From positions 1 to 64,000 of the IMG/VR virus record IMGVR_UViG_3300010413_000022: a stretch of DNA of 64,000 bases, one strand, 5' to 3'. Shown piece after piece: positions 1 to 64,000 of this stretch. Origin of the DNA: a virus. Below the pieces are notes generated by a model, which saw nothing but the letters and a program-made list of their open reading frames with translations, was not told the DNA's origin and did no database searches. Numbering within the stretch: the first letter of the stretch is position 1; every line of letters starts with the position of its first letter. A program made the translations under genes and the position numbers.

Positions 1-1359
1 ACCATCATTATCATAACTAAATATATCCGCTACAAATCCAACAGCATCATAAGTATTATCAATTAAATAATTGACATTGCGTAATAATGTATAAACATAG
101 CCTTCAGTAAAATTACATTCATAAACCCAATTACCAAATCTATTAAGTATAATACTATCAATATCATAACATATAATTGTTTTTGATATTGAAGCAACTC
201 CACCACCCCCTATTGATGTAATTGCAGAATGAAGTTTATTGTTCCCAACAAATGCAACTTCTCGTATTTTTAACCTGGATTGGTGTGATACTGATAATAT
301 AGAAGTTCCTGAAAAAATCAATGAAGGTGTCCATAACATACACCTTACAAATGAATGTTCACCCATATTATCCCTCTGTTCAAATGCGGGCCTTATTGTT
401 ATAGAAGATTTTATAATAGTGCCAACAAAATTTAAAGCAGATAAGGACATGTTATTGTACCCTCCTGTTATAATTTGTAAACAATCAAAAATGACACCAA
501 AATCAAATTCATAAGGTATTGTCAATAATTCAAAACTAATTTCAGTTGTGGCCACAAATTTTATTTTTCGAAATAACATACCACTCACACCCGGAAAGTT
601 CATAACCAATGTTCTTGTATCTAATCCGGTCAAATCAAACGTAGTTACAATGTTAACAACATCACGAGAGCCTCCACGGTTACCCCTCATATGTGTCAAA
701 TCGAAACTATCTGTTCCAGCACCATTATAAGGAATTGGATAGAATTTTGCTCCGTCACCATCTGAAATAAAATAGCCGCGCCATTGATTTTCTGTTACTG
801 TAACGCCTGCTTTCGACGCTGTATACTCACAAGTATTGGTTGCTTTTTCAGCTAATGAAATACCAGCCTCTATAACTTCTACATCACCATACCATTCAAT
901 ACGTACATTTGAATATGTCTTTGTTGATAATTTATATTTTACATTATCCCATTCTGACATAGTAAAAATACCTATGAAATAAAATCTTATAGTAATGTCA
1001 GCTACAAATCCAGGTATATCATCTACAGCCCTACCAAGTGTTAAATATGGAGTTCCTGAACTCCCATCACCTGTAGTATCATTACCAGTAGTAGAAATGT
1101 ATAAATCAATATCAGTAGAGGGTGATATAGTATTTATTTTAGTCTCTACAAACTTGTCATTATCAACACCTCCAATCAGTTGATACCAACTATAAGGTGA
1201 AAGAACATTAAACAACATTCCTTCTTTACGCTTTGCTGTTGGAAAAGAGTCTCTTGCTGTTATATCAGCAACCGTTTGAAATCCACCTTTTACCTGTGAT
1301 TGGTCAACCAAAGGTAATTGTGCATTATTGTGTACTAATTCATCGGGATAAGGTAACAT
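1..1359 (-). CDS. Beta-helix tail fibre/tailspike protein (partial, runs off the left end)
   Basis: The reading frame is open from ATG 1359 to the window edge, giving 453 residues with no stop, so the C-terminus is missing. After a short N-terminal region the protein has the pattern DLYISTTGNDTTGDGSS followed by a PYLTLGRAVDDI-like segment. This is the usual entry into right-handed parallel beta-helix (pectate-lyase-like) domains of phage tail proteins, and many Val/Ile/Phe-rich strands follow. It is the most distal known gene of the tail operon and starts 14 nt after the previous stop. A receptor-binding or polysaccharide-binding/depolymerase tailspike is the natural reading. No catalytic residues can be assigned, and a purely structural fibre is possible. 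Confidence 0.75.
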   Translation of the reverse strand, partial: MLPYPDELVHNNAQLPLVDQSQVKGGFQTVADITARDSFPTAKRKEGMLFNVLSPYSWYQLIGGVDNDKFVETKINTISPSTDIDLYISTTGNDTTGDGSSGTPYLTLGRAVDDIPGFVADITIRFYFIGIFTMSEWDNVKYKLSTKTYSNVRIEWYGDVEVIEAGISLAEKATNTCEYTASKAGVTVTENQWRGYFISDGDGAKFYPIPYNGAGTDSFDLTHMRGNRGGSRDVVNIVTTFDLTGLDTRTLVMNFPGVSGMLFRKIKFVATTEISFELLTIPYEFDFGVIFDCLQIITGGYNNMSLSALNFVGTIIKSSITIRPAFEQRDNMGEHSFVRCMLWTPSLIFSGTSILSVSHQSRLKIREVAFVGNNKLHSAITSIGGGGVASISKTIICYDIDSIILNRFGNWVYECNFTEGYVYTLLRNVNYLIDNTYDAVGFVADIFSYDNDG

Positions 1360-1373
1360 AAAGTTTATTTTTT

Positions 1374-3611
1374 TTAAATTATTACTAATGATGTTCCACT
1401 TGCAAAAGCTTTATCAGCATTTGAAATATAAATACTATAGTCCTCAGCAATACCAAAATCATTAGTATAACTGATTTCTCCAATTTTAGTGAATGCTCCA
1501 AGAACAGGCAATGCTCCATTTTGTATGATACTGCTTAAATCACCGAATTTTGCAGCATAAGCTATATAAGTATAATATCCAGACGTATCATTGTTGCTGT
1601 CACACGTAACAGATGCAGCCCTTCCAGTACGCAATGCCTGTGTCTGCATTGTATCAAGTACAGCTTTTACTTCTGCAGGAGTAGAGCTGCCATTGAGAAC
1701 TACATTACTAGCTCCAAAGAAGTGCCTAAACAACCAGCTTCTTGTGAAGCTTGCCGGGCTTATTGGATTACCTTCTCCATCTTCTCCGGTAACCTGCCAC
1801 TGGCTTGAACCATTTGTCAGTAATTGTTCCTCACTTCCGGGGTCAGAAGATGTTACCAGTGAAGGTGCAGCTTTATTGAATCCTGTACCTGAAATATACA
1901 TGTTAGCAGGGTTCTCATTATTACTATCCTGAGTTACGGCTATTGTTGCATTTCCAATAGTAGCAGTTTCACCAACCTCATAAGAACTCTTAGCAGGGGC
2001 AAGCTCTACATTTAATGAGTTTAATGTAGGTGGTTGATACGGTGCTAATATACCGTTAAGAATTGTTTCTATTTTACTACCTGCTGTTATAGTGTCTCCG
2101 GGTGAATAAATACCTTTTGTAACTGTTACATTAATATCACTTTCAATTTGTTCCCTAATCCTAGAGCCTTTTACAGCAAAGAATTGATTAACAGCATTAG
2201 CATTGTCTACAGTGGAATAAATTAAATCACCAACTGAAACATCAGTAAAAGGAACTAAACTGGTAATTGTTCCAGCTACAGAAACCCTCCAATAATCACC
2301 TTTAAGAATTACACCGCCAACACCAGAACCGTTGTTTGTGGGTGGTATTGAACCACCACTGGCATCGTGTACTCCGGCATACGTTCCAACAACTCCTGTA
2401 CCTGCACCTAATTCTGAGGCTGTTATAAACCTATTTGTTGCAGATGGGTTTGTTGATGCAGTCATAGCATCTTTTTCATTTTGGCTTGGTATACGAGGGT
2501 CATCTGAATCAAGCTTTTCATCCCAATTAACATTTGCCTGAGTAGCAAAGAAATCAGCCGCCTCGTTTGCATCATTAACAGAAGCGTGTATAATATCACC
2601 AACTTCTAATTCCTCAACCGGGGTAAGTCCTGTTATTGTTCCTGCAACTGTTACCCTCCAATAATCACCTTTTACAATAGCATCTGATTCACCGCTACCT
2701 GTAGTTGGCAACCCTCCGGAAGCATCATGTCCACCAACAAGAGTTCCAAGTGATGCAATGGCTGAGTTTAATAACGATAAAGTTACAAGAGGGTTTCCAC
2801 TGCTTGGACTTGAAGCATTATGTAAAGCATCAGCTTGGTCTTGGTTCTGTGGCAATAAAGTGCTATCATTCTTTATGTAATCAGCAAGGCTTATGTTCCT
2901 ACTTACGGCAAAGAATTGTCCTGAGTTAGCTGCACCGTCTACGGCTGCATAAATTAAATCACCAATAGATAATTCTTCCTCTGGAAGTAACCCTGTAATT
3001 GTGCCAGCTACAGACACACGCCAAAAATCACCTTTTTTAATAGCACCGCCGTCACCTGAACCACTTGTAGGGCTTGGAAGGTTACCACCATTAACGGCAT
3101 GGTCACCTCTAAATTTTTCATCGGCATTTGTTGAGCCTCCTGTACCTGCAAAGTCATCTTTAGTGCCTACATATTCATAAAAACTAATCTTTGGAGGCAT
3201 GTTTGATGCAGGTGCGCCTCCATAGAAATACAATATCCTCGAATTTGGGCTTTTTAACCACCTAAATTGACCTTTAGGTATCGGGGTGTCATTGCTATAA
3301 GTTAATTGCCAGTCGTAGCTAATACGGTCACCATATTTAAAACTGATGGCATTCGATAAGTATTCATGATAATAAGCGTTTGAACTTCCCGGTACTGGTA
3401 GCAATGTTAATCCAACATGACGTTTAACAACACCACTTGTTTCTCCATCTAATAAAGTTGGTGCAGTATTTGGTATCAAACTTTTCTGTGTCCAAACACG
3501 GTTATCGAGCGGATCTTCTTCAAAGTAAAATTTACCTGTGTTTGTTTCCTCAAATCCCTGTAGAACTTTGAATAATAACCTTACCGCTTCTTCTGTAGTA
3601 AGTAGTGACAT
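1374..3611 (-). CDS. Tail protein with three internal ~65-residue repeats
   Basis: 745-residue virion protein. The middle part (about residues 165-500) contains three copies of a module with the pattern G-x-H-A/D-x-x-GG ... KGD(F/Y)WRV(S/T)VAGTIT ... VGDLIY, ending in a Phe-Phe-Ala stretch. Modules of this kind recur in tail proteins of Bacteroidota phages. The C-terminal part (about 510-745) lacks the repeat and may be a separate binding domain; it contains a segment like ITAGSKIETILNGILAPYQP. It lies 1 nt downstream of the preceding tail gene, so it is co-translated with it. Function is inferred as an appendage or adhesin-like part of the tail tip. Confidence 0.6.
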   Translation of the reverse strand: MSLLTTEEAVRLLFKVLQGFEETNTGKFYFEEDPLDNRVWTQKSLIPNTAPTLLDGETSGVVKRHVGLTLLPVPGSSNAYYHEYLSNAISFKYGDRISYDWQLTYSNDTPIPKGQFRWLKSPNSRILYFYGGAPASNMPPKISFYEYVGTKDDFAGTGGSTNADEKFRGDHAVNGGNLPSPTSGSGDGGAIKKGDFWRVSVAGTITGLLPEEELSIGDLIYAAVDGAANSGQFFAVSRNISLADYIKNDSTLLPQNQDQADALHNASSPSSGNPLVTLSLLNSAIASLGTLVGGHDASGGLPTTGSGESDAIVKGDYWRVTVAGTITGLTPVEELEVGDIIHASVNDANEAADFFATQANVNWDEKLDSDDPRIPSQNEKDAMTASTNPSATNRFITASELGAGTGVVGTYAGVHDASGGSIPPTNNGSGVGGVILKGDYWRVSVAGTITSLVPFTDVSVGDLIYSTVDNANAVNQFFAVKGSRIREQIESDINVTVTKGIYSPGDTITAGSKIETILNGILAPYQPPTLNSLNVELAPAKSSYEVGETATIGNATIAVTQDSNNENPANMYISGTGFNKAAPSLVTSSDPGSEEQLLTNGSSQWQVTGEDGEGNPISPASFTRSWLFRHFFGASNVVLNGSSTPAEVKAVLDTMQTQALRTGRAASVTCDSNNDTSGYYTYIAYAAKFGDLSSIIQNGALPVLGAFTKIGEISYTNDFGIAEDYSIYISNADKAFASGTSLVII

Positions 3612-3612
3612 A

Positions 3613-5313
3613 TTATACGATATTAGATATTGTTATTCCTGAAAATTTCTTGTTATCACCCATTGGTAAGCCAACTCTTACGTAGACTAACCCGGTTCTC
3701 AATGTATCACCAAAAGAAACCCTTTTGCTTGTAGCAGTACTATCAAATAGAACCATGCAAGCATCACCATCGTTTACCGGGCTGCCAGTTAAGCTGAAAG
3801 CTTTGTTTGCATCAAGCCAACCTGTTATTCCCTGAACTTTTACCTGAACAAATAAATCAGTGGTTTCTTCGCCTGAGAAGTTTTCAGCATCATTGATAGT
3901 AATTGTGAAACCACTTGCATTATTTACTGAAAATGCAGCTAATGGAATACAAAATCTTTCATCTGTACCCATGCCATTGTCAAAATCTTCACCGGCTGTT
4001 GGTAGGTTTGCAGTGTAGTTTCCGGAAGGTGCTTGATACTTTCCGTTTTTCATTTGTAGTTCACCTGTATACACAGTTTTTATTGACTGTGTAGGGTCAA
4101 AAGCTACTCCATAACCAGAGGCAGGGTATAAACCTGACCCGGCTGTTAATCTTTGGCTTTCGTCAGAAACATCATCAACATAAGCATTTGTTGAAATAAT
4201 GCTTGAAGCTCCTGCATTACCTTTACTGTTGTAACCTATTGCAGTTATATTCAACGCAGCAACAAAAGTGTCTGCTAATATTTGCAATGTATCTGAAAGG
4301 TTCATTATAGCTCCCTCATTTGGAGGTGTGACAGGAGGAGCTATATCTTTTGAATCAGTACCGTCTCCTGTAATATGAGCTACTCTTGTAGGGTGGTAAT
4401 GTGTTTGAACGGCTCCTGAAATATCAATTTCAACACCAATATTATCACCACTCTGTAAAGAGGGAACGCCTGAAATGTATTTAGTAGCATTCGCTGGCAA
4501 CGTAATTATACTATTTGACACAACGGGCGTTCCCGGATTATCCACGTAAAACGAGAGTAAAGCACTTAGTCCTGTTTCTGAATGTATTAACCTGTATGTA
4601 TGTTGAGCAAAAGTCAAGGCACTTGTAGCCCTAACAATTGCATTCAAAACTTTATAAATACCCTGTCCAAGTTGACCGTCATAGGGGTCTCCTTCACTTA
4701 CTATTTCAAGAGTGTTGTAAGTGCCTGAATTATCATTTTCATCAAGTGGTACTGTATCTTGGACAACACTATCAATCTCACTTGACAAATCACCACTTGA
4801 AGCATTATATACATCATCAATTGAGCCGTCAGGTGTTGTATCATCAGTACACTCATGCAGGTCTCCTGTAGCCGCCGCAAGAGCTTGATAGGTTACCATA
4901 GTCAAAATCATTCCGGTTAAACCCGGAGGTGGTGAAGGTATAAGGGCTGCTAATGTTGTTTCATGAGCATCCAAAGCCTCCTCAACATTACTGTATCCAT
5001 AATTAGTATAAGATACTATTGCCGCCGTAATAGTAGATATAGAGCCTATTATTTGCCACTTAGCCGGATGAGTTACCGGGGTTTCACCTGCATTTGTATC
5101 TGTAATGCACTTATAAATCTGATTGTCAGTAAATGAAACATGTTCATTTTGTTGGTATTTCTTTGTGTTTTGAAACACCTCAAATAAGCCTCTGCTCTGA
5201 ACAATGTCAATTAACCTACTTCTTAACTTATCTGCAGATATTAAACCTTGGGTATTTTCAACCATGTCAATAACCAACTGTTCAATTAAGGCTGTTGTAT
5301 CTCTGTTTGCCAT
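3613..5313 (-). CDS. Tail/baseplate appendage protein with a chitinase-type carbohydrate-binding-like segment
   Basis: 566 residues. Near residues 50-90 the protein reads like a small CBM5/12-type fold: QNEHVSFTDNQIYKCITD, then Pro/Thr-rich residues and PAKWQII. Such segments are common in phage tail proteins and often bind surface glycans. The remainder is rich in Thr, Ser, Asp and Val and looks like a beta-structured fibre or head-binding domain. The start codon overlaps the previous stop by one base (TAATG). The call as a host-recognition component comes from position and composition; no enzymatic motif is visible. Confidence 0.55.
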   Translation of the reverse strand: MANRDTTALIEQLVIDMVENTQGLISADKLRSRLIDIVQSRGLFEVFQNTKKYQQNEHVSFTDNQIYKCITDTNAGETPVTHPAKWQIIGSISTITAAIVSYTNYGYSNVEEALDAHETTLAALIPSPPPGLTGMILTMVTYQALAAATGDLHECTDDTTPDGSIDDVYNASSGDLSSEIDSVVQDTVPLDENDNSGTYNTLEIVSEGDPYDGQLGQGIYKVLNAIVRATSALTFAQHTYRLIHSETGLSALLSFYVDNPGTPVVSNSIITLPANATKYISGVPSLQSGDNIGVEIDISGAVQTHYHPTRVAHITGDGTDSKDIAPPVTPPNEGAIMNLSDTLQILADTFVAALNITAIGYNSKGNAGASSIISTNAYVDDVSDESQRLTAGSGLYPASGYGVAFDPTQSIKTVYTGELQMKNGKYQAPSGNYTANLPTAGEDFDNGMGTDERFCIPLAAFSVNNASGFTITINDAENFSGEETTDLFVQVKVQGITGWLDANKAFSLTGSPVNDGDACMVLFDSTATSKRVSFGDTLRTGLVYVRVGLPMGDNKKFSGITISNIV

Positions 5314-5519
5314 TATTGTGCATTTAAAAGTTTCTTCAATTCCTGAGTATTAGCAATAGCACCTAATAACTGGTTGCGTTGCTCTGAGATTTCATTTAAT
5401 CGTTCTTGGTAAGCATTTATTTGACCAACTATTTGGTTATACTCACCGTCAAGAGTTTGAACTTGCTTTGACAAATCAATCTCTCTATCATCAAGTATTT
5501 TTTTTTCTTCTTTAGTCAT
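5313..5519 (-). CDS. Small coiled-coil protein in the tail operon
   Basis: 68 residues, almost entirely charged/Gln-rich heptads (an ILDDREIDLSKQVQTLDGEY-like pattern through to the C-terminal ELKKLLNAQ), predicted as one long coiled coil. It sits between the ATP-grasp gene and a tail appendage gene and is coupled to the latter through TAATG. It could be a fibre trimerisation/attachment peptide or a small chaperone for the downstream fibre. I do not recognise a family. Confidence 0.6.
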   Translation of the reverse strand: MTKEEKKILDDREIDLSKQVQTLDGEYNQIVGQINAYQERLNEISEQRNQLLGAIANTQELKKLLNAQ

Positions 5520-5558
5520 TTTACAAATCGTTATACATTTTTACAAATCGTTATACAT
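5519..5558. repeat. Perfect 20-bp tandem duplication at the ATP-grasp stop codon
   Basis: Positions 5519-5538 and 5539-5558 are identical (unit TTTTACAAATCGTTATACAT on the plus strand). The upper copy encodes the last residues and stop of the ATP-grasp protein (MYNDL-stop). The lower copy repeats those codons and stop as a non-functional echo just before the next start codon. It looks like a recent slippage or duplication event. Confidence 0.9.
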
Positions 5559-6374
5559 GTCATCAATCAAAAATTCAAACGTAATACTGTCATCATAATC
5601 CATTAATGACCTATGAAAATAACCACCTTTATTAAGAATAGGCATAGAGTTAACATCAAAAACATATACTCCTGAATCATTTACTCTAAAATCAATTCTT
5701 AACCCAGCGTTTGCCTCAACCTCATCATATATTGAAACAACCATCTCTTTAACAAGATTGCGAATTTCATTTTTCTTGTTGTAATCAAGAGTTTCCTCTA
5801 CTGGATTATTGCCAGCCCAAACCTCAGTTTCAGGTGTTATCTGTACCGGGTTACCAATTATACCTTTGTACATTGAAATGGTGTATTCTTGACCTTCAAC
5901 ATACTGTTCGATATGGCAACCTTCAAGGTTAACTTTCTTAAACTCAGAAAGGGTATTTACGAAAACAACACCCTGACCACCTTCTCCACTTGTAGGTTTA
6001 ATAACACATGGATATTTTGGGTTCTTATAAACTTTAGGTCTTAATATGCCAAGCTTATCAAGAACCTCATAAGTCTTTAATTTATCGTAACAAATACCAT
6101 GTGTCTTACTTCCATTATTATTGAAAGATATGTTGTTGGCTTCGAGAATAGACTGTAAAGTACCATCATTTCCAAACCCTCCATAAGTGACTAAAAATAC
6201 ACCATCAAGTGCAATACGGTTCAGCATTCTTTCAAGGTCATCAATACCACGTATTAAAAACGGTATAACATCTTTGCCGTTGTTTAGTAATACATTGTAA
6301 ATATTACTGACCGAAGCGTAAGAAAAACCTCCGGGTTCACCAACCATATTTCCAAGAATGATAACTTTTTTCAT
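5541..6374 (-). CDS. ATP-grasp ligase, D-Ala-D-Ala-ligase-like, inside the tail fibre operon
   Basis: 277 residues with the Ddl/carbamoyl-phosphate-synthase ATP-grasp layout. The N-terminal domain carries a GNDGTLQ segment (residues 68-74; Ddl has G-E-D-G-x-x-Q). Next come the nucleotide-binding lysine in CVIKPTSGEGGQG (K126, with the flexible Gly-rich loop) and an adenine-side IEQYV-E-G-x-E stretch (about 155-163). The metal/substrate end is R226-x-D228 ... D240-x-N242-S-M-P, matching the R-x-D ... E-x-N-x-x-P signature with Asp for Glu. The key residues look intact, so an active ligase forming an amide or ester from a carboxylate is plausible. It overlaps the upstream fibre gene by one base (TAATG). 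Substrate unknown: cell-wall peptide or post-translational tailoring of a tail protein are both possible. Confidence 0.8.
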   Translation of the reverse strand: MKKVIILGNMVGEPGGFSYASVSNIYNVLLNNGKDVIPFLIRGIDDLERMLNRIALDGVFLVTYGGFGNDGTLQSILEANNISFNNNGSKTHGICYDKLKTYEVLDKLGILRPKVYKNPKYPCVIKPTSGEGGQGVVFVNTLSEFKKVNLEGCHIEQYVEGQEYTISMYKGIIGNPVQITPETEVWAGNNPVEETLDYNKKNEIRNLVKEMVVSIYDEVEANAGLRIDFRVNDSGVYVFDVNSMPILNKGGYFHRSLMDYDDSITFEFLIDDMYNDL

Positions 6375-8227
6375 TACGATACTTTTTTGAGTGGTAAATA
6401 AAACCCTGTAGCAACAAGGCTTATATTTTTTTTGTCAAAATCTTTTATGTTAAATGAAAGCTCTATTAATTCACCTTTCCTCAAAACTAAATCCTTACTG
6501 AAATCTATATCTGGCTTAAGTGTTTTTGAGCCATCAGTAAGCAATATAGAATTAATGAAGGTAACCTCATCTTTTTCCTCAGTTATATAGAGCTTTAATT
6601 TATTAGACTGTATTATAAACTCAGGTATCCTGAGAGTTTCTGTTTTTTCGCCAAAGGTATATCTTGCCTCTTTTAGAATCTCATTTACAAACAGTTTTTT
6701 TTCGTTGTATTCAATGTAAACGTAAGGACAAGCAATCTGTCCATCAAATTGATGCTGTAACTCAAAATTAGTATAAGCTCCTTTTAAGTATGACCTAAAT
6801 ATTGGTCTTGTTCCTACATAACCACCGTTATTAATAGCACTCAAAACAGAACTTGTGCTTGTACCAACTGTATTACTTGCATTGTTTACAAGCCTGATAT
6901 AATTCAAAATATCCAGCTTACTATAAGTAATTGTAGGTATTCTATTTATTGATAGCGTACCTGTAGTAATTTTACTGGCATCAAGAGACGGTATCCTTGC
7001 AGAATTTAAAGTGCCAGATGTTATTTTACTGGAATCCAGTGAAGGTATACGGTCTGCGCTAAAAGTACCAGATGTTATTTTACTGGCATCTAATGAAGGT
7101 ATACGTGATGTAGACAGAGTACCTGTAGTGATTTTACTTGCATCCAGTGAAGGAATGCGTAATGTACTGAGTGTACCAGTTGTTATTTTGCTGGCATCCA
7201 AATTAGGTATTTGAAATGCACTCAAAGTGCTAGTAATATCACTTGCCGGGTGAGAATGGTCTCCTCTGGCAACGCTGTTTTCGCTTCCGTGGTCTCCTCC
7301 ACTGCCTGAATAATTATGAGTGACATGGTTGCCAAGCTGTAAATTATTTCTTGCCGTTTCTGCATTGTCAAACGTATTGTCACATTTACGGCTATTACTC
7401 AATCGTGAATCATTACCTTGACAAACAGTACCAGATGCAGTACCAAAGTTTTTATTAAACGCTGAGTTTTTAGTGAACACAGGTTCATAAACATTAGTAT
7501 GTAAATGGTCACCTCTGGCTATATTATTTTGACTTCCATAATTACCTCCTGATCCGATAAAATTATAAGTGACATGATTGCCAAGCTGTAAATTATTCCT
7601 CATTGTTGAAGGTGTACCTTCACTTAGATTATTTGATATTTTAAACCTTGAATTTATATCTGCCTGAGTTGGTGTTTGCCAATTTTCAAGAGCTTCAATC
7701 CTTGCCAGGAAACCATTACCAGCAAAGTCAGGCTGAATACTTTTTGTGTAAACTACATTAGCATCATCAAGGCTTGACATGTTAGCAGGAACATACAACA
7801 TACCAAGTATTAACTGTCTCCTTTCAGTTGTTAATGATGGAGGAACCGGTGTTGCACTTGGAGTTCCTTTTATGACACTATATATTGAAGGTTGACCTCC
7901 TGTAACCTGCAAGTAAATATGTTCAGCAACTATAAGGTCAATCCTTGGCAAAGAACCTCCTACATCAATAGGTATTACAATACTTTCATCTTCCTTGATC
8001 GTGACACCTTGCTTAGTAATATAAACGCCTTTAGGGTCAGTGTATAACTCATCCTCATCAACGGTTACTACTCCGGAAGTTGTATGTTCAAGAACCAAGT
8101 TGAGACCTGTATTCAATTGAGCATCAAAACCGTGATACAATCCCGGCTTTATTAATTCTGAATACCTTTGATTTATCTCAAACGTACTATCATCAGCTTC
8201 AAATTCAAATATCCTTTTTTGTGCCAT
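6374..8227 (-). CDS. Tail fibre protein with 15-residue repeats and GDHxH motifs
   Basis: 617 residues. The N-terminal part (1-190) resembles a baseplate-attachment domain and ends in FLARIEALENWQTP. Next come two QLGNHVT ... ARGD-H-x-H modules (about 210-330); HxH pairs of this sort bind metal ions along trimeric fibres. Residues of about 333-430 contain six near-identical 15-residue repeats with consensus IPSLDASKITTGTLS-x-x-R, which fits an extended beta-spiral shaft. A C-terminal globular domain follows. The gene is coupled to the ATP-grasp gene downstream. Inference: long tail fibre. Confidence 0.75.
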   Translation of the reverse strand: MAQKRIFEFEADDSTFEINQRYSELIKPGLYHGFDAQLNTGLNLVLEHTTSGVVTVDEDELYTDPKGVYITKQGVTIKEDESIVIPIDVGGSLPRIDLIVAEHIYLQVTGGQPSIYSVIKGTPSATPVPPSLTTERRQLILGMLYVPANMSSLDDANVVYTKSIQPDFAGNGFLARIEALENWQTPTQADINSRFKISNNLSEGTPSTMRNNLQLGNHVTYNFIGSGGNYGSQNNIARGDHLHTNVYEPVFTKNSAFNKNFGTASGTVCQGNDSRLSNSRKCDNTFDNAETARNNLQLGNHVTHNYSGSGGDHGSENSVARGDHSHPASDITSTLSAFQIPNLDASKITTGTLSTLRIPSLDASKITTGTLSTSRIPSLDASKITSGTFSADRIPSLDSSKITSGTLNSARIPSLDASKITTGTLSINRIPTITYSKLDILNYIRLVNNASNTVGTSTSSVLSAINNGGYVGTRPIFRSYLKGAYTNFELQHQFDGQIACPYVYIEYNEKKLFVNEILKEARYTFGEKTETLRIPEFIIQSNKLKLYITEEKDEVTFINSILLTDGSKTLKPDIDFSKDLVLRKGELIELSFNIKDFDKKNISLVATGFYLPLKKVS

Positions 8228-8258
8228 TTTTTAACCGTTTACATGTAAAATATACGAC

Positions 8259-8915
8259 TTATTTATCAAAAGACGAGTTAAATGATTCATTAAATGAACC
8301 TTTACCGCCGTCAACAATTACATCAATATCAGTACCGTTGTAGGTAATACTCCTGAGAGTAGCCCAAATCGGCTCATTGAGTTCAATAACATTGTAAATT
8401 ACCTGTACAAGTGATTCACTTATAGGTGCTGTTCCTGTCAAAACAACATCGTAAAAACCAGACAATGCACCCCGGCTGTCAAACCTTCTCTGGTCACTAT
8501 CCAGAGTTAGTGTTGGGTGATCAAATCCGTTTGAACTTGTACCCTCAATTATCTCTACTGTATCAAAGCCTAACATGCGAAAAAACTGCTCATAGGCAGT
8601 TATTGTTCCTTTTATATTGTATAGGCTATACATTAGAGGCAATATCTTACGCCTGAAATAATTATCTGTATATATTGGCAAATGTAGACCTATCCTACTT
8701 TCCTCGTAAATAATATATTTTTCAAGCATGGTAAAAGGGTCAACAAGATTTTCTATGAAATAATTAACTAAGTCAAGTTCATTATCATCCAAGTCTCCTG
8801 CCAGAAGTTCATTAAACCTTTGGCTTAGTCCTTTACCGTTTGAATCTTTGTATTTATCATCAACCTTTGCGGCTAAACCAAAAAACCCGAATATTATATT
8901 TACAAGCTTAAACAT
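8259..8915 (-). CDS. Baseplate wedge protein, P2 gpI-like
   Basis: 218 residues. The segment with paired Glu/Tyr residues leading to YFRRKILPLMYSLYNIKGT and then FFRMLGFD is characteristic of the phage tail protein I family, in which a small helical domain packs on the J-like wedge. It follows the J-like gene with a one-base overlap, which is the canonical J-I gene order of P2-like and related contractile tails. The C-terminus ends with a repetitive SFNESFNSSF tail that may contact the fibre. Confidence 0.7.
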   Translation of the reverse strand: MFKLVNIIFGFFGLAAKVDDKYKDSNGKGLSQRFNELLAGDLDDNELDLVNYFIENLVDPFTMLEKYIIYEESRIGLHLPIYTDNYFRRKILPLMYSLYNIKGTITAYEQFFRMLGFDTVEIIEGTSSNGFDHPTLTLDSDQRRFDSRGALSGFYDVVLTGTAPISESLVQVIYNVIELNEPIWATLRSITYNGTDIDVIVDGGKGSFNESFNSSFDK

Positions 8916-10591
8916 TAGACAATACCTCCTGTTCCTGTTATTACAATATCCTCAGACTTACTAACAATTATTGAAAACTCATCCAGTTTTATAATACCTG
9001 CATTTAAGTCTGGCTTTGGATATGTTTTGAAAATATAAATATCATTTGTTTCATAGCTCTCAGTCAATACTGTAAACTCAATATCATTAAGTGTTACTGT
9101 ATCATCTACTGAATAACTGGCAATGAAATTATTGTTTTTAAACAGGTTGTAAGTAGTAGGTGAAGTAAATTGAATTTTATATGTGTTGCTTGTAGCACCT
9201 GCATCAATAACATCAATAGTCCAGTTTAATTGAACAGTATCAGGTCTTGAAGGGCTTGCATACGGTATGATGTTTGTATCAAGTATTTGACTATTTAACA
9301 CACCGTCTGTATTTTCAAGTATCTCGTATAAATCACCAATTACCAATTTGCCAGCAATATCAGCATTTTGCCAGCTTAATAAATCCAGTAAGTTTTGTTT
9401 GGCTAAATTCACCGTGTCAACTTGATTATACCCGGTAAGAACATTAACCACACACTCTATTTCTAACCTAACCTCACCTACTGCTTGCGCCCTGATAACT
9501 GTTTGAACGCTTCTCTTATCCTCAAAGAACAATTCAACTTGCTCCAATAAAACTGAGCTCGCAATACCTCCACCTGTTGGAACAACATAAGCCGTTACTC
9601 CTGTGGTAGCATTATAGGCAACTGTAGCCTTCGCAACCCCCGGCGCAAGCGTGGCAATATCAATGTAGTCTTGGTCAGTAACAGCCCTCATTTTAGTCCT
9701 TATTGACAAAGGAATGTTAACCCTTAACTCCTCTAAGCTCTCAACATCTGCGCCTCCATTGGTATTGTTTTCATTAGTTACTGACAACTGAATTCCACTA
9801 GGTAATGTAATACTATCAACTATTTCAGTTATGCTATTCTCAGGAACATTGCCATTAGAACCAAGACTTGTATAATATGAAATTTCTATGTCTGCGGCTG
9901 ACTGTGGTATTTCTCCGGTAATATCATCACCAAATTTTATCACCATTTGCTTCTCTACATTCAAGCCGGGAACATAAACCCTATCCTCTGGCTTAACAAA
10001 AGCAAAAGTGTCTACGGCTGTGAATATTTGGTTGCCAGCAACGGTAACTGTCATTGATTTATCAACAACATCACTTTCAAGAGTTATTTCTTGGTTTATA
10101 TCACCGCTGGATTGACCCCACGTATATTTTGGCACTAATGTCCATTGTTTAACATCAGCCTCAACCTGTGTTTCGTTAATTGGAATAACAACCTCTGTTA
10201 AAGTAAGAAACTCAATGTTTTGAGCTGTCCTTAATTTAGTTCCGGAAGGTATTACAATTGCTTCTGTAGCTGGGTTGTCAGCCGTGAATAAAACCTTACC
10301 AACACTAGCATAAACACCATGTATCCTATAATCATGCCCTCTGGCATGAGCTACCATACTGGAATACTTTCTACATGTTATAAGAAAACGCTCTCTTGCT
10401 TTCTTGTTAAGATAGTAACCAAGTTGTTCACTTATTCCTGACCATATACCAGTCATTTTAATGAAATCATTACCCTCACTGTAGTCTGTTATCTCCGGGA
10501 TACCTACTGTTGGGCTTTTAATCTTATCAACAATAGCTGATTTAATTGCTAAATAAGACCTTTCTGCATAGTTTATAAATGGATTATTCAT
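8915..10591 (-). CDS. Baseplate wedge protein, J-like (gp6/gpJ family)
   Basis: 558 residues. The centre has the typical baseplate J pattern: an AHARGHDYRIHGV-like start, a beta-rich middle, the block NGGADVESLEELRVNIPLSI, and then RAVTDQDYIDIATLAPGVAKA. The last block (a threonine-start domain followed by D-Y) is the hallmark of J proteins. It builds the wedge ring that changes conformation on sheath contraction. It lies between the gp25-like and I-like genes, as expected. Confidence 0.85.
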   Translation of the reverse strand: MNNPFINYAERSYLAIKSAIVDKIKSPTVGIPEITDYSEGNDFIKMTGIWSGISEQLGYYLNKKARERFLITCRKYSSMVAHARGHDYRIHGVYASVGKVLFTADNPATEAIVIPSGTKLRTAQNIEFLTLTEVVIPINETQVEADVKQWTLVPKYTWGQSSGDINQEITLESDVVDKSMTVTVAGNQIFTAVDTFAFVKPEDRVYVPGLNVEKQMVIKFGDDITGEIPQSAADIEISYYTSLGSNGNVPENSITEIVDSITLPSGIQLSVTNENNTNGGADVESLEELRVNIPLSIRTKMRAVTDQDYIDIATLAPGVAKATVAYNATTGVTAYVVPTGGGIASSVLLEQVELFFEDKRSVQTVIRAQAVGEVRLEIECVVNVLTGYNQVDTVNLAKQNLLDLLSWQNADIAGKLVIGDLYEILENTDGVLNSQILDTNIIPYASPSRPDTVQLNWTIDVIDAGATSNTYKIQFTSPTTYNLFKNNNFIASYSVDDTVTLNDIEFTVLTESYETNDIYIFKTYPKPDLNAGIIKLDEFSIIVSKSEDIVITGTGGIV

Positions 10592-10593
10592 AG

Positions 10594-10986
10594 CTACCTG
10601 TCAATTTCTCTGTTAAATGGATAAATATATGAATCTTTTAACCCGGTTGCCTTAACAACATATATGATTTGGCAATTTACCCTATCTTCATTTTCATTAC
10701 TGTAGAATACATCAATTACTCTAATTCTTTTTTCCCACTTATTGAGTGCTTCAACAATATGCAAGTCAAGCAATGACCTTAATATTTGGTCATTTGGTTC
10801 ATATACCAGCGTATGCAGCATACTACCTCTATCTTCCTGATAGAAAGCTGTTCCAATAGGTGTGCTGAGAATACTGTATATTGACTGGTCAATAGATTCA
10901 GTACCGCTAACCTTAGCAACATTTCCATTTTCATTTGGCTGCAAAGGGTATTTAAATGATTTTCCTAGATTTGCTATTTGTGTCAT
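10594..10986 (-). CDS. Baseplate protein, gp25/gpW lysozyme-like family
   Basis: 130 residues. It has the gp25 features ESIDQSIYSILSTPIGTAFY (a conserved I-x-x-I-L-x-T-P-x-G block) followed by FYQEDRGSMLHTLVYEP and an ADVFYSNE-like end. The family forms the inner baseplate ring that joins the sheath to the wedges; the lysozyme-like name is historical. It is immediately upstream of the J-like gene with a 2-nt gap. Confidence 0.85.
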   Translation of the reverse strand: MTQIANLGKSFKYPLQPNENGNVAKVSGTESIDQSIYSILSTPIGTAFYQEDRGSMLHTLVYEPNDQILRSLLDLHIVEALNKWEKRIRVIDVFYSNENEDRVNCQIIYVVKATGLKDSYIYPFNREIDR

Positions 10987-11003
10987 GCTTATAATTTACA
11001 AAA

Positions 11004-11261
11004 TTAAACCGGATAATCCTTTATACTTAAGTTTGCAAAAGCTGTTGGTACAGGAGCAACAACTGGATATGGTCCTGCAACTAATCCAAGTTGAGTTATC
11101 GCTGCACCTGTAAGTTCAGCAATCAAAGATTTTGCATGTGTGTCAATTAAATCAGCAAGCTTTTCAGCATATTGCTGGTCTGCTTGTTCTTTATCAGTAG
11201 CTTGGCTCATTTCTGCGCTCAAAGTTTTTATACCTGCGATTAATGTGTCTTTTGCTGCCAT
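11004..11261 (-). CDS. Small baseplate-region protein of unknown function
   Basis: 85 residues: a helical, Ala/Asp/Glu-rich N-terminal two-thirds and a Val/Pro-rich end with AGPYPVVAPVP. It lies between the spike and gp25-like genes and overlaps the spike stop by one base. In related gene clusters this slot often holds a small spike-tip or trimerisation protein, but I see no PAAR repeat or metal-binding residues, so no function is assigned. Confidence 0.55.
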   Translation of the reverse strand: MAAKDTLIAGIKTLSAEMSQATDKEQADQQYAEKLADLIDTHAKSLIAELTGAAITQLGLVAGPYPVVAPVPTAFANLSIKDYPV

Positions 11262-11923
11262 TATTCCATCATTTTTTTTAAGTCCAAAACACTTTGTTCA
11301 AATTTAACCACCGCATCAGGTGACCAAGTATAAGGTCCGGCACTACCTAACATTTGACCTGACTTAATTGTATCAGTTAAATCATTGAGATAGTCAACCA
11401 TAGAAACACCTCCAAACTCAATACTTATCTTTTCCTTAAGTGTAACCGTATTGTCTCCTGATTTAAGCACCGTTTTTTCTCCATCAATCAATAATTCTCT
11501 ATTATCGTCAAAACAAAGCCTTATGAGGCTATCTACTTCATCAAACATAAGTTTATATCCGGCAGGTGTTGTGAATAGAAATTTGCCCGGTTCTACGTCC
11601 TTTGGAGCATAATCTTTAGGATACCAACCATAAGTCCATAATGGAAACTCAGGATTACCATTTTTGAAAGTTGCCCAAATAGGTGAATTGTTTGGTGGGA
11701 TCCAGTAAGAACCAATACCTTTTCCAGAGAACATGCCAAAAGGCAAAGCCCACTTTGGATATTCTACATCACCATAAACATTAGGGCAAATAATCTTAAC
11801 CCTGCCTCTTATCTCCGGGTCTTCATTATTTGAAACTATACCCTCATAAAAACCATAATAGAGACCAAAAGCCTCTAAACCTTCACGTATCAGTTTGTTT
11901 CTAAATTTTATGAATGGGTGCAT
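11261..11923 (-). CDS. Baseplate spike, gpV/gp5-like OB-fold protein
   Basis: 220 residues. The N-terminal half has the OB-fold signature of tail spikes: YEGIVSNNEDPEIRGRVKI then CPNVYG, and PIWATFKNGNPEFPLW about 40 residues on. This domain caps the tail tube and carries the membrane-puncturing needle. The C-terminal region contains a short beta-strand segment (RELLIDGEKTVLKSGDNTVT) like the spike helix of other phages. It follows the hub gene by 1 nt. Confidence 0.75.
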   Translation of the reverse strand: MHPFIKFRNKLIREGLEAFGLYYGFYEGIVSNNEDPEIRGRVKIICPNVYGDVEYPKWALPFGMFSGKGIGSYWIPPNNSPIWATFKNGNPEFPLWTYGWYPKDYAPKDVEPGKFLFTTPAGYKLMFDEVDSLIRLCFDDNRELLIDGEKTVLKSGDNTVTLKEKISIEFGGVSMVDYLNDLTDTIKSGQMLGSAGPYTWSPDAVVKFEQSVLDLKKMME

Positions 11924-11924
11924 A

Positions 11925-13082
11925 TCAATTTATTTGGTTTCCATTTATGTCAAATTTACGAATCTTCACCTGCTTGGTGCTGCCAGCTTCTTTTTTACCT
12001 TCTGATTTATTTACTTTTCCGGGCGAACCATCACCACCATTATTGTTATTAGTGGCGTTTCTTGCAAGTTCAAGAGTAGTAATGCCGCCGCTCTGGTTTA
12101 ACACATCAGTCTTTTTGTGAACATACCAGTTCCCGGCGTGTTCTTTTGCTACTCCTGACATGGTTATTATATCTTCAACCTCTACAGTAGTATCCAGCTC
12201 AATTTGTAAGGTAGCTGTCATATTGCTCAATATTGAATCTTCAACCTCCTTATCAGTTTGCTTTTTGATTAAGTTTTGATTAGTCTCAGGAGTTACTTTA
12301 GTGCTTCCACTTTCAGAAGGGGTGTTTAACCTGTTCCCATTTATGTCAAATTTAATCAAACGTTTTGCCAGCCCTGATTCTTTCATACCTTCTGGTTTGG
12401 TGAATAAACTGAAAGCATTGCCAGTATCAGAATCTATGCCAGCCGATGAAACTTTATTAGAACTACCTTTATCCTCATATTTAGGTTTAAAACTCAGTAC
12501 TTCTTTGCCATCACCGAACTCAAATAGCTTCTTAGCTTCTTTGCTGAGGTCACGGCTTTTGAACTTTATTATGTTATCAGTAATAAAGAAGTCAAGACCT
12601 TCCTTTTGTGCCAGCCTTTTAATGAATTCAAAATATGTCTTGTTTCCTTGTGGAATGGTATAAGCCTCAGTTGTATCCTGAATTTCTGCCTCAAAACCAA
12701 ATTCTTTTGCTATGTATGCAACAATATCTGATGCAGTCATGTCTTCATATATACGGTTACTGATTTGCTTCTTAATAGCAAAACCTGAATCATGGCATTT
12801 TATTTTGAGCTTGGTCTCATCGGAATAAGTAACCTCAATTGATTTTATTTCTGCCAGCCTATTGCCAGTTTTAGCTCCTTGCAAAAAACCATATTGAAAA
12901 ATCAACATGTCTCCTTTCATTGAGCTAACTTCATCAATAAAGTCATTATCAGCATGGTCAATATCAATCACAAGTAGGTTATCCTCGTTAACGCAATCCT
13001 CGAAACGTATTTTTGACACCTTATCAGTAATGTCAACATTATTTTCTTTATAGAGTATTTTATAAAAAGGACTTTTAGCCAT
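11925..13082 (-). CDS. Baseplate hub, gp27/gpD-like
   Basis: 385 residues. The first 200 residues follow the late-control-protein-D/hub pattern: a beta-barrel, then ASDIVAYIAKEFGFEAEI, then FEFIKRLAQKEGLDFFI, the block that identifies hub proteins adapting the trimeric spike to the hexameric tube. The C-terminal third contains two copies of a KFDINGN motif (about residues 244-250 and at the extreme C-terminus) joined by an Asn/Gly-rich linker, which is not part of the usual hub. It overlaps the LysM gene upstream by 8 nt. Confidence 0.75.
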   Translation of the reverse strand: MAKSPFYKILYKENNVDITDKVSKIRFEDCVNEDNLLVIDIDHADNDFIDEVSSMKGDMLIFQYGFLQGAKTGNRLAEIKSIEVTYSDETKLKIKCHDSGFAIKKQISNRIYEDMTASDIVAYIAKEFGFEAEIQDTTEAYTIPQGNKTYFEFIKRLAQKEGLDFFITDNIIKFKSRDLSKEAKKLFEFGDGKEVLSFKPKYEDKGSSNKVSSAGIDSDTGNAFSLFTKPEGMKESGLAKRLIKFDINGNRLNTPSESGSTKVTPETNQNLIKKQTDKEVEDSILSNMTATLQIELDTTVEVEDIITMSGVAKEHAGNWYVHKKTDVLNQSGGITTLELARNATNNNNGGDGSPGKVNKSEGKKEAGSTKQVKIRKFDINGNQIN

Positions 13083-13395
13083 TGATTAATTTAATTTGAA
13101 ACAATACAGGATCGGGTATTATTAAATCTTGACCAATGTATTCAGCAAGGTCAAGCGGATTTACTATGTCATTTGCATCGGCAATTATGTGCCAGTACTG
13201 TTGAGGTGTTTGCATAATATCCTTATAGTATTTATATGCAATTCTGGTCAAAGTATCAGTTTCCTTTACTGTATGAAACCTATCACTATCCTCACCTGAG
13301 TAAACAATTTCATCACGTTCAAGGTACTTTTCACCGTCAGCAAATTCCTCTATGTAGCCATTGGCATACAGGTCAAATGTTCTCAAAGTTATCAT
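13075..13395 (-). CDS. LysM-type baseplate protein (gpX/gp53-like)
   Basis: 106 residues. From residue 40 on it reads as a LysM domain: RFHTVKETDTLTRIAYKYY, then YWHIIADANDIVNPLDL and GQDLIIPDP. In contractile tails such proteins (P2 gpX, T4 gp53) bind the hub and lock the inner baseplate rather than act on peptidoglycan. The gene has 4-nt and 8-nt overlaps with its neighbours. Confidence 0.8.
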   Translation of the reverse strand: MITLRTFDLYANGYIEEFADGEKYLERDEIVYSGEDSDRFHTVKETDTLTRIAYKYYKDIMQTPQQYWHIIADANDIVNPLDLAEYIGQDLIIPDPVLFQIKLING

Positions 13396-13979
13396 ACTCT
13401 TAAGTCATTAATGGTTACATCATTATCAGTATCAATCTGTAATACAAGATTAGCCACAGCTCTCAATGGTAGAAAACCGCTTTCTCCATCAAAATGAGTG
13501 TACTTATAATTCACAGCTTTAACAACCCATAATTCCCAGCGAAATAAATCTCCAAATACAATTTTAACCCGGCGGTAAGAACCTATTTTGCCGTCATTGA
13601 TAGTTAAGCTCCTTAACCAGTCAATTTTGCGTTTTACGTCATCATGAGATTCTATATCACTATAAAATTCGAGAGGCAGGTTTAAGTTTTCCTTTCCACC
13701 TGTGTAGTGCAAAAACGGATTGTTTCTGCCAACAACCTTAAGCTCTTTTAAATCAGCCGACCTGCTTCCATTTATTTCATTAGGCATAAACTGTATTTCT
13801 AAACGCTCCTGTATGCCTTCCCTTGCAGTAAGGTCAAGCAAATAGCACAGGTGGTCAGTAGTGCCAAATGTATAAGACAAAGAACCGGGTTCAGGAACAT
13901 AAGTATCTTCTTGCTTCCTATCCCGGTAATTCTTCGAGTAATTAATATAATCGTATGGATTAAGATTAATTGATTTCAT
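13392..13979 (-). CDS. Contractile-injection-system tube/hub adaptor-like protein
   Basis: 195 residues. The pattern LEIQFMPNEINGSRSADL ... LEFYSDIE ... RVKIVFGDLFRWELWVVKAVNYKYTHFD is that of the CIS tube / tail-peptidoglycan adaptor family found next to LysM proteins in Bacteroidota contractile systems. It probably connects the tape measure end of the tube to the hub. It is placed between tape measure and LysM genes, with an ATGA overlap to the latter. Confidence 0.65.
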   Translation of the reverse strand: MKSINLNPYDYINYSKNYRDRKQEDTYVPEPGSLSYTFGTTDHLCYLLDLTAREGIQERLEIQFMPNEINGSRSADLKELKVVGRNNPFLHYTGGKENLNLPLEFYSDIESHDDVKRKIDWLRSLTINDGKIGSYRRVKIVFGDLFRWELWVVKAVNYKYTHFDGESGFLPLRAVANLVLQIDTDNDVTINDLRV

Positions 13980-13980
13980 A

Positions 13981-16470
13981 TTATTGTCTGTTTAAATCTT
14001 CCTCAGTTCCTATGTCAATTTCCTTGCGTATTTGAGAGCCGTCCATATCAATATTAACACTACTCACTTTTTCAGTGGTGAATGTGTTTTGTAGAACTAC
14101 TGGCTCAGGTACGGTAACCTGTGCAGCTTGGTTTTTAGCATTGACCATAGCCAGATTGCTTACATTTGTAATATTATCAACTTTTCTGCCTTCAATATTT
14201 ACATTAGATTCTACATTGTCTTTTTTTAATCCAAATAATGATAGGCTTTTTTCAATTGGAGCCATTAATTGATTCAATAAATTCATAAACCAATTTTTAA
14301 AATTTGTCCATGCTTCAGATATACCTTCTTTTAATTTAACAATCATGTTTTTCCCCCAATCTTTCATTCTTTGACCAAAATCTTTTATTGAATTCCAAAA
14401 TCCAATAAAATCATTTTTTATATCAGCCCACATAATCATCCAAGCTTCCTTGAACAAAGCCATTATTTTTCCCCAATTTTTAATAACCCATATGACGGCA
14501 ACAATAACAGCAATAATGAGTATTATGGGCCAAGTTGCTGAGATTACAGCTATTGCAAGGGCTATAAATGCAGGTACTAAAGTACCCATTATGACCATTC
14601 CTATAATCTTCCCATATTGTTCCCATTTGCTCATTGAACTGGTATTTTTTTTCATTGAAAAACCCATTTTATCAAATAAACTTCCTATCCAACGAAGACC
14701 TTTTCCTATTAATTTAAAAATAGGTTTAATAGCGTTCCATGCTGCCTTAATTCCAACTCCAATGCCTTTAAACAATGCCTTCAAACGTACTATCCATGTA
14801 CCCATTGCTATTGCAAAATCTAGGATCCCTAATTTTTCCAATGCGCTTGCAAGTTGTTCGCTCATTGTAAATCCTTCACCATTAGCACTTTTCCATATCT
14901 CACCAACCGCCCGGAGGATACCACCAAGTTTCTGCAGGAACCCAAGAAAGCCCTTAGCAGGTGCAGCCGTTCCTTTCATAACCTCATCAAATGATTTCAA
15001 TGATTTACGAATAAGAAGTATAACCCCGGCAATTGCAGCCCCTATAAGGATTATAGGCCATAGAACCACTATTGAGCTTAAGGCTGCCTTAACAACGGCA
15101 TATAGACCTCTTACCAATCCTTTTGATGCGAAGGTAGCGGCTATCTGGGTTTGCCCCATTGCAGCAAACGCCAGAGCCGCCTTTCCAGCCGCGAATTTTG
15201 CCAGATTCATTGCAACCGTAACGCTTCCAATAGCAACGGCAAGAACTCCAACGACTGCGGTCAACCTAATCACCCACTTACCTAATGGACTATTAGCAAG
15301 TTTTCCAATTAGACTAATTACTTTACTGAAACCTTTTATAAGTGGTCTGATTAATGGTTCAACTGCACTACCTATCTTAATCAGAGTTGTTTCCCATACT
15401 GAACCTAAAATTGTTAAATCGCCTTTTAGGTTGTTCATCATTTGGTCAGCAATATTTTGAGCTGCACCATTGGCGTTCTCTAATTTTTGTATGTAGCTGT
15501 TAAAGTCAAAACCGCTCTCAATAGCTGAGTTAAATGCTGCAATAGCTTTTTGTCCACGAGGTCCGAATAATTCACCAAGCACCGCTGTTCTCTGGAAGTT
15601 ACCCATATCCTTAACACTATCCATTATCTTGGCAAATACTTCCGGAGCTGATCTCATATTCCCGGCTGCATCAACTATGTCACTCATTTGCATGTTGAGC
15701 ATCTTCAATTTCTCCGGGGTAAGCTTAGTCAAGAACCTGTTAAAGTTCTGTATTGCCGTACCTGCTGAACTTCCCTGAATACCTATATTACCAAGCATAC
15801 CAGCCATTGCCGTTGTCTGTTCAAGAGACCAGCCTAGACCTTTAGCTGAGGCGGCTGCATAAGCAAATGTTTCTCCAAGCATTTCTACAGATACGTTTGC
15901 ACTGGTAGCTCCAAGGGCAAGCACATCAGCAACACGACCCATATCCTTAGCTTTGAGACCCATTGCCGTCAATATGTTTGAGGCAATATCCGCTGACCGG
16001 GCTAAATCGAGATTACCAGCCGCCGCAAGGTTAAGAACGCCGGGCATAGCTGCCATAATCTCATTAGTCTTAAAGCCAGCCATAGCAAGGAAAGCCTGAC
16101 CCTCAGCCGCTTGTTTAGCAGAAAACTTGGTAGCTTCACCCAGCCTCATAGCTTCATCGGCAAGCTCCCTCTGTACAGCTATATTCGTAGTCTGTGATTT
16201 GGCGTATACCTCAGACATAGTGGCATTAAAGTCCATAGACTTGCCAACACCTGCCAATACAGGGGCTAACATTAACGCTCCGGCTGCAATACCAGCAAAG
16301 CCAGCTTTCATTCTATTGAGAGCCTTATCAATGTTTCTATTAGCCTCCATTTCTACACCAAGCCTTTGCCATCGTGCAGAAATGGTGTCAGCGGTACGGG
16401 TAAAGTTATCATGCAAGCTGAAAACTATACCCGTACCTATTGCACCGCCTGAACCACCGCTAAATATCAT
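13981..16470 (-). CDS. Tail tape measure protein
   Basis: 829 residues, the longest protein of the tail cluster. The N-terminal 400 residues match the TP901-type tape measure core: MAMAGFKTNE, the GNLDLARSADIASNILTAMG block, and GTAIQNFNRFLTKL. Three hydrophobic stretches follow (about 400-425, 465-495 and 630-665), which may form the pore for DNA entry. At roughly 0.15 nm per residue it predicts a tail near 120 nm. The start ATG overlaps the TGA of the -1 frameshifted chaperone (ATGA), so its translation is coupled to that product. Confidence 0.9.
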   Translation of the reverse strand: MIFSGGSGGAIGTGIVFSLHDNFTRTADTISARWQRLGVEMEANRNIDKALNRMKAGFAGIAAGALMLAPVLAGVGKSMDFNATMSEVYAKSQTTNIAVQRELADEAMRLGEATKFSAKQAAEGQAFLAMAGFKTNEIMAAMPGVLNLAAAGNLDLARSADIASNILTAMGLKAKDMGRVADVLALGATSANVSVEMLGETFAYAAASAKGLGWSLEQTTAMAGMLGNIGIQGSSAGTAIQNFNRFLTKLTPEKLKMLNMQMSDIVDAAGNMRSAPEVFAKIMDSVKDMGNFQRTAVLGELFGPRGQKAIAAFNSAIESGFDFNSYIQKLENANGAAQNIADQMMNNLKGDLTILGSVWETTLIKIGSAVEPLIRPLIKGFSKVISLIGKLANSPLGKWVIRLTAVVGVLAVAIGSVTVAMNLAKFAAGKAALAFAAMGQTQIAATFASKGLVRGLYAVVKAALSSIVVLWPIILIGAAIAGVILLIRKSLKSFDEVMKGTAAPAKGFLGFLQKLGGILRAVGEIWKSANGEGFTMSEQLASALEKLGILDFAIAMGTWIVRLKALFKGIGVGIKAAWNAIKPIFKLIGKGLRWIGSLFDKMGFSMKKNTSSMSKWEQYGKIIGMVIMGTLVPAFIALAIAVISATWPIILIIAVIVAVIWVIKNWGKIMALFKEAWMIMWADIKNDFIGFWNSIKDFGQRMKDWGKNMIVKLKEGISEAWTNFKNWFMNLLNQLMAPIEKSLSLFGLKKDNVESNVNIEGRKVDNITNVSNLAMVNAKNQAAQVTVPEPVVLQNTFTTEKVSSVNIDMDGSQIRKEIDIGTEEDLNRQ

Positions 16471-17575
16471 GTCTTAGATTTATTTTTAATTTTCTGTACT
16501 TCTGCTTCCTCTAGTTTTTTCTGAGTGACAAACCAGTCATACACTGCTCTTATTTTCTCATAATTCCAGTTGTACAACTGAGCTTCGGTTACAGCCAGAC
16601 CTCCATAATTGAAATCGAACCAAAGCCTATCAAGATTAATTATTAGAGGTTTTTCTAATATATCCTCATAGGCTGGGTCTAAATCTATAACGCTAGGCTG
16701 GCAAAGAAAAAAGCCGGGGTCTGCAATAAATCAACCTGTGCTATTTTGCTGGAATCTTCATCTGATTGAACTACAATCATGCTGTCAACATTACCCTCGT
16801 AGCTCATTATATCCTTACGAAGCTCCTCAATATCACGGTTGCATAAGTCATCGAGAGGAACAGGTTGAATAACCTCCTTACTTTCTGTAGACCTTTGCAT
16901 ATCCTTGTATTTTGGAGAATGCAAATGAAGTTGAGTATGGCTGTTTGTTTCAACCTTCATGTTAGTTAAACGATCCTCATCTTTCCCGGTTGCCAAGTTC
17001 CAATATATCTCAACTCCACATTCAGGCAATTTAAGCGTTTTCTTAGCCCTTTCTTCCAACATGGCATCATAATTATCATAACACACAGGAAAGTCGCCTG
17101 AATATACTTTATTTTTGAACTCAGTACTATTCTCAGTTAAGTTCTCATTGCCAGTTTCAAGCATTAAATCTTCAAGCATCTTTTCCCTTACCCATTTTGC
17201 CGGGGTAACTGGAAAACTCTCGTTTGTAAATTCAACCTCAAAACGTTGCTTAAGCTTCCTCTGGTTATCAGTTGGAAACTCATAGTCAAACACAAACCTT
17301 TTTGTGTCCTCATTAGATATTCTACGTATTTCCCAGAGTAGAAACTTCCTGTCAAAACTGGTAAGCTTATCTACATAATCCTCCGGGATACTATTACTGT
17401 TACCAAGGGTACGCAAACAATCCCACAGGATAGTTTTTAAACCTTTGATACGCTTCTTTTCGTCTTGGCTGGTAATCAACGCTTGGTGTTTACCTTCAAG
17501 ACCTCTGATTTCTGCGGCTACCCCACTAGGTAATACTGTTCTAGCCGTCTTTTGTACTTTAAAAATGTTTTCCAT
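16467..17575 (-). CDS. Tail assembly chaperone GT fusion made by -1 frameshifting
   Basis: After the zero-frame codons GCT TTT TTC (16714-16706) the -1 frame is open for 79 more codons. It ends with the TGA at 16469-16467 that overlaps the tape measure ATG. The 79-residue extension starts LCQPSVIDLDPAYEDI and contains LWFDFNYGG, LYNWNYEKI and VYDWFV, that is, repeated aromatic/Trp motifs typical of the T part of tail assembly chaperones. There is no start codon or independent gene in this stretch, and it would otherwise be an unexplained 215-nt gap in a tightly packed operon. Predicted full product 369 residues. Coordinates given as one span; the re-read base is within 16706-16712. Confidence 0.85.
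16685..17575 (-). CDS. Tail assembly chaperone G protein (zero-frame product)
   Basis: 296 residues from ATG 17575 (MENIFKVQKTARTV). An upstream in-frame ATG at 17659 exists but would read through the terminator of the preceding gene, so I prefer 17575. The N-terminal 150 residues are helical and charged, as in phage chaperones that coat the tape measure before tube polymerisation. The zero-frame product ends AFFFASLAL-stop just after the slippery site. Position immediately upstream of the tape measure is the family's invariant location. Confidence 0.8.
   Translation of the reverse strand: MENIFKVQKTARTVLPSGVAAEIRGLEGKHQALITSQDEKKRIKGLKTILWDCLRTLGNSNSIPEDYVDKLTSFDRKFLLWEIRRISNEDTKRFVFDYEFPTDNQRKLKQRFEVEFTNESFPVTPAKWVREKMLEDLMLETGNENLTENSTEFKNKVYSGDFPVCYDNYDAMLEERAKKTLKLPECGVEIYWNLATGKDEDRLTNMKVETNSHTQLHLHSPKYKDMQRSTESKEVIQPVPLDDLCNRDIEELRKDIMSYEGNVDSMIVVQSDEDSSKIAQVDLLQTPAFFFASLAL
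16706..16712 (-). promoter_or_regulatory. Slippery heptamer T TTT TTC for programmed -1 frameshift
   Basis: The minus-strand sequence is CCG GCT TTT TTC TTT in the zero frame, so the heptamer T-TTT-TTC fits the canonical X-XXY-YYZ rule. It sits eight sense codons before the zero-frame stop, where the -1 frame is open to the tape measure gene. Confidence 0.85.
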
Positions 17576-17616
17576 TTTACAATTAATTTTTATAGTTGAC
17601 CTTGTGAACAAGATAC

Positions 17617-17642
17617 AAAAAAAACCCGGCACAAACCGGGTT
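17617..17642 (-). terminator. Intrinsic terminator after the LPD29 gene
   Basis: Minus strand: AACCCGG, 6-nt loop, CCGGGTT, followed by a run of eight T. It begins 23 nt after the LPD29 gene stop and precedes the chaperone start at 17575. Confidence 0.85.
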
Positions 17643-17664
17643 CTCATAGCAACATTCAAACAAC

Positions 17665-19041
17665 CTATTTAACATCAAAATGGTGTCCAAATCTGGTAGG
17701 CATACAAAAATATCTACGTTCTGAATCAGGGTTGGTAACGTAAATGTTGTTGTTTTCAAAAGCTTCAAGGCTATAAACTTTCTTGTTCTTTTTGCTTATA
17801 ATCTCAACTTTTTGCTTCTCAACTTCTTTCTTTGCTGCCTCAAAGCTCTTTTCATCTGTTACCTTGGTAAGCATTTCAATTACAGGGTGCAATTCTGGCT
17901 GGGCTTTTTCTTTCTTTTCAGTCTTTGTTTCAGTTTTATTTTCAGTAGCCTTAGCACCTTCAGCCATATTTTTACCAATCTTTCCAAGCTCACTGATTAA
18001 AGCTTTAATTTGCTCAGGTGTTTTGAATTCTCCGGCTGCATAATCTTTCCTTAAAGTGGTAAGTTCTTTTTCACCTTCTTTTGTCAATTCCAAAACACTG
18101 GCTTTTTCAACATCACTCTTAGGTAAACTAACAACTTTGTCAGAAATAAGCTTCGCAACAAACTCACCATATTCACTAAGTTTTTTCTCAGCTTTTTTAG
18201 TGTCAGCTTTAGGTTTCTCATCAGTAGCAGGTGCAGTTTTTTCTTCAACATCTTTCAGCACCTCAACATCATTGTTTGCAAGCATAACAAGTTTCTCAGT
18301 ACCGTTAACATTGTACTTTATAGACTTCTCGTTTACTTTTGTTACAACTCCATTCTCAGAGTTACCGTCTTTGTTGGTTACTTTTACTTCTTGTCCAACT
18401 TTTAATTCTACTGCTTTTTTCATTTCAGTGGTGTTTAAATTATTATTATCATTAATTGTTTCAAATGTCTTGTAGGTTTTGCCATTGTATTCATAAGTAA
18501 AAACAAAGCCCCAACCTATTCCAGTATTTGTTTCGTAGCCAGTAATCTTAATGTTTGCATAATCATCAGTAATAAAACTAGCTTCTTTCAAATTTCGGCT
18601 CATAAACTCACTCCATGTCCAAGCTCCACAATCCCTGTTCTTAAAAGTTTTATGCAGCTCCTCAAGCTTCTCTAAACCTTCAAGGTTAAAGTCTTTGTCA
18701 ACAACTTTACACATTTCAGTCATTACTTCGCTTGGAATACATTGCTCAATAAAAACATATTTGTATTGTTGTAATTCATATCCATAAAGCACAGGCGCAT
18801 CACAATGGTTGTACTCATAAATATCTTCCATACCGTTAAAGCTTCCCATTTGCAGCCCGGCAAGTTCTTGTTTAACTATATTGTTGTCAGGTCCACAATT
18901 ATAACTTATGCGTAAAGAGCTGCCTCCTGAATACTTACTGCTTTTAACACTAGCTTTAATGTTATATTTTTCCTTAAGGTGTTTCTTAATAAGGGCGGTG
19001 GTTTTTTTAGTGTCTGCTTTTTGTGTTTCTTGCGTTTTCAT
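17665..19041 (-). CDS. LPD29-domain polyvalent protein inside the tail cluster
   Basis: 458 residues. The first ~85 residues (TTALIKKHLKEKYNIKASV, then SGGSSLRISYNCGP and GSFNGMEDIYEY) match the LPD29 domain, a module of the large polyvalent proteins of phages and conjugative elements. Around 220-265 there is a KOW/SH3-like segment (GQEVKVTNKDGNSENGVVTK). A Lys/Glu-rich region follows, then a compact C-terminal domain ending MPTRFGHHFDVK. The gene has its own upstream gap of about 190 nt and its own terminator, so it is a separate transcription unit between tube and chaperone genes. A virion-carried protein injected into the host is a reasonable inference; activity is unknown. Confidence 0.7.
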   Translation of the reverse strand: MKTQETQKADTKKTTALIKKHLKEKYNIKASVKSSKYSGGSSLRISYNCGPDNNIVKQELAGLQMGSFNGMEDIYEYNHCDAPVLYGYELQQYKYVFIEQCIPSEVMTEMCKVVDKDFNLEGLEKLEELHKTFKNRDCGAWTWSEFMSRNLKEASFITDDYANIKITGYETNTGIGWGFVFTYEYNGKTYKTFETINDNNNLNTTEMKKAVELKVGQEVKVTNKDGNSENGVVTKVNEKSIKYNVNGTEKLVMLANNDVEVLKDVEEKTAPATDEKPKADTKKAEKKLSEYGEFVAKLISDKVVSLPKSDVEKASVLELTKEGEKELTTLRKDYAAGEFKTPEQIKALISELGKIGKNMAEGAKATENKTETKTEKKEKAQPELHPVIEMLTKVTDEKSFEAAKKEVEKQKVEIISKKNKKVYSLEAFENNNIYVTNPDSERRYFCMPTRFGHHFDVK

Positions 19042-19234
19042 GTTGCTGCTTTTTAGTGGTGTTTATATATCCTTTTACGGTAGTCAAAACTCAGGGTTGC
19101 AATTTTTTTTGTCTTTTTTTTCACTTTTTTTATCGCTATGTTTGTTGCTGCCTTTGTTTTAAACTCACTGCTAAAGTATGTAATCTGATTTAATTCACCA
19201 AATCTATTTTTCACTTTTGTCAAAATTAAAAGCA

Positions 19235-19269
19235 TAAAAAAAACCCTAAACGTACATCGAATAGGGTTT
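19235..19269 (-). terminator. Intrinsic terminator after the 116-residue gene
   Basis: Minus strand AAACCCT / AGGGTTT stem with a 15-nt loop, followed by eight T; 19 nt downstream of the stop of the 19288-19638 gene. Confidence 0.75.
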
Positions 19270-19287
19270 CAGCTTGATAAAAAAAAA

Positions 19288-19638
19288 TTAAACCAGGAGT
19301 GTGGATATTGTGTCATCTGTTACTACTAACCAGTTGAAGATAGCCTCAACTTTTTCCTCGGCAATATCATCATCAAGGTCAAATTTGTCAGCGAACCAAA
19401 ACTTAAGTTCCTCTCTCTCTGTATCATCAAGGTCTTTATACTGAGCTGCAATAAGCTTACCTTTTTTAGCTATTGCATAAGCATCAGGAATTGTGCTAAT
19501 AGCAATACCAGCCGCTTCAAGACCAGATACTTTTCCATCATCTGCTAAAGCTTCCTCAACTTTGTCAACAACTTCAAAAGCTGTTTCGAGAACTTTTTTT
19601 AGTTCATCAATTCCGTAAGTTTTTGTTTCATCACTCAT
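19288..19638 (-). CDS. Small acidic helical protein of the tail region, unknown function
   Basis: 116 residues, strongly acidic (many Asp/Glu). It has a repeated LDD/DDD pattern and a predicted all-helical fold containing AAGIAISTIPDAYAIAKKG. It stands between the tail tube and the LPD29 gene, framed by terminators on both sides, so it is probably transcribed at its own level. No known family recognised; a tail-associated or chaperone role is only a guess from location. Confidence 0.6.
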   Translation of the reverse strand: MSDETKTYGIDELKKVLETAFEVVDKVEEALADDGKVSGLEAAGIAISTIPDAYAIAKKGKLIAAQYKDLDDTEREELKFWFADKFDLDDDIAEEKVEAIFNWLVVTDDTISTLLV

Positions 19639-19692
19639 GTTTACGTGTGTTTAATTAGACATAAAATTAAAACTTTTAGAGCTACTAATATA

Positions 19693-19736
19693 CAAAAAAA
19701 TAGCTTCTATCCATGTGGCACACAGACAGAATCTAT
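19693..19736 (-). terminator. Intrinsic terminator after the tail tube gene
   Basis: Minus strand 12-bp stem ATAGATTCTGTC / GATAGAAGCTAT with one mismatch and one G-T pair, 13-nt loop, then eight T. Lies 17 nt downstream of the tube stop and would separate sheath/tube mRNA from the rest of the tail genes. Confidence 0.7.
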
Positions 19737-19752
19737 GAATTTTATTTATTTG

Positions 19753-20196
19753 TTACCCAACCCGGTCAAAGTCATCAACTGAAAGCACTACAGTACGTAA
19801 TACATCAGCAGAGTTATCTCCACGAGTATCATACTGAGCAGTTTCTATTGATTTCACCCAGATTTCATCAAGGTAATACCTTGCTACAGGAATGCCATCG
19901 TTTAGTTCCAAAAGAAAACCTACACGAGTGTAAGCTCCTCTTATGTTGGTTTGAGCTGTCCTGAACCAATTCCAAATCTCAGGGTCTCCCTCTGGAACTG
20001 GAACAACCTTTTCAACGGTAAGGTCACCTACCATTTTCTTGCCCGGTGTTTTTTTGTCCGGACGGTTGCCTTGGTTACCTTGTTTATGTTCCGCATACTC
20101 AATCTTCGGTACTGTAACGCCCTGCAATGCGGCTTGAACAACACCCTCGATTTCAAGGGCAAAGTCATAGTTCTTTAATGGATTATTAACTGCCAT
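19753..20196 (-). CDS. Tail tube protein (gp19-like)
   Basis: 147 residues. Features of the T4 gp19-like tube family are NPLKNYDFALEIEGV at the start, a central GNRPDKKTPGKKMVGDLT loop, VPVPEGDPEIWNWF, and the closing ARYYLDEIWVKSIETAQY strand. It polymerises into the inner tube around the tape measure. Located directly downstream of the sheath gene with an 11-nt gap, the standard order in contractile tails. Confidence 0.85.
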   Translation of the reverse strand: MAVNNPLKNYDFALEIEGVVQAALQGVTVPKIEYAEHKQGNQGNRPDKKTPGKKMVGDLTVEKVVPVPEGDPEIWNWFRTAQTNIRGAYTRVGFLLELNDGIPVARYYLDEIWVKSIETAQYDTRGDNSADVLRTVVLSVDDFDRVG

Positions 20197-20207
20197 ATCT
20201 TAGATTT

Positions 20208-22148
20208 TTAAAGTGTTTGTAATACTTGAACGTTCAGGATAGTAGCAGAATCAGCAGGGGCTATGTCAATAGCGATATACTCATTGGCTGCAATAGGCTT
20301 GAAAGCAAACCTAGCCCGGTATTTACCAGCATCAACATCAGCACGGGTGTTAAAAGACAGGTCATCGAGAGACTGAGCTTCTTGGTCACCAAACCAGTGC
20401 CACCATTTACCTTCACCTCTTAATCCACCAGCTTCACCCTCAATAGCCCTGTTATCAACAAGGGATACAATGAAAGGTCTTACCCGGCGGTAAAGTTCTT
20501 GGAACATAATAATATCATTCGGTTTGAATGATTGCACAGCAACAATTGATTTAAGGCTACGAGAAATATAAACAACCAAATCAGCAATGTTGCTCTTACT
20601 CAACAAACTGGTTTTATCCAGTAATGTAGAACGGTTTCCCCAAGGAACAATCTTAAACATGGCATGTTCAACAATAGCGTTTACGCCTTGCTCATAAAGA
20701 GTATCGTAATCTGATTTATAAGCCGGGCTTAAGAAATTCAAAGGAAGCCTGTTTATTTTCTGGAAAGAACCAATACCTGACTGTGCGCCAGAATCACTGA
20801 ACCATTCACCGTTAACACGGTCTTTTTGTGAACGGCTGGCTATTTTATAAGGCAATGCCGTAACAGCTTTGTCCTTAACTGTAGAATCATCCGGATCTGA
20901 AATTTCACAATCAGTATACCAAAAATCAACATACATTGAATCAATTGGAGAATGAGAATAAGCTCCTGTACCGTTTCTGTAATCTCCTACTCCTGTAACA
21001 CCAAGACCAAGAGGTGAACGTACAACTGCTCTCATATCTTTCCTGCCATCTACATAAGAAGCAAAAGCGGCATCAACTTCTGGAACTGCACGGTTAAGGT
21101 TTACCAGTCTCATAGAATCTTGTACATTATCAAAAACATGTACGCCAACACCTGAGATTTGAGAACCTGCATAGTCAGCGGTAACAAGTTCTGATAAGTC
21201 CTGAACACCACCTGATAGGTTAGCTGTTCCAACTGGAATAACGTTAGAGATAGAAACAACCTGTACACCTGCATCAGCTCCTCTTAATTTACCATTGATT
21301 GCATCAATAGCAATTTGGTCAATACTTGTAGAAAGTATATCACGAACAGTAGCCACTTGGTCTGAATCAGGAAGCTCAACAGTAATGTCAACATAGCCTG
21401 ATTTATTACTTGCGGCGGCGGCAATTGTAATAACTGCATCGTTGTAACCAGCACCAACAGCCTCAGCGTTGAAAACTATGTTTGATGAACCTGCATCAAT
21501 ACCTCCTGACATTGCTACTGAGTTACCAACAGTAACATCACCGCCAACTGTACCAGCAATTAAGAATCCGTTTGGAGTAGAGCCTGAACCGGCTACACCT
21601 GAAATAATAACAGAAGCACCTACAGCTGTAGCGTTATAATCCGGGGCTGAGGTGTTTGCTGTGATTGCGGCGGCTACGGCTGTAGCAGTTGCCTCATTTG
21701 AAGTTGCCCAAGATACAGCTCCACCAAGTACATCAACACCGTTGACAGTTATGGTTTGCACTTCATTACCAGCTCCGGCAGAGCCTCCGGTAATGTCAAT
21801 ACTACCTGTGGCAAGTACTTCTAATACTGATTGAGCAACTGTAGCTGAGGCTTTAGTTCCAGATATAGTACCAATATCATCAATATCAGTTAAATGGAAC
21901 AAGCGGCCAACGTAAAGTACTGCACCAGCTTCAAGAGCCAGTTTGCATAAAAGAGCGTCATCGTTATCTTGGATTATTCCACCAAGTTTACGAGCGAATT
22001 GAATCCGATTACCAGCCTTATAGAATACACCGGGCAGCCCCCTCTTGGTAGCTGCCAGCACACAGATAATTCCTTTCTCTTGATTGGCGGTAATAATTGA
22101 TAGATTAGTTACCGTTGTAACTACTCCGGGAGTGCCTGATAAATTCAT
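20208..22148 (-). CDS. Contractile tail sheath protein
   Basis: 646 residues. The C-terminal third has the conserved sheath domain: RLPLNFLSPAYKSDYDTLYE, the RPFIVSLVDNRAIEG block, and a final YRARFAFKPIAANEYIAIDI strand that exchanges with neighbours in the sheath. The variable middle (about 100-320) is Ala/Gly/Val-rich and likely forms the outer surface. Large size for the family reflects that inserted domain. It starts the sheath-tube pair upstream of a terminator. Confidence 0.85.
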   Translation of the reverse strand: MNLSGTPGVVTTVTNLSIITANQEKGIICVLAATKRGLPGVFYKAGNRIQFARKLGGIIQDNDDALLCKLALEAGAVLYVGRLFHLTDIDDIGTISGTKASATVAQSVLEVLATGSIDITGGSAGAGNEVQTITVNGVDVLGGAVSWATSNEATATAVAAAITANTSAPDYNATAVGASVIISGVAGSGSTPNGFLIAGTVGGDVTVGNSVAMSGGIDAGSSNIVFNAEAVGAGYNDAVITIAAAASNKSGYVDITVELPDSDQVATVRDILSTSIDQIAIDAINGKLRGADAGVQVVSISNVIPVGTANLSGGVQDLSELVTADYAGSQISGVGVHVFDNVQDSMRLVNLNRAVPEVDAAFASYVDGRKDMRAVVRSPLGLGVTGVGDYRNGTGAYSHSPIDSMYVDFWYTDCEISDPDDSTVKDKAVTALPYKIASRSQKDRVNGEWFSDSGAQSGIGSFQKINRLPLNFLSPAYKSDYDTLYEQGVNAIVEHAMFKIVPWGNRSTLLDKTSLLSKSNIADLVVYISRSLKSIVAVQSFKPNDIIMFQELYRRVRPFIVSLVDNRAIEGEAGGLRGEGKWWHWFGDQEAQSLDDLSFNTRADVDAGKYRARFAFKPIAANEYIAIDIAPADSATILNVQVLQTL

Positions 22149-22213
22149 TTTTCCGAATTTTTTAAGAATTATAAATAATTACTACTTCAATATATCAAAT
22201 TTTATCCAGACTA

Positions 22214-22891
22214 TTAAGGGATTGTAACAACAATATCATCTGTGCCGTCAATAGCAATGTCTTTATTAGAGCTGATACCAATAGATATTTCCTCAGCTCT
22301 GGCAATTACTGTATCACCTGTGTTGCCAATTAAATCAACACTTGGAATATCAAACATAATAGCCCTTTCCATGAACTTGTTACTATCAAGTTGGATATAG
22401 TTTCTCCTCCATACCTTAAATCTTCCGGTAACATTTGCATCATTGTCCATAGCATCAATAATATGCCTAAACCTTAATTTCTGTAAAATTATACCCTCCA
22501 TAATTTCAAGATATGAAGTGTCATAGCAAACTACACTAATACGGTATTGAAGGTCAAATAAACCCTCAGCGGTTACCGTTTTATCATAGTTGTTGTTTTC
22601 CTCGTTGAATACATATTCAGGCACAGATTTAGTACCTGTCTGGCTGGGCTGGGCATCTTCTTTTTCTACTATAATACAGTTTTCTTCCAGCCTTTCGTGT
22701 GCCTTGTAGCTTCCTGAGTTCTCAATATAAATAGGCTTTTTGCCTGAGCTTTTAATAGCTTCAATAGCATTTATGTAACCTTGGTTATCATTCAAGTAAT
22801 TAACTGCATCCGGAAGATAACCAGCCGCAACTATTCCTAGACGAATAGCCTCATAAATACCGTTCTCTATTTGTACCTCTGTTAGTTTCAT
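22214..22891 (-). CDS. Neck/tail-terminator-type protein
   Basis: 225 residues, no motif that I recognise with certainty. It lies between a Mu gpG/HK97 gp10-like neck gene and the sheath, the usual place of the tail completion (terminator) protein that caps tube and sheath. The mixed alpha/beta composition with a central LQYRISVVCYDTSYLEIMEG segment fits that class. Overlaps the upstream gene by an ATGA. Confidence 0.5.
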   Translation of the reverse strand: MKLTEVQIENGIYEAIRLGIVAAGYLPDAVNYLNDNQGYINAIEAIKSSGKKPIYIENSGSYKAHERLEENCIIVEKEDAQPSQTGTKSVPEYVFNEENNNYDKTVTAEGLFDLQYRISVVCYDTSYLEIMEGIILQKLRFRHIIDAMDNDANVTGRFKVWRRNYIQLDSNKFMERAIMFDIPSVDLIGNTGDTVIARAEEISIGISSNKDIAIDGTDDIVVTIP

Positions 22892-23388
22892 ACGCTGTAT
22901 TTAGTTCTAATATAATTATAAACACCCATACCGAACATATCTTGCTCAACAATTTTTTTACGCATGAGCCTGTTTACCGGGCGAAAATGCGGTCTGGCAA
23001 TTCTGGCATCACCCTTCCTGCCATATTCCAGGACCGCACCAATCTGTACAAGGTCATCACCTTCCTTATTCTTAACGCCCTTCCTTACACCTACAAATAC
23101 ACTAGAGCTATCTGCAGAAACAGTACTGGTAATCCTGTTTATATAATCACCTGTACGCCTTAACATCAATTGTGAATAGCCCTGAGATATTTTGCGTTGC
23201 TTATACTCCTCACTTAATTTAGGCCATGTAGAAGGTTGTTTTTGTATGTATTTAACTACCTTTCTTTCTGCTTCAAGACCAACACGTTTCATAACTACTC
23301 CTGTAGCATGTTTAATGTCGGCACCTACTTCATTTGCCAACCGGGTAGCCTTACCCCAATTTCCAACCTTTCTAAAATTCTGAGACAT
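22888..23388 (-). CDS. Virion morphogenesis/neck protein (HK97 gp10 / Mu gpG-like)
   Basis: 166 residues. It has the family pattern: an N-terminal helix with Lys/Glu, W-x-x-L-S-E-E-Y-K-Q-R-K, then LMLRRTGDYINRI, SVFVGVRKGVKN, GAVLEYGRKG and ARPHFRPVNRLMR. These proteins join head and tail or assist tail completion. One-base overlap with the preceding gene. Confidence 0.7.
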   Translation of the reverse strand: MSQNFRKVGNWGKATRLANEVGADIKHATGVVMKRVGLEAERKVVKYIQKQPSTWPKLSEEYKQRKISQGYSQLMLRRTGDYINRITSTVSADSSSVFVGVRKGVKNKEGDDLVQIGAVLEYGRKGDARIARPHFRPVNRLMRKKIVEQDMFGMGVYNYIRTKYSV

Positions 23389-23849
23389 TATTTTAAGTCA
23401 CGTTTAAAAAACACCTTTACAACCACTTCTGTAGCATTTAATTGTCCAGCTAAGTTAACACCCATAACCTGTAATTTTTCGCCTTCAATGGTGATAAAAT
23501 CCTTCTCAGGTATAAAAACAACATTACGCTCAGGTGTGCCGTTATTATCTATTGTTTCAACTAATCCCTGAGATAGAAGATAATCCCAGCCAAACAATAC
23601 GTAACCCATTGAAAAGTCAAATTTACCAAGGGTCTCTACAGTTATCTCACTGTCCGGAGCATTCCAAACAACAAGTCCAAGAAGCTCATACCGGGTACTA
23701 TTATCAGCATTGTGGTTATCACGACCGAACCTAGAAACAGTTTCACTTGGAGACAGCTCATAAAACACTGTTTTTTTTGTGAATGTTTCAATAGTTTCGT
23801 TCAGTACATCTCTGATTTCTTGAAAATCATCATCTTCTAAGAATGCCAT
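23388..23849 (-). CDS. Head-tail connector/completion protein, putative
   Basis: 153 residues, acidic N-terminus (MAFLEDDDFQEIRDVLNETI) and a beta-rich C-terminal half. No firm family match by eye. It is the second of three small genes between capsid and sheath, a slot normally filled by head completion and stopper proteins, so the call is contextual. Gap of 3 nt to the gene upstream. Confidence 0.5.
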   Translation of the reverse strand: MAFLEDDDFQEIRDVLNETIETFTKKTVFYELSPSETVSRFGRDNHNADNSTRYELLGLVVWNAPDSEITVETLGKFDFSMGYVLFGWDYLLSQGLVETIDNNGTPERNVVFIPEKDFITIEGEKLQVMGVNLAGQLNATEVVVKVFFKRDLK

Positions 23850-23852
23850 AAC

Positions 23853-24353
23853 TTAACCCTCATAAACTAAAAATGCAGGTACATCAGCATCATCACCACC
23901 AGAGCAATAGCCCGGTAAATATAAATCAAGAGCTGAGGCATATCTGCATATGCTGTTTTTTAATTCACTTATTAACTGAGCTGCCTTAACTGCCAATGTT
24001 CTACCATCCTCAGCCTTGGCATATTCAAACTCAGCCTCTACAACGTCAGCCTTACCTTTTTTGATAAGCCTATTTCCTGCACCGGGTTTAGAGCTAACCT
24101 CAGCATCTCCTCCAACTGTCTTAATAATTTCTTTTATTAATAGCTGGTAAGTGGTTAGTTCAGCCAGAAGAATACGCTCAACACCTGTCCAGTTAGCTTC
24201 ATCCTCAACCTCTGCATCTGTTTTATTCTGCAAAAAAGCATTGAGGTAATACATTTGTTCTGTCTCGAAAGCTTCTATGTTGGTTTCCCATCCTGTTAAT
24301 GGAACAAACTTAAGCCTATTGAGAACCATTTCATAAACTGATTGTAGTGCCAT
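23853..24353 (-). CDS. Head-tail connector protein (gp6-like), putative
   Basis: 166 residues, mostly helical, with TYQLLIKEIIKTVGG and AVKAAQLISELKNSI helices and a Cys-rich YLPGYCSGGDDADVP end. Size, helix content and first position after the capsid terminator match connector proteins that bind under the portal. No direct motif proof. Confidence 0.5.
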   Translation of the reverse strand: MALQSVYEMVLNRLKFVPLTGWETNIEAFETEQMYYLNAFLQNKTDAEVEDEANWTGVERILLAELTTYQLLIKEIIKTVGGDAEVSSKPGAGNRLIKKGKADVVEAEFEYAKAEDGRTLAVKAAQLISELKNSICRYASALDLYLPGYCSGGDDADVPAFLVYEG

Positions 24354-24368
24354 AAATTTGAGTTTAAT

Positions 24369-24401
24369 TAAAAAAAAGCCTACCTAAACATAGGCAGGCT
24401 T
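24369..24401 (-). terminator. Intrinsic terminator after the capsid-associated gene pair
   Basis: Minus strand GCCTGCCTA, TGTT loop, TAGGTAGGC (one G-T pair), followed by eight T. Separates the capsid unit from the connector genes. Confidence 0.85.
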
Positions 24402-24430
24402 TTCACTATTCAAAAATGACTGTTTTGTAT

Positions 24431-25018
24431 TTATTCAGACTTGTCAGCCTTCTTTTCTTCAACAGCTTTTTGGATTTCAGCAAGGTTTTCATCCTTTTTA
24501 GCCGCCCAATTAATGACCTGGTCTGGCTCTTTACCAAGGCGTTTATCTCCAAGGCAAATAAACTCACTGTCATCACTGGTCAAAACCTCCAATTCAATAG
24601 CTTCCTCAACTAAAACCTTAGCTGATTCAGTACGAGCTTCAAGCTCCTTTTCTGCATCAAGCTTAGATTGTAAAGCTTCAATACGCTTATCGAATTTAGT
24701 TACATCACCTGCTTTCAGTCCGTTTGATTTGGCGTTTTTGGCTTGCTTTTCAGCTTCCTTAACGTCACCGCTATCAAGTGCAGCGTTAAAAAGTTCAATT
24801 GCTAATTTAAGCTTTTCCTCCTTGCTTGACTTAGCCTTACTGTGCGCTCTCTCGTACTCAGCCGCAGATGTTTCAATAAGAACACCTAACTGTATAAGTT
24901 TACGAACTTCATCAGTTGCGTTAACTTGCTGAGGGATATTCCCCACGATGGAAATGCTTTGTGTGCCTAACCATCGTGAGGAGGTTTTATCTTTACATTT
25001 TACAAAAATCTTTGCCAT
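24431..25018 (-). CDS. Capsid-adjacent charged protein, unknown function
   Basis: 195 residues. Begins with a compact beta-like MAKIFVKCKDKTSSRWLGTQ and VGNIPQQVNATDEVRKLIQ segment of the type seen in small capsid-linked proteins, then becomes a long Lys/Glu/Ala coiled coil. Directly downstream of the capsid gene (10-nt gap) and before a strong terminator, so made with the capsid protein. Could be an assembly or inner-capsid protein. Confidence 0.55.
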   Translation of the reverse strand: MAKIFVKCKDKTSSRWLGTQSISIVGNIPQQVNATDEVRKLIQLGVLIETSAAEYERAHSKAKSSKEEKLKLAIELFNAALDSGDVKEAEKQAKNAKSNGLKAGDVTKFDKRIEALQSKLDAEKELEARTESAKVLVEEAIELEVLTSDDSEFICLGDKRLGKEPDQVINWAAKKDENLAEIQKAVEEKKADKSE

Positions 25019-25028
25019 AGTCTAGTGA

Positions 25029-26342
25029 TTAGCTATTTTGAAGATTCTTGAATTGAGTAGCAAGACGTTTGTCAATATCCATGTAGGTTGGGAATCCACC
25101 TGTTTGTCCAGCGGTTGCATTGTAAGCAACTGATTTGTCGATAAGTACCCTTGCATCCCTGCGAAGAATAGCGAAACCAACATAGTCACTAACAAAAATC
25201 TCATCCTCCTGAGTTTGTGGATTTCTCCTGCGCTCAGTTTTCATACCACGATATTGCAATTTAGCCATTGCCTTTTGAGGAGCAACAAGCATAACCTGAT
25301 TAGTTGGCACGGTGTAGATGTCATTATCAAGGCTAAGAACCTTACCAAGAATACCCTGCAAGTTTCCAAGCTTGGTATCACCTGCAAAACCTTTAAATTC
25401 CTCCAAAAGAGAAATGTCAAGACCGTCATCTTCACCTGTAATGATACGAGTAACACTACGGCGTAAACGCTCCATACGTGCAACAACACGCTTAAGGTCT
25501 TTATATGAGAATTGACTGGTAGTGTCAACTCCAACAACCGGGGCAGATTCAGAACCGTCAGCTTGCTCACCATTTACAAGGATATTGAGAGCTTCAACAT
25601 CAGTGGCAAGAGACATATCTGTACCAACTTCACCAAGAAAGTTAAACAGAAGGTTAAGAGAACTAGCTTCTACAAGCTCATCAGTGATTTTGAAACCTGT
25701 ACCTACTTTGTATACCTCAACCTGCTTTTCGCCGAATGAGATAGTACCGAAAGGTATAGATTCACCTTCACCAATTTTACGAGGCGTAGCATTTCCTCTC
25801 TTGATAAGAGGCATTTTAGCTGTTCTCTGGGTTAGGTTCTGAGTTGTTGCAATCCAGTTTTGGTGCATACTCATAGCTTCGTAGTCGGTACGGATAGCTG
25901 CAAGTATTACCTCTGGTATGATCCAACGGAAAGATTTATCAATGTCATCGGTGGTGTTCAAACCATCAAATTCACTGTGTTTTATAAGTAGACTTTCCAT
26001 GCTACCAGCAGAAAGGTTGTCTACACCAAATCTGCGAGCCATAGTATACATGGTATCAGAACCACCGTATACCTCCATCTGCTTCAACCAAGTCATTAGG
26101 TCAACACCGTAGTACGCCTGCAAAGCTTGGTTCAAGCTTATATCATTAGCAGCAATCGGGCGACCAAAAGAATCAACCAATCTACCACTACGGGTTTTAA
26201 GTACTTCACCAACAAAGTCTCCAACGCTGGATTCATAGTGTGACCTAACCTCTTTTTTAGAAAGCGTTCCGGCACTCTTAGCCATAACATTCTTGTTATG
26301 AGTTCTAAGGCTTTTGTACTGTTCTTTTGTTAATTTTAGCAT
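25029..26342 (-). CDS. Major capsid protein, HK97 fold
   Basis: 437 residues. Hallmarks of HK97-type capsids are the N-terminal charged delta-like helix region (1-50), IPEVILAAIRTDYEAMSMHQNW and the E-loop-like TAKMPLIKRGNATPRKIGEG. Further on come FGEKQVEVYKVGTGFKITDE and a C-terminal TNQVMLVAPQKAMAKLQY ... IFVSDYVGFAILRRDARV P-domain/beta-strand section. Preceded by protease-scaffold and decoration genes, as expected. It is the most abundant virion protein by inference. Confidence 0.85.
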   Translation of the reverse strand: MLKLTKEQYKSLRTHNKNVMAKSAGTLSKKEVRSHYESSVGDFVGEVLKTRSGRLVDSFGRPIAANDISLNQALQAYYGVDLMTWLKQMEVYGGSDTMYTMARRFGVDNLSAGSMESLLIKHSEFDGLNTTDDIDKSFRWIIPEVILAAIRTDYEAMSMHQNWIATTQNLTQRTAKMPLIKRGNATPRKIGEGESIPFGTISFGEKQVEVYKVGTGFKITDELVEASSLNLLFNFLGEVGTDMSLATDVEALNILVNGEQADGSESAPVVGVDTTSQFSYKDLKRVVARMERLRRSVTRIITGEDDGLDISLLEEFKGFAGDTKLGNLQGILGKVLSLDNDIYTVPTNQVMLVAPQKAMAKLQYRGMKTERRRNPQTQEDEIFVSDYVGFAILRRDARVLIDKSVAYNATAGQTGGFPTYMDIDKRLATQFKNLQNS

Positions 26343-26368
26343 TTCAAAAATTATTTGAGGTTAGAAAA

Positions 26369-26812
26369 TTATTGTTGCACGTGCAGTGAATCAAGAATAC
26401 CAATTCTCATAGATTCTCCGGCAGCTCCACCATTGATGACAATAGCGCAAGAATAGTTACCAGCAGCAGCGGCATCATATTCAGGATAACCATCAGAATC
26501 TTTAGTACCCAAAGGCACTACAAATTGACCGGGGTTTATAGCTCCTGCACCACCGTTAACAACATTTAGTTCCATAGTGAAAAAATCACGTACTGTAACC
26601 CTCTCACCATCAGCTGCACCGACAACAACTACTCCAATGGGTACTTGCGTTGCGGCATCCCGGAGCTTAACTGAGCCGTCAGTGTCTAAGTATACTTCAT
26701 CCCCTTTTGACAAGGCAGCTCCTTCGGAGTTAGTAAAGCCATGTTGAAGGGCATCGTGCCGTAAATTCTGAATGACCTGTACGGCAGGGTCTTGAATTGT
26801 TCCTGTTGACAT
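26369..26812 (-). CDS. Capsid decoration (cement) protein, putative
   Basis: 147 residues from ATG 26812 (an in-frame TTG lies two codons upstream). Beta-rich with ALSKGDEVYLDTDGSVKL and PIGVVVVGAADGERVTVRDF, the alternating small/Val pattern of DUF2190-like and lambda gpD-like decoration proteins, and a C-terminal GGAAGESMRIGILDS. Position between the protease-scaffold gene and the capsid gene is the standard site. Confidence 0.65.
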   Translation of the reverse strand: MSTGTIQDPAVQVIQNLRHDALQHGFTNSEGAALSKGDEVYLDTDGSVKLRDAATQVPIGVVVVGAADGERVTVRDFFTMELNVVNGGAGAINPGQFVVPLGTKDSDGYPEYDAAAAGNYSCAIVINGGAAGESMRIGILDSLHVQQ

Positions 26813-26830
26813 AATCAAAAATATTTATGG

Positions 26831-28348
26831 TTAATTTCTGAATTCATAGGCTAAGTCAGGAGCATCATATTTATCATCGCCATTCACTCCACCCTCATCA
26901 GTCTCCTCAGTTGACCTGAAAGAAACCTCTTTAGAACCGCAAGCGGTACATGTAGCTTCAAGCTCTGAAATAGCTGTACCACCGTACTGTTTAGCCAGTG
27001 TTTCCATTGTCTCAAAGTCTTTTTCTTCAAAAGCCCGTTCTATCAATTTAATTGCTTTGGCATCTTCTTCCCTGCCATTCAATTGTAAACGGTAGAACTT
27101 AAAAGCGTTTTCTTTTGCGCTTTCAAGTTTTGTAGTCGCAAACTCAACAAGGGGCTTATCTTCCTCAATTTTTGCCTGAGCAGCATCCAGGTCGGTTTTG
27201 AATTGGTCTCTATCACCGACAACCTTGTCGTAATCTTCAATTGAACCGACCTTTTCCTTTAACGCAGTTAAGCTGGTATGTTCCTCAGTTGGAACAATGG
27301 CAAAACCTTTAAGGAAGTTCTCAGTGATTTCTTCGGGCTTTTTGTTAAGCCTATGTGCTAAAAATTGTACTACTTTGTCATCCATCGTATTTTCGTTATT
27401 TGGATTATTAACTTGTGTCTGTGTTTTACTGTTTGAGATTTTTGATTTTTCCTGTTTTTCACCTTTTTCAAAAATCCGTTTAACTAAATCTAACTTATTA
27501 TCATTAGATATGCAACTTTCACTTACAAAATACCTGTTTTGTTCTTTATACAGGTTTACAAGAGGGTCTTTGTCGAATTTTGAGTTGCTTACAATAGCAG
27601 ATTTTTCAATATTCAATAAGTTTCCTTCTGTGTCCATTATCTTAGCAAATGGGTCAGCACCCAACCAAACAAGAGATGTTTCATAGAACTCAATTATTTT
27701 TGTTGCTACCCGGCGCACCATTTCACCGTCAACCATTTGACCAATTCTCATTTCAAACAACCACAAATCTTCTTCACCTTCCCGGTTCTCGAACGTGTGT
27801 GATGGTTCCCATTCAAAAACAACTGTTACTGAAACAGACTGAATGTGTGGCACTGGAAAAGCAGATAATTTACGGCAAATATCAGGGTGAAGTTTACCGT
27901 CAACAAAAATAGGACCATCAATACCACCCGGCACTTTAGTTCCATCAGGTGCAGTAAAGCCAGGTGTCCATTTTGTTTTTCCTATACCTGCAACTATGTT
28001 AGAAATTTCAAGGTTATGGTTAACATATACAGGTCTATAAGACAACATAGGAGCGGCTGGCTTAAGTACTTTCTCCGGGAATTCAGTAGCCTTCCATGTA
28101 CCGCCTCCTACAATTGTAGCAGATAAATGTCTGAATGGATAAGGCAAAAAATCCTCCTCCTTTGGTATAGCATTTTGAATGTCTGGGTTTATTGAGGCTT
28201 GTCTATAATCCTCGTTATCCCATGAGAACTGCATCCTACCCTTATCAAAACCGTAGCTCTTCCAGAGTTGATGCTTCTCATCCTTTGTAAAGCTGGAACG
28301 TATAAGACTGTTCTCAGCTATAAACGTCAACGAATGTGTTTTTGGCAT
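26831..28348 (-). CDS. Prohead protease fused to scaffold
   Basis: 505 residues. The N-terminal 240 residues look like a capsid maturation protease: a histidine in VYVNHNLEISNIVAG (H111) and, 60 residues on, the serine strand PHIQSVSVTVVFEWEP (S171/S173), the His-Ser arrangement of the S78/U35-type proteases. From about 285 it becomes a Lys/Glu coiled coil with an internal ATG at M322 (ENTMDDKVVQ) that may give a separate scaffold, as lambda C/Nu3 do. The C-terminus holds a single C-x-x-C (CTACG) and an acidic tail. Decisive cleavage sites cannot be read by eye. Confidence 0.75.
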   Translation of the reverse strand: MPKTHSLTFIAENSLIRSSFTKDEKHQLWKSYGFDKGRMQFSWDNEDYRQASINPDIQNAIPKEEDFLPYPFRHLSATIVGGGTWKATEFPEKVLKPAAPMLSYRPVYVNHNLEISNIVAGIGKTKWTPGFTAPDGTKVPGGIDGPIFVDGKLHPDICRKLSAFPVPHIQSVSVTVVFEWEPSHTFENREGEEDLWLFEMRIGQMVDGEMVRRVATKIIEFYETSLVWLGADPFAKIMDTEGNLLNIEKSAIVSNSKFDKDPLVNLYKEQNRYFVSESCISNDNKLDLVKRIFEKGEKQEKSKISNSKTQTQVNNPNNENTMDDKVVQFLAHRLNKKPEEITENFLKGFAIVPTEEHTSLTALKEKVGSIEDYDKVVGDRDQFKTDLDAAQAKIEEDKPLVEFATTKLESAKENAFKFYRLQLNGREEDAKAIKLIERAFEEKDFETMETLAKQYGGTAISELEATCTACGSKEVSFRSTEETDEGGVNGDDKYDAPDLAYEFRN

Positions 28349-28365
28349 AATTACTGATTTTTAAT

Positions 28366-30819
28366 TTATATTTTGGCTACAATTCTACCCCGGCAAGAGG
28401 CATGATAAGACGGTGTAGAAAATCCGGCTAATTGCAATTGCTCTGGGTTCAACTTTGTAAACTCATCAATCTTCATAGTAGTAACAAAAGGACTTACTGT
28501 ACCTATTTTATCAGGTGTAAGCTCAATCTTGTTATTGATTTTTGATAGTGCATTGTCAACCTTGAATACCATACCATTCATGAAATTACAGTATTCACAA
28601 GTCCTGTTATCACCTATTTCAATAACCTCATATTCTGTCAATTCTGCCTGACCAATATACCTAATATTTGCATCATTACGAAGATTGTTAACACTGGTGT
28701 CAATAACCCGGCGTATTTTGTAACTCTCGAAATCAAAAAGTTCACTAAACTGGTTTTTAAACTCCTTTATCTGGTCAGAGTTATTACCAAATGGCAAATC
28801 ACCATTAATATAACTATCTTCCAGATACTTGTACACCTTCTTTTTGGTGCTTTCATCAGTGATAAATTTACCAAGGTACATTGTGTCACTTTCTGCGGCG
28901 TATTCAATAGCCCGGAAGTCATCGAGACCAAATATTGCATCAGGTATTTCAATTTCCTCAAATCCTACTTTTGTCTTTGCAAATCCTTCCTCACCGGGAA
29001 ATATCGACCTATCTTTACGGTAATGAGTATAAATTTTTTCGCAGTTTTTTTCACATATAGCATCAATACGGTCGCTAAACTTATCTTCCCATACCCCCAG
29101 AATGGCTAAATAAACCTGTTCTTGTATAGTTTGTATTGGGCTGGCACTATTTAGCTTTTGTATAGCGTTAACGGCTGCATTAACGGCTGATACGTTAAAT
29201 TTGCTATACTGCTCATATACCTGCCCGGCATAACTATTCACAAAATTGTTCATGGTCTTATCATTGAAGTTGCTTGACTTAAGCAACGTCATTGAAGTTC
29301 CATGGCAATGATTAGTTTCATATAGGAACTCAGGTGTTTTCTTATACAGCCTTTTTGAAATCCTACGAATGTTTTCTTGTGTTTCGTTTTCGTCCATGTT
29401 TTCCTCATCATCATTCTCCGGGTCATTCTCATTATTATTGTTGTTGTTATCTCCCTGAGGAACTGGCTCTGCTTTTTTGTATTCTGGGTCTGCGGCTTCC
29501 TCGTAACCTAGTTCATTGGCAGTTGCTTGCTGGTCAATAATACCACCATCACGAAGTTTAAAAGCATTGTCTATTTCAGTAGACCTTGCAGTTTCCTCAG
29601 CTCCTTTATCCCTAATCATAGCAGGGTCACAAGAAACGCCTGAAATTATATTTGGGTCATAGCCTTTAAGAGCAATGAACATTTTAAAAATATCCTTTGA
29701 CAAGCTATTGAGCATATTCTGGTAGTCTTTAACCTGATTGGTCATTTTAGCCATAATTACACGACCAAAAGTTTCAGTTGTTGAAAAGTTCCTGCCTAAC
29801 ATGTTTGGATCTTGCTTCAACCCGGCAAATAACATTTGTTCTACAATCTTAACCAAGTTTTGCGCCCCGGTTACATTCATATTGTTCGCTGCAATATTAA
29901 ATTCATGAGAACCTTTAAAACCTACAACCAACCCTTTTGATAGGTTCTTTTGAAGCTGGGGATATACTTTTGTTTCGAGATATTTAAGGCATCTGTTGAA
30001 ATACGCTTCATCATTTTCATTTGGATTTTTCTTTGGAGGCTCAACTGAGGCTGTTAGAAATCCAAGCATACCTAACTTTTCAATGACAAAGGCCAAATTG
30101 CTTATTATATCATTTTGAATATCAATGGTTCTTATTGCGGTTAAAAATGGAGGTACTGGATAAGGACCTTCTAATAACCTTCTCCAAGCAATGTATTTAT
30201 ACTTAATTGTGTTAAGCTTCTTAAGACCGTAATAATTAGCATCAGCGTTTTTGGCGTTTCTAACTTGCTGAAACGGTTCATACTGTTCTGTTTGCTTATT
30301 GTACATAAACCTTATATACTTTGGAGGAACACGAACCAAACTAATATTATCAAGACTTCTATTTGGTACTATCTCAACTGAAATAGCTCCATTAATTGCA
30401 GCCATAGCCAAGGCATCTGAACGGAAGCTATGGAAGCCTCCTGAGAAACTATACCAATTATCTTTATTATCATTGATAAGTTTCATAACATCTTTTCTAA
30501 GTTTTTCAGCAACGCCGTCAGCAAATTCAATCTCATAAGGTGTGTTTGATAGCTGCACAATATTGTCAACTGCATATCCTACATCTTGGTTATACGCAGC
30601 AAGATTTTCAAGTATAGGTAACCATTCAAGAGAGAAACCCGGTTCAATAGGACTGAATTTACTTGATGTAGCAAACACATCACTTGGCTCTTCTGATTCC
30701 CTACCCGGTTTAACCTTAGTTACATCAACTTCAAATCCACTAGTTAAAGGTAGAGGGCAATTTTCGTCAACTACATCTTTTTTAAATGGACTTATTATTT
30801 GATATCCAAAGAATTTCAT
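28366..30819 (-). CDS. Portal protein fused to MuF-type minor head protein
   Basis: 817 residues, about twice a normal portal. The first ~430 residues carry the portal pattern: a LPILENLAAYNQDVGYAVDN block, LVRVPPKYIRFMYN, and QNLVKIVEQMLFAGLKQDPN ... TFGRVIMAKM. A low-complexity Asn/Asp/Glu linker (about 455-490) leads to a MuF domain with the terminal signature CEYCNFMNGMVF ... YHASCRGR. The portal ring packages DNA; the MuF protein is a minor head/injection protein. There is no stop between the two, so this is a fusion. Start overlaps the small membrane protein gene by ATGA. Confidence 0.85.
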   Translation of the reverse strand: MKFFGYQIISPFKKDVVDENCPLPLTSGFEVDVTKVKPGRESEEPSDVFATSSKFSPIEPGFSLEWLPILENLAAYNQDVGYAVDNIVQLSNTPYEIEFADGVAEKLRKDVMKLINDNKDNWYSFSGGFHSFRSDALAMAAINGAISVEIVPNRSLDNISLVRVPPKYIRFMYNKQTEQYEPFQQVRNAKNADANYYGLKKLNTIKYKYIAWRRLLEGPYPVPPFLTAIRTIDIQNDIISNLAFVIEKLGMLGFLTASVEPPKKNPNENDEAYFNRCLKYLETKVYPQLQKNLSKGLVVGFKGSHEFNIAANNMNVTGAQNLVKIVEQMLFAGLKQDPNMLGRNFSTTETFGRVIMAKMTNQVKDYQNMLNSLSKDIFKMFIALKGYDPNIISGVSCDPAMIRDKGAEETARSTEIDNAFKLRDGGIIDQQATANELGYEEAADPEYKKAEPVPQGDNNNNNNENDPENDDEENMDENETQENIRRISKRLYKKTPEFLYETNHCHGTSMTLLKSSNFNDKTMNNFVNSYAGQVYEQYSKFNVSAVNAAVNAIQKLNSASPIQTIQEQVYLAILGVWEDKFSDRIDAICEKNCEKIYTHYRKDRSIFPGEEGFAKTKVGFEEIEIPDAIFGLDDFRAIEYAAESDTMYLGKFITDESTKKKVYKYLEDSYINGDLPFGNNSDQIKEFKNQFSELFDFESYKIRRVIDTSVNNLRNDANIRYIGQAELTEYEVIEIGDNRTCEYCNFMNGMVFKVDNALSKINNKIELTPDKIGTVSPFVTTMKIDEFTKLNPEQLQLAGFSTPSYHASCRGRIVAKI

Positions 30820-31007
30820 TTTTCACGTTTTATGAGTGACACAATATAAACTAATCCTACACCTATATAACCGTATAGATTATCATTAGTAATTTTGACC
30901 GCTCCAATTGTAGAAATGACTATTAATATCTGCAAAATATTATTTATCATGTGTCCATACAAATGAAAGAACAGCCTAAGCCTGTGTTTTTTTGGTTTTA
31001 CTCTCAT
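30816..31007 (-). CDS. Small membrane protein, two hydrophobic segments
   Basis: 63 residues: a basic start (MRVKPKKHRLRLF) and two hydrophobic stretches around ILQILIVISTIGAVKI and YIGVGLVYIVSLI, ending in KREK. Sits between a fibre-like virion gene and the portal, coupled to the portal by ATGA. A holin-like role is possible by size and topology, but the lysis genes are 20 kb away, so I leave it as a membrane protein. Confidence 0.6.
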   Translation of the reverse strand: MRVKPKKHRLRLFFHLYGHMINNILQILIVISTIGAVKITNDNLYGYIGVGLVYIVSLIKREK

Positions 31008-31008
31008 C

Positions 31009-32547
31009 TTAAAATAAGTCGATTGTGTTTAAATTTACTACTAAATCCGTAACTGTAGTTTCAGCAACCCCTTCACATGCAAATACAGCAACATAACCCG
31101 GTCTTAATCTAGGTTTTAATTGTATGAGAATATGCGGATTTACTTCATTTTCAGTAACAATAGTGCTATACAAATATTTAGCATTTGCAAAATCAACACT
31201 AGTTATATTAGCGGCAAGAGCTTTTTCAAGTACACTAATATTAGGTAATATAGGGGTAAATGTAGCGACAATATCAGCCTCCGGGAGCATATAAATATTT
31301 AATCTTACTGTACGGTTAGCACTGCCAGCCGCTAAAAGATTGATTAAAACATTTTCTATTTTGCTTTGAAATATTCTTGTTGTTGTTCCAACAGCATCAA
31401 TACTATCAAAAGAGGTAAAATTATCTGTTACCCGGTAAGCTGCAACTAAACCACCCCCATCTGTAGGGTCTGTATCTACAGCTAAACTGGCAATACTTAT
31501 TCTATCAGCAACATTTCTTCCTGAACTGTCATTTATGTCACGCTTTTCAGCATAATTACCATATTCCATTGAGCCGTTAAACATTTGTAAGTTCACAGTG
31601 TTACCTTGATTTTCTAAATAGACACCCATAGCTAAATTAGGGTCGTGTATATGGCATGTGTCTTGTTCAAATGTTGAGAAATCTAATAGTTGAGTTCTCC
31701 TTCCAGCAGGGTCAAAATACCATATAATTGATGGATGAATACCGTAAAATCCTAATTGATGTTCAATTATCAAAAGATTTTCATGATTTATTCCATTACC
31801 TAGTAAAATTTCATTCTCATGAGCAACTTGAAAATTTTTATAAACACGTAGAACTTTTTTTGTAACTCCGGAAGCTCTAACAAATCCCCAGCAAATACCG
31901 TCTTTTATCAAATCATGCTGTCCAGTTGTAAATGAGCCTCTTATAAATGCCCCAACAAGAGCCGTAAAATCACCATTTGCAGAATCAATATTTTTGAACG
32001 CAATTGTATAACCAAAATAAGATATATGTCCGGGTTCATATCTATTAGGCTGCAAACTAGTTAAAAATACTTTTCCGGCTGCATCAGTACCAGATTCCAT
32101 AATACTTACTGAATCTGGGTAAGTAGGGGCTTGTGGATCATTTGGAATATACCATTTTCCAGTAGTGTTAAATGTTTTTTCAATTGCATAAAGAGGCAAT
32201 CCTTGTGACCATTTAGCGGCAAGCATAGGAATTCTTTGAGTAGTAGTGAAATCATCACCAAAGAAAGTGCCAGCAATTTTGCCGTTTATAGTATTTATCT
32301 CACCAGATGTACCAGCTACTACAGCATTGAAGAACTCATAAGTTGCTGAAACAAATTCAGATATGTCAACATAAAAATCTCCTGCAATATTTTTACTTAA
32401 TGCAGTAACATCAGAACCATTGTTCAATTGCTTTAATCCATCTACATATATTTTTTTATTATTGCTGTCAACCCTTAAAGCAAATTGACCAGCCGGGGCA
32501 TAACCATTTCCGACTTTCCAACCGTAACTATCTTTATAAAAATCCAT
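31009..32547 (-). CDS. Virion structural protein, fibre- or head-appendage-like
   Basis: 512 residues, beta-rich, with no enzymatic motif. Contains YDWQ/WYF-type aromatic strands and a jelly-roll-like stretch (GKWYIPNDPQAPTYPDSVSI), and a C-terminal domain with PRLRPGYVAVFACEG. It opens the structural transcription unit immediately after a terminator, upstream of the portal. Tail-fibre genes of this phage lie 23 kb away, so this may be a head fibre or another appendage. Family not recognised. Confidence 0.5.
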   Translation of the reverse strand: MDFYKDSYGWKVGNGYAPAGQFALRVDSNNKKIYVDGLKQLNNGSDVTALSKNIAGDFYVDISEFVSATYEFFNAVVAGTSGEINTINGKIAGTFFGDDFTTTQRIPMLAAKWSQGLPLYAIEKTFNTTGKWYIPNDPQAPTYPDSVSIMESGTDAAGKVFLTSLQPNRYEPGHISYFGYTIAFKNIDSANGDFTALVGAFIRGSFTTGQHDLIKDGICWGFVRASGVTKKVLRVYKNFQVAHENEILLGNGINHENLLIIEHQLGFYGIHPSIIWYFDPAGRRTQLLDFSTFEQDTCHIHDPNLAMGVYLENQGNTVNLQMFNGSMEYGNYAEKRDINDSSGRNVADRISIASLAVDTDPTDGGGLVAAYRVTDNFTSFDSIDAVGTTTRIFQSKIENVLINLLAAGSANRTVRLNIYMLPEADIVATFTPILPNISVLEKALAANITSVDFANAKYLYSTIVTENEVNPHILIQLKPRLRPGYVAVFACEGVAETTVTDLVVNLNTIDLF

Positions 32548-32593
32548 TTTCCTGAATGGGTATTAATTATCAATATGTTTAACAGATAAGGTA

Positions 32594-32624
32594 CAAAAAA
32601 ACCGGGGCAATAAATAACCCCGGT
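32594..32624 (-). terminator. Intrinsic terminator between accessory island and structural genes
   Basis: Minus strand ACCGGGG / CCCCGGT stem with 10-nt loop and seven T. Marks the end of the accessory island transcript, 25 nt after the stop of the 32649-32912 gene. Confidence 0.85.
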
Positions 32625-32648
32625 AAATGGAAACTTAAAGTTAGATTG

Positions 32649-32912
32649 TCAACCCTCAATCTTCCTTAAAAGCAATCCACCGTTTTTGACATGCGTAATT
32701 TGGTTATCAGATAATCCTTCATAAGTAGATGGTTTATACCACTCATGAGTAGGTGTTAAATTCTGTTCAACTGTATACATTTGTGATTTTGCATGTCCTT
32801 GGCACTTTGGGCAAAGAATTATAAAGGGAGTAACACCCTCCTCACAATCTCTGGTTATTGTAACATGTAATTTCGGACAAATGTAGGCATTGATTTTCGG
32901 TTTATTTTCCAT
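32649..32912 (-). CDS. Small Cys-containing (zinc-ribbon-like) protein
   Basis: 87 residues with Cys at 12, a CPKC pair at about 34-37, and nearby His residues, suggestive of a degenerate zinc ribbon. Last gene of the island before the terminator. Function unknown. Confidence 0.55.
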   Translation of the reverse strand: MENKPKINAYICPKLHVTITRDCEEGVTPFIILCPKCQGHAKSQMYTVEQNLTPTHEWYKPSTYEGLSDNQITHVKNGGLLLRKIEG

Positions 32913-32966
32913 GATGCGGTTGTTTTAATTCCCTATCAAAATGCCTCACGTTGCTTTCTATTAAGC

Positions 32967-33299
32967 CTAAGTCACTTTTAAGGGTGGTGTTAAACTAACT
33001 TTGAATATGCTTAATTTGCCCTTGTAAGGTACAAAATTAAGTTGAATAGGGTTTTGGAATATCCAGCTTGGAGAAGATAAGGTAACAATTCTACCACCGG
33101 GTTCACAAACCTCATACATGGTAAGTATATGGTCAATATCCTGTCTGTTAGAAAATGGAGGATTTGCAATAATAGTCGCAAAGTGATTTTTATAGCGTTT
33201 TGCTACCTGATTGTAAAGCTTTCTTTCAAGCTGTATCTCTGGTAAAAACACTGTAGTACCTTCAATGGTACATTCTTTTAATACGTCTACTTCTGTCAT
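32967..33299 (-). CDS. Fragment of a DNA adenine methyltransferase
   Basis: 110 residues. Contains the catalytic NPPF tetrad in FATIIANPPFSNRQDIDH, followed by EPGGRIVTLSSPSWIFQ, exactly the core of N6-adenine (and some N4-cytosine) DNA methyltransferases. The AdoMet-binding motif I (F-x-G-x-G) that should precede it and the C-terminal part are missing, and neighbouring DNA does not encode them in any frame I read. Either a decayed remnant or a miniature protein with another role. It does have a proper start and stop. Confidence 0.7.
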   Translation of the reverse strand: MTEVDVLKECTIEGTTVFLPEIQLERKLYNQVAKRYKNHFATIIANPPFSNRQDIDHILTMYEVCEPGGRIVTLSSPSWIFQNPIQLNFVPYKGKLSIFKVSLTPPLKVT

Positions 33300-33393
33300 T
33301 TTTGAATTGTTTATTAATTGTTAATTACTGTATTTGTTAGCTAATTCTTTACTGATTGGATTACCAAGTAAAGCCGCTTTATTTATTGAATCT

Positions 33394-33756
33394 TTAAGTT
33401 CTTTTATATAGCGTTAAATCAAATAGTTCCACTGATACACCAATCATAACATGGTCTTCAACCATTGATTGTAATTTATGTTTAATATATGCCTTGGTAT
33501 GTATGTCGCTGCACCGTACAAAGTACAGTATTCTAATGACATGATCAAGCGTTTTGACTTTTAAAACACTAAGGTTTTTAACAGAATCTTCAATGAAATT
33601 TTTTAGTTCATCAATACTACGTAAGGTCATATCTTCCTCACATATTAAATCATCAAATGGATTATCAATAATACCGTTATGGTAACATCTTATTTTATGC
33701 CTGATAATCTCATCAATTTCATTCAACAATTCTCTGTTTTTTTTTCTTTTGTCCAT
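33394..33756 (-). CDS. Hypothetical island protein
   Basis: 120 residues, helical and charged, starting MDKRKKNRELLNEIDEII. TAATG overlap with the upstream coiled-coil gene. Not recognised. Beyond its stop, a further 27 codons in another frame read like protein (KELKDSINKAALLGNPIS) but lack a start; see findings. Confidence 0.5.
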   Translation of the reverse strand: MDKRKKNRELLNEIDEIIRHKIRCYHNGIIDNPFDDLICEEDMTLRSIDELKNFIEDSVKNLSVLKVKTLDHVIRILYFVRCSDIHTKAYIKHKLQSMVEDHVMIGVSVELFDLTLYKRT

Positions 33757-34169
33757 TAGAATAGGCTTAATTGTTCACCGGGCGAACCATCATGTACAAA
33801 TGGTTTCTTGTTTTCATTTTCAATAACCTTGGCACGAACCTGATTATGTTTTTCAATTACACTCTTAAGATATAGGTATCTTTTGTATTCTTTGTCTGCT
33901 CGTTCCCAGCTTTCCATTAACTGTATATATCGTTGTCTCTCATGTTCGAGATTGTCAAGGTCATCACGGTACTCCTTAGCTGTTTCACTTTCCTTGGCGG
34001 TAAGAAGCTTAAGTATGTCACGGATATTGTTTTGTTCATTGGTTATTCTCTTGTAATGGAACTTGTATGTTTCCATTTCATTTTGATAAGCCTCAATTTG
34101 GGCTGCACCCATGTTATCAAAGTATTTTAACCGTTCATACTCCTCTCTTATTTCTTTGATATTGTCCAT
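33756..34169 (-). CDS. Coiled-coil protein with C-terminal sliding-clamp-binding motif
   Basis: 137 residues, nearly all coiled coil (Glu/Lys/Arg/Gln heptads). The last five residues are QLSLF, matching the consensus pentapeptide (QLxLF) by which bacterial proteins bind the DNA polymerase III beta clamp. This suggests targeting to replication forks. Function otherwise unknown. Overlaps the gene upstream by 22 nt. Confidence 0.6.
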   Translation of the reverse strand: MDNIKEIREEYERLKYFDNMGAAQIEAYQNEMETYKFHYKRITNEQNNIRDILKLLTAKESETAKEYRDDLDNLEHERQRYIQLMESWERADKEYKRYLYLKSVIEKHNQVRAKVIENENKKPFVHDGSPGEQLSLF

Positions 34170-34381
34170 TCGTCTCTATTTATAATTGCTAAAATCAAAG
34201 CTATCCAGAAAGCTATTTTACCCAGCAATAAACAAACTATCAATAAGAATATTTGAAATTCTATTGTTGGAGAATGGTCGTAGTGGTTCTTAGCGTATGG
34301 CAGGTATACACCTAAATAGGCAATAAGGAAACCAAGTACTCCCCTGCCAGCCCATGTGTTAAAAAATTCTAGTATTGTCAT
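34148..34381 (-). CDS. Small membrane protein, first gene after an island promoter
   Basis: 77 residues from ATG 34381 (MTILEFFNTW). A longer frame from 34429 exists, but it would run through the promoter, so the shorter start is preferred. Two hydrophobic segments (GVLGFLIAYLGVYLPYA and FQIFLLIVCLLLGKIAFWIA) predict an integral membrane protein. The start is preceded by ACAGCAACA, a recurrent leader in this window. Confidence 0.6.
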   Translation of the reverse strand: MTILEFFNTWAGRGVLGFLIAYLGVYLPYAKNHYDHSPTIEFQIFLLIVCLLLGKIAFWIALILAIINRDEWTISKK

Positions 34382-34400
34382 TGTTGCTGTAATTGTTTTA

Positions 34401-34431
34401 CAAATATAGTACTTTTTTACTACTGTCAAAA
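34401..34431 (-). promoter_or_regulatory. Bacteroidota-type promoter (family A)
   Basis: Minus strand TTTTGACAGTAGTAAAAAAG then TACTATATTTG. The TTTG (-33) and TATATTTG (-7, TAnnTTTG) boxes are 18 nt apart. Nearly identical to the promoters at 62595 and 53458. Confidence 0.8.
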
Positions 34432-34440
34432 TGTTTGATA

Positions 34441-34664
34441 TTAATCAAGGTATCCGATTATTTTTAAATCATCAACATTCTTAAGACCAACCACCTTATT
34501 GCCATTTATTTTCCGGGGTGTAAAATCATCATTTACCATCCTACAGAAAACCTTATTTACTTTTTCATATTCTTCTTTCTGTTCAGAGTAATAAGCAAAT
34601 GCCTTGCGCTGGTTGCCTTCTTTATCTTTATATGAGCAATCATGCCTCTATTTGATTCTCTCAT
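34441..34664 (-). pseudogene. Small gene apparently split by a frameshift
   Basis: An ATG at 34664 directly after the previous stop opens MRESNRGMIAHIK, but this frame soon leaves protein-like sequence. The frame shifted by -1 is open from 34647 to 34441. It reads CSYKDKEGNQRKAFAYYSEQ and later GLKNVDDLKIIGYLD, which looks strongly coding (acid/base balance, no stop) but lacks an ATG at its beginning. The simplest reading is one ~73-residue protein interrupted by a one-base change near CATATAAAGAT. Programmed frameshifting or sequencing error are alternatives. Confidence 0.5.
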
Positions 34665-34665
34665 A

Positions 34666-35199
34666 TCAATTAGGTTTTTTTATTCCAACACCAGAACCGG
34701 GGAACAATCCATTCTTTTTGTAATATTCAGACATTTCTTCTGGATCAACATCAATGTTGGCGGCAAAGCATTCATTACAAATATTAATACCGGGTTGAAC
34801 ATTAAAGTTCTCATCAGTAACATCAAACCTATTACCAAATGTATCACGCCCACACTGGTCACAATTGAAACCGTGCTTTTCAAAGCCTTCTCGCAACTGT
34901 GAAGCATTAAGCTGTATAAACCTGTATCTCTCACTCAACACATCATAGATTAATTGCTGTGCAAGCTTCAAAGTATCTTCTTGCGTGAATGTGTAATATT
35001 CAATTATCTGGGGGTCATTAGCTTTGTTGCCTTCTTCAACTACTAGAAGGGCTTTCTCGCTTATAAATTCATATACCTTACTGGTAAACGTACCATCACT
35101 GTCAATGCAATGAATTCGCCTTTGATGTTCAACTATACCTTTTGAACTTAAGGTAACTGACACCCTTATTAAATCAGTCGTTTTTAATTCTAGTTTCAT
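34666..35199 (-). CDS. Zinc-finger-containing hypothetical protein
   Basis: 177 residues. C-terminal half contains FNCDQCGRDTFGN and, about 25 residues later, NICNECFA: two C-x-x-C knuckles that probably bind one zinc. The N-terminal half is alpha/beta. Overlaps the upstream gene by ATGA. No family recognised. Confidence 0.6.
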   Translation of the reverse strand: MKLELKTTDLIRVSVTLSSKGIVEHQRRIHCIDSDGTFTSKVYEFISEKALLVVEEGNKANDPQIIEYYTFTQEDTLKLAQQLIYDVLSERYRFIQLNASQLREGFEKHGFNCDQCGRDTFGNRFDVTDENFNVQPGINICNECFAANIDVDPEEMSEYYKKNGLFPGSGVGIKKPN

Positions 35200-35465
35200 T
35201 TCTTCCTGTTTTTTATTTGTTCATCGAGGAGGGCAAAAGGTATATCAAAGAACCTCTTGCCGTACCAAGGGTTACCTTTCACATTTGAATAGCTTAATTC
35301 AACGTTAACATAGTACTCGTAGTTTTCCTTAAGCCATTTTTCAAGCTCTGGTGAATACAGTACGTACAGGTCACTTGCCCAACTAGAAAAGTGTTCCTCA
35401 GTAAGTTCTGGGAACGCTTCTAGTATTCTGCCTTTAAGCACACAATCATTTGCCATATTAGTCAT
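35196..35465 (-). CDS. Hypothetical island protein
   Basis: 89 residues (or 86 from the second ATG at 35456, MANDCVLKGRIL). Trp/Tyr-rich middle (WASDLYVLYSPELEKWLKENYEYY). Overlaps the lipoprotein stop by 8 nt if the first ATG is used. Unknown function. Confidence 0.5.
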   Translation of the reverse strand: MTNMANDCVLKGRILEAFPELTEEHFSSWASDLYVLYSPELEKWLKENYEYYVNVELSYSNVKGNPWYGKRFFDIPFALLDEQIKNRKK

Positions 35466-35961
35466 TTAAAAGGTAACCGTAAATATTTTCAGTATCAGTT
35501 GTAAAATCAAAGCTAAACAGCTCATCAAATACATACATAAAGCTCCCGGACACAGTGTTTCCATCGCTCCAAATAGTACCTTTTATAAGGCCTTGGTTTT
35601 CATTGTACAGTGTAATGTTAACATTATAGAAATGCACTGTTTCATTGATTGTAAGCTCAATATAATCCTTGGTTATCTCAACAGTATACATACCTGCAAC
35701 CATAGTGTCATTAATATAGTCAAACATTGTTGAGGTTGCAAAGAACTGTTCAAAGTCAGGTAGTGTTTCGTATTCTACCGGGGTAGTGTCATTCTCATTG
35801 ACTGGAACAATAATGGTTACCGTATCGGTATTTGTAACAATCAAAGTGTCGTGTACATATTGAACCTGTGTCTCAGGTTCAATAATCTCATCTTTTTCAC
35901 ATGCTACTGTTATAAATAGCACGGTTAGAATCATAGCAAAATAAATCGATTTTTTCATCAT
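35458..35961 (-). CDS. Surface lipoprotein with Bacteroidota export signal
   Basis: About 167 residues from ATG 35961 (or 35958). It has MKKS, a hydrophobic helix (IYFAMILTVLFITVA) and the lipobox cysteine, followed directly by E-K-D-E. That C-x-K-(D/E)-(D/E) pattern is the lipoprotein export signal described for Flavobacteriia, which sends lipoproteins to the outer face of the outer membrane. Mature part is Thr/Asp/Val-rich and beta-like. A phage-encoded surface lipoprotein suggests superinfection exclusion or receptor masking; that function is inferred. Confidence 0.75.
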   Translation of the reverse strand: MMKKSIYFAMILTVLFITVACEKDEIIEPETQVQYVHDTLIVTNTDTVTIIVPVNENDTTPVEYETLPDFEQFFATSTMFDYINDTMVAGMYTVEITKDYIELTINETVHFYNVNITLYNENQGLIKGTIWSDGNTVSGSFMYVFDELFSFDFTTDTENIYGYLLND

Positions 35962-35975
35962 TATTAATTTTTGGT

Positions 35976-36419
35976 TTAACAAACTATTATCTTATTGTCC
36001 TTGGCGTATTTCCTGCCTTGTGGAGTTTTCTTTATATACTTATCAGTAAACAGTACGCTATCATCGAAAATCTCAACTACTCTCATAGGGCAACTGGTCA
36101 ATGAGCTATGTATTTCAAGCTTCTGTATACAAAACATGCCATCAGCTATGTAATGCACCCAAATGTCATAGGGTCTACCATAGTTTTCACTTGGGTTTCT
36201 ATCAACGGTAAAAGCTCCTAAGAACTCATTACGTCTCCAAATAGCTGCACGTTGTTCCTTGCCTTGAAAGCCTTCCCAAAGGTCAGCATATTCATCAGAT
36301 GTAAATACTTCATCCCAGCTATTAAACGTTTTTGATTTCTCAATGGTTTCAAACTGTTTTGCATCAAGGTGCAGGTGCTTTTCAAGCCTGTCTTTAAGTG
36401 TTTTTTCAGCGGTGTTCAT
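35976..36419 (-). CDS. Hypothetical island protein
   Basis: 147 residues, alpha/beta with WRRNEFLGAFTVDRN and YDIWVHYIADGMFC strands. No motif. Follows 10 nt after the first gene of the operator-controlled transcript (36696-36430). Confidence 0.5.
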   Translation of the reverse strand: MNTAEKTLKDRLEKHLHLDAKQFETIEKSKTFNSWDEVFTSDEYADLWEGFQGKEQRAAIWRRNEFLGAFTVDRNPSENYGRPYDIWVHYIADGMFCIQKLEIHSSLTSCPMRVVEIFDDSVLFTDKYIKKTPQGRKYAKDNKIIVC

Positions 36420-36429
36420 ATTGGTTATT

Positions 36430-36696
36430 TTAAATGTGTACTATGTGTCTTATCTCTGGGTAACGGTCTATTGGAGTTTTCCTTTTGTAATTCTCAACAA
36501 CAACTACCATATTCATAGAGTTATCTCTAACATCGTAGAACCCGGTAATTACTTCCTCAATTTCAAGCTCTAAATCTTCCGGCTTAATTTCTTCGTAAAA
36601 AACCTCTTTGTACATTTCAAGTAACCCGTCATTGTAAAGGGTCTCTAGTACATCGTAGTAGTACCAATCTTTTAACTCTTGTGTTATCTGTATCAT
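36430..36696 (-). CDS. Hypothetical acidic protein, first gene after the family B promoter
   Basis: 88 residues, acidic (EEIKPEDLELEIEEVI) with a C-terminal RYPEIRHIVHI. Its leader carries GCAGCAACA and the promoter/operator at 36726-36768. Function unknown; position suggests early, regulated expression. Confidence 0.55.
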   Translation of the reverse strand: MIQITQELKDWYYYDVLETLYNDGLLEMYKEVFYEEIKPEDLELEIEEVITGFYDVRDNSMNMVVVVENYKRKTPIDRYPEIRHIVHI

Positions 36697-36725
36697 AGCG
36701 GTGTTTTTTTGTTGCTGCTTTAATA

Positions 36726-36768
36726 TATTCTACGTTAAAGATATAAAAAAGTTTTGACTTCAGTCAAC
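36726..36768 (-). promoter_or_regulatory. Promoter with palindromic operator (family B)
   Basis: Minus strand TTGACTGAAGTCAAAAC, seven Ts with A, TATCTTTAACGTAGAATA. The inverted repeat TTGACT-GA-AGTCAA covers the -33 region, and TATCTTTA is a -7 candidate. The 45-bp layout, including the 14-nt string TTTAACGTAGAATA, recurs at 40400. Confidence 0.6.
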
Positions 36769-36797
36769 ATTTTTCACCTCAGTCAACATTTTTCACT
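36760..36797. repeat. 19-bp tandem repeat upstream of the family B promoter
   Basis: 36760-36778 and 36779-36797 differ at one base (unit TCAGTCAACATTTTTCAC-C/T on the plus strand). Each copy repeats half of the operator palindrome, as in an operator array. Confidence 0.75.
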
Positions 36798-36814
36798 TTT
36801 TTTTATCTACAAAG

Positions 36815-36845
36815 CAAAAAAAAGGGCTGTCAGATTTGACAACCC
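36815..36845 (-). terminator. Intrinsic terminator upstream of the family B promoter
   Basis: Minus strand GGGTTGTCA / TGACAGCCC stem (one G-T pair), 4-nt loop and eight T. Ends the transcript of the 37141-36872 gene. Confidence 0.8.
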
Positions 36846-36871
36846 CGGCGGTCTTTGGTTATGCGAGACAC

Positions 36872-37141
36872 TCACTCAAATGTTATTTCCCATTCGTAAA
36901 AATCACAAGTTTTCCAAGTACCGTTATCTATCTTGTACCTTATGCAGTACTTGTCTTTTACCCGGTACAGAACATATCCAGTTGTCGAATAATCTGTGTC
37001 CGGAAGTATGGTTACTACCATGCCTTTATCAGTAAAGTCTTTTTTAGGTTTCAGATCGTAGTATTCACATTTAATAAATACTATTGCAGCAATGGCAAAA
37101 ACAGCCAGAGCAATGTAGAAGTCTAGTTTAGTGATGTTCAT
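36872..37141 (-). CDS. Membrane-anchored small protein
   Basis: 89 residues with one N-terminal membrane helix (FYIALAVFAIAAIVFI) followed by a soluble beta-rich domain (YVLYRVKDKYCIRYKID). TAATG overlap with the upstream gene. Function unknown. Confidence 0.55.
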   Translation of the reverse strand: MNITKLDFYIALAVFAIAAIVFIKCEYYDLKPKKDFTDKGMVVTILPDTDYSTTGYVLYRVKDKYCIRYKIDNGTWKTCDFYEWEITFE

Positions 37142-37386
37142 TATTGAAAATGGTTTTTAATAGTTTGTATTTCTTTTTTGTCAACATATACACATTCTGT
37201 AGGCTGGTAAGGTTGTCCGTAGAGGTCTGTTCTACCTCTCATCCTTCTACTCAATACCTGCACTTGGCGATATTTGATTTTTTTCTTCTTGCAGAATTTA
37301 ATCAACTGCTTATTGTCCACTCCAAAAACACATCGGTATTCAGTGGCTCTTATCCGTAAACTGTCTGGTAAACTACTTAGTAACAT
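37141..37386 (-). CDS. Hypothetical basic protein
   Basis: 81 residues, Lys/Arg-rich with FCKKKKIKYRQVQVLSRRM, possibly nucleic-acid binding by charge. One-base overlaps on both sides. Not recognised. Confidence 0.5.
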   Translation of the reverse strand: MLLSSLPDSLRIRATEYRCVFGVDNKQLIKFCKKKKIKYRQVQVLSRRMRGRTDLYGQPYQPTECVYVDKKEIQTIKNHFQ

Positions 37387-37625
37387 TATTTTGATAATTC
37401 AGTTAGTTTTTGCTCATCAGTTAAGTGACCAAGCTTAGTCACATATTTGGCTTTTGTTCTCCAAAAATAACCACATTTTTTACAATAGATACAACTGTAG
37501 TCACTTCTTTGATACCAACCACCATTGAACAGGCTATAGTTACATTTATAATCCCATACAAACCATTCACGTTCATTGATTGGCTTTTGGTTCTCTGGGC
37601 ATTTACATACAGGCCCACCGCTCAT
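37386..37625 (-). CDS. Zinc-binding hypothetical protein
   Basis: 79 residues with C-K-C near the N-terminus and SCIYCKKCGYFWR, that is, C-x-x-C-x-x-C, in the middle. Likely one or two zinc sites. ATGA overlap with a previously uncalled 46-residue zinc protein upstream. Confidence 0.55.
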   Translation of the reverse strand: MSGGPVCKCPENQKPINEREWFVWDYKCNYSLFNGGWYQRSDYSCIYCKKCGYFWRTKAKYVTKLGHLTDEQKLTELSK

Positions 37626-37762
37626 AGTTTAAACATGTTTTTAAGGTTATAATTCTCTTTAGGCTCATGCTCATTGCATGTTTTTAAGGTGGTGGCATAT
37701 CCTTTGTGATATACAATAAACTCATGCTTTGCAGGTTTTCCACAATGGCATTTCACTCTCAT
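37622..37762 (-). CDS. 46-residue zinc-knuckle mini-protein
   Basis: ATG 37762 overlaps the upstream stop (ATGA) and its own TGA overlaps the downstream start (ATGA), so it is a coupled gene. The sequence MRVKCHCGKPAKHEF ... TLKTCNEHEP has C5, C7, C29 and H32, a plausible zinc site. Too short for ordinary gene callers. Confidence 0.7.
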   Translation of the reverse strand: MRVKCHCGKPAKHEFIVYHKGYATTLKTCNEHEPKENYNLKNMFKL

Positions 37763-37995
37763 ACTACTAAGGTTATTTTATCAGGGTTTATGGGTGTACC
37801 CATAGGCTCACAACCAAAGTGGTCACCAAAGTACTGTATCATGGTTTCGTCAATCTTTTCAAGTACCTTTTCGCCGGGTGTACCCCAATCAAAAAGTATA
37901 TCAACGTTCCCAAACCTGTTATTGTTTTCGTCCTTAAAAACTGGTCTATTCCAATCATCAATTCCCTCAAATTTTAGTACTCTTTTTTCGCTCAT
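37759..37995 (-). CDS. Hypothetical island protein
   Basis: 78 residues, no Cys cluster, with DWNRPVFKDENNNRFGNVD and a C-terminal PINPDKITLVV. Head gene of a chain of ATGA-coupled genes. Function unknown. Confidence 0.5.
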   Translation of the reverse strand: MSEKRVLKFEGIDDWNRPVFKDENNNRFGNVDILFDWGTPGEKVLEKIDETMIQYFGDHFGCEPMGTPINPDKITLVV

Positions 37996-38030
37996 AACTT
38001 TGTAATTCAGGTAAATTATTAAACAGCATT

Positions 38031-38216
38031 TTAATTCAATAAATTATTAATATATTCGCATAAAACCCGATCGTCTATATGTATTAATTCTATAGGCAAC
38101 CATCGTGTAAACCCGTCCCTTATTTCTTTTAATAGAAATGTATTTCCAGATCTAAACAATTCATCTATCATCATAATCCTTTCATCTATGTCTACATTTT
38201 GAAATTTTTTGTCCAT
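38031..38216 (-). CDS. Hypothetical small protein
   Basis: 61 residues, starting MDKKFQNVDIDERI, helical with aromatic residues in the second half (DGFTRWLPIELIHI). Function unknown. Confidence 0.45.
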   Translation of the reverse strand: MDKKFQNVDIDERIMMIDELFRSGNTFLLKEIRDGFTRWLPIELIHIDDRVLCEYINNLLN

Positions 38217-38322
38217 ATGTGAGATTTTTAAAAAAAATTGTTAATCATTAATTTCCTCAGAACCTATTATAAGCAATGAGAAAATTATAAAACAACCTGT
38301 ACATAATATAAGATATATAGCA

Positions 38323-38481
38323 CTATCCAATTTTCAATATTTTACTGAATCCTTTGCAGCTAAAGAAATTATTATTTCCTTTGAATATATGCGTATTTTT
38401 ATACTTACAATACCTAATGAGTAATTTTTTTCGTTCATGGATAAGATGGTTGTATTCTTTACAATTATCATTTATGCTCAT
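38323..38481 (-). CDS. 52-residue mini-protein coupled to the gene above
   Basis: ATG 38481 is coupled to the preceding stop through TAATG. Basic sequence with three Cys (MSINDNCKEYNH ... LIRYCKYKN ... FFSCKGF). After its TAG, a 29-codon frame starting at a TTG reads a single hydrophobic helix (YLILCTGCFIIFSLLIIG) and may be a further tiny membrane peptide. Low certainty for both. Confidence 0.45.
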   Translation of the reverse strand: MSINDNCKEYNHLIHERKKLLIRYCKYKNTHIFKGNNNFFSCKGFSKILKIG

Positions 38482-38747
38482 TATACCATATACTTAGTGA
38501 GTTCTTCAAAATCCTTTATCGCCTCATATTTCATGTAATATCCATCGTGTTTATAATTTGGCGAATCAAAAGAAGCAGTGCCATTATCTTTTATGGAAGA
38601 TAGTACAATGTTCACATTTTCATGTAACATTGTCGCTGACCCTGCATTCAATATTACTTCACCCCTATCTTCATTGCCTGGCACAATAGAGAACCTGTTT
38701 TCTGTTTTGTCCCTGCTCTGTTCTAAAACAATTTTTACAGTTTTCAT
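38481..38747 (-). CDS. Hypothetical island protein
   Basis: 88 residues, beta-rich start (MKTVKIVLEQSRD) and acidic end. ATGA overlap with a 26-codon gene upstream. Function unknown. Confidence 0.5.
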   Translation of the reverse strand: MKTVKIVLEQSRDKTENRFSIVPGNEDRGEVILNAGSATMLHENVNIVLSSIKDNGTASFDSPNYKHDGYYMKYEAIKDFEELTKYMV

Positions 38748-38824
38748 GATTTTTTTTTATTGGTTAATATGCCTATTTGATCAATAGGCATTTCGGGTAA
38801 TAAACCTTCATCAGTTAACCTCAT
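38744..38824 (-). CDS. 26-residue mini-ORF
   Basis: ATG 38824 lies just after the lipoprotein stop and the TGA overlaps the next ATG. The frame contains the inverted repeat ATGCCTATT-GATCA-AATAGGCAT, so this stretch may instead be a regulatory hairpin. Weak call. Confidence 0.3.
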   Translation of the reverse strand: MRLTDEGLLPEMPIDQIGILTNKKKS

Positions 38825-38828
38825 TTTA

Positions 38829-39224
38829 TTAGTAAGGTGTGCATAAATTAAATTCATCTTTAAGCATTAATTTTGTGCCAATTGGCAATAATAAACTGTC
38901 AGTTTTTATGCGTATAGTATCAAAACCACATGTGTTTGTTGTGATGTAATGAATATTCTTCCTCGAAGAATCAATATTTACTACAACACGATCGGACCTG
39001 TTCTCACAAAAATTTATAACTGGTATTTGTTCAAATGAATATAAAGTATCACCTACTTGTAAATCAAAATTCCGGATCCTGATAGTTTTGTATTTGCCCG
39101 ATGCAACACAAAAAAACTTATGGGTTTCAATTACTGTATATATCTCCCGTTTATATAAATAGGGTGTATATACCGAACATGAGCATAATATAAAAAATAC
39201 TATTAATAATTTAATTTTTAGCAT
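38829..39224 (-). CDS. Second phage lipoprotein
   Basis: 131 residues: MLKIK, hydrophobic LLIVFFIL and lipobox L-C-S-C, then SVYTPYLYKRE. Unlike the 35458 lipoprotein it has no acidic export signal after the cysteine, so it may stay on the periplasmic face. Mature domain is beta-rich with several Cys. Function unknown. Confidence 0.65.
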   Translation of the reverse strand: MLKIKLLIVFFILCSCSVYTPYLYKREIYTVIETHKFFCVASGKYKTIRIRNFDLQVGDTLYSFEQIPVINFCENRSDRVVVNIDSSRKNIHYITTNTCGFDTIRIKTDSLLLPIGTKLMLKDEFNLCTPY

Positions 39225-39225
39225 T

Positions 39226-39342
39226 TCAATTTAGCTTTGTTGGTACACTGATTTCAACTTCAATTCCAGCTTCCTTTGCTTTCCTTATTAATTTTTTAAG
39301 GTGCCTGATTTTTTCCTCATCTGATTTTTTTGTTGCTTTCAT
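39226..39342 (-). CDS. 38-residue charged mini-protein
   Basis: ATG 39342 to TGA 39226, product MKATKKSDEEKIRHLKK ... EVEISVPTKLN, one helix plus one strand. It ends 1 nt before the lipoprotein start. It is preceded by a promoter-like element and starts ATGAAAGCAACA like the 40372 gene. Confidence 0.55.
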   Translation of the reverse strand: MKATKKSDEEKIRHLKKLIRKAKEAGIEVEISVPTKLN

Positions 39343-39348
39343 AATGTT

Positions 39349-39377
39349 CAATATTTATTTTTTTTCTACTGCCAAAA
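39349..39377 (-). promoter_or_regulatory. Weak family A promoter
   Basis: Minus strand TTTTGGCAGTAGAAAAAAAA then TAAATATTG. Same -33 core as the 34401 and 62595 promoters with G for A; -7 box less good and spacing shorter. Confidence 0.45.
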
Positions 39378-39424
39378 CCCCGGCTCGTTTCCAAGTCCGA
39401 GGCGGTTCCGCTAAGAATTAGCGT
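39366..39424 (-). other. GC-rich structured intergenic element
   Basis: Minus strand CGCTAA-TTC-TTAGCG hairpin followed by CCTCGG ... CCGGGG and CTCG ... CGAG pairings, in otherwise AT-rich DNA. No T-run, no tRNA signature (no GGTTC-x-A). Could be a small RNA, leader structure or protein-binding site. Confidence 0.45.
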
Positions 39425-39428
39425 AAAC

Positions 39429-39848
39429 TTAGCTGATTTTGGTTAAATATTTTTTCGATAAGACATGCAAAATGTTTAAATCTTCCATGTACCAATTGTT
39501 CACTGGTTCGTCCGGGGCAATCAATACCCATCCTTTACCGTTTAAAGTGGGCCGGTGAAATTGTCTCCAATCAATTCCTGTACAGTTAAACCGTGAAGAT
39601 ATAATAGACATATCAAATTGAGCCCTTTTCACTTCTGCTAAAAACCGTTTTTTATCTTCAAAAGTTATTACTTGTGCAGAAAAATTTTTCACACGTTGCC
39701 TATTAATGCGTGTTATACGTGCATTAAGTATCTTATATTCCCCGAACCCTATTTTTTTGGCTTCTTTAAAAGCTCTCTTACGTTTGTCTACCTTCATGGG
39801 GGAAAAGTAAGGGTAATCATTAATTGCTTGTTCAATTATTTCTTTCAT
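39429..39848 (-). CDS. Hypothetical basic protein
   Basis: 139 residues, Lys/Arg-rich with RITRINRQRVKNF; possibly nucleic-acid binding. Contains W-R-Q-F-H-R-P and a C-terminal NNWYMEDLNILHVLSKKY. ATGA overlap with the 42-residue gene upstream. Not recognised. Confidence 0.5.
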   Translation of the reverse strand: MKEIIEQAINDYPYFSPMKVDKRKRAFKEAKKIGFGEYKILNARITRINRQRVKNFSAQVITFEDKKRFLAEVKRAQFDMSIISSRFNCTGIDWRQFHRPTLNGKGWVLIAPDEPVNNWYMEDLNILHVLSKKYLTKIS

Positions 39849-39973
39849 GATCTTTTGTTTAAAAAACTATTTGCTTTAGCTAATAACATTTCAGTTTTTG
39901 CTATTTCATAATTTATAGAAATTATGCATTTAATCATCATAATACCTTTATCTAAATCTACCGATGTAAACAT
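39845..39973 (-). CDS. 42-residue mini-protein
   Basis: ATG 39973 overlaps the end of the 59-residue gene, and its TGA overlaps the next ATG (ATGA). Helical sequence MFTSVDLDKGIMMIKCI ... AKTEMLLAKANSFL. Fits the gene-dense chain. Confidence 0.5.
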   Translation of the reverse strand: MFTSVDLDKGIMMIKCIISINYEIAKTEMLLAKANSFLNKRS

Positions 39974-40137
39974 TTTTCATAAATATAATTGTTAATAATC
40001 TCCAATATTTTTGAGTTTGTGCTATTTTCAAATCCAGGTAGTCCTTTGTCTTGTTCAAATGATTCCTTCTGCCTATAAAGCTCATCAATGCTCATATTAG
40101 GTATCATTTCTTTATAAAGTTCAATATAGTGTTGCAT
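39958..40137 (-). CDS. 59-residue hypothetical protein
   Basis: ATG 40137, product MQHYIELYKEMIPNMSIDEL ... GLPGFENSTN ... NNYIYEKCLHR. Helical and acidic. Follows the 40154-40372 gene by 16 nt. Confidence 0.5.
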   Translation of the reverse strand: MQHYIELYKEMIPNMSIDELYRQKESFEQDKGLPGFENSTNSKILEIINNYIYEKCLHR

Positions 40138-40153
40138 AGTTTAATTGTTTAAA

Positions 40154-40372
40154 TTAAAATAACTCAAGATTTCCAGTTCCCTGCATTATAGCACGGCCAG
40201 TTTGATTATATAATTTTTCTAATAAATCAAATTTTTTACATTCAGCTTTTACTTTTATCCTTTCAGTTTTAATCTGTTTAATAATGGAATTAGCTTCACT
40301 AAATATAGCCATAGAGCGTTCATAGCTTTCTTTCAATAATTCTTCGGATCTCTTTATTGTTGTTGCTTTCAT
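40154..40372 (-). CDS. Small coiled-coil protein, first gene of an operator-controlled unit
   Basis: 72 residues, Lys/Glu heptads throughout, ending NLELF, a possible weak clamp-binding tail. Its upstream region carries the second copy of the family B promoter/operator (40400-40450). Function unknown. Confidence 0.55.
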   Translation of the reverse strand: MKATTIKRSEELLKESYERSMAIFSEANSIIKQIKTERIKVKAECKKFDLLEKLYNQTGRAIMQGTGNLELF

Positions 40373-40399
40373 AATATGGTGTTTTTATTATTAATATTT

Positions 40400-40450
40400 T
40401 ATTCTACGTTAAAAATACAAAAAATGTTTGACAATTGTCAAAAAAAACAT
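40400..40450 (-). promoter_or_regulatory. Promoter with perfect palindromic operator (family B)
   Basis: Minus strand TTTGACAATTGTCAAACA, T-run, TATTTTTAACGTAGAATA. TTGACAATTGTCAA is a perfect 14-bp palindrome over the -33 region. TATTTTTA is the -7 candidate, and the downstream TTTAACGTAGAATA is shared with 36726. A further TTTTGACCATT lies just upstream near 40464-40474. Confidence 0.65.
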
Positions 40451-40479
40451 TTTTTTTTATAATGGTCAAAACATTTGAT

Positions 40480-40507
40480 AAAAAAATACCCGGCTATTAA
40501 CCGGGTA
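40480..40507 (-). terminator. Intrinsic terminator after the secreted-protein gene
   Basis: Minus strand TACCCGG / CCGGGTA stem, 7-nt loop, seven T. Confidence 0.85.
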
Positions 40508-40550
40508 CACCTAAAATCTAACAACCTAACCTAATTCAACATCCTATCGC

Positions 40551-40934
40551 TTAAAAATATTTGAATATTACTATAACCTTTGTTGATAGTAGCATTATAT
40601 TAGTGAATAATATGTGTCTACCTTTATCGTATAAGGCATCGAACGTATTAGTGTGGTTCATATAATTAACGGCTTCAACACTCATAGAGGCACTTAATTC
40701 ATTACTTCCTTCTTGAATAAAGTTAGCCGTACTATAATCACCGGGGGATATTTCAACCTCCACGTTGGTTAATACGTTTATATTATCCTGAGCTGTAAAT
40801 TCAAAATCGTGCTGAATGTCCTGAGACAACTCAACATCAACAGAATTTTTTACTTTGGTAACCTCTCCGGGAGGTCTCGCTGCCAGTATTACCGTGAACA
40901 TGGCAGCCATAATAAACACTAGAAATTTTTTCAT
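40551..40934 (-). CDS. Secreted protein with signal peptide
   Basis: 127 residues. MKKF + FIMAAMFTVILAA + R-P-P-G: a Sec signal peptide with A-x-A-like cleavage near residue 18-19, no lipobox cysteine. Mature part is beta-like (VDVELSQDIQHDFEF) with a hydrophobic C-terminal stretch. It has a real Shine-Dalgarno-like AAAGGA before the start and terminators on both sides, so it is monocistronic. A periplasmic or outer-membrane role during infection is inferred. Confidence 0.6.
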   Translation of the reverse strand: MKKFLVFIMAAMFTVILAARPPGEVTKVKNSVDVELSQDIQHDFEFTAQDNINVLTNVEVEISPGDYSTANFIQEGSNELSASMSVEAVNYMNHTNTFDALYDKGRHILFTNIMLLSTKVIVIFKYF

Positions 40935-40987
40935 TTTTTTTCCTTTCTTTTTGTGTTATTTAAAATTATAACTGTACTGCAATATAA

Positions 40988-41016
40988 ATAAAAAACCCGG
41001 TCAAGTCAACCGGGTT
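40988..41016 (-). terminator. Intrinsic terminator at the end of the terminase unit
   Basis: Minus strand AACCCGGT / ACCGGGTT stem, 7-nt loop, six T. Confidence 0.85.
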
Positions 41017-41066
41017 AAACAAATCAATAGTATTAGTTAGTAGTTTTGTGGAACGCTAATATACAA

Positions 41067-41309
41067 TTATTCTTTGACAGGAAAATGCCATTCTCCTTTA
41101 TTTTCTCCCTTCATAGCAGATGTTTTCCACAATGTACCTTCACCGTCAAGTAACACTTTTAGGTTTACACATTCATCTCCCCAGACAGCGACAATAACTG
41201 CTGGTAATTCTTCTTGTTTGTTAGCGATGTTGTTAGGGTTCTCCATGTAAGCCAAATCCTCATCATTAGCTTTGTAAATTACGGTTCTACCGATTGCAAC
41301 TTTTTCCAT
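41067..41309 (-). CDS. Hypothetical protein conserved next to terminase
   Basis: 80 residues from ATG 41309 (an in-frame GTG at 41318 adds three). Contains AVIVAVWGDECVNLKVLLDGEG and LWKTSAMKGENKGEWHFP. I recognise this pattern (CVNLKV, then Trp, then a final W-H-x-P) as common in Bacteroidota phages, but its role is not known to me. Confidence 0.6.
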   Translation of the reverse strand: MEKVAIGRTVIYKANDEDLAYMENPNNIANKQEELPAVIVAVWGDECVNLKVLLDGEGTLWKTSAMKGENKGEWHFPVKE

Positions 41310-41336
41310 AAGATTCACTTTTAAGTTAATTATTAT

Positions 41337-42989
41337 TTATCCCAAAGGTAAGAAAATTCCACCTTGGTAGTAATCATGTCTCATCCAGTTCCAATAAACA
41401 AAAGCATCTGCAACGTTTGGAGATTTACCTCCTAATCTTTTCTTAATTTCCTCCTTATCCTCGACCTGTATACCCCTTGGAGTAACTTTGTATTTAATTG
41501 TGGTGAGCTCTTTTATGAGCTGCCTTAAATCCTTGTCTGAAATGTCTAATATAACGTTGCCTTTTTGCAGGTCAACAGAAGCTTTAAAGTACATCTGTGA
41601 ACGCAACCCGGTAAATGAATATAGTGGCTTTCCTTCTCTGTCCTGTGGTATTGCAGCATCAACCTGACCACCTTGCAGGGCAATACAGTCAATACCCTCG
41701 TTATTGAACGTGTTAAACGTGCTTACACCTACACCTACAGCATCCACACCAACATTCCAGTCATTTACGTCAAGGTCATTGAGTTTAGGTAACCCATACA
41801 CATTATATTTCTTGGTCATTAACTTATAATCATCCCAGAGCATGTTGTAAGCTAAATGTGAAGCATCCGGACACTGAAACTCATTTATGTAATTGCATAT
41901 ATTACCCTCCCCGGTGACAACGCAAGCTTTATCACCATCAACTGAGTTGGCAACATCAATTCCAACGGCGTTGAAACTGGTAGTATCTTGTAGCTGCTTA
42001 ACCCTCAGATAAGCCTCTTTTTTGAATTTAGTATGACCGTAGGTACAATTATCAATCCAATCCTTTTTAACCAAGCTGTCCACTGATTCAGTTGGAGAAA
42101 TACCTCTGGCACGAGATTTAAAGAAGTGGCTTTCTTCGCCGTATTCTTCCTTACGTATATCAAGCGAGGCTTGTGTTACTGCACCGGGTATTATTGTTTT
42201 CTTACATACTACATTTGGGTGGTCATAACCCGATATTATTATGTGTTCAACGTTCTTTTTCTCACAGAACAGGTGTAGTGCATCAGTTTGACTATCTGGG
42301 TTTCCTATAGCAATTACTTGGTTAACCGTAGGGTCAACACAGGTGTTTTCAATAGCCTTAAGAACCGCCGGGTGAAGCCCTGCACATTCTTCCAGCACAA
42401 AGAGCATGTGTTTTCGGTGAAAACCCTGCATCTTAGTAGCTGATTCTTCACCTGCACCAACGCTGGAAACAAAACCTATTGCTTCATGACCAAGGTCACC
42501 CTCTACACCGCTATCCATACTCTTACCAATGGTGTTTGCTTTAAATCGTTTATCAACGGTTACATTTAATGTTTTCATTTCAGCAAACGTTCTGATACGC
42601 TTAAAATTCTTAAAGGCATCACCAACTTCTTTCCATAGTACTTCTTTTAATTGGTCTCTTTTGGGTGCAGTGGTTACAACAAGAGAGTTAGGGTATACGT
42701 CCAAGAACCAATATATAACACGAGGAAGTATATAAGTCTTGCCTGTACCTGTAGCTGATTCAATACCTACCCATTTGCCGTTACTTAATGCAGTCATAGC
42801 TTTCATAAATGGGTCAGGCGTACCGTCCCAATGATGGTTTTCATACTCTGGGTACTCAGACCATTTATATGAGGTCAAAGGTTCTTTAAACCGCTCAGTA
42901 GCCCACGAAATAGGGTCAAGCTTATAAAGCTCTCTTTGCATTCGTATGAGTGCAGCCTTAGCAATTCTATGTTCCTTTGATTTAAACAT
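41337..42989 (-). CDS. terL: Terminase large subunit
   Basis: 550 residues. ATPase domain: Walker A GIESATGTGKT (75-85) and Walker B MLFVLEECAG (E200/E201 catalytic). Nuclease domain: GIDVANSVDGDKAC (D345) and WNVGVDAVGVG (about 413), the acidic residues of the RNase-H-like fold. It packages DNA through the portal and cuts the concatemer. One-base overlap with the gene upstream. The 10-kb distance to the portal gene is unusual. Confidence 0.9.
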   Translation of the reverse strand: MFKSKEHRIAKAALIRMQRELYKLDPISWATERFKEPLTSYKWSEYPEYENHHWDGTPDPFMKAMTALSNGKWVGIESATGTGKTYILPRVIYWFLDVYPNSLVVTTAPKRDQLKEVLWKEVGDAFKNFKRIRTFAEMKTLNVTVDKRFKANTIGKSMDSGVEGDLGHEAIGFVSSVGAGEESATKMQGFHRKHMLFVLEECAGLHPAVLKAIENTCVDPTVNQVIAIGNPDSQTDALHLFCEKKNVEHIIISGYDHPNVVCKKTIIPGAVTQASLDIRKEEYGEESHFFKSRARGISPTESVDSLVKKDWIDNCTYGHTKFKKEAYLRVKQLQDTTSFNAVGIDVANSVDGDKACVVTGEGNICNYINEFQCPDASHLAYNMLWDDYKLMTKKYNVYGLPKLNDLDVNDWNVGVDAVGVGVSTFNTFNNEGIDCIALQGGQVDAAIPQDREGKPLYSFTGLRSQMYFKASVDLQKGNVILDISDKDLRQLIKELTTIKYKVTPRGIQVEDKEEIKKRLGGKSPNVADAFVYWNWMRHDYYQGGIFLPLG

Positions 42990-43258
42990 TAGCTTTTAGG
43001 TTTACAGCGTTCCATAGCTGCCTTATCATCATGTTCAGGTATTTGAAACCAATAATCATTTCCAGTTTCACCCATTAGTATTCTTCGGGTTTTCACCAAT
43101 TGTCTTAGACCAGGTCGTGTATTGTCCGCTCCATACTTCTTAAAAATCTCGTACCGGGTAACATGGAAAGGGTACTGGCAAGCTTTAATTTTGTTCTCTC
43201 GTTCAACCTTTATTAGTTCAAGAACTTCATCTGCAGAATACTCTTTTATCTCAGCCAT
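42989..43258 (-). CDS. Hypothetical protein in the terminase operon
   Basis: 89 residues, helical with a winged-helix-like look (ADEVLELIKVERENKIKA ... RPGLRQLVKTRRILMGETG). May bind DNA. Located between the two terminase subunits and coupled to terL. Confidence 0.5.
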   Translation of the reverse strand: MAEIKEYSADEVLELIKVERENKIKACQYPFHVTRYEIFKKYGADNTRPGLRQLVKTRRILMGETGNDYWFQIPEHDDKAAMERCKPKS

Positions 43259-43569
43259 ATTTGAATAAGTTTAACAATTGCACTTATGGAAAGTAATATA
43301 ATAGCAAATATACCAAGTGATACAAGGTTCAAAAGGTTTTGATTGTAATACCAAGGTTTCCGGCTTGGAACTAAAGCATACCTATCTGACCAGTGCAATA
43401 CAGTAAATGTGTAATACTTTTTATTGCTGTATTCAAGCTTTCTCAAACCAAGTATTTTGTATTCTCCAATATACTCAGATATTGAGTAGTTAAAATCCTT
43501 ACGGGTAGAAAACTGCCTAATGGTTTTACCGGTTCTCCAACTGACTAATCTGTAATTGACTTTCATCAT
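43246..43569 (-). CDS. Membrane protein in the terminase operon
   Basis: 107 residues. Basic soluble N-terminal part and a C-terminal membrane helix (LVSLGIFAIILLSISAIVKLI). Overlaps the downstream gene by 13 nt and the upstream by 4 nt. Function unknown. Confidence 0.55.
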   Translation of the reverse strand: MMKVNYRLVSWRTGKTIRQFSTRKDFNYSISEYIGEYKILGLRKLEYSNKKYYTFTVLHWSDRYALVPSRKPWYYNQNLLNLVSLGIFAIILLSISAIVKLIQIWLR

Positions 43570-44591
43570 TTTCTTGTGTTAAGTTCATTAATCATTCGTT
43601 GCCTGTATTCTTCATATTTAGAGAACAATTCATCATTGCTCATGCTGTCAATTTCATCTTGTGTAAACTGTGGTAGAGGCTGGCTCTTTAACATTTGTTG
43701 CATCAATACCATATCCTTAAGGTCAAGTTGACGGTGCTGTACTGTTTTACTGTCTTCTACCCAAATACCGCCGGGGTTCATGTTGTTGTATACCTTTTTG
43801 TAATGAATAGTTTCAGTGTAGGTTCTACCCATCATCAACAATTCATTAGTGAGTTTATTTACCCGGCTGGCTTGTAGAGACGAATTAAAAAACTCAGACA
43901 GTAACCGTGCCTCAGCAAGCATTTGTTGAATATATTGGTTCTCACCATACCATTCAGCAAATTCGAGATACCTCACATTATAACGTTCACATGCTTCCTG
44001 AATTGAAAATTGTCCAGTTGCTATTGTCTTACAAATATCGAGCGCAAGCTTTTCTTTGTCCTCAATACCTGATATTTCTAATTTGGCAGGTGCATTAATG
44101 ATGTTATCCCTCATTTCCTTGACTTCTTTGGGGTCAAGTATAGTTTCGTTCTTAATTAAAAACTCCTCAGCTTGTTTAAGGTTAATGCGGAAGTGGTATT
44201 TAGTGAGGTTGGTTGCGTTTTCTCTAACTTCAACAGTGAATGTGTCTGTCTGGAATTTATCTAACTTCTTTTTATCATTGTAAATCTTCTTGCCAACTGT
44301 GGTTTCATTAAAGGCAAATTCAAACCGGGCTAATCGAAAATATGTTCTTTGACTTAATCCTTCAGTACACTTTAATAGTTCATTGATTTTTTTACGAGTG
44401 GTATCTTCTTTTAAATTTCCCCAGAGGATTGCAACAAGTCTAATTGTATGGACTTTATTTTTCGGCAATAAAATAGTGTAGCCGTTTTGAATCAACCAGT
44501 ATGGATTGATTGCTTTTTGTATGTCGATTTTTAACGTTGCCAAGCGTGTGTCATTTTTACGTATGCAAGATAACAATTTTTTGGCACACAA
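43566..44591 (-). CDS. Terminase small subunit-like DNA-binding protein
   Basis: 341 residues counted from TTG 44591; no ATG is in frame near the beginning, so the start is uncertain (another TTG gives M-ATLKIDIQKA). The segment ICKTIATGQFSIQEACERYN followed by YLEFAEWYGENQYIQQML is a helix-turn-helix of the small-terminase/homeodomain-like type. The N-terminal 190 residues are a separate domain. Just upstream lies a set of in-phase repeats that could be its binding site. Confidence 0.6.
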   Translation of the reverse strand: MCAKKLLSCIRKNDTRLATLKIDIQKAINPYWLIQNGYTILLPKNKVHTIRLVAILWGNLKEDTTRKKINELLKCTEGLSQRTYFRLARFEFAFNETTVGKKIYNDKKKLDKFQTDTFTVEVRENATNLTKYHFRINLKQAEEFLIKNETILDPKEVKEMRDNIINAPAKLEISGIEDKEKLALDICKTIATGQFSIQEACERYNVRYLEFAEWYGENQYIQQMLAEARLLSEFFNSSLQASRVNKLTNELLMMGRTYTETIHYKKVYNNMNPGGIWVEDSKTVQHRQLDLKDMVLMQQMLKSQPLPQFTQDEIDSMSNDELFSKYEEYRQRMINELNTRK

Positions 44592-44718
44592 TAATTATAT
44601 ATTGCTGACATCACCCCCACGTTGTACACTGGTTGTGATGTAGAAATTTTTGGCACACTTTTTTTTCTTCCTGTTTTTGGCACATTTTTCAGCTTTTCTC
44701 TTAAATCTTTTGGCACAC
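44579..44718. repeat. Four TTTTGGCACA direct repeats before the terminase genes
   Basis: Copies of TTTTGGCACAC (plus strand) begin at 44579, 44648, 44675 and 44708; the third lacks the last C. Spacings are 69, 27 and 33 bp, all multiples of three. On the minus strand they read TGTGCCAAAA and encode Cys-Ala-Lys or Val-Pro-Lys in two frames. Candidate pac/cos or operator site, or remnants of a repetitive N-terminus. Confidence 0.75.
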
Positions 44719-44736
44719 ATAATCTCATAAAAAACC

Positions 44737-44910
44737 TCACTTTCGTCTCAATAATTCAATACAATCCTCATGGAATTTTATTTGGTCCTTGAAATTATAA
44801 ACCATAATCAGGTTTTGATACATCGGGCGGCGTTTCAATTCTCTTTTTAACTGTGTTTTTAACGCTGTGACCATTAAGCGGTGCTTTTGTATGGCTAAGT
44901 TCTTTTTCAT
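44737..44910 (-). CDS. 57-residue basic protein overlapping the gene upstream
   Basis: ATG 44910 has a clear GGAGG 6 nt upstream, rare in this window. Product MKKNLAIQKHRLM ... QLKRELKRRPMYQNL ... CIELLRRK, basic and helical. Its first 116 nt overlap the C-terminal codons of the 44795-45466 gene in another frame. Longer frames without the SD are less likely. Confidence 0.55.
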   Translation of the reverse strand: MKKNLAIQKHRLMVTALKTQLKRELKRRPMYQNLIMVYNFKDQIKFHEDCIELLRRK

Positions 44911-45466
44911 TGATTCCTCCGCAATAATTAATGTATAAATACACAAATAAATCTGTTTGTATTTCAAGTTTGCCTGAAAGTACAAATAAAAACCCCAGCA
45001 ATTTAAGTGCCGGGGTAATCATAGAGCCTTTGTTGTCGTATAGTGCAAGTATAGCATTGTCAATATCCTTGTCAAGAGAAATAATGTCAAATTCTTTTGC
45101 AGCCATACTGCATAACATTGCTAACTCTGTTTGGAATAACAGTGCCGGGATTCTACCAATTATTTTTGTTTGCCTGTATTTGTAATGAAGGTCTGGCTTG
45201 CTGAAATATATTGCCATAGCATCAGAGAACAGCATTGCGATGTAATGTTCAACAGTTCCATCTATATGTTCACCATACCAGCCCTGTTCCCTTTTATGGT
45301 CAGCTTTGTATTTCTCTGCCTTGTAGAGAAATACTTCAATGTCGGCATAGTTATCATTCTGGTAAGCCTCAAATAACAAAGCCAGAGATTTAGCTAAACG
45401 AATCCTTAACTGAGCCACTGGCATATCTATTTGATAATTGTAGGTTGTGAAATTATTCAAGTTCAT
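44795..45466 (-). CDS. Hypothetical helical protein
   Basis: 223 residues, all-helical, with a YRQTKIIGRIPALLFQTELA segment. The start ATG lies in a 7-bp tandem repeat with three decoy ATGs. A terminator-like hairpin sits in its coding sequence. Function unknown. Confidence 0.5.
   Translation of the reverse strand: MNLNNFTTYNYQIDMPVAQLRIRLAKSLALLFEAYQNDNYADIEVFLYKAEKYKADHKREQGWYGEHIDGTVEHYIAMLFSDAMAIYFSKPDLHYKYRQTKIIGRIPALLFQTELAMLCSMAAKEFDIISLDKDIDNAILALYDNKGSMITPALKLLGFLFVLSGKLEIQTDLFVYLYINYCGGINEKELSHTKAPLNGHSVKNTVKKRIETPPDVSKPDYGL
44986..45015 (-). terminator. Terminator-like hairpin inside a coding sequence
   Basis: Minus strand CCCCGGCA / TGCTGGGG (one G-T pair), 7-nt loop, then TTTTTAT. 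It lies within codons ITPALKLLGFLF of the 44795-45466 gene, about 220 nt before its stop. Confidence 0.55.
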
Positions 45467-45488
45467 AGTTCATTGTTCATTGTTCATT
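45461..45488. repeat. Four 7-bp units carrying start codons
   Basis: Plus strand GTTCATA-GTTCATT-GTTCATT-GTTCATT. Each unit holds an ATG-AAC on the minus strand. Only the ATG at 45466 opens the long frame; the others yield 5-6-codon peptides. Confidence 0.85.
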
Positions 45489-45551
45489 ATTATAGAATGC
45501 ATTATCAATAGGCATAAATCCATAATTTGAAAATACTATATAAAAGAAATA

Positions 45552-46067
45552 TTAAAGCTGGAAATTAGAAACGTTTATATTTCCGTACCTGCTTTTTATT
45601 GCTGCAATTTTTGATTTGATTGTTGTTGCTGGTAGATCACTGTCAATTTGGAATATTGCTCTTGCATCGGGAGCTTCAACTATAACCGGGTTAACAAGAG
45701 ACCGGGGTATTATAGGTTTTGCTTCATGTACAAAATCCGCAGCCCAGAGAGCTTCATTAGCTATTGCCTTAGCTTTCTCAGCTTCTCTCTTAGCAATACG
45801 GTCAGCTTTCTTCTTCTGCTCTAAACCTCTTTGAATAGATTCAGTAATACTGTAAATCTTTTTCTTTCTTCCTCTCTTATGGTATATTTTAGGATAATCA
45901 GACTTTTTAGGTCTCTTAAGCTTCATTTTGTTAAGCTCTTTTCTTACACTGTCCTCTGTCCTACCAATTTTAAAAGAAAGCTGGCTATTGTTCATTTGTA
46001 AGTAGTGTTTCTCTATATACTTACGGTCAGAGCTAGTCCACGGTTTATATTTATTTGGGTGTTCCAA
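45552..46067 (-). CDS. Myb/SANT-like DNA-binding protein
   Basis: 171 residues. The first 55 residues (PWTSSDRKYIEKHYLQM then QLSFKIGRTEDSVRKELNKM) have the Trp-spaced three-helix pattern of Myb/SANT-type binding domains in phages. A basic stretch (KRGRKKK) and a Lys/Ala coiled coil follow. It stands upstream of the terminase group and may be a late-gene regulator; that role is inferred. Confidence 0.6.
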   Translation of the reverse strand: MEHPNKYKPWTSSDRKYIEKHYLQMNNSQLSFKIGRTEDSVRKELNKMKLKRPKKSDYPKIYHKRGRKKKIYSITESIQRGLEQKKKADRIAKREAEKAKAIANEALWAADFVHEAKPIIPRSLVNPVIVEAPDARAIFQIDSDLPATTIKSKIAAIKSRYGNINVSNFQL

Positions 46068-46120
46068 AAAATTGATTTGTTTTGACTGTTAATTTAACGA
46101 AAATCACAAACATTTTGTTG

Positions 46121-46591
46121 CTATACGAAACCAATTTGAGACAGGTAATTGTTAATAACTCCATTTTCCTGTATATGGTCATAAAGTTCACTGAGGGTCA
46201 TACTGCAAGCTGTAGCAACTTCCTCCGGATACTTATATAGAAACACGGCTTTTAATAACTTTTTACCTTCAATATCATTTTTTAAATCCTCCTTGGCGCA
46301 ATATTCACCCCAGAGTGTAAGTTTACCTACTAACCGGGTCATAAATCCATTTTGTTTGAGGAATTTATCAAAGTCCAGCTCTGTTAGGTGCTTCATTCCC
46401 ATCATAATCATTCTCTGGGTATGTGCTTTTACAGCTTCCTCACAGAAATCCATAAAGCCCGGTTCTGTTCTGGCATATTCAGCCATCTCCTCAACATCTC
46501 TAAGCAGGTAATGACAGGATTTAGTAAAGCCATACCCGGAGTTCAGGCTGGCTTTAAATACCTGTAGTTCGTTGTCATTGAGTTCAATCAT
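46121..46591 (-). CDS. Hypothetical helical protein
   Basis: 156 residues, helical, acidic, with CEEAVKAHTQRMIMMGMKHL and a C-terminal Asn-rich YLSQIGFV. Overlaps the MazG-like gene by ATGA. Not recognised. Confidence 0.5.
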   Translation of the reverse strand: MIELNDNELQVFKASLNSGYGFTKSCHYLLRDVEEMAEYARTEPGFMDFCEEAVKAHTQRMIMMGMKHLTELDFDKFLKQNGFMTRLVGKLTLWGEYCAKEDLKNDIEGKKLLKAVFLYKYPEEVATACSMTLSELYDHIQENGVINNYLSQIGFV

Positions 46592-47274
46592 TTTTCCAAT
46601 GGCTTAAAGTATCCTTGAATGTTCTCTAAATCTCTTACGAAAACAGCCTTACATTGAGTACAAACAATCTTAACTGTAATTATACCCCGGTGGTCAGCAT
46701 AACTTTCAAAACTCCTGTTATCACAAAAAGGACAATGGTGTTCATTATGTAGGTACTCATCAACCGAAATACAGTTAGGCTCTTTTTCTATTGGAATATG
46801 CGTACCCTCACCTATTTTATCAACCTGCCATTCCCTAAACTGGTTAATCTCAAATTTAGTCCACATGCATTTTAAAATCTGTTCCATAGTGAAACCAGCA
46901 AGCCGGGCGGCATCAATAAGAATACTAAAACAATCAGCATACTCATAAACATCTCCCTGTTTCTTTATAGCTTCTCGAACTTCTTTCTTAAGGTGGTTTA
47001 ATGGTGCAAGCGGTGTCCTGTCAGCTCCAAACGTGTCATTACTCCAAAGTCCATGAATATCTTGGAAGGTTTGGAAGTCTCCGGGGTTATGGTTGTAATC
47101 ATCAATTGGATAAAAGCGTTTAACCTTGTATACGCTGGTACCGAATGCAGCCTTGGCAATTATTAAAGGTTCATCTTCCTCTGGCTCACAAATAGACCTT
47201 ACCTCTATGTTGCCAATTACATTCTTGTTATCCTTTTTATAGTACACTAAGTACTGAAATACTGGTTTGCTCAT
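46588..47274 (-). CDS. MazG-like (DUF550) dNTP pyrophosphohydrolase with C-terminal zinc ribbon
   Basis: 228 residues. Residues 85-150 match the DUF550/dATP-dGTP pyrophosphohydrolase fold of the MazG superfamily: RTPLAPLNHLKKEVREAI (E98-x-x-E101), then EYADCFSILIDAARLAG (E111-x-x-D114), the ExxE ... ExxD metal-binding motif, and a closing FREWQ. This family removes pyrophosphate from dNTPs, and relatives support base-modified phage genomes by depleting a canonical dNTP. The C-terminal CPFC ... CTQC pair (181/184, 205/208) adds a zinc ribbon, an unusual fusion. Confidence 0.75.
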   Translation of the reverse strand: MSKPVFQYLVYYKKDNKNVIGNIEVRSICEPEEDEPLIIAKAAFGTSVYKVKRFYPIDDYNHNPGDFQTFQDIHGLWSNDTFGADRTPLAPLNHLKKEVREAIKKQGDVYEYADCFSILIDAARLAGFTMEQILKCMWTKFEINQFREWQVDKIGEGTHIPIEKEPNCISVDEYLHNEHHCPFCDNRSFESYADHRGIITVKIVCTQCKAVFVRDLENIQGYFKPLEK

Positions 47275-47648
47275 TTTGTTAAATGGTGTTTGATTAATTC
47301 AAGTTTTCTTTTATCTCCAAGGTCACGCCGGGAAATAATCTTAAGCACCTTATGAGTGGAGCGGTTACCCATATAATCATCACTTATGAGGTTGGTATAC
47401 TGCTTTATCAGCTTATCAAGTTCGCGTTCTTTTTCCTCAATACCCCGGTTAGCAAATTGGTTCTGGGTATGGAAACCTAACGTATCAAGATAATAGTGTT
47501 GTCCAAGGTCGCTTTTAAAGTGGTTGCTTTTCACATGGACAAACCTGTTAGCCTTGGCAACAATAGTGAATATCTCAACCAGTTTATCTATTACCTCCGG
47601 AGTAAGAACCATGTTGGAGGCATACATCTTTGTGCTATCTACTGTCAT
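47271..47648 (-). CDS. Hypothetical protein
   Basis: 125 residues, helical, with VVAKANRFVHVKSNHFKSD and RGIEEKERELDKLIKQYTN. ATGA overlaps on both sides. Unknown function. Confidence 0.5.
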   Translation of the reverse strand: MTVDSTKMYASNMVLTPEVIDKLVEIFTIVAKANRFVHVKSNHFKSDLGQHYYLDTLGFHTQNQFANRGIEEKERELDKLIKQYTNLISDDYMGNRSTHKVLKIISRRDLGDKRKLELIKHHLTK

Positions 47649-47854
47649 AGTGGTTTAAGTTGTGAATATTCATCTTCAAGAAAACTGGTAATATCTGTAT
47701 CAGTCCAGTACTCCAATAATTTTAACCCAGCTTGTGTCAATGGCTCAATAACAATATCCATATCTGGCATTATTTGTTTGACCTTACATTCTCCAAGCTG
47801 GTTGTGTTCAACTTTACTGCCAACAGGCAGCATTTCAGCATCTAATTGGTTCAT
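47645..47854 (-). CDS. Hypothetical small protein
   Basis: 69 residues, beta-rich N-terminal half (EHNQLGECKVKQIMPDMDIV) that could be an SH3-like fold. ATGA overlap downstream. Unknown. Confidence 0.45.
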   Translation of the reverse strand: MNQLDAEMLPVGSKVEHNQLGECKVKQIMPDMDIVIEPLTQAGLKLLEYWTDTDITSFLEDEYSQLKPL

Positions 47855-47858
47855 AATT

Positions 47859-48302
47859 CTACTGATTAAAGGTTTTGTACATTACATTGTTATCTATTGA
47901 GTTTATGCCAATAGTATAAAAGCCTAAATCACGGTACATGTCAGGATATTTAGTTGATACATGCAATATACCGGGCATACCTTTGAGTTTTTCTTCAAGG
48001 TACTTAATCCTGAATTCTGTGAGGCTTCTAAGGTAGCCAAACCGCCTGAAATTTGGCAGGGTTGCACCCATTCTCAACTCATAAATATCTGTACCGTACA
48101 TTGATTCAGCAAGCCCGGCATAGGATACAACCTCTGAATTGTTTGCTATACAGAAAATTTCAAGTTTATAAATAGGTTTTTCTTCCATAAGCTGGGTTAT
48201 TTCACCATGTACATACTCTTTGAACTCTGTAGTACCAAAACTTCTTTCTGCTACACTTAATATATGTGGTATGTCAGAAATTAATGCTTTTCTTATTATC
48301 AT
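47859..48302 (-). CDS. GNAT family N-acetyltransferase
   Basis: 147 residues. GNAT layout: MIIRKALISDIPHILSVAERSF start, ELRMGATLPNFRRFGYLRSL as the acetyl-CoA site (a variant of R-x-x-G-x-G/A), and a C-terminal MYRDLGFYTIG, the motif after the cofactor site. Substrate unknown. Overlaps its neighbour upstream by ATGA. Confidence 0.7.
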   Translation of the reverse strand: MIIRKALISDIPHILSVAERSFGTTEFKEYVHGEITQLMEEKPIYKLEIFCIANNSEVVSYAGLAESMYGTDIYELRMGATLPNFRRFGYLRSLTEFRIKYLEEKLKGMPGILHVSTKYPDMYRDLGFYTIGINSIDNNVMYKTFNQ

Positions 48303-48559
48303 TTCTCAGCCTCCTCTTGCCAAAAGTCATTGACTTCATCCTTAAGCTGTATAATGCTAAAGAATGCATCATCTTCACTATTAACCTCACAGATAGCTTC
48401 TGTAGCTACAATGGCAGTGCCAAACCCGGCGTAAAAGGCTCTTTTGGTCTCTATGTACTGAACACTTTCTTTGTCAAGATGGGTAAGGTTTACCTTGTCG
48501 AGATAAAACTCAAACAGATCCTCTACGTTTTTACATTTTTCAAAATCTATATTGTCCAT
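48299..48559 (-). CDS. Hypothetical acidic protein
   Basis: 86 residues, acidic with FYLDKVNLTHLDKESVQYIE and GTAIVATEAICEV; helical bundle-like. Unknown. Confidence 0.5.
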   Translation of the reverse strand: MDNIDFEKCKNVEDLFEFYLDKVNLTHLDKESVQYIETKRAFYAGFGTAIVATEAICEVNSEDDAFFSIIQLKDEVNDFWQEEAEK

Positions 48560-48564
48560 AATGA

Positions 48565-48954
48565 TTAAAATAGTGAGGCTTGAACCTCTGATTTATAATA
48601 TTTAAAATCCTGTGCATCACCAAGCATAACATAAGTTCGCTTATCATAGATTACTTTCATGCCACAGTAACCCCTTGGTCTTAAGTTTTGGGTAACCTCA
48701 TGATGGCAACTAGAGTAGTCAAGAGGTTTATATTTTCCTGTATATTCGCTTATGTGCTGGCATTTTACGGCTGATACGCTTATGTACCCCTCCTCTGATG
48801 AGCTTACTGACCCGGTACATATCCACATTTCTCCTTCGATATGGATAATCTTCTTTGCTTTGCCTTGCTTTGCGATTATTTGACAACTGCAATTCTTTAC
48901 TAATTCGTTGAATTTGTTCTCTGGTATCATCCAGTAACCTTTGACTTTCTTCAT
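48565..48954 (-). CDS. Hypothetical protein ending in a clamp-binding-like tail
   Basis: 129 residues, beta-rich, five or more Cys (NCSCQII, WICTG, KCQHISE, SCHHE, GYCGMK) that may bind metal. C-terminus is QASLF, close to the beta-clamp QLxLF consensus. Unknown function. Confidence 0.5.
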   Translation of the reverse strand: MKKVKGYWMIPENKFNELVKNCSCQIIAKQGKAKKIIHIEGEMWICTGSVSSSEEGYISVSAVKCQHISEYTGKYKPLDYSSCHHEVTQNLRPRGYCGMKVIYDKRTYVMLGDAQDFKYYKSEVQASLF

Positions 48955-48990
48955 TGCTTATCAGTATTATAGTTTCCTTTTTTCATTTGG

Positions 48991-49022
48991 TAAAAAGTTA
49001 AGCCCGGCACTAAGACCGGGCT
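48991..49022 (-). terminator. Terminator-like hairpin after the ParB-family gene
   Basis: Minus strand AGCCCGG / CCGGGCT stem, 8-nt loop, followed by TAACTTTTTA, a weak T-run. Confidence 0.65.
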
Positions 49023-49028
49023 GGAAAG

Positions 49029-50534
49029 TTAAACATTACTTAAGTCAACGCCTGATTCATCAGCTATCTCATTTCTACAATCCTCAATGTTTATACCTGT
49101 CTCCATTGCCAGCTTTTGTATAAACACATTCTCCACTGAATCAGCATAAACATACATTGGACTAAGGTTCATAAGGCTGGCAATAGCAAAGGACTTCTCC
49201 AAGTTTTCCTCTATCAAGCCTATATTGTCGAAAAATGCTTTTTCATAAGCTTGGTAGTTATTTCCTTCTATAGAGATGTCCTTGCTAACCGCCTTAAGGA
49301 ACTGGCCTCTCATTGGTAAGTCTAACTCTGTATATAATTGGTATATGGCTAAGAGGTGTATACCGGGTGTAAACAGGTTATCTTGCTGCACATAATTCTC
49401 ACTTATCCTGCTTACAACCAATTCAGAGAACCTCTTAATTGCCCCCTGTGCTTTTCGTTGCTGTTTGGCTGTGTTGTTTTCTTGGTTCGCTGTCTCGTTA
49501 GCCTTTTGTATAGCCTTAAGCTGGGCTTTTGAATATACCGGGTAATAATTACCAAGGTTGCCATATCCCTCAACAACAATAAGCATGGTCTCAACAACAA
49601 AGTTCTTTTTGTCAAGTTCCTCTTGTGGAACACGGCTGTATTGATATTCCGATGGGTATATTTCGCTGTGGTATTGGCAAGCTTCAACAACTTCCAGACC
49701 TTTCTCCTGCCATTCTGCAATATGCTTCTGTATGGTATACTCTGTTTTTTTGATAAAACAATCAGGTTTACTGCAAAGGCTGGCTAATGAAATATCACTG
49801 AACAGCGTAGTGTTTACGGTGCTATTGAATTTACATTTGGTACATGCTCCTGCATCCTTATAAAGCTTTGCATCTTTTGGGTCAAACTTTGCCCCGGCAA
49901 GCTCATAAGTCTGGTTTTTGATGAAGTAGTCATAAAAGTTTTTTGCTGGAAGAAACTGCACCACACCAACACCGTCAATATAGGTAAGCTCATCTAAAGC
50001 TTTTTCCTGTAGCTCCTCAGTCATTAAGACCAAATACCTAGATTGTGCTAAGTTCAGGTTATCATCATAAAGCAGCTTCTTAGCCCGGTCAGTAAGTTTA
50101 ATTAAGTTTAGCCGGGTAATTACATACTTTATTGACTTACCTATTTGCTGGGCAATATTCTCAGGTTCATAACCAAGGGCAATAAGACCCATAAAAGCAT
50201 CAAGCTCCTCGATGGGGTTCATGTCCTTACGCTGGCAGTTTTCTACAAGCTGTATTTCTTTTAGCCTGTTAGGTTCACCCTCAGCAATTATGGCAGGTAT
50301 ATCAACCCATCCAGCCATTTTGCAAGCTTTAAACCGCCTCTCACCTGCAATTAGAACATACTTGCCGTCCTGTTCAGCTCTGGCTACTGTTATAGGGTTA
50401 ATAAGTCCAACCCTCTTAACCGAATCACTAAGTTCCTGTAGTTCTACAGGGTCAAACTTTTTCCGGGCGTTGTTATCAGTAAGTATCAAGCCCATGTTAA
50501 TTAATTGGAATTCGTTATATGTTAAGTTTCCCAT
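49029..50534 (-). CDS. ParB/Spo0J-family protein
   Basis: 501 residues. The N-terminal domain has ITVARAEQDGKYVLIAGERR (GERRF at 64-68, the CTP/nuclease-site motif) and LVENCQRKDMNPIEELDA. The helix-turn-helix section (ENIAQQIGKSIKYVITRLNL) would bind a parS-like site. The middle has a Cys-rich insertion (CTKCKFN ... LCSKPDC) that typical chromosomal ParB proteins lack. No ParA gene is present in the window. Could act in partition or as a DNA-loading regulator. Confidence 0.75.
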   Translation of the reverse strand: MGNLTYNEFQLINMGLILTDNNARKKFDPVELQELSDSVKRVGLINPITVARAEQDGKYVLIAGERRFKACKMAGWVDIPAIIAEGEPNRLKEIQLVENCQRKDMNPIEELDAFMGLIALGYEPENIAQQIGKSIKYVITRLNLIKLTDRAKKLLYDDNLNLAQSRYLVLMTEELQEKALDELTYIDGVGVVQFLPAKNFYDYFIKNQTYELAGAKFDPKDAKLYKDAGACTKCKFNSTVNTTLFSDISLASLCSKPDCFIKKTEYTIQKHIAEWQEKGLEVVEACQYHSEIYPSEYQYSRVPQEELDKKNFVVETMLIVVEGYGNLGNYYPVYSKAQLKAIQKANETANQENNTAKQQRKAQGAIKRFSELVVSRISENYVQQDNLFTPGIHLLAIYQLYTELDLPMRGQFLKAVSKDISIEGNNYQAYEKAFFDNIGLIEENLEKSFAIASLMNLSPMYVYADSVENVFIQKLAMETGINIEDCRNEIADESGVDLSNV

Positions 50535-50537
50535 GCC

Positions 50538-51365
50538 TTAATCAATTAAACTGTTAATACCTGTTTCCTCATTATTATCATCAATGTACTTCTCCTTATC
50601 AGGTTTCTCGTACATCATATCAAGCAAGCGTTTTGCCCAAAGCTTTGTGTTCCGTGGAAAATCTTTATCAAGCATCCATTGTAAAAAATCAGGGTTTGTA
50701 TCAACAGCATTGCCCCGGTCGGTTCCGAAATTAAAATAGTAAACACCATCCTCTTTATAGAACTTACGGGCGTAGTCTACCAATGTACTTCCTTCGGTTG
50801 TGTATTTGATAATCTCATCTACACTGCTACCAATGGTTGGAAAACCTTTCATAAGCTCACTAAGAACAATTCTCGTGTCTCTAACATCAGCGTTGGCATC
50901 GTGTGAATCCTCCGGACGGGTCTCATCGGTTAACAGCTCATACATATTTGTTAAGCTTCTCGAAAACACTTTGCCTACAGTTATGAAAACGTCAAGTATT
51001 TTCTTAACACTAAGGTCGATTTCTACACCGTTCCTTAATAGCTCGTTTTCCAGTACTGGAACATCAAACTGAGTAATGTTGTACCCGGCAAGGTCAGCAT
51101 CACCTATCATTTCCATTATTCTGGGTATGTGTACAGATAACGGCTGTGCATTAACGTTTTTCAATAGCTCCTTGGTAATACCATTCACTTCACTGGCTGA
51201 CTTTTTAATTTCACAGCTTGGCATAACATAAACATTAAATATTACAGCCTCAATTGCTCCCGGTTCAATACGGTGCAAGCTCATTTGAACAATTTGGTCA
51301 TGGTCAACGTCCGTACCTGTAGTTTCAAGGTCGAAAAATACAATAGGCCTACTTAATTTCTGCAT
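50538..51365 (-). CDS. DnaQ-like 3'-5' exonuclease
   Basis: 275 residues. DEDD exonuclease motifs: FFDLETTGTD (D12, E14), LAGYNITQFDVPVLENELL (Exo II, N-x-x-x-F-D) and SHDANADVRDT (Exo III, H-D-A-x-x-D). Standalone proofreading or end-trimming nuclease. It overlaps the gene upstream by 17 nt and starts 3 nt from the ParB-family gene. Confidence 0.85.
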   Translation of the reverse strand: MQKLSRPIVFFDLETTGTDVDHDQIVQMSLHRIEPGAIEAVIFNVYVMPSCEIKKSASEVNGITKELLKNVNAQPLSVHIPRIMEMIGDADLAGYNITQFDVPVLENELLRNGVEIDLSVKKILDVFITVGKVFSRSLTNMYELLTDETRPEDSHDANADVRDTRIVLSELMKGFPTIGSSVDEIIKYTTEGSTLVDYARKFYKEDGVYYFNFGTDRGNAVDTNPDFLQWMLDKDFPRNTKLWAKRLLDMMYEKPDKEKYIDDNNEETGINSLID

Positions 51366-51726
51366 TTTCTTCTAGTTTTAAATTAATAAACTCATTTTCT
51401 AAGTGCTTGTAGGCTTTATTAATGCCTTTTTCAAGCACTACCAAAGCCGCATCTATGGACTGCCTAATCATATCTACGGCTGGCTTTAAATTTTCTGATA
51501 CGCTTGTATCATTTAATCCCCCTGTAATTGGAAGTTGGTAATTAATAACGTCCGATGAACCTCCATCACTTAAGGTAATAAAACTTATTCCCCGGCTTTT
51601 GGGGTCTTGGTTATTGATTCTTTCAAGAAACTTTTTGTGTTTCTCAATGTTTTCAATCATTTTGGCTAATCTAATGCCTTTGTTTAATGTTACAATGTCC
51701 ATTTTTGAATAGTATTTATTTGACAA
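51349..51726 (-). CDS. Hypothetical protein
   Basis: 125 residues, helical with a Gly/Ser loop (TLSDGGSSDVINYQLPITGG). Start preceded by a weak TTTTAACAGTTGTCAAAT element. Unknown. Confidence 0.5.
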   Translation of the reverse strand: MSNKYYSKMDIVTLNKGIRLAKMIENIEKHKKFLERINNQDPKSRGISFITLSDGGSSDVINYQLPITGGLNDTSVSENLKPAVDMIRQSIDAALVVLEKGINKAYKHLENEFINLKLEENAEIK

Positions 51727-51743
51727 CTGTTAAAATTTTAAGC

Positions 51744-51768
51744 AAAAAAAGGGAGGTCAGCTCCCTTT
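51744..51768 (-). terminator. Intrinsic terminator overlapping the end of the small HTH-like gene
   Basis: Minus strand AAAGGGAG / CTCCCTTT stem, 5-nt loop, seven T; the stop codon of the 51757 gene is inside the hairpin. Ends the lysis transcript. Confidence 0.85.
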
Positions 51769-51975
51769 AGGTGTAAAATTAATTGATTTATTGTTAATAA
51801 TAACAAGCTTCATTCCTTGCCACTCACAGTAATCAAGGTTATCAGTCTTTTCTAACTGGTAGTGGATTGTTTGCTTGGAGGTTTCAATACCTCTTTTCTT
51901 TAAAAAATCAAGGTATGACTTAACGGTCATTACATCGCTGAGTTTAATTTCGTCAGTCTTTTGCCTTTTACTCAT
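51757..51975 (-). CDS. Small putative DNA-binding protein
   Basis: 72 residues: SKRQKTDEIKLSDVM, SYLDFLKKRGIETSKQTIHY (helix-turn-helix-like, with S-K-Q-T in the recognition position) and a beta-hairpin end. Coupled to the spanin-like gene by ATGA. Regulatory role guessed from fold. Confidence 0.5.
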   Translation of the reverse strand: MSKRQKTDEIKLSDVMTVKSYLDFLKKRGIETSKQTIHYQLEKTDNLDYCEWQGMKLVIINNKSINFTPKGS

Positions 51976-52613
51976 CGCTTCTCGTTTATAATAAGCTTTT
52001 CACCATTGGTTACTTCACTTTTTGGATTCTTACTCTTTACGTCAATCTTCACTTGCCAAGGTTTAAGCCAACGCCAAAGGATAAATACCTGTTCACCTTT
52101 ATTGTTTGGTTCTCTTATCCAACTATCAATTACCATTACTGTATCAGTAATACTGTAATTAACCCTCATAGTATCATCCTGTGGCTTATAAACAATCCTC
52201 TGGTGTAAGTACCCGTCTGAATACTTAGCTACCTTCACGGGGCTTATTTCACCTAAAAAAACGGTGTCTTTTAACACAACTGTAAAGGTATCCTTGACAG
52301 TTGTTTCAATACTGGTAAAAGACCTTGCATTTTTAAGCTTAATACCAAGAGCTTCTATCTCTTGTTTTGCAAATACAAGTTTGTTCTCAGCATCAGTTCT
52401 TAGACTATCAGCCTTAAGGTATGCAGTTTCAACCTTTGAGACCTTGGTGTTTAACTGGTCAATGGTTCTAACGTTCTGGTTAAACTTGTCCTTGTATGTT
52501 TCAACAAGAGAATCATAAGCTCCCGGAGGTCTAAAACCTAAAAGCCCGGAGAACCATAGCCCGGTAAATACGGCAAGCATTATGATAATACCAATGAATA
52601 TTCCTTTTTTCAT
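51972..52613 (-). CDS. Membrane-anchored periplasmic protein, spanin-like
   Basis: 213 residues: N-terminal membrane helix (IFIGIIIMLAVFTGLWFSG), a coiled coil to about residue 95, then a beta-rich periplasmic domain. This plan, next to the amidase, is like i-spanin/Rz-type proteins of Bacteroidota phages. Assignment is by topology and context only. Confidence 0.55.
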   Translation of the reverse strand: MKKGIFIGIIIMLAVFTGLWFSGLLGFRPPGAYDSLVETYKDKFNQNVRTIDQLNTKVSKVETAYLKADSLRTDAENKLVFAKQEIEALGIKLKNARSFTSIETTVKDTFTVVLKDTVFLGEISPVKVAKYSDGYLHQRIVYKPQDDTMRVNYSITDTVMVIDSWIREPNNKGEQVFILWRWLKPWQVKIDVKSKNPKSEVTNGEKLIINEKR

Positions 52614-52735
52614 AAGCTCATCTTTGATATTACACGTTTAGTACTTTCTTTTTCCTTGGAATCTTTGCCGTCAAGCGTATCCTTGGCGTTTTCAACAACT
52701 TTTCCTAGTTTGTTGATGTCATCTTTTGGTTTCAT
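52610..52735 (-). CDS. 41-residue charged protein in the lysis unit
   Basis: ATG 52735 lies inside the 3' end of the amidase gene, and its TGA overlaps the next start (ATGA). Product MKPKDDINKLGKVVEN ... SKEKESTKRVISKMSL: hydrophilic, so not a holin. Below ordinary length cut-offs, but position and overlaps support it. Confidence 0.6.
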   Translation of the reverse strand: MKPKDDINKLGKVVENAKDTLDGKDSKEKESTKRVISKMSL

Positions 52736-53453
52736 ATCTAATAGGTTTTATTAGTGAATCAAATCCTAATTCAGTGGCAACAACCATAGTAGAAATAATG
52801 TAAGTATCTATAAGCTGTAAATTCCACTTTGGAGTTTGTAATTTCAGGTAATCGCTCTTAACATCCATAAATCCGTTCTCAATCAATATACCTGCATAAT
52901 TAGCAAGAACCGGGTGTTTGGTGTTTAAGTCATACCCGGTAATAACAGTGAAGTTTGCTTCCCTGTCAAGGTCTCTTACTTTCTCGTTTTTGGCAAGGCC
53001 ATAATCAAACCTAAACCGCTCATTTGGCATAAAGTTTTTAAACTCATTGCCTATCATGGTACATATTGGATCAGCATGTGTTTCTCCACGACTTGTAAAG
53101 AATGTAAATCCTCCCGGGCCACTCCACCAAGCAGGTGGATTTTTGAAAGCATCATTGTGCAGTGAAAGCACAATTAACAGGTCATAGTCCTGTGATAACT
53201 CATTGTAAACATTAACCCGGTTACGTAAACCCGGTTCGGTTTCCAAGGTTAAAAATGGACTTGATAAATCCCATAGGTTACTTTTGGTATTTTTAAGCCC
53301 GTCAAAAATTTGTTCTATGGTTTCACGAGACCAACGGTATTCTTTATGCTTTCCGTCAGGGCTTGCTTTACCAGAAACATTCTTGCCGTGTGCTGGGTCA
53401 AAAGCTATTCCTAATGATTTTGGTTTAAATCCTATTTCTTTAATTAAATCCAT
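52719..53453 (-). CDS. Endolysin: N-acetylmuramoyl-L-alanine amidase
   Basis: 244 residues. Amidase_3 zinc site: FDPAHG (H22), E38, LSLHNDAF (H99) and the catalytic Glu in LIENGFM (E192). Cleaves the amide between MurNAc and L-Ala. No signal peptide, so export depends on a holin, which I could not identify. The promoter at 53458-53489 leaves only 4 nt between the -7 box and the ATG. Confidence 0.85.
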   Translation of the reverse strand: MDLIKEIGFKPKSLGIAFDPAHGKNVSGKASPDGKHKEYRWSRETIEQIFDGLKNTKSNLWDLSSPFLTLETEPGLRNRVNVYNELSQDYDLLIVLSLHNDAFKNPPAWWSGPGGFTFFTSRGETHADPICTMIGNEFKNFMPNERFRFDYGLAKNEKVRDLDREANFTVITGYDLNTKHPVLANYAGILIENGFMDVKSDYLKLQTPKWNLQLIDTYIISTMVVATELGFDSLIKPIRYETKR

Positions 53454-53457
53454 AACA

Positions 53458-53489
53458 CAAATATAGTTTTATTTTTACTACGGTCAAAA
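53458..53489 (-). promoter_or_regulatory. Promoter (family A) for the endolysin, probably leaderless
   Basis: Minus strand TTTTGACCGTAGTAAAAATA then TATATTTG-TGTT-ATG. The -33 and -7 boxes are 19 nt apart. The start codon is 4 nt after the -7 box, so transcription should begin at or beside the ATG. Confidence 0.75.
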
Positions 53490-53500
53490 TTAATTATGTT

Positions 53501-54016
53501 TTATTTTGGTATCCATGCGTTTGAATACTTATGGTTCTCTGTATCCAGCTTTTTAAATACATTCTGCTTAAGTAACAAATCAACTTCCTGAGTGTTTGCT
53601 CCAATAGCCTCAGCAACTTGTTCCTTACTGTAACTGAATTCATGTATAACCTTAGACACTAGCTCGTGCATCTTTATAGCTACATGAGAACCTTTAGCCC
53701 GGTTTATACGAACGGTTAACAGCATACGTTCAGGCACGGTTAAATCAAACCTGATAATTGGGTTATATCCTTGGTACTTCTCTACAATATCAGTGTCATT
53801 TTTCGATAGCCAATTTCTATGAAAACCGTCAATAATATCAAGTTCCTTGGAAACCAGTATTGGTTGAATCCAGCCAGTGGTCAGCAATGAATATTTAAGT
53901 AGGTTCATTTCTGCATTGAATACAACATTAGGGTTATAATCATTAGCTTTCAATTCTGCGGCTTTAACCCATTCAATCTGACTTATAGGCTCTTTAGTAA
54001 ATTTAATATCTTGCAT
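53501..54016 (-). CDS. ParB-like (ParB/Srx superfamily) protein, last gene of the modification-type operon
   Basis: 171 residues. IEWVKAAELKANDYNPN, GWIQPILVS and IIDGFHRNWL are the ParB-N/IbrB-like motifs (D-G-F-H-R in place of G-E-R-R). A C-terminal helix-turn-helix-like part follows (SKEQVAEAIGANTQEVDLLL). Partner proteins of PAPS-reductase-like enzymes commonly have this fold. Overlaps the HNH gene by 14 nt. Confidence 0.75.
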   Translation of the reverse strand: MQDIKFTKEPISQIEWVKAAELKANDYNPNVVFNAEMNLLKYSLLTTGWIQPILVSKELDIIDGFHRNWLSKNDTDIVEKYQGYNPIIRFDLTVPERMLLTVRINRAKGSHVAIKMHELVSKVIHEFSYSKEQVAEAIGANTQEVDLLLKQNVFKKLDTENHKYSNAWIPK

Positions 54017-54509
54017 AAATTCCTTTCCTGTTTTTTATTTTATAAATAGTACTTCTATTTACTCCGAATTTATAAGCTATATCAGAAATTGGAGTATTAG
54101 AATTGATGTGTTTTATAACATCTAATACCTGTTGGTTTGTAAATATTTTCTTTCTAACTGCGTTACGCTTACGCAGTGCAGTCAACCTAACACTCTTGGG
54201 TTTATCTTGCTCATTCTCTGATTTTGTTCCTAGGACTATATTAGCTTTTGATATATTCATTACATTAGCATCCAAATGTCTTACTTGTAGTTTTTTATCA
54301 AAAACTTTATCTCCGTAAAAACAAAATGCTGCAAACCTATGAACTCTAACAGTAATAAACTTATCTCCATTTCTAAATGATACAGTAGGATAAAACTGCC
54401 CTTTAGATATATGGAATTTACGCTCTTTACCAAGTTTATTTATAAGCTTACCATCTAAAGTAACCCTATAGCCTTTATTGTAAATTATTTCTAGTTTACT
54501 TAATTCCAT
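54003..54509 (-). CDS. HNH homing-type endonuclease
   Basis: 168 residues from ATG 54509 (an in-frame TTG is two codons upstream). NUMOD4-like start, then VRVHRFAAFCFYG and LQVRHLDANVMNISKANIVLGT, the HNH core of phage homing enzymes (H ... N ... H/N). A C-terminal helix-turn-helix (VLDVIKHINSNTPISDIAYK then FGVNRSTIYKIK) acts as DNA recognition. Likely a selfish insertion in the operon, since it sits between two functionally different genes with overlaps only. Confidence 0.75.
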   Translation of the reverse strand: MELSKLEIIYNKGYRVTLDGKLINKLGKERKFHISKGQFYPTVSFRNGDKFITVRVHRFAAFCFYGDKVFDKKLQVRHLDANVMNISKANIVLGTKSENEQDKPKSVRLTALRKRNAVRKKIFTNQQVLDVIKHINSNTPISDIAYKFGVNRSTIYKIKNRKGIYARY

Positions 54510-54900
54510 GGTCAACTCTTAGTATGTTAAAATCATGCTTAAACACAGGTGGATATTGTTTTCCACTGTTTATTTCAACCCAATATTTCCTACATGCTTC
54601 TGGTGCTCTATGTATTGAATGCAAAACCATATGACACCTCCAACACATTTCCCAGAGAACTTCATTCATAGCATCTTTATGCTCATCGGTAACCGGGTAT
54701 CCTTGCTCATAATGGTTGCCAAGTATGGTAAGAGTAACATCATAATCCTCATTGTGCAGCATTATAATTCCTTTGTCCTGAGAACAGCGTTCACAAACCT
54801 TGGTTTGCTTACCAGTTATAATACCATCTTTTATAGCTTTCATTGTCCAAGCGTAAGACTGGCTACGCTGCTTTCCTGTCCATTTTTTATATTGCTTCAC
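54496..54900 (-). CDS. HNH-like zinc protein
   Basis: 134 residues from GTG 54900; no ATG is available there. Two zinc knuckles: KVCERCSQDKGIIMLHNEDY and MCWRCHMVLHSIHR. The arrangement is seen in small phage HNH-fold nucleases. Overlaps the GNAT gene by 14 nt. Nuclease activity is not certain. Confidence 0.65.
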   Translation of the reverse strand: MKQYKKWTGKQRSQSYAWTMKAIKDGIITGKQTKVCERCSQDKGIIMLHNEDYDVTLTILGNHYEQGYPVTDEHKDAMNEVLWEMCWRCHMVLHSIHRAPEACRKYWVEINSGKQYPPVFKHDFNILRVDHGIK

Positions 54901-55267
54901 GGGTTACGAATGTTATGTTGTTTTTAATTGATTTTTTGATAAAGCCTCTACGCACATAAGTTCCTAAAGACATAGGGGTACAAAAAGCTGTCATTCTAAC
55001 ATCTCCAAATTTATCTTTGATAATCTTAAGCCTTTTCACAAACAACTGGTCGTATACGCCTCTATTCCGGCAATCTTCAACTACAAAATCAGTTTTAAGC
55101 CTTATTGAGTCTCTTAAAACCTTATAGCCTACAAAGCCTGTTATTTTAGTGTTCTCATAGGCTGCAATATATATAGTACCGTCATTCTTTTTGAATGCAA
55201 CCCTAGATTTGTTCAGCTCAGGAACAAATTTATATAATTGACTTTCCTCTATAAAATCCATTTTCAT
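54887..55267 (-). CDS. GNAT-fold acetyltransferase, Mom-like candidate
   Basis: 126 residues. TDFVVEDCRNRGVYDQLFVK is the GNAT acetyl-CoA loop, preceded by two strands and followed by FGDVRMTAFCTPMSLGTYVR and RRGFIKKS, the acceptor half. Phage Mu Mom, which adds an acetamido group to adenine in DNA, belongs to this fold. Membership in an operon with ParB-like and PP-loop enzymes suggests a nucleic-acid substrate, an inference. Overlaps the PAPS-reductase-like gene by 38 nt. Confidence 0.65.
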   Translation of the reverse strand: MKMDFIEESQLYKFVPELNKSRVAFKKNDGTIYIAAYENTKITGFVGYKVLRDSIRLKTDFVVEDCRNRGVYDQLFVKRLKIIKDKFGDVRMTAFCTPMSLGTYVRRGFIKKSIKNNITFVTREAI

Positions 55268-56345
55268 AATCTAAATCTTCTTTGGTTGGTGTAACTCTTG
55301 GAGGTATCATGTGCCTACTGCCTTTAACAACCGTTTTAAAAACGTACAGTAAAGGGTAACCACCAAAGTTTTTTGTACCTCTTTTATTGTCTCTTATAGC
55401 CTTGGCATTTTTTACAAACTTCAAAATCTTATCACGTTCTACCTGTGATGGGTAGCTGTCAATTATGTATTTGTAAATACCGTTCCAAGTTGGTTGATAG
55501 TTCTCAATAGCACTGTACATGTCATAATCGTTATGGTAACGCTCCTGCAAGGTAAGCTCAGGAAACATGTTAACAAGCTGTTGATAAAGTGTAGGGTACA
55601 TACCTCTAAGCTTATGGAATTGCCGGGCTGCCTCCGGGTGTATTGCAGAGGCAACTCTTAAAGGTTTCCCGGCAAACATTTGTATGTTATAAGTGTCGCA
55701 ATAGTCAATTCTCTCATCATAGAGATACTTAAAAATATCATCCTCAGTCCAGTCATATATTGGTTTGCAAACTCTAACATTCTGCAGACTGCTTTTTGCA
55801 ATATAACACTGGTCTCCTTTGTGCTTATTATTGACTATTGACCTAAGCCGGGTAAGGCTTTCATCAGCCCTGACACCTATTACAATTGCAATACGGTTAG
55901 TTTTGTTTTGGAATATAAACTTTTCAAAGGTAGTTTCATCATGTACAATGTCTGATTCATCCTGTATAGCAAACTCAGGTATGGGTCTAATATGCTTGCG
56001 CTTCTTATCCCACTGTATTATACTCTTTGTTTCTCCAAGTATGTATATCTGGCTATATTGCTGTAGAACATAATACCTAAAATTAAACCTTCCGGAGTTC
56101 ATTTTTTTCTCAACAAACTCAATTATATCATCAGATATAAACTCCTCATCACGAAAAAACACATTGAGCTTTGATTTTATGCCTCGCTCTTTGTAAATCT
56201 TATCAAACATTTCAAGTGTAACAAGACTGTCTTTACCTCCTGAGAATGCAATCCAGATTTCATCAAAATTATTGATTATGTTGTTTATCCTGTCTCTTGC
56301 TGCACTTAATACATCAAGATTTAGTTCCTGTTTTACTTTTGTCAT
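55230..56345 (-). CDS. PAPS-reductase-like PP-loop protein (IbrA/DndC-like)
   Basis: 371 residues. PP-loop motif IWIAFSGGKDSLVTLEMFD (32-50) binds and splits ATP. VRVCKPIYDWTEDDIFKYLY is the conserved second block with a Cys in front, as in PAPS reductases and DndC-type sulfur-transfer proteins. A long C-terminal DUF3440-like extension includes RGTKNFGGYPLLYVFKT. IbrA-type proteins are encoded beside ParB-like IbrB partners. Role in sulfur or adenylate transfer to DNA or RNA is inferred. Overlaps both neighbours (32 and 38 nt). Confidence 0.8.
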   Translation of the reverse strand: MTKVKQELNLDVLSAARDRINNIINNFDEIWIAFSGGKDSLVTLEMFDKIYKERGIKSKLNVFFRDEEFISDDIIEFVEKKMNSGRFNFRYYVLQQYSQIYILGETKSIIQWDKKRKHIRPIPEFAIQDESDIVHDETTFEKFIFQNKTNRIAIVIGVRADESLTRLRSIVNNKHKGDQCYIAKSSLQNVRVCKPIYDWTEDDIFKYLYDERIDYCDTYNIQMFAGKPLRVASAIHPEAARQFHKLRGMYPTLYQQLVNMFPELTLQERYHNDYDMYSAIENYQPTWNGIYKYIIDSYPSQVERDKILKFVKNAKAIRDNKRGTKNFGGYPLLYVFKTVVKGSRHMIPPRVTPTKEDLDYENGFYRGKSII

Positions 56346-56955
56346 CTACCTTCATTAATAAGCGTTTCAACGTCTCAGCAATTGTTTCACCTTTCTTCTT
56401 TGATTTGTCAATTATTTCAGTAACGAAAACATAATCATCTTTGTTAGGAAACAACACTTCTAACGTAAAGAACCGGGTTGTTTTAGTTTTACCGCTTGTG
56501 CTGGCATCATCAGAATCATCATTAGGGTTAGATTTTCCCTGTTCAAAATCAAGGTAGTCAAAACCTGAATCTACAAGTATGTCCTTGTTCCAGTTATCAG
56601 AGTTTAACATTTCCCAATCCCATTCACCACCTAGTTTATTAGCAGTAATATTAGCTTTATCCCTTTGCTTTTCATTCCACTTTACAGCCCGGTAAGACAT
56701 GGTTGTTCCATCTTTTAATTCAAAATAACCAAGCTTAACCGTACCCTGAGCATCAGGTTCATCAAACTCTTTAGTAATTACCGGGTCTACACCTTCGAGA
56801 CCAAGAGCTTTAACTCTCTGGTTTCCAGTTATTATTTCATCAGTTTCCAAATCGTGGGTAATACCACTTAAATCTCCCAGCTCAATAATATTCTTCTTAA
56901 GCCTGTCAAGTTCAAACTTGGAGATTTTCCTGGGGTTCTTAAAAAATTCTTTCAT
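56314..56955 (-). CDS. ParB-like (IbrB-type) protein, first gene of the modification-type operon
   Basis: 213 residues. Starts KNPRKISKFELDRLKKNIIE with TDEIITGNQRVKALGLEG, the ParB-N/Srx signature, then a central YFELKDGTTMSYRAVKWN and WDWEMLNSD segment. The C-terminal half contains an acidic Asp/Ser linker and TRFFTLEVLFP. Similar proteins accompany PAPS-reductase-like enzymes in phages. It is preceded by a 6-codon mini-ORF (56952-56972). Confidence 0.75.
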   Translation of the reverse strand: MKEFFKNPRKISKFELDRLKKNIIELGDLSGITHDLETDEIITGNQRVKALGLEGVDPVITKEFDEPDAQGTVKLGYFELKDGTTMSYRAVKWNEKQRDKANITANKLGGEWDWEMLNSDNWNKDILVDSGFDYLDFEQGKSNPNDDSDDASTSGKTKTTRFFTLEVLFPNKDDYVFVTEIIDKSKKKGETIAETLKRLLMKVDDKSKTGTKS

Positions 56956-56972
56956 GCTGTTTTATTTTCCAT
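56952..56972 (-). other. Six-codon leader mini-ORF
   Basis: ATG 56972 reads MENKTA-stop and the TGA overlaps the next gene's ATG. The upstream AACAGCAACAAC is the recurrent leader of this window. May act as a translational coupler or attenuator for the operon; could also be chance. Confidence 0.4.
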
Positions 56973-57003
56973 GTTGTTGCTGTTTTTTTACAACTGTAAA
57001 GAT

Positions 57004-57035
57004 AATAAAATATAGCCAGCGTTAAAACTGGCTAT
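57004..57035 (-). terminator. Intrinsic terminator upstream of the ParB/PAPS-reductase/GNAT operon
   Basis: Minus strand ATAGCCAG / CTGGCTAT stem, 8-nt loop, then ATTTTATT. Separates the replication transcript from the next operon. A TATCTTTA string lies just downstream (56996-57003) and may be a -7 box. Confidence 0.75.
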
Positions 57036-57046
57036 ACGAAATAAGT

Positions 57047-57847
57047 TTAAAATGCAGACGGGTTTGTTTCTAAGTCAACATCTTCAACGGCTTTGCCTTT
57101 TGCATCAGCTTGTGATTCAACGGCTGTTTGTTCTTCTTTCTGTTCAACACTTTCATCTTGACCCTCGTTCAAGTCATCTTCCAAGCTTTCCTCTGGAAAA
57201 CCTATTTCAAAACCAGATATATCATCGTTTTCAAACTCATCCGGATCGTAACCTTTAATATCAAATAAAGTACGCTGGTCTTTTTCGGTCATTGGCTCTG
57301 TAGCAAGCAGTTCACCTGTAATGCTGTCATTGTAGTATTTAACTTTTTCTTTAAAATTCATTACTACAACAACTGTTTTATCACGAAGCTCATAACCTTG
57401 TCGATGTAACTGTGCTTTTTCAGTGAGGTCAGCATTTATGTCGGCAATCTTGTCGTTGTAGCTTTTAACAATTGACTTTTTCTCTTTTTCAAGCTTATCT
57501 ATTTCAGCAATATCCTCGCAGATATGATCAGCTTTTTCTTTTAGTTCCTCAATACTAAAATTATGCCTCAATGTTTTTCTGTGGTTATATGGAAGCTGTA
57601 CCTCATCATCCTTGCCAATAGCCATAAATTCAACCCTTGTGTCTGCTGGTTTGGAATCTATAAGATTCTTCCAAGGAAGTTCTGCAGGAATCTTGTACAT
57701 CAAGAATGGTTTTTCAACCTTCTCAAAAACAACTGGAATGTCATAGAAGTTTGAAACATTCTCTATCCATTCAGTAATCATAGCACCCATGTTTTTCTCA
57801 TTCATGGCTGGGTCAACCAATACTCTACCGTTGGTAATTACTAACAT
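57047..57847 (-). CDS. Conserved phage protein with coiled coil and acidic tail
   Basis: 266 residues: alpha/beta N-terminal domain, coiled coil at about 95-150, then VVVVMNFKEKVKYYND and GELLATEPMTEKDQR. This DTGE-like/MT-x-x-x-x-R ending is frequent in phage proteins near recombination genes. An acidic Gln/Glu-rich tail follows. Probable replication or recombination accessory; function unknown. Confidence 0.55.
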   Translation of the reverse strand: MLVITNGRVLVDPAMNEKNMGAMITEWIENVSNFYDIPVVFEKVEKPFLMYKIPAELPWKNLIDSKPADTRVEFMAIGKDDEVQLPYNHRKTLRHNFSIEELKEKADHICEDIAEIDKLEKEKKSIVKSYNDKIADINADLTEKAQLHRQGYELRDKTVVVVMNFKEKVKYYNDSITGELLATEPMTEKDQRTLFDIKGYDPDEFENDDISGFEIGFPEESLEDDLNEGQDESVEQKEEQTAVESQADAKGKAVEDVDLETNPSAF

Positions 57848-57862
57848 AATTTAAAATTTAAG

Positions 57863-58306
57863 TTAATTAATAGAATCATATTTTATTGTTATTACTGTTT
57901 TTGGTATATCATCAGTGTATTGTTTACGGGCAATTAAACTGGATATTACACTGTCATCTTTCCAGTATATTTTGTTAAGAGCATCTTTGACAAACTTAAC
58001 CAAATTATCCAAGTCTGGTTTTGATGTATGCAGTGCCGGGGCAGATGCTTTAAGTTTACTTTTATTTTTTCCGGTACCGAAGTGGCTTTTAGGTCTTGGC
58101 ATATAAAATATAAACCTTACCCTTATAGCTTCATCAAATGGCTTCTTTGGTTTATGCTGGGCAATAGCTTTCCAAGCAAATGTGTTTTTGTCACTGGAAG
58201 ATGGGTCATAGTTTATGTTTTGACCAGATTTTGTTTTTACTGTCCTATGCCTTTTTAAAGCAACCGGGTCACCATATACGGCAAATTCAATTAATTTATC
58301 ATTCAT
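57863..58306 (-). CDS. rusA: RusA-like Holliday junction resolvase
   Basis: 147 residues. RusA pattern: GDPVALKRHR, IRVRFIFYMPRPK, then KPDLDNLVKFVKDALNKIYW and DDSVISSL with the catalytic Asp triad. Cleaves four-way junctions before packaging. Four-base overlap with the small gene upstream. Confidence 0.85.
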   Translation of the reverse strand: MNDKLIEFAVYGDPVALKRHRTVKTKSGQNINYDPSSSDKNTFAWKAIAQHKPKKPFDEAIRVRFIFYMPRPKSHFGTGKNKSKLKASAPALHTSKPDLDNLVKFVKDALNKIYWKDDSVISSLIARKQYTDDIPKTVITIKYDSIN

Positions 58307-58464
58307 TTTTTCATTTTTTTGAAGTGTGTATATTCAGCATTTTCAAATATCTGTATTCCGGGGCGCAATGCTGGCTCATCAATTATTGTATAAAAAGCTT
58401 GAAAACATGCTTTAGGAATTGCTGAGTATGGTATCCACTCATTAAATGGGTATAGTTTAAACAT
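58303..58464 (-). CDS. Small hypothetical protein before rusA
   Basis: 53 residues from ATG 58464 (preceded by GAGAG) or 61 from ATG 58488 inside the previous gene. Aromatic-rich MFKLYPFNEWIPYS and a Lys-rich end. Unknown function. Confidence 0.5.
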   Translation of the reverse strand: MFKLYPFNEWIPYSAIPKACFQAFYTIIDEPALRPGIQIFENAEYTHFKKMKK

Positions 58465-58468
58465 CTCT

Positions 58469-58948
58469 CTAGTGTTTATTTGGAACATATTGCTCTAAGT
58501 TATACCTTTCAATATCTGCTAAATGACACCAAAGCTTTTCTTTAGTGCCGGGTATTATTACAGGTCTATGCTTATCAAAAGCCTTCCTGTCAATTCCAGT
58601 CATTTTAATCATATCAGTGTACGTGTACAGCTTAATACTTTTGTCGAAACTTAAGAACTTAGCTACAGTAGGGCTTGGATACTCACAATTTTTAATAACG
58701 CTGTTTACAGCATCAATAAACCTATTGTCAGTAAAACCTTCCTCTTTAATCATATCAAGCAACACATCATAAAATTCAGGGGTAAGTGCTGGAAATGCCT
58801 TTTTTATCTTGGCGGTTGCTTCAACTACACCTTTAGCTGTAAGCTTATCATTATAAACTGAAAGCTTATAGCTGTCATCAATCCTTTGTAAAGTGTTTTG
58901 ATACAACCCCGGCAAGCTGCTCGACTGTAGTTCCTTCTTTTTTTCCAT
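58469..58948 (-). CDS. Replication-associated protein, putative
   Basis: 159-160 residues from ATG 58948 (MEKKKELQSSSLPGL), whose leader AGCAGCAACAAC recurs in the window. The middle (KIKKAFPALTPEFYDVLLDM) and the end (WCHLADIERYNLEQYVPN) are helical. Resembles replisome-organiser C-terminal domains found after DUF-type initiators. The upstream gene overlaps it by 71 nt. Confidence 0.5.
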   Translation of the reverse strand: MEKKKELQSSSLPGLYQNTLQRIDDSYKLSVYNDKLTAKGVVEATAKIKKAFPALTPEFYDVLLDMIKEEGFTDNRFIDAVNSVIKNCEYPSPTVAKFLSFDKSIKLYTYTDMIKMTGIDRKAFDKHRPVIIPGTKEKLWCHLADIERYNLEQYVPNKH

Positions 58949-60155
58949 GTTGTTGCTGCTTTCTGCCCTTTCTGATATTGGCAATTATTTCATTAAATTT
59001 AGTATTAATATTTGAAATACTAAGATTATCAAATACCCAAGTATGCTTATACTCAAGTTGATCCAATAAATATTTCCAAGCTTCAAGTATTTCGTCATCT
59101 GTAGGCTTTGCATCTTTACCGTTTCGCTCCTTGATAACGAAAATTATTTTAGACTTTATGTTGGTCAATTGTTTTCCATCTACAGCTTGGTAATAATAAC
59201 TATCTGATTTTTGTTCTTTATAATACTCCTCAAACACTAAGCGCATCTTGTGGGTCAAAGTGGTAATTTGTGGAGTTTTTTTATTTTTTGGTTTTTCTTC
59301 CTCTTGCTGTTCATCCAGAGAAAGTGAAAACAAAGGCGGTGATTCGCCAGAATTATCGTCAGGTACGTTAGTACCTAATGAATTTTCTACTTCTGTATCT
59401 GCTTCTACCTCTACTTCTACTTCTTTATATAGTTGTAGTTTGCTAATGCTTTGCTTGTGCTTTGCTTTTAAATCACTATTCAAAGCCTCAATAATAGGTT
59501 TGTAATTATTATTAATATCAGGTTGTAAATCGCTAATATACTGGTATATAAAATCCAAACATTCAATATTGTATGATTCTAAATGCCCCGGATATTTATG
59601 TTTTGGTTCATATATATGCTTTGATAATGCTTGTCCTAAGCTTTGCTCATGCTTTAAAGCTTGCTTTGAAAACACTTGTAGTAAGGTTGTAAGCTCATAT
59701 GGAATTCTAGTACTATATCTTCTAGCTATTGATACTTTTGTTACTCCAATTTTAACAAATAATTCTTTATCATTATAAACTAACAATATATATAACTGCT
59801 CGCCTTTCTTTCTATCAGTATCTTTCCATTTAGAATTCAATCCTCCTTTAGCTCCACTTAACGACCTAGTATTAGATATATCTTGCATAACTTCAAATTG
59901 CTCATCAAGAAATTCAATACTTATAAAACCATCTGATTGCAATTTTATAATATCACTATCAATCAAATCGTCAATATTATTTGTGTTATTTTTAAATCTC
60001 AAACACAGCTTATCATAGGTAATATCTCCTTTTTTTAGCCAGTAAAAAGAACATATATTAGCAAAAACGCCTTGACTTTCCATAGAAAGCATAGTAATAT
60101 CACCAGTAAGCCATTCAGAAACATAGAATTTAAAAAATGGTAACTCTTTAGCCAT
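58878..60155 (-). CDS. Replication initiator-like protein with inserted GIY-YIG-like nuclease domain
   Basis: 425 residues. The first 110 residues (FYVSEWLTGDITMLSMESQG, EFLDEQFEVM, GAKGGLNSKW) match the winged-helix replication/DUF4373-Lin1244 type. Residues 119-205 instead look like a GIY-YIG/T5orf172 domain: LYILLVYN, FVKIGVTK, ARRYSTRIPYE, then E170 and KYPGHLES. The rest (260-425) is again replication-type: an Asp/Glu-rich linker and a helical end. Two known pieces around a nuclease suggests a homing domain inserted into the gene. Confidence 0.7.
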   Translation of the reverse strand: MAKELPFFKFYVSEWLTGDITMLSMESQGVFANICSFYWLKKGDITYDKLCLRFKNNTNNIDDLIDSDIIKLQSDGFISIEFLDEQFEVMQDISNTRSLSGAKGGLNSKWKDTDRKKGEQLYILLVYNDKELFVKIGVTKVSIARRYSTRIPYELTTLLQVFSKQALKHEQSLGQALSKHIYEPKHKYPGHLESYNIECLDFIYQYISDLQPDINNNYKPIIEALNSDLKAKHKQSISKLQLYKEVEVEVEADTEVENSLGTNVPDDNSGESPPLFSLSLDEQQEEEKPKNKKTPQITTLTHKMRLVFEEYYKEQKSDSYYYQAVDGKQLTNIKSKIIFVIKERNGKDAKPTDDEILEAWKYLLDQLEYKHTWVFDNLSISNINTKFNEIIANIRKGRKQQQHGKKEGTTVEQLAGVVSKHFTKD

Positions 60156-60600
60156 AATGTTCTTTTTTATGGTGCTTTTTACAAAGGGTTACACCGTTAT
60201 CAACATCTAGTCTTAACTCTGGATAATCACAAAAAGGCTTTATGTGGTGCGCTTGAATCTTCTTAGTAGTGCCGCAAACAACACATTTAAAGTTATCTCT
60301 CGAAAACACAGCGAACTTCCATAATTTATATTCTGTGCTATTCCTTACCCTTTTATTATCACTGGTAATACCATCTTGCCAGTTCCAATGTTTTTCCTTT
60401 GCGTTATGCTGAGTATGTAATAATTCAGCTTTCATAACAGCAAAGCAAACATTTAAAACCAGCTCATCTGTCTCAGGGTTCTCATCCTTTACATAGGTAA
60501 AAACATGCTTCATTAACCTTCCAGCAACATCATCCGGGAGGGCTTTAAACATTGCCGCCCAGCTAGTATACATAATAAATGATTTCTTGTTTTCAGCCAT
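60148..60600 (-). CDS. DUF6291-type replication protein fused to HNH nuclease domain
   Basis: 150 residues from ATG 60600 (an in-frame TTG at 60618 would overlap the terminator). N-terminal KKSFIMYTSWAAMFKALPDD and GRLMKHVFTYVKDENPETDE match DUF6291, a phage replication module. The usual C-terminal half is replaced from about residue 100 by an HNH (McrA-type) domain: FKCVVCGTTKKIQAHHIKPF ... NGVTLCKKHHKKEH. Zinc and catalytic His residues are intact. Overlaps the next gene by 8 nt. Confidence 0.8.
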   Translation of the reverse strand: MAENKKSFIMYTSWAAMFKALPDDVAGRLMKHVFTYVKDENPETDELVLNVCFAVMKAELLHTQHNAKEKHWNWQDGITSDNKRVRNSTEYKLWKFAVFSRDNFKCVVCGTTKKIQAHHIKPFCDYPELRLDVDNGVTLCKKHHKKEHYG

Positions 60601-60616
60601 ATTTTTAAGTGCAATC

Positions 60617-60649
60617 AAAAAAGGGTAGAGTTTAAAGCTCTAACCCTTT
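60617..60649 (-). terminator. Intrinsic terminator after the exonuclease gene
   Basis: Minus strand AAAGGGTTAGAG / CTCTACCCTTT stem with one bulge, ~7-nt loop, six T. The stop of the 60632 gene is in the loop. Confidence 0.75.
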
Positions 60650-61345
60650 AGGTTGTTTGTATTCCAGATAATCCAATAAATTCTCATTAGCGCAAAAGTT
60701 TATAAACCTGTTGCACCAACCGATAATATCGTTCCACATCTCAGGATATGGGTAATATTCCCATTCCCGATGTATAATAATAGTTTTACCAGCATTTGGT
60801 CCACGCTTTGGCTGTTGGTACTGAAAATGATTATACTTAAAAACTTTAGCCTCTGTAGCTGCAAGATATAGCTTCCATTGTAAAGACCTCTCAAAATCAT
60901 CAAGCTTAGGCTCTTTATCACTGGTCTTATGGTCTGTTACACTTACACCAAGCATTTGGTCTACTCGCATTCTCATTATAACCTCATACCCTTGAATATT
61001 GAGTACAAGTAATAAAGGTATTTCATTTACAGCCCGGCGGTGAGTATCATAATACTGCATTACCGGGGCAAGCTCCTCTCTGGTGAATTCAAAAACATCA
61101 GGCAGTATATTTCCTTTGTTTTTAACCTCAACCCTATAGACACCCTCCATTTCATCATAGTAGGGTTCATATCCCTTTTCAAGAAGTTCATGTATAGCAG
61201 TACCATAATTTGCTTTTACGCCGTATTCATCGAGGCCTTTGATATTATAAACAACCATATCTTTTGTGAACCAGCCGCCGTACTCCTCATCTATAAACTT
61301 TCTGAAAAGCTCTAATTTACTTGGAGAAAAACTAATTGTCTCCAT
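60632..61345 (-). CDS. PD-(D/E)XK exonuclease, RecB/Cas4-like
   Basis: 237 residues. Motifs: H in NYGTAIHELLEKG, then RMRVDQMLGVSVTDHKTS (D ... D-H-K) and LQWKLYLAATEA (the Q-x-x-x-Y helix). This is the RecB-family nuclease core that pairs with Sak4-type annealing proteins in phages. Sits 3 nt downstream of that gene. Confidence 0.8.
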   Translation of the reverse strand: METISFSPSKLELFRKFIDEEYGGWFTKDMVVYNIKGLDEYGVKANYGTAIHELLEKGYEPYYDEMEGVYRVEVKNKGNILPDVFEFTREELAPVMQYYDTHRRAVNEIPLLLVLNIQGYEVIMRMRVDQMLGVSVTDHKTSDKEPKLDDFERSLQWKLYLAATEAKVFKYNHFQYQQPKRGPNAGKTIIIHREWEYYPYPEMWNDIIGWCNRFINFCANENLLDYLEYKQPKGLEL

Positions 61346-61348
61346 ACA

Positions 61349-62557
61349 CTAAATTTTACCTGCTTTGTCATCTAAATTTTCATCTCCACCAAACAGGGTA
61401 GATTCAGCCGTATCTTCTTTTTTTGTTTCAGGCTTTTTATCTTCCGGCTTATTTTTGCTGTCAGCATCATTCTTTTTAGCCTCATTTGAATCTTCTGGGG
61501 CTGGATGGTTACTTACTACCTTTTTAGCTTCCTTGTCGTAAGAATAGCCTAATTTTGCCATCTGAGCATTGATAGCTATTTTCATCCCGGCTGCATACTT
61601 TTTAGGCTGTTTTACAGCAAACTCCAAAACAACATCCATTCCAATAGTGCTGTCAACATTTCCTGTAAGCTCATTAAACAATTTGTAAAACCTGTCATCA
61701 AGCATCTTGTCAATTTGAACCCGGTAAGTCTGGCTTAAGTTTTCATTGTCAATTTCATCTTTAAGAATCATTAACTCATCAACCGTGTTGCATTGGTTGA
61801 TAAATTCACGGTATTTCTCAACTGCCTTCTGTGCCTCTACCATTTCCTCAGACAAAGAGTTCATTTTATCCTTACAACGCTGGATAAGGTCGCCTGTAAA
61901 GTTTTCAAAGTTAGGCTCAGAGTAGTGAGGTATAAGTTGCTTGTCAAACTCAGCACTGTTTTTTCCCTCGTGCATGTCAGTAGGGTTAAAGTCAATTACT
62001 CGCTTGTCATTCTCCATGTAAAGAAAACCAACCAAATCGGCAGCACCTTTAAGAATGTCGTAACTACCACCTGTAACCTTTGGTTTTTTCTTGTTATATC
62101 CACCTTCCTCAACATCTGCATCGTGGGCAATGAAAATAACATCAACTTTCTTAAGCCTCATTTGGTTAACAAACTGGTTAAAAACATTCTTCATTGCACC
62201 GTATCCGGACAAGCCTAAAGAACCGTCTTTTTTAGCGTTCTTGGCATCCTGCTTGATAACACTGGCAGCAACGTAGTTATCTAGCATTGTGCCAACGGTG
62301 TCAATAATAAGGGTTTTTACTCCTTCTGCTTCTATACCTCCATTCATGTAGAAGTCTACAGCATCCTCCCAGCTTTCAACCCTTGCAGCTCTACCACGCT
62401 TAACAGAACGTTGTATACCACCATCAAAGTCAAGTAAGAAAGCATTTGGAGACCTAAATGCTAAACTTGTTTTACCAATTCCGGGTATCCCAAAAATTAC
62501 CATAAAAATACTTTCAACCTGTAAAGGCTGGTCTGCATCAATAATTTGTAATGCCAT
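61349..62557 (-). CDS. Sak4-like RecA-fold ATPase (recombination)
   Basis: 402 residues. Walker A GIPGIGKT (23-30), Walker B KTLIIDTVGTM, and VDVIFIAHDADVEEGG with the sensor His/Asp of AAA_24/Sak4 proteins. The C-terminal part is a charged linker. Sak4-type proteins are the phage single-strand annealing ATPases, with a nuclease partner next door. Its promoter is at 62595-62626. Confidence 0.8.
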   Translation of the reverse strand: MALQIIDADQPLQVESIFMVIFGIPGIGKTSLAFRSPNAFLLDFDGGIQRSVKRGRAARVESWEDAVDFYMNGGIEAEGVKTLIIDTVGTMLDNYVAASVIKQDAKNAKKDGSLGLSGYGAMKNVFNQFVNQMRLKKVDVIFIAHDADVEEGGYNKKKPKVTGGSYDILKGAADLVGFLYMENDKRVIDFNPTDMHEGKNSAEFDKQLIPHYSEPNFENFTGDLIQRCKDKMNSLSEEMVEAQKAVEKYREFINQCNTVDELMILKDEIDNENLSQTYRVQIDKMLDDRFYKLFNELTGNVDSTIGMDVVLEFAVKQPKKYAAGMKIAINAQMAKLGYSYDKEAKKVVSNHPAPEDSNEAKKNDADSKNKPEDKKPETKKEDTAESTLFGGDENLDDKAGKI

Positions 62558-62594
62558 TTTTGAATAATTTTAATTAATAAATAAATACAAAATA

Positions 62595-62626
62595 CAAATA
62601 TAATACTTTTTTACTACTGTCAAAAT
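62595..62626 (-). promoter_or_regulatory. Bacteroidota-type promoter (family A) for the recombination genes
   Basis: Minus strand TTTTGACAGTAGTAAAAAAG then TATTATATTTG; TTTG and TATATTTG 18 nt apart. The -33 box overlaps the stop of the upstream gene (TTT TGA). Confidence 0.8.
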
Positions 62627-63180
62627 ATTGGAGTTTTAGAAGCTTCCTGTCTTAACCAAGCAATACGTTGTTGGATTGCTTTGTCAATAGAATCCAATTT
62701 TGTCAGCAATCTTTCTATACGGCTAATCTCCGACTTGTAGGAAGCTGCTTGCATCAATTCAATGTGTTTAATAGACTTGGCTTTTGACCGGGCTGCATGT
62801 GTGCCTATATCTTTTGACGTTTGGTCAATTATACGGTTTATTTCAATGTCATTTAACTGGTCTCTGGCATTGAATTTTTTCACTGCATCAGTTAACCTCT
62901 GGCTTAACCAATAAGAACATGTTACAATTTTATCTCTGGCATCCAAAAGCTCATATACATGTGCATTAGTACCATGTTTATGATACCATTTTACAACCCC
63001 ATCAAGAAGCTCATAAATTTCATCATCATCAAGATTATAACTGCCATCAACAAAATGTTCATAATACTTGTTGAGAACCCACTTATGGAATTGTTCAGCC
63101 CGGATATATTGAAGGTTAACATTTTTTTCAGAAGCATACGCCCGGCGTAAGCTTTCTTCAAACTCTTTTACACTTGCCAT
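62620..63180 (-). CDS. Hypothetical helical protein
   Basis: 186 residues, helical and charged, with DGVVKWYHKHGTNAHVYELL and a final KTPIF. Coupled to the 54-residue gene by TAATG. Function unknown, position suggests replication. Confidence 0.5.
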   Translation of the reverse strand: MASVKEFEESLRRAYASEKNVNLQYIRAEQFHKWVLNKYYEHFVDGSYNLDDDEIYELLDGVVKWYHKHGTNAHVYELLDARDKIVTCSYWLSQRLTDAVKKFNARDQLNDIEINRIIDQTSKDIGTHAARSKAKSIKHIELMQAASYKSEISRIERLLTKLDSIDKAIQQRIAWLRQEASKTPIF

Positions 63181-63344
63181 TAATTAAGGATTATAAACGT
63201 TTCATACTCTTTGTTTTCTTCTTTAAATAGGTAACTCATTTTAGCCGTTGTTTCTTGTACCCGGCAAGCTCGTGTAAATTTATTGTAATAATGAATATCA
63301 CCCCAGCTTTTAAATGTCAATTGAACTAATTTTAATTCATTCAT
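63180..63344 (-). CDS. 54-residue protein coupled to the helicase gene
   Basis: ATG 63344 overlaps the helicase TGA (ATGA) and its TAA overlaps the next ATG. Product MNELKLVQLTFKSWGDIHYY ... RVQETTAKMSYLFKEEN. Unknown role but clearly part of the chain. Confidence 0.6.
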   Translation of the reverse strand: MNELKLVQLTFKSWGDIHYYNKFTRACRVQETTAKMSYLFKEENKEYETFIILN

Positions 63345-64000
63345 TTCTGTTCCATTATTTGTTTAGCAATATAGGTACTGACCTTGGTTTGTATTTCAGT
63401 ACTGCCTCCTGTAGCCTCTTTTTCCATTTCCATGCGCTGCATAATTACGTCATAAATACCTTCATCAACCGTATTTTCTCCAAGGAAAGCATAACAGTTA
63501 ACGGCATTCTCCTGACCTATTCTATGGCATCTATCCTCAGCTTGTGATTTATCCTTATAAGTCCAACCGTCCTCAATGCTAATCCAATGAGAGGCGGCGG
63601 TAAGTGTATGACCTACTCCACCACGCTTATATGTTACCACAATTATCTTGTACCTGTTATCGGTTTGAAATAGTTGTTTGTTTCTTTCTACTTCCTTATC
63701 ATTTTGGTCTCCGGTAATAAACACAACATCTTTGAAAGCTTTGCCTATAGCTCTGGCAGTTTCGAGAAACCAGCAAAAAATAACAACCTTTTTATTGTCA
63801 TTGATAATGTCATGCACAAACTCTGTAACGGCTGGCAATTTACCTCTTGCTGATATTTGGCGCAATACACCAATCTTAACAAGTACCTCAGCTTGCAAAG
63901 CCCTATCAATACGCTCAGGGTCATAATTCTTTTCAATCATCCATTGCTGGAACATATTAAGAGCCTTGTCGTATTCATCCCGGTTCTCTAATTCAACCTT
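63341..64000 (-). CDS. SNF2-type DNA helicase (C-terminal part, cut at the right end)
   Basis: The frame continues beyond position 64000, so only the last 219 residues are seen. Helicase C-terminal motifs: KVVIFCWFLETAR, VFITGDQNDKEVERNK, IIVVTYKRGGVGHTLTAAS, and EDRCHRIGQ (motif VI). SNF2-family enzymes in phages remodel or restart replication structures. The ATG at 63955 is internal and not the real start. Confidence 0.85.
   Translation of the reverse strand, partial: KVELENRDEYDKALNMFQQWMIEKNYDPERIDRALQAEVLVKIGVLRQISARGKLPAVTEFVHDIINDNKKVVIFCWFLETARAIGKAFKDVVFITGDQNDKEVERNKQLFQTDNRYKIIVVTYKRGGVGHTLTAASHWISIEDGWTYKDKSQAEDRCHRIGQENAVNCYAFLGENTVDEGIYDVIMQRMEMEKEATGGSTEIQTKVSTYIAKQIMEQK

What the first reader, a model, noticed from the sequence alone, without database searches (positions are those of the whole stretch)
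5541..6374. ATP-grasp ligase embedded in the tail fibre operon
A complete Ddl-like ATP-grasp enzyme with intact lysine and metal residues is translationally coupled to a tail fibre gene rather than lying among metabolism genes. Ligases of this fold make amide or ester bonds to carboxylates. It may post-translationally modify a fibre (for example adding an amino acid or peptide), or act on host cell-wall precursors. The final metal-binding triplet uses D240 where Ddl has Glu.
Basis: partly seen in the sequence, partly recalled or inferred. Interest (0 to 1): 0.8.

Follow-up and report, generated by a model that had tools for sequence, protein, structure and literature searches.

The report
Ligase gene in phage tail-fibre operon
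A complete phage genome carries, translationally coupled to its tail-fibre gene, an intact-looking enzyme descended from the bacterial cell-wall enzyme that joins two D-alanines, but its D-alanine-binding residues are gone, so it probably joins something else, possibly onto the phage's own fibre.

Summary
ORF 5541-6374 (-), 277 aa, starts on the stop codon of the tail-fibre gene (TAATG). It is an ATP-grasp protein (PF02655 E 4.5e-13; AlphaFold pLDDT 86; best match D-Ala-D-Ala ligase, Z 30.6, 2.0 A over 271 residues). ATP, Mg and acyl-phosphate residues are kept, and D240 replaces a Glu found in 41 of 41 bacterial Ddls. The D-Ala specificity set is lost: S150/S151 become GG, K215/Y216 are deleted, S281/L282 become G/Y. 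It should not be filed as Ddl; it is a divergent Ddl-derived ligase (20-28% identity) with another substrate. The contig is a complete 69.7-kb contractile-tailed phage. None of 34 related records has the gene, and other collections gave nothing closer than Ddl-type enzymes. Codon usage is typical of the phage. Fibre modification is plausible from operon logic but unsupported by substrate evidence (about 0.35); host-envelope or small-molecule modification is the main rival (about 0.3). Known phage ATP-grasp cassettes that I checked sit with early metabolic genes, so the location is unusual. New variant of a known enzyme kind; moderate interest.

The parts
5541..6374 (-). Ddl-type ATP-grasp ligase, 277 aa, in the tail-fibre operon
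6374..8227 (-). tail fibre/adhesin, 617 aa; N-terminal domain shared with fibres of related phages, middle with LDASKITTGTL repeats; stop codon overlaps the ligase start (TAATG)
5313..5519 (-). 68-aa predicted coiled-coil protein, starts 21 bases after the ligase stop, overlaps next gene by one base
3613..5313 (-). 566-aa protein of the fibre operon, match to phrog_8578 (unknown function)
1374..3611 (-). 745-aa repetitive protein of the fibre operon
1..1359 (-). 453-aa visible part of a further operon gene that continues across the contig ends (144-bp terminal repeat)
5519..5558 (.). two exact 20-bp tandem copies spanning the ligase stop codon and the gap to the next gene
8259..8915 (-). baseplate/tail protein upstream of the fibre, conserved in related phages
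8915..10591 (-). baseplate wedge protein J

Best explanation
The gene encodes a working ATP-dependent carboxylate ligase of the Ddl branch of the ATP-grasp superfamily, made together with the tail fibre (so presumably late in infection). SHOWN: Ddl fold (predicted); ATP/Mg and acyl-phosphate residues kept; D-Ala acceptor site and omega-loop contacts lost; translational overlap with the fibre gene; phage-typical codon use. INFERRED: like Ddl it phosphorylates a carboxylate with ATP and then transfers the acyl group to an amine, with the donor still held by E13 and R226 but with a different, possibly larger, acceptor that enters where the shortened loop (about residues 181-201) no longer covers the site. 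INFERRED, weakest step: the acceptor or donor lies on the co-translated fibre or on another protein of the same operon, so that the enzyme is a fibre-modifying or maturation ligase.
For: Pfam and NCBIfam matches. Model with pLDDT 86 and pTM 0.86; top Foldseek and VIA matches are all Ddl/Van ligases. Of 29 columns invariant in 41 bacterial Ddls, 15 are kept, including E13, K98, K126, E156, E163, R226 and N242; D228 is kept too. The 14 changed ones include the D-Ala contacts. DdlB numbering follows from the 1iov and 1iow (Y216F) alignments. S150 and Y216 are described as conserved in D-Ala-D-Ala-only ligases, and the omega loop as important for specificity, in PMC7691350. Residues 181-200 are poorly ordered, pLDDT about 52-54. 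TAATG overlap. Codon use rank 58 of 66, where low rank means atypical. No metabolic gene cluster around it.
Against: No substrate is known. The association with the fibre is seen once: none of 34 related records carries the gene, so conservation of the pairing cannot be tested. Phages pack unrelated genes into overlapping frames. The Glu270 to Asp change could lower activity. The model used a Ddl-based alignment, which favours the Ddl fold.
Confidence: 0.35

Rival explanations
1. The ligase is a passenger (moron) in the tail operon that modifies the host envelope or makes a small amide metabolite, for example to block competing phages or protect the infected cell; the fibre is not its substrate.
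For: The gene is sporadic: absent from all 34 related records, including those that share the fibre site. Phage amidoligase enzymes have been proposed to alter cell-surface receptors (phiEco32 case cited in PMC11318856). Ddl ancestry is a cell-wall pathway.
Against: Co-expression with the fibre is an odd time for host remodelling. No partner enzymes are nearby. The D-Ala contacts are lost. Codon use fits the phage.
Confidence: 0.3
2. Inactive or regulatory remnant: an ATP-grasp fold that binds ATP or serves as a scaffold without ligase activity.
For: E270 to D, an otherwise invariant metal ligand; very long branch, 6.8 changes per column; many other invariant positions changed.
Against: The frame is open, and the changes cluster on the substrate side while the nucleotide and catalytic residues stay. 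Asp can still bind metal.
Confidence: 0.15
3. A true D-alanine-D-alanine ligase used as an auxiliary metabolic gene.
For: Best family match is Ddl (NCBIfam 2.4e-22) and the Ddl fold.
Against: 79 bits against a cut-off of 243. S150/S151, K215/Y216, G276 and S281/L282 equivalents are lost. No other wall-synthesis gene was found among the proteins scanned.
Confidence: 0.05
4. A cyclising or peptide-ligating enzyme that acts on a short peptide of the same operon, in the manner of RiPP graspases.
For: ATP-grasp chemistry; a small 68-aa protein follows directly.
Against: The 68-aa protein resembles coiled-coil proteins and I recognise no leader or core motif in it. Known graspases are of the RimK type (own knowledge), and no RimK model was listed at E 1 or better.
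Confidence: 0.07

Closest known systems
D-alanine-D-alanine ligase Ddl (PF07478/PF01820, EC 6.3.2.4), e.g. Pseudomonas DdlB 8evy, E. coli DdlB 1iow/2dln, B. anthracis Ddl 3r5x
   Same: whole-chain fold (Z 30.6, 2.0 A, 271 residues), ATP/Mg residues, donor-site Glu and Arg
   Different: 20-28% identity; lost S150/S151, K215/Y216, G276, S281/L282; Glu270 is Asp; shortened omega loop; encoded in a phage tail operon
Accessory Ddl-like ligases on plasmids (Paenibacillus polymyxa CP097774, Priestia megaterium NZ_CP085444)
   Same: stand-alone Ddl-type proteins; P. polymyxa is the best-scoring plasmid hit, 2e-12
   Different: beside aminotransferase, desulfurase or lipid genes; they keep the omega-loop FDYxxK motif and the metal-site Glu
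Phage GGCT / ATP-grasp / amidoligase / GATase cassettes (Cellulophaga phage phi14:2, LUZ24-like UFV-P2)
   Same: phage-encoded ATP-grasp ligase
   Different: early gene cluster with partner enzymes (PMC3890496); fold match only TM 0.53 (S0A3B0); ours is single and in the tail operon
R2K clade (CDC123-related) ATP-grasp peptide ligases of phages
   Same: proposed protein-modifying phage ATP-grasp enzymes (PMC4431377; PMC7824862)
   Different: no R2K model was listed for our protein at E 1; ours is Ddl-type

Membership tests
ATP-grasp superfamily | sequence profile above curated cut-off | tested here: met
   PF02655 50 vs 23.2 bits; PF13535 39.9 vs 27; PF07478 37.5 vs 24
ATP-grasp superfamily | two ATP-binding lysines and metal-site acidic/Asn residues | tested here: met
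   K98, K126, D228, N242 kept; the middle Glu is Asp240
Ddl | overall fold | tested here: met
   Z 30.6, 2.0 A over 271 residues to 8evy, on a predicted model
Ddl | curated family score | tested here: not met
   NF002378 79 vs 243 bits; TIGR01205 65.8 vs 245.65
Ddl | Glu15-Ser150-Tyr216 triad | tested here: not met
   Glu kept (E13), Ser to Gly, Tyr deleted; all three invariant in 41 Ddls
Ddl | second D-Ala site Lys215, Ser281, Leu282 | tested here: not met
   deleted, G251, Y252
Ddl | makes D-Ala-D-Ala from D-Ala and ATP | not testable with these tools
   needs enzyme assay
Phage amidoligase cassette | neighbours GGCT, GATase, amidoligase | tested here: not met
   neighbours are fibre, coil and structural-type proteins
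RimK / R2K peptide ligases | profile match | tested here: inconclusive
   no such Pfam model listed at E 1 or better; absence of a hit is weak evidence
Fibre-modifying enzyme | covalent change on fibre dependent on the gene | not testable with these tools
   needs virion mass spectrometry

The most novel reading that the evidence does not exclude
A phage has recruited a Ddl-type ligase, stripped of D-Ala specificity, as a co-translated enzyme that attaches an amino acid or peptide to its own tail fibre, a post-translational fibre modification for which my literature searches found no precedent.
Probability: 0.3. Interest if true: 0.85.

Novelty: new variant of a known kind. Interest (0 to 1): 0.5.

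Why it matters
If the ligase modifies the fibre, phages would have a ribosome-independent way of changing receptor-binding proteins, so host range could not be read from fibre sequence alone. Even if not, it is a clean natural case of a Ddl scaffold that kept its ATP chemistry and shed D-Ala recognition, useful for understanding how ATP-grasp ligases change substrate.

Tried and rejected
Viral collection scans with the single protein, an alignment with Ddls, a second alignment and a P-loop DNA pattern (only unrelated short frames) found no viral homologue. The single-protein genome scan found none; the alignment scan returned Ddl-type enzymes only. 395 Bacteroidota genomes had nothing better than E 1e-14. 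The only INPHARED hits below 1e-3 (MT835910, MT838362, MT835503) look like bacterial contigs rather than phages, two of them carrying miaA/mreB-type or central metabolic genes. The fibre C-terminal domain folded alone is unusable, pLDDT 48. Enzyme-like genes near the fibre or baseplate in related phages: only a muramidase and an S74 chaperone among ten tested. The tree cannot place the protein inside or outside Ddl reliably because its branch is too long. Papers on ATP-grasp with tail fibres: none relevant. Iyer et al. 2009, the key review of phage amidoligases, is not held, so a tail-linked case described there cannot be ruled out.

Full report
Observation. ORF 5541-6374 on the minus strand encodes 277 aa from an ATG. 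The stop of the 617-aa fibre gene and the ligase start read TAATG, a one-base overlap; the 68-aa gene follows 21 bases after the ligase stop and itself overlaps the next gene by one base. The operon runs fibre, ligase, coil protein, 566-aa protein, 745-aa protein and a further gene that continues across the contig ends. The contig ends share an exact 144-bp repeat, so the 69,702-base record is very likely a complete genome. Baseplate V, J, GPD, LysM and CIS-tube proteins and a minor tail protein (tape measure) show a contractile-tailed phage. The host is probably in the Bacteroidota: an inference from relatives among gut and Salinibacter phages and from lipoprotein style, not a test.

What the protein is. 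Pfam places it in the ATP-grasp superfamily with three models above cut-off. NCBIfam's best model is Ddl but at 79 bits against 243. No PHROG matches at E 1. AlphaFold with 41 bacterial homologues gives pLDDT 86.3 and pTM 0.86. Every listed top PDB match is a Ddl or Van ligase: Foldseek E 4.0e-21, and VIA Z 30.6 at 2.0 A over 271 residues. Viral structure matches are weaker, TM at most 0.63.

Active site. In 41 bacterial Ddls 29 columns are invariant. The phage protein keeps 15 of these, among them E13, K98, K126, E156, E163, R226 and N242 (E. coli DdlB E15, K97, K144, E180, E187, R255, N272), and also D228 (D257). It changes 14: S150/S151 become GG, K215 and Y216 fall in a deletion, G276 becomes I, S281 becomes G, H63 becomes Y and E270 becomes D240, among others; L282, present in 37 of 41, becomes Y. 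The K215/Y216 columns were fixed by the 1iov and 1iow (Y216F) alignments. The residue roles for D-Ala binding come from established Ddl structural work (own knowledge); PMC7691350 states that S150 and Y216 are conserved in D-Ala-D-Ala-only Ddls and that the omega loop matters for specificity. The pattern, catalytic side kept and substrate side changed, fits an active ligase with another substrate better than decay, but does not prove activity.

Distribution. Baseplate-based searches gave 32 related viral contigs and five earlier records. Protein search, Pfam search and a Ddl profile found no ATP-grasp in the 34 records or 37 loci searched, while the Pfam control rang in 14 of 14 reference genomes. 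Many of these records are fragments, so absence in any one is weak. The closest of them (L035, baseplate 38% and fibre N-terminus 44% identical) has small proteins in place of the ligase. Very close relatives exist only as short fragments (TerL 80%, capsid 61%). Plasmid and genome searches return ordinary or accessory Ddl-type enzymes, identity to the phage protein 20-28% against a mean of 43% among the Ddls. Codon use is typical of this phage (58th of 66, low rank meaning atypical), so the gene looks long resident. A perfect 2 x 20-bp tandem repeat spans its stop codon; whether it marks an old insertion is unknown.

Mechanism. Most likely: ATP phosphorylates an amino-acid-type carboxylate held by E13/R226 and the acyl group passes to an amine that is not D-Ala. 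The shorter, poorly ordered loop around 181-201 would leave the site more open. That the acceptor is the fibre is an inference from co-translation only. Main rivals are a passenger enzyme acting on the host envelope or a metabolite, and an inactive remnant.

Known systems. Phage ATP-grasp genes that I could check sit in early cassettes with GGCT, GATase and amidoligase genes (Cellulophaga phage phi14:2; UFV-P2, PMC3890496) or are R2K ligases suggested to modify host proteins (PMC4431377, PMC7824862). None of the papers found links an ATP-grasp enzyme to a fibre gene. The protein works like a Ddl-type ligase in its ATP half but fails the tests for Ddl membership on the substrate side.

Verdict. 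Real, intact-looking, unusual in location and in active site; function undecided. New variant of a known kind, interest 0.5.

Noticed in passing
46588-47274 (-): dATP/dGTP pyrophosphohydrolase domain (MazZ type, PF04447 1.2e-14) without an adenylosuccinate-synthetase (PurZ) gene in the record.
   Followed up: partly
55230-56345 and 56314-56955 (-): PAPS-reductase-like protein overlapping a ParB-like protein, an IbrAB-like pair; the related phage L035 has a 50% identical ParB-like gene inside its tail module (4847-5398).
   Followed up: no
L136:2449-2850 (record 66348-66749): Stand-alone response-regulator receiver domain (PF00072 2.5e-15) in a phage genome.
   Followed up: no
1-144 and record end: Exact 144-bp direct repeat at both contig ends; the record is very likely a complete genome.
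   Followed up: yes
5519-5558: Perfect tandem duplication of 20 bp across the ligase stop codon.
   Followed up: partly
6374-8227, residues 347-461: Fibre repeats 43-44% identical to minor tail proteins of Mycobacterium phages such as Angel and Rabbs, despite a presumably very different host.
   Followed up: no
L002, L004 (MT835910, MT835503): Records filed as bacteriophage that look like bacterial chromosome, with ddl beside miaA/mreB or central metabolic genes.
   Followed up: yes
32967-33299 (-): Short 110-aa frame with an N6-methylase-like NPPF motif, perhaps a truncated methyltransferase; no Pfam match.
   Followed up: no

What the first reader, a model, noticed from the sequence alone, without database searches (positions are those of the whole stretch)
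58878..60600. Two adjacent replication-type proteins, each carrying a homing-type nuclease domain
The DUF6291-type gene has its C-terminal half replaced by an HNH domain, and the neighbouring initiator-like gene contains a GIY-YIG-like domain in the linker where related proteins have only low-complexity sequence. Both nuclease types belong to families used by mobile elements. Two independent in-frame captures in one replication module suggest either repeated homing into this locus or nicking functions recruited for origin processing.
Basis: partly seen in the sequence, partly recalled or inferred. Interest (0 to 1): 0.7.

Follow-up and report, generated by a model that had tools for sequence, protein, structure and literature searches.

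The report
Nucleases built into phage replication starters
In this phage, the protein that probably starts DNA replication carries a DNA-cutting domain in its middle, and its neighbour joins part of another replication starter to a second DNA cutter; related phages repeat both designs, which may let a phage attack or overwrite the replication origins of rivals.

Summary
Observation confirmed. Gene A (60148-60600, -) is a DUF6291 domain ending in an HNH nuclease. Gene B (58878-60155, -) is a winged-helix, initiator-type protein with a GIY-YIG domain in its linker. Neither fusion is private to this phage.

GIY-in-linker was found in 8 distinct proteins from two initiator families. Their GIY domains form one clade (99/99) apart from 55 stand-alone or homing-type domains. 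The hosts do not follow that clade (AU p 0.029), so the domain moves between linkers. Catalytic residues are invariant. The insert (369 bp here) always follows a basic AG..GG/SA motif and precedes in-gene tandem repeats: 118 of 156 initiator genes have such repeats, against 12 of 252 other ORFs. Here the repeats are three 11-bp AGCAAAGC units, unique in the window. Pseudomonas phage P27 shows the same layout with HNH.

DUF6291-HNH recurs in Arctus_1 and L319 (probably L342); L220 has the mirror image, B-domain-HNH. Each sits beside a complete initiator of a different family.

Best reading: homing-derived nucleases exploiting initiator/origin modules. GIY: in-frame homing at an in-gene origin. 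Gene A: an Odn-like nuclease against foreign origins. Closest known: ICP1 Odn. No activity was tested.

The parts
60148..60600 (-). Gene A: DUF6291-HNH chimera, 150 aa; stop overlaps the start of gene B by 8 nt
60421..60582 (-). DUF6291 domain of gene A (aa 7-60)
   Evidence: Pfam E 5.8e-12; model helices, pLDDT above 90
60151..60399 (-). HNH module of gene A (aa 68-150)
   Evidence: Pfam HNH_2/HNH over cut-off; 51-54% identical to Arctus_1 and L319
58878..60155 (-). Gene B: replication-initiator-type protein with embedded GIY-YIG domain, 425 aa
59838..60155 (-). N-terminal winged-helix-like domain of gene B (aa 1-106), ending in the SGAKGGL motif
   Evidence: phrog_29280; DnaD N-domain Z 5.3, ORC chain B Z 5.9
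59469..59837 (-). In-frame insert, 369 bp (123 codons); borders inferred from empty genes, approximate
   Evidence: comparison with L018 and L017
59529..59804 (-). GIY-YIG core (aa 118-209) with conserved Y, KxG, R, E
59439..59466 (-). Three 11-bp iteron-like repeats AGCAAAGC, directly after the insert; candidate in-gene origin element
   Evidence: one match, expected 0 in 100 shuffles
59385..59424 (-). 6-bp tandem array (EVEVEV linker)
   Evidence: TRF
58938..59273 (-). C-terminal domain of gene B (aa 295-406)
   Evidence: shared with L005 and L051 proteins
58469..58948 (-). Gene C, overlapping the 3' end of gene B; orthologue follows the GIY-bearing initiator of L016
   Evidence: 49% over 98 aa

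Best explanation
Gene B is the phage's replication initiator: a winged-helix N-domain, a linker whose DNA carries origin-like iterons, and a C-domain. A homing-type GIY-YIG nuclease sits in frame in that linker, at the upstream edge of the iterons. Because initiator and nuclease are one protein, the initiator's own DNA binding would bring the nuclease to initiator/origin segments of co-infecting phages. Alleles without the insert would be cut, and recombination (a Sak4-type annealase lies just upstream) would copy the GIY-bearing segment into them; the insert protects its own allele by splitting the target. Gene A is a separate nuclease of the Odn type: the N-domain of an initiator family this phage does not itself appear to use, joined to HNH, which would be directed to origins of phages that do use it. 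Shown here: anatomy, recurrence, one GIY clade in two host families, position between basic motif and repeats, conserved catalytic residues, different-family pairing. Inferred: DNA binding, cleavage, homing, the in-gene origin.
For: GIY clade 99/99 across 4 B-type and 4 DUF6291-type hosts, against 55 other domains. On the B-type N-domain tree the inserted genes are not one clade (starred branches force 2 changes, 0% of bootstraps with 1; AU p 0.029). In 8 of 8 the GIY follows an AG..GG/SA motif and a tandem array begins shortly after the GIY ends. Arrays (TRF score at least 50): 118 of 156 initiator CDSs, 12 of 252 other ORFs, 14 of 156 with linker codons shuffled. 3x11-bp iterons unique in window; AGCAAA pairs at 11-bp spacing in 8 of 76 B-type genes, 0 of 253 control ORFs. 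Catalytic Y, K, G, R, E identical in 8 of 8 and 55 of 55. Inserted proteins are about 100 aa longer, with sequence after the insert kept. Independent parallel: Pseudomonas phage P27 has HNH in the initiator linker; in phage D14C, which lacks it, 441 bp downstream are 100% identical, identity resuming at the in-gene repeat array. Sak4 annealase E 9.5e-42 at 61349-62557. Gene A: DUF6291-HNH in own, Arctus_1 and L319 beside B-, B- and Lin1244-type initiators; L220 bears B-domain-HNH beside a DUF6291 initiator. Precedent: Odn cuts a satellite origin through a captured RepA_N domain (PMC8263062: abstract, passages, part 1 of the Discussion).
Against: No cleavage, binding or homing was measured. Nearly all GIY-bearing genes come from metagenomic contigs; no closely related inserted/empty pair was found for the GIY, so borders rest on empties only about 50% identical in the N-domain. 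Domain swapping at the linker could also mix GIY and N-domains (L103 has a DUF6291 N-domain with a B-type C-domain). The P27/D14C difference covers the end of the N-domain too, so it is a replacement tract rather than a clean insert. DUF6291 had no convincing fold match, so its DNA binding rests on context. The own iteron array is short and scores only 44-45 in TRF. The different-family pairing rests on 4 complete cases, 3 of which share the DUF6291-HNH type, and could be a relic of initiator replacement.
Confidence: 0.48

Rival explanations
1. Both nucleases are domesticated origin-directed weapons (Odn-like) with no homing: the phage keeps them because they destroy origins of rival phages or satellites, and the GIY-initiator spares its own origin through spacing or sequence.
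For: Initiator DNA-binding domains fused to nucleases, as in Odn (PMC8263062). Gene A lacks the initiator C-domain and has a domain of another initiator family than its neighbour in 4 of 4 complete cases. Catalytic residues conserved although the GIY domains share only 33-45% with the own one.
Against: Gene B keeps the whole initiator, unlike Odn; a nuclease tied to the phage's only recognised initiator risks self-cutting. Only one gene of each kind was found in the window. No target satellite was looked for.
Confidence: 0.25
2. The GIY domain is an integral nickase that starts or resolves the phage's own replication at the in-gene origin.
Against: Most initiators of both families lack it: 72 of 76 and 76 of 80 distinct proteins. 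The host tree shows gain or loss. Relatives are mostly other phage nucleases.
Confidence: 0.1
3. The GIY spreads only by recombination between initiator genes (swapping of N-domains at the conserved AG..GG linker motif); the nuclease activity is incidental or decaying.
For: L103 combines a DUF6291 N-domain with a B-type C-domain; the linker motif is common in both families: 109 of 146 uninserted proteins.
Against: Catalytic residues invariant 8 of 8; a decaying domain should lose them.
Confidence: 0.14

Closest known systems
Odn, origin-directed nuclease of Vibrio phage ICP1 (gp88, YP_004251029)
   Same: Initiator-type DNA-binding domain fused to a GIY-YIG-superfamily (T5orf172) nuclease of homing origin; the target there is a replication origin with iterons (PMC8263062).
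   Different: Odn uses RepA_N, is a two-domain protein without initiator C-domain and is not the phage's initiator. Its nuclease domain scores only 6-11 bits with the profiles of this GIY clade. Gene A resembles Odn's layout more, but with DUF6291 and HNH.
Coliphage T5orf172/RepA_N proteins (Inny, Muut, Mt1B1_P17) and ICP1 Gp5
   Same: Putative further Odn-type chimeras; RepA_N domains vary between phages (PMC10448857, section 24 part 1 read).
   Different: Different DNA-binding family; no nuclease embedded in the linker of a complete initiator is described in the parts read.
Free-standing T5orf172/GIY-YIG homing-endonuclease genes of phages
   Same: Same nuclease superfamily; the two relatives scanned here carry DUF723/DUF4379/CapR zinc modules, as most T5orf172 HEGs do (PMC10448857 passages).
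   Different: Those are separate genes; here one clade is confined, in this sample, to initiator linkers.
phrog_5810/phrog_5718-type initiators of Pseudomonas phages (P27 against JBD44/D14C)
   Same: Nuclease (HNH) inside the initiator linker, upstream of in-gene repeats, with another HNH gene overlapping the initiator start by 8 nt.
   Different: Different initiator family and nuclease; present in public records and PHROGs, where the annotation seen does not remark on the insertion.

Membership tests
GIY-YIG nuclease superfamily (gene B, aa 113-215) | Catalytic residues: GIY tyrosine, YIG-strand glycine, helix arginine, glutamate | tested here: met
   Invariant in 8 of 8 embedded and 55 of 55 other domains; mapping to I-TevI positions is recalled
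GIY-YIG nuclease superfamily (gene B, aa 113-215) | GIY-YIG fold | tested here: inconclusive
   pLDDT about 89-97 over 120-200; UvrC GIY domain 1yd4 Z 4.1, rmsd 3.5, 71 aligned: modest Z
T5orf172 (PF10544) | Score over Pfam cut-off | tested here: inconclusive
   Gene B: none at E<=1. Over cut-off in the relatives L103 and L098 (21.3 and 21.1 against 20), below it in L101 and L113, none in L016
Homing endonuclease gene | Sporadic insert with empty alleles in relatives | tested here: met
   4 of 76 and 4 of 80 distinct proteins (sampling partly GIY-directed); empties L017 and L018
Homing endonuclease gene | Cuts the empty allele and is copied into it | not testable with these tools
   -
HNH nuclease (gene A) | Profile match over cut-off and HNH residues present | tested here: met
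   PF13391 29.3 against 21, PF01844 25.1 against 21.4; residues by inspection
Odn-type origin-directed nuclease | RepA_N DNA-binding domain | tested here: not met
   No RepA_N match in Pfam for either gene at E<=1
Odn-type origin-directed nuclease | Initiator-family N-domain fused to nuclease, not the resident initiator's family | tested here: met
   Gene A and 3 more complete cases; DNA binding itself inferred
Odn-type origin-directed nuclease | Cleaves a rival origin | not testable with these tools
   -
Phage replication initiator (gene B) | Family annotated as initiator or primosomal; next to helicase, loader or primase genes in relatives | tested here: met
   L342 B-type: phrog_9327 primosomal 1.2e-14, phrog_270 replication initiation 1.4e-8; DnaB-type gene near L097, primase after L003 and L004. 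Own next gene C is unidentified
Lambda O-like in-gene origin | Iterons inside the initiator gene | tested here: met
   118 of 156 against 12 of 252; origin function not shown; the lambda O comparison is recalled

The most novel reading that the evidence does not exclude
Phage replication initiators with in-gene origins are a standing niche for nuclease domains. A dedicated GIY-YIG lineage lives in frame between the DNA-binding domain and the iterons, making an initiator that starts its own genome and cuts rivals that lack the insert; beside it, nucleases carrying the DNA-binding domain of foreign initiator families attack other origins. Phages would thus fight over, and overwrite, each other's origins with modified initiators, and this would drive the swapping of initiator modules.
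Probability: 0.35. Interest if true: 0.85.

Novelty: new variant of a known kind. Interest (0 to 1): 0.66.

Why it matters
Odn was presented as the first captured DNA-binding domain fused to a nuclease against its source genome (PMC8263062, Discussion). The present data suggest that the same principle recurs in phages (the hosts known here are mostly Bacteroidota), with other initiator domains and two nuclease types, and that a nuclease can live inside a complete initiator. If true, it would help explain why phage initiator modules are exchanged so often, and it gives a testable system: inserted and empty alleles, a defined basic motif and defined iterons.

Tried and rejected
Chance or assembly artefact: rejected; the two fusions recur in independent records. 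Recent capture from a stand-alone GIY gene of this phage: no other GIY or HNH of these types in the window ORFs and the tree is against it. Foldseek on the whole gene B model: no match under E 0.001. Fold search on gene A: no Z of 5 or more; its HNH half is poorly modelled (pLDDT about 38-52). Sequence profiles of GIY and N-domain against PDB: no match at E<=1 for GIY, two poor ones (E 0.73, 0.76) for the N-domain. GIY in 395 genomes of one bacterial phylum: 0 (DUF6291 itself in only 3 of 395, so this says little); DUF6291-HNH profile: 2 of 395 matched, open frames of 232 and 285 aa, the match ending before the HNH core. DUF6291 tree: short rows and long branches, used only as a hint. HNH tree of chimeras: unresolved, one clade neither shown nor rejected (AU p 0.25). 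First GIY scan with two sequences found nothing. Plasmid search: no match. DNA search of window 1-24000 for near phages: no match. Paper searches without a description of this architecture: (none or irrelevant); some searches gave the Odn/T5orf172 papers or unrelated ones. Only open-licence PMC papers were searched.

Sampling limits: of the 8 GIY-bearing initiators, the own one apart, 2 (L016, L058) came from a GIY-blind scan (2 of the 80 loci kept of 328) and 5 from a GIY-directed scan, so 4 of 76 and 4 of 80 are not frequencies. The GIY-blind DUF6291 scan gave GIY in 0 of the 80 loci kept of 483. Loci were not added to the GIY tree. L096 and L100 duplicate L016 and L058; L099 duplicates L098. 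In one search, 80 of 421 loci were kept.

Full report
WHAT IS THERE. The window is part of a 69,702-bp IMG/VR virus record. On the minus strand, after a Sak4-type annealase (61349-62557) and a PD-(D/E)XK nuclease (60632-61345), lie gene A (60148-60600), gene B (58878-60155) and gene C (58469-58948), then a 61-aa ORF and RusA (57863-58306). Gene A joins DUF6291 to HNH; gene B joins an initiator-type N-domain, a GIY-YIG domain, an acidic repeat linker and a C-domain. A and B overlap by 8 nt.

GENE B IS AN INITIATOR-TYPE PROTEIN. Its N-domain family (phrog_29280) includes members that also match 'primosomal protein' and 'replication initiation protein' families (L342). Relatives of B or of the DUF6291 type are followed by primase, DnaB-type or IstB-type genes. 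The AlphaFold2 model shows a winged-helix-like N-domain: best matches are the origin recognition complex (Z 5.9), the DnaD N-domain (Z 5.3) and transcription regulators; these Z values are modest.

THE GIY DOMAIN IS AN INSERT, AND A RECURRENT ONE. A GIY-blind scan of viral contigs with the N-domain kept 80 loci; two of them, L016 and L058, have the same domain at the same place. A scan with the GIY domain (72 loci) added L097 (B-type) and, unexpectedly, four distinct DUF6291-type proteins: L098 (= L099), L101, L103, L113. In all 8 the GIY follows a basic AG..GG/SA motif, a motif also found in 109 of 146 uninserted proteins. The inserted proteins are 317-425 aa, against mostly 180-290 for the rest, so the domain is added, not substituted.

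ONE GIY LINEAGE, SEVERAL HOSTS. In a tree of 63 domains the 8 embedded ones form a clade with 99/99 support apart from 55 others; inside it the DUF6291-type L103 groups with the B-type rows at 92/75. On the N-domain tree of 69 B-type proteins the four inserted ones are not one clade: starred branches force two changes, and the AU test rejects one clade at p 0.029. The domain therefore moved between linkers, or was lost often. Catalytic Y, K, G, R and E are identical in all 8 and all 55.

IT SITS BESIDE ORIGIN-LIKE REPEATS. Tandem arrays with TRF score of at least 50 occur in 118 of 156 distinct initiator CDSs, against 12 of 252 other ORFs of similar size in the same loci and 14 of 156 when the linker codons are shuffled; those scoring at least 60 lie mostly around aa 94-160. 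Among the latter, 26 of 82 have periods that are not multiples of three, which points to the DNA. In the own gene, three 11-bp AGCAAAGC units lie at 59439-59466; the pattern occurs once in the window and in 0 of 100 shuffles. AGCAAA pairs at 11-bp spacing occur in 8 of 76 B-type genes and 0 of 253 control ORFs. In the empty genes L017 and L018 these repeats directly follow the motif; in the own gene 369 bp (123 codons) separate them. In the 8 inserted genes an array starts about 7-21 codons after the GIY ends; in 4 of the 8 (own, L058, L097, L103) its score is only 43-49.

AN INDEPENDENT PARALLEL. The initiator of Pseudomonas phage P27 (phrog_5810, 2-359) holds an HNH at about aa 117-192. Phages JBD44 and D14C lack it: D14C is 100% identical over the 441 bp downstream, starting at the in-gene repeat array, and 91.9% over the 972 bp upstream; the differing tract also covers the end of the N-domain. 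In P27 and JBD44 another HNH gene overlaps the initiator start by 8 nt.

GENE A AND ITS KIN. DUF6291-HNH also occurs in Leeuwenhoekiella phage Arctus_1 (44%) and in L319 (155 aa); L342 has the HNH part and junction peptide, its N-end cut off. The complete initiator next to it is B-type with GIY (own), B-type (Arctus_1, L342) or Lin1244-type (L319, Pfam 2.4e-7, followed by DnaB). L220 is the mirror image: a B-type N-domain fused to HNH (HNH_5 2.3e-12) overlapping a complete DUF6291 initiator. So in 4 of 4 complete cases the nuclease carries a domain of another initiator family than its neighbour; 3 of these share the DUF6291-HNH type. This is what a nuclease aimed at foreign origins should look like, and also what an initiator replacement would leave behind.

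COMPARISON WITH THE KNOWN. Odn of ICP1 fuses a RepA_N domain, captured from a satellite's initiator, to a T5orf172 nuclease, needs the iterons and cuts the satellite origin (PMC8263062: abstract, passages and part 1 of the Discussion read). Similar coliphage chimeras are predicted (PMC10448857: passages and section 24 part 1). Odn's nuclease domain is only distantly related to this clade (6-11 bits), and RepA_N is absent here. Gene B differs in keeping the complete initiator. I found no description of nucleases embedded in initiator linkers in searches, which cover open-licence PMC papers only.

VERDICT. I rate it a new variant of a known kind: homing-derived nucleases joined to initiator domains. 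The most likely working is homing at an in-gene origin for the GIY, and an Odn-like attack on foreign origins for gene A. No activity is shown.

Noticed in passing
L017 3596-4000, L030 2755-3144, L042 3694-4008, L091 3664-4008, L335 2704-3183; L398 56-802: Small HNH genes of other HNH types directly precede and mostly overlap (8-14 nt) initiator genes in several phages, including Pseudomonas phage JBD44.
   Followed up: partly
L033/L034/L036 4001-5070: A short (155 aa) B-type protein is followed with 4-nt overlap by an HNH gene; it looks like an initiator truncated by an HNH.
   Followed up: no
L103 3713-4666: DUF6291 N-domain joined to a B-type C-domain, with GIY between: initiator modules recombine at the linker.
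   Followed up: partly
window 59616-59655: The GIY-coding DNA itself carries a weak 11-bp array (3.6 copies, 74% matches) whose unit is nearly a rotation of the iteron unit.
   Followed up: partly
L005 7609-8619; L051 4001-4828: The C-domain of gene B also occurs with a different N-domain in a human-gut phage (L005), so C-domains are swapped too.
   Followed up: no
window 58469-58948: Gene C follows both own and L016 GIY-initiators and has no family match worth the name; position suggests a helicase-loading role (guess).
   Followed up: partly
L400 1501-2331 (Bordetella phage IFTN4): Initiator-like genes of Bordetella phages are annotated 'HNH endonuclease' in some records and 'replication protein' in others.
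   Followed up: no
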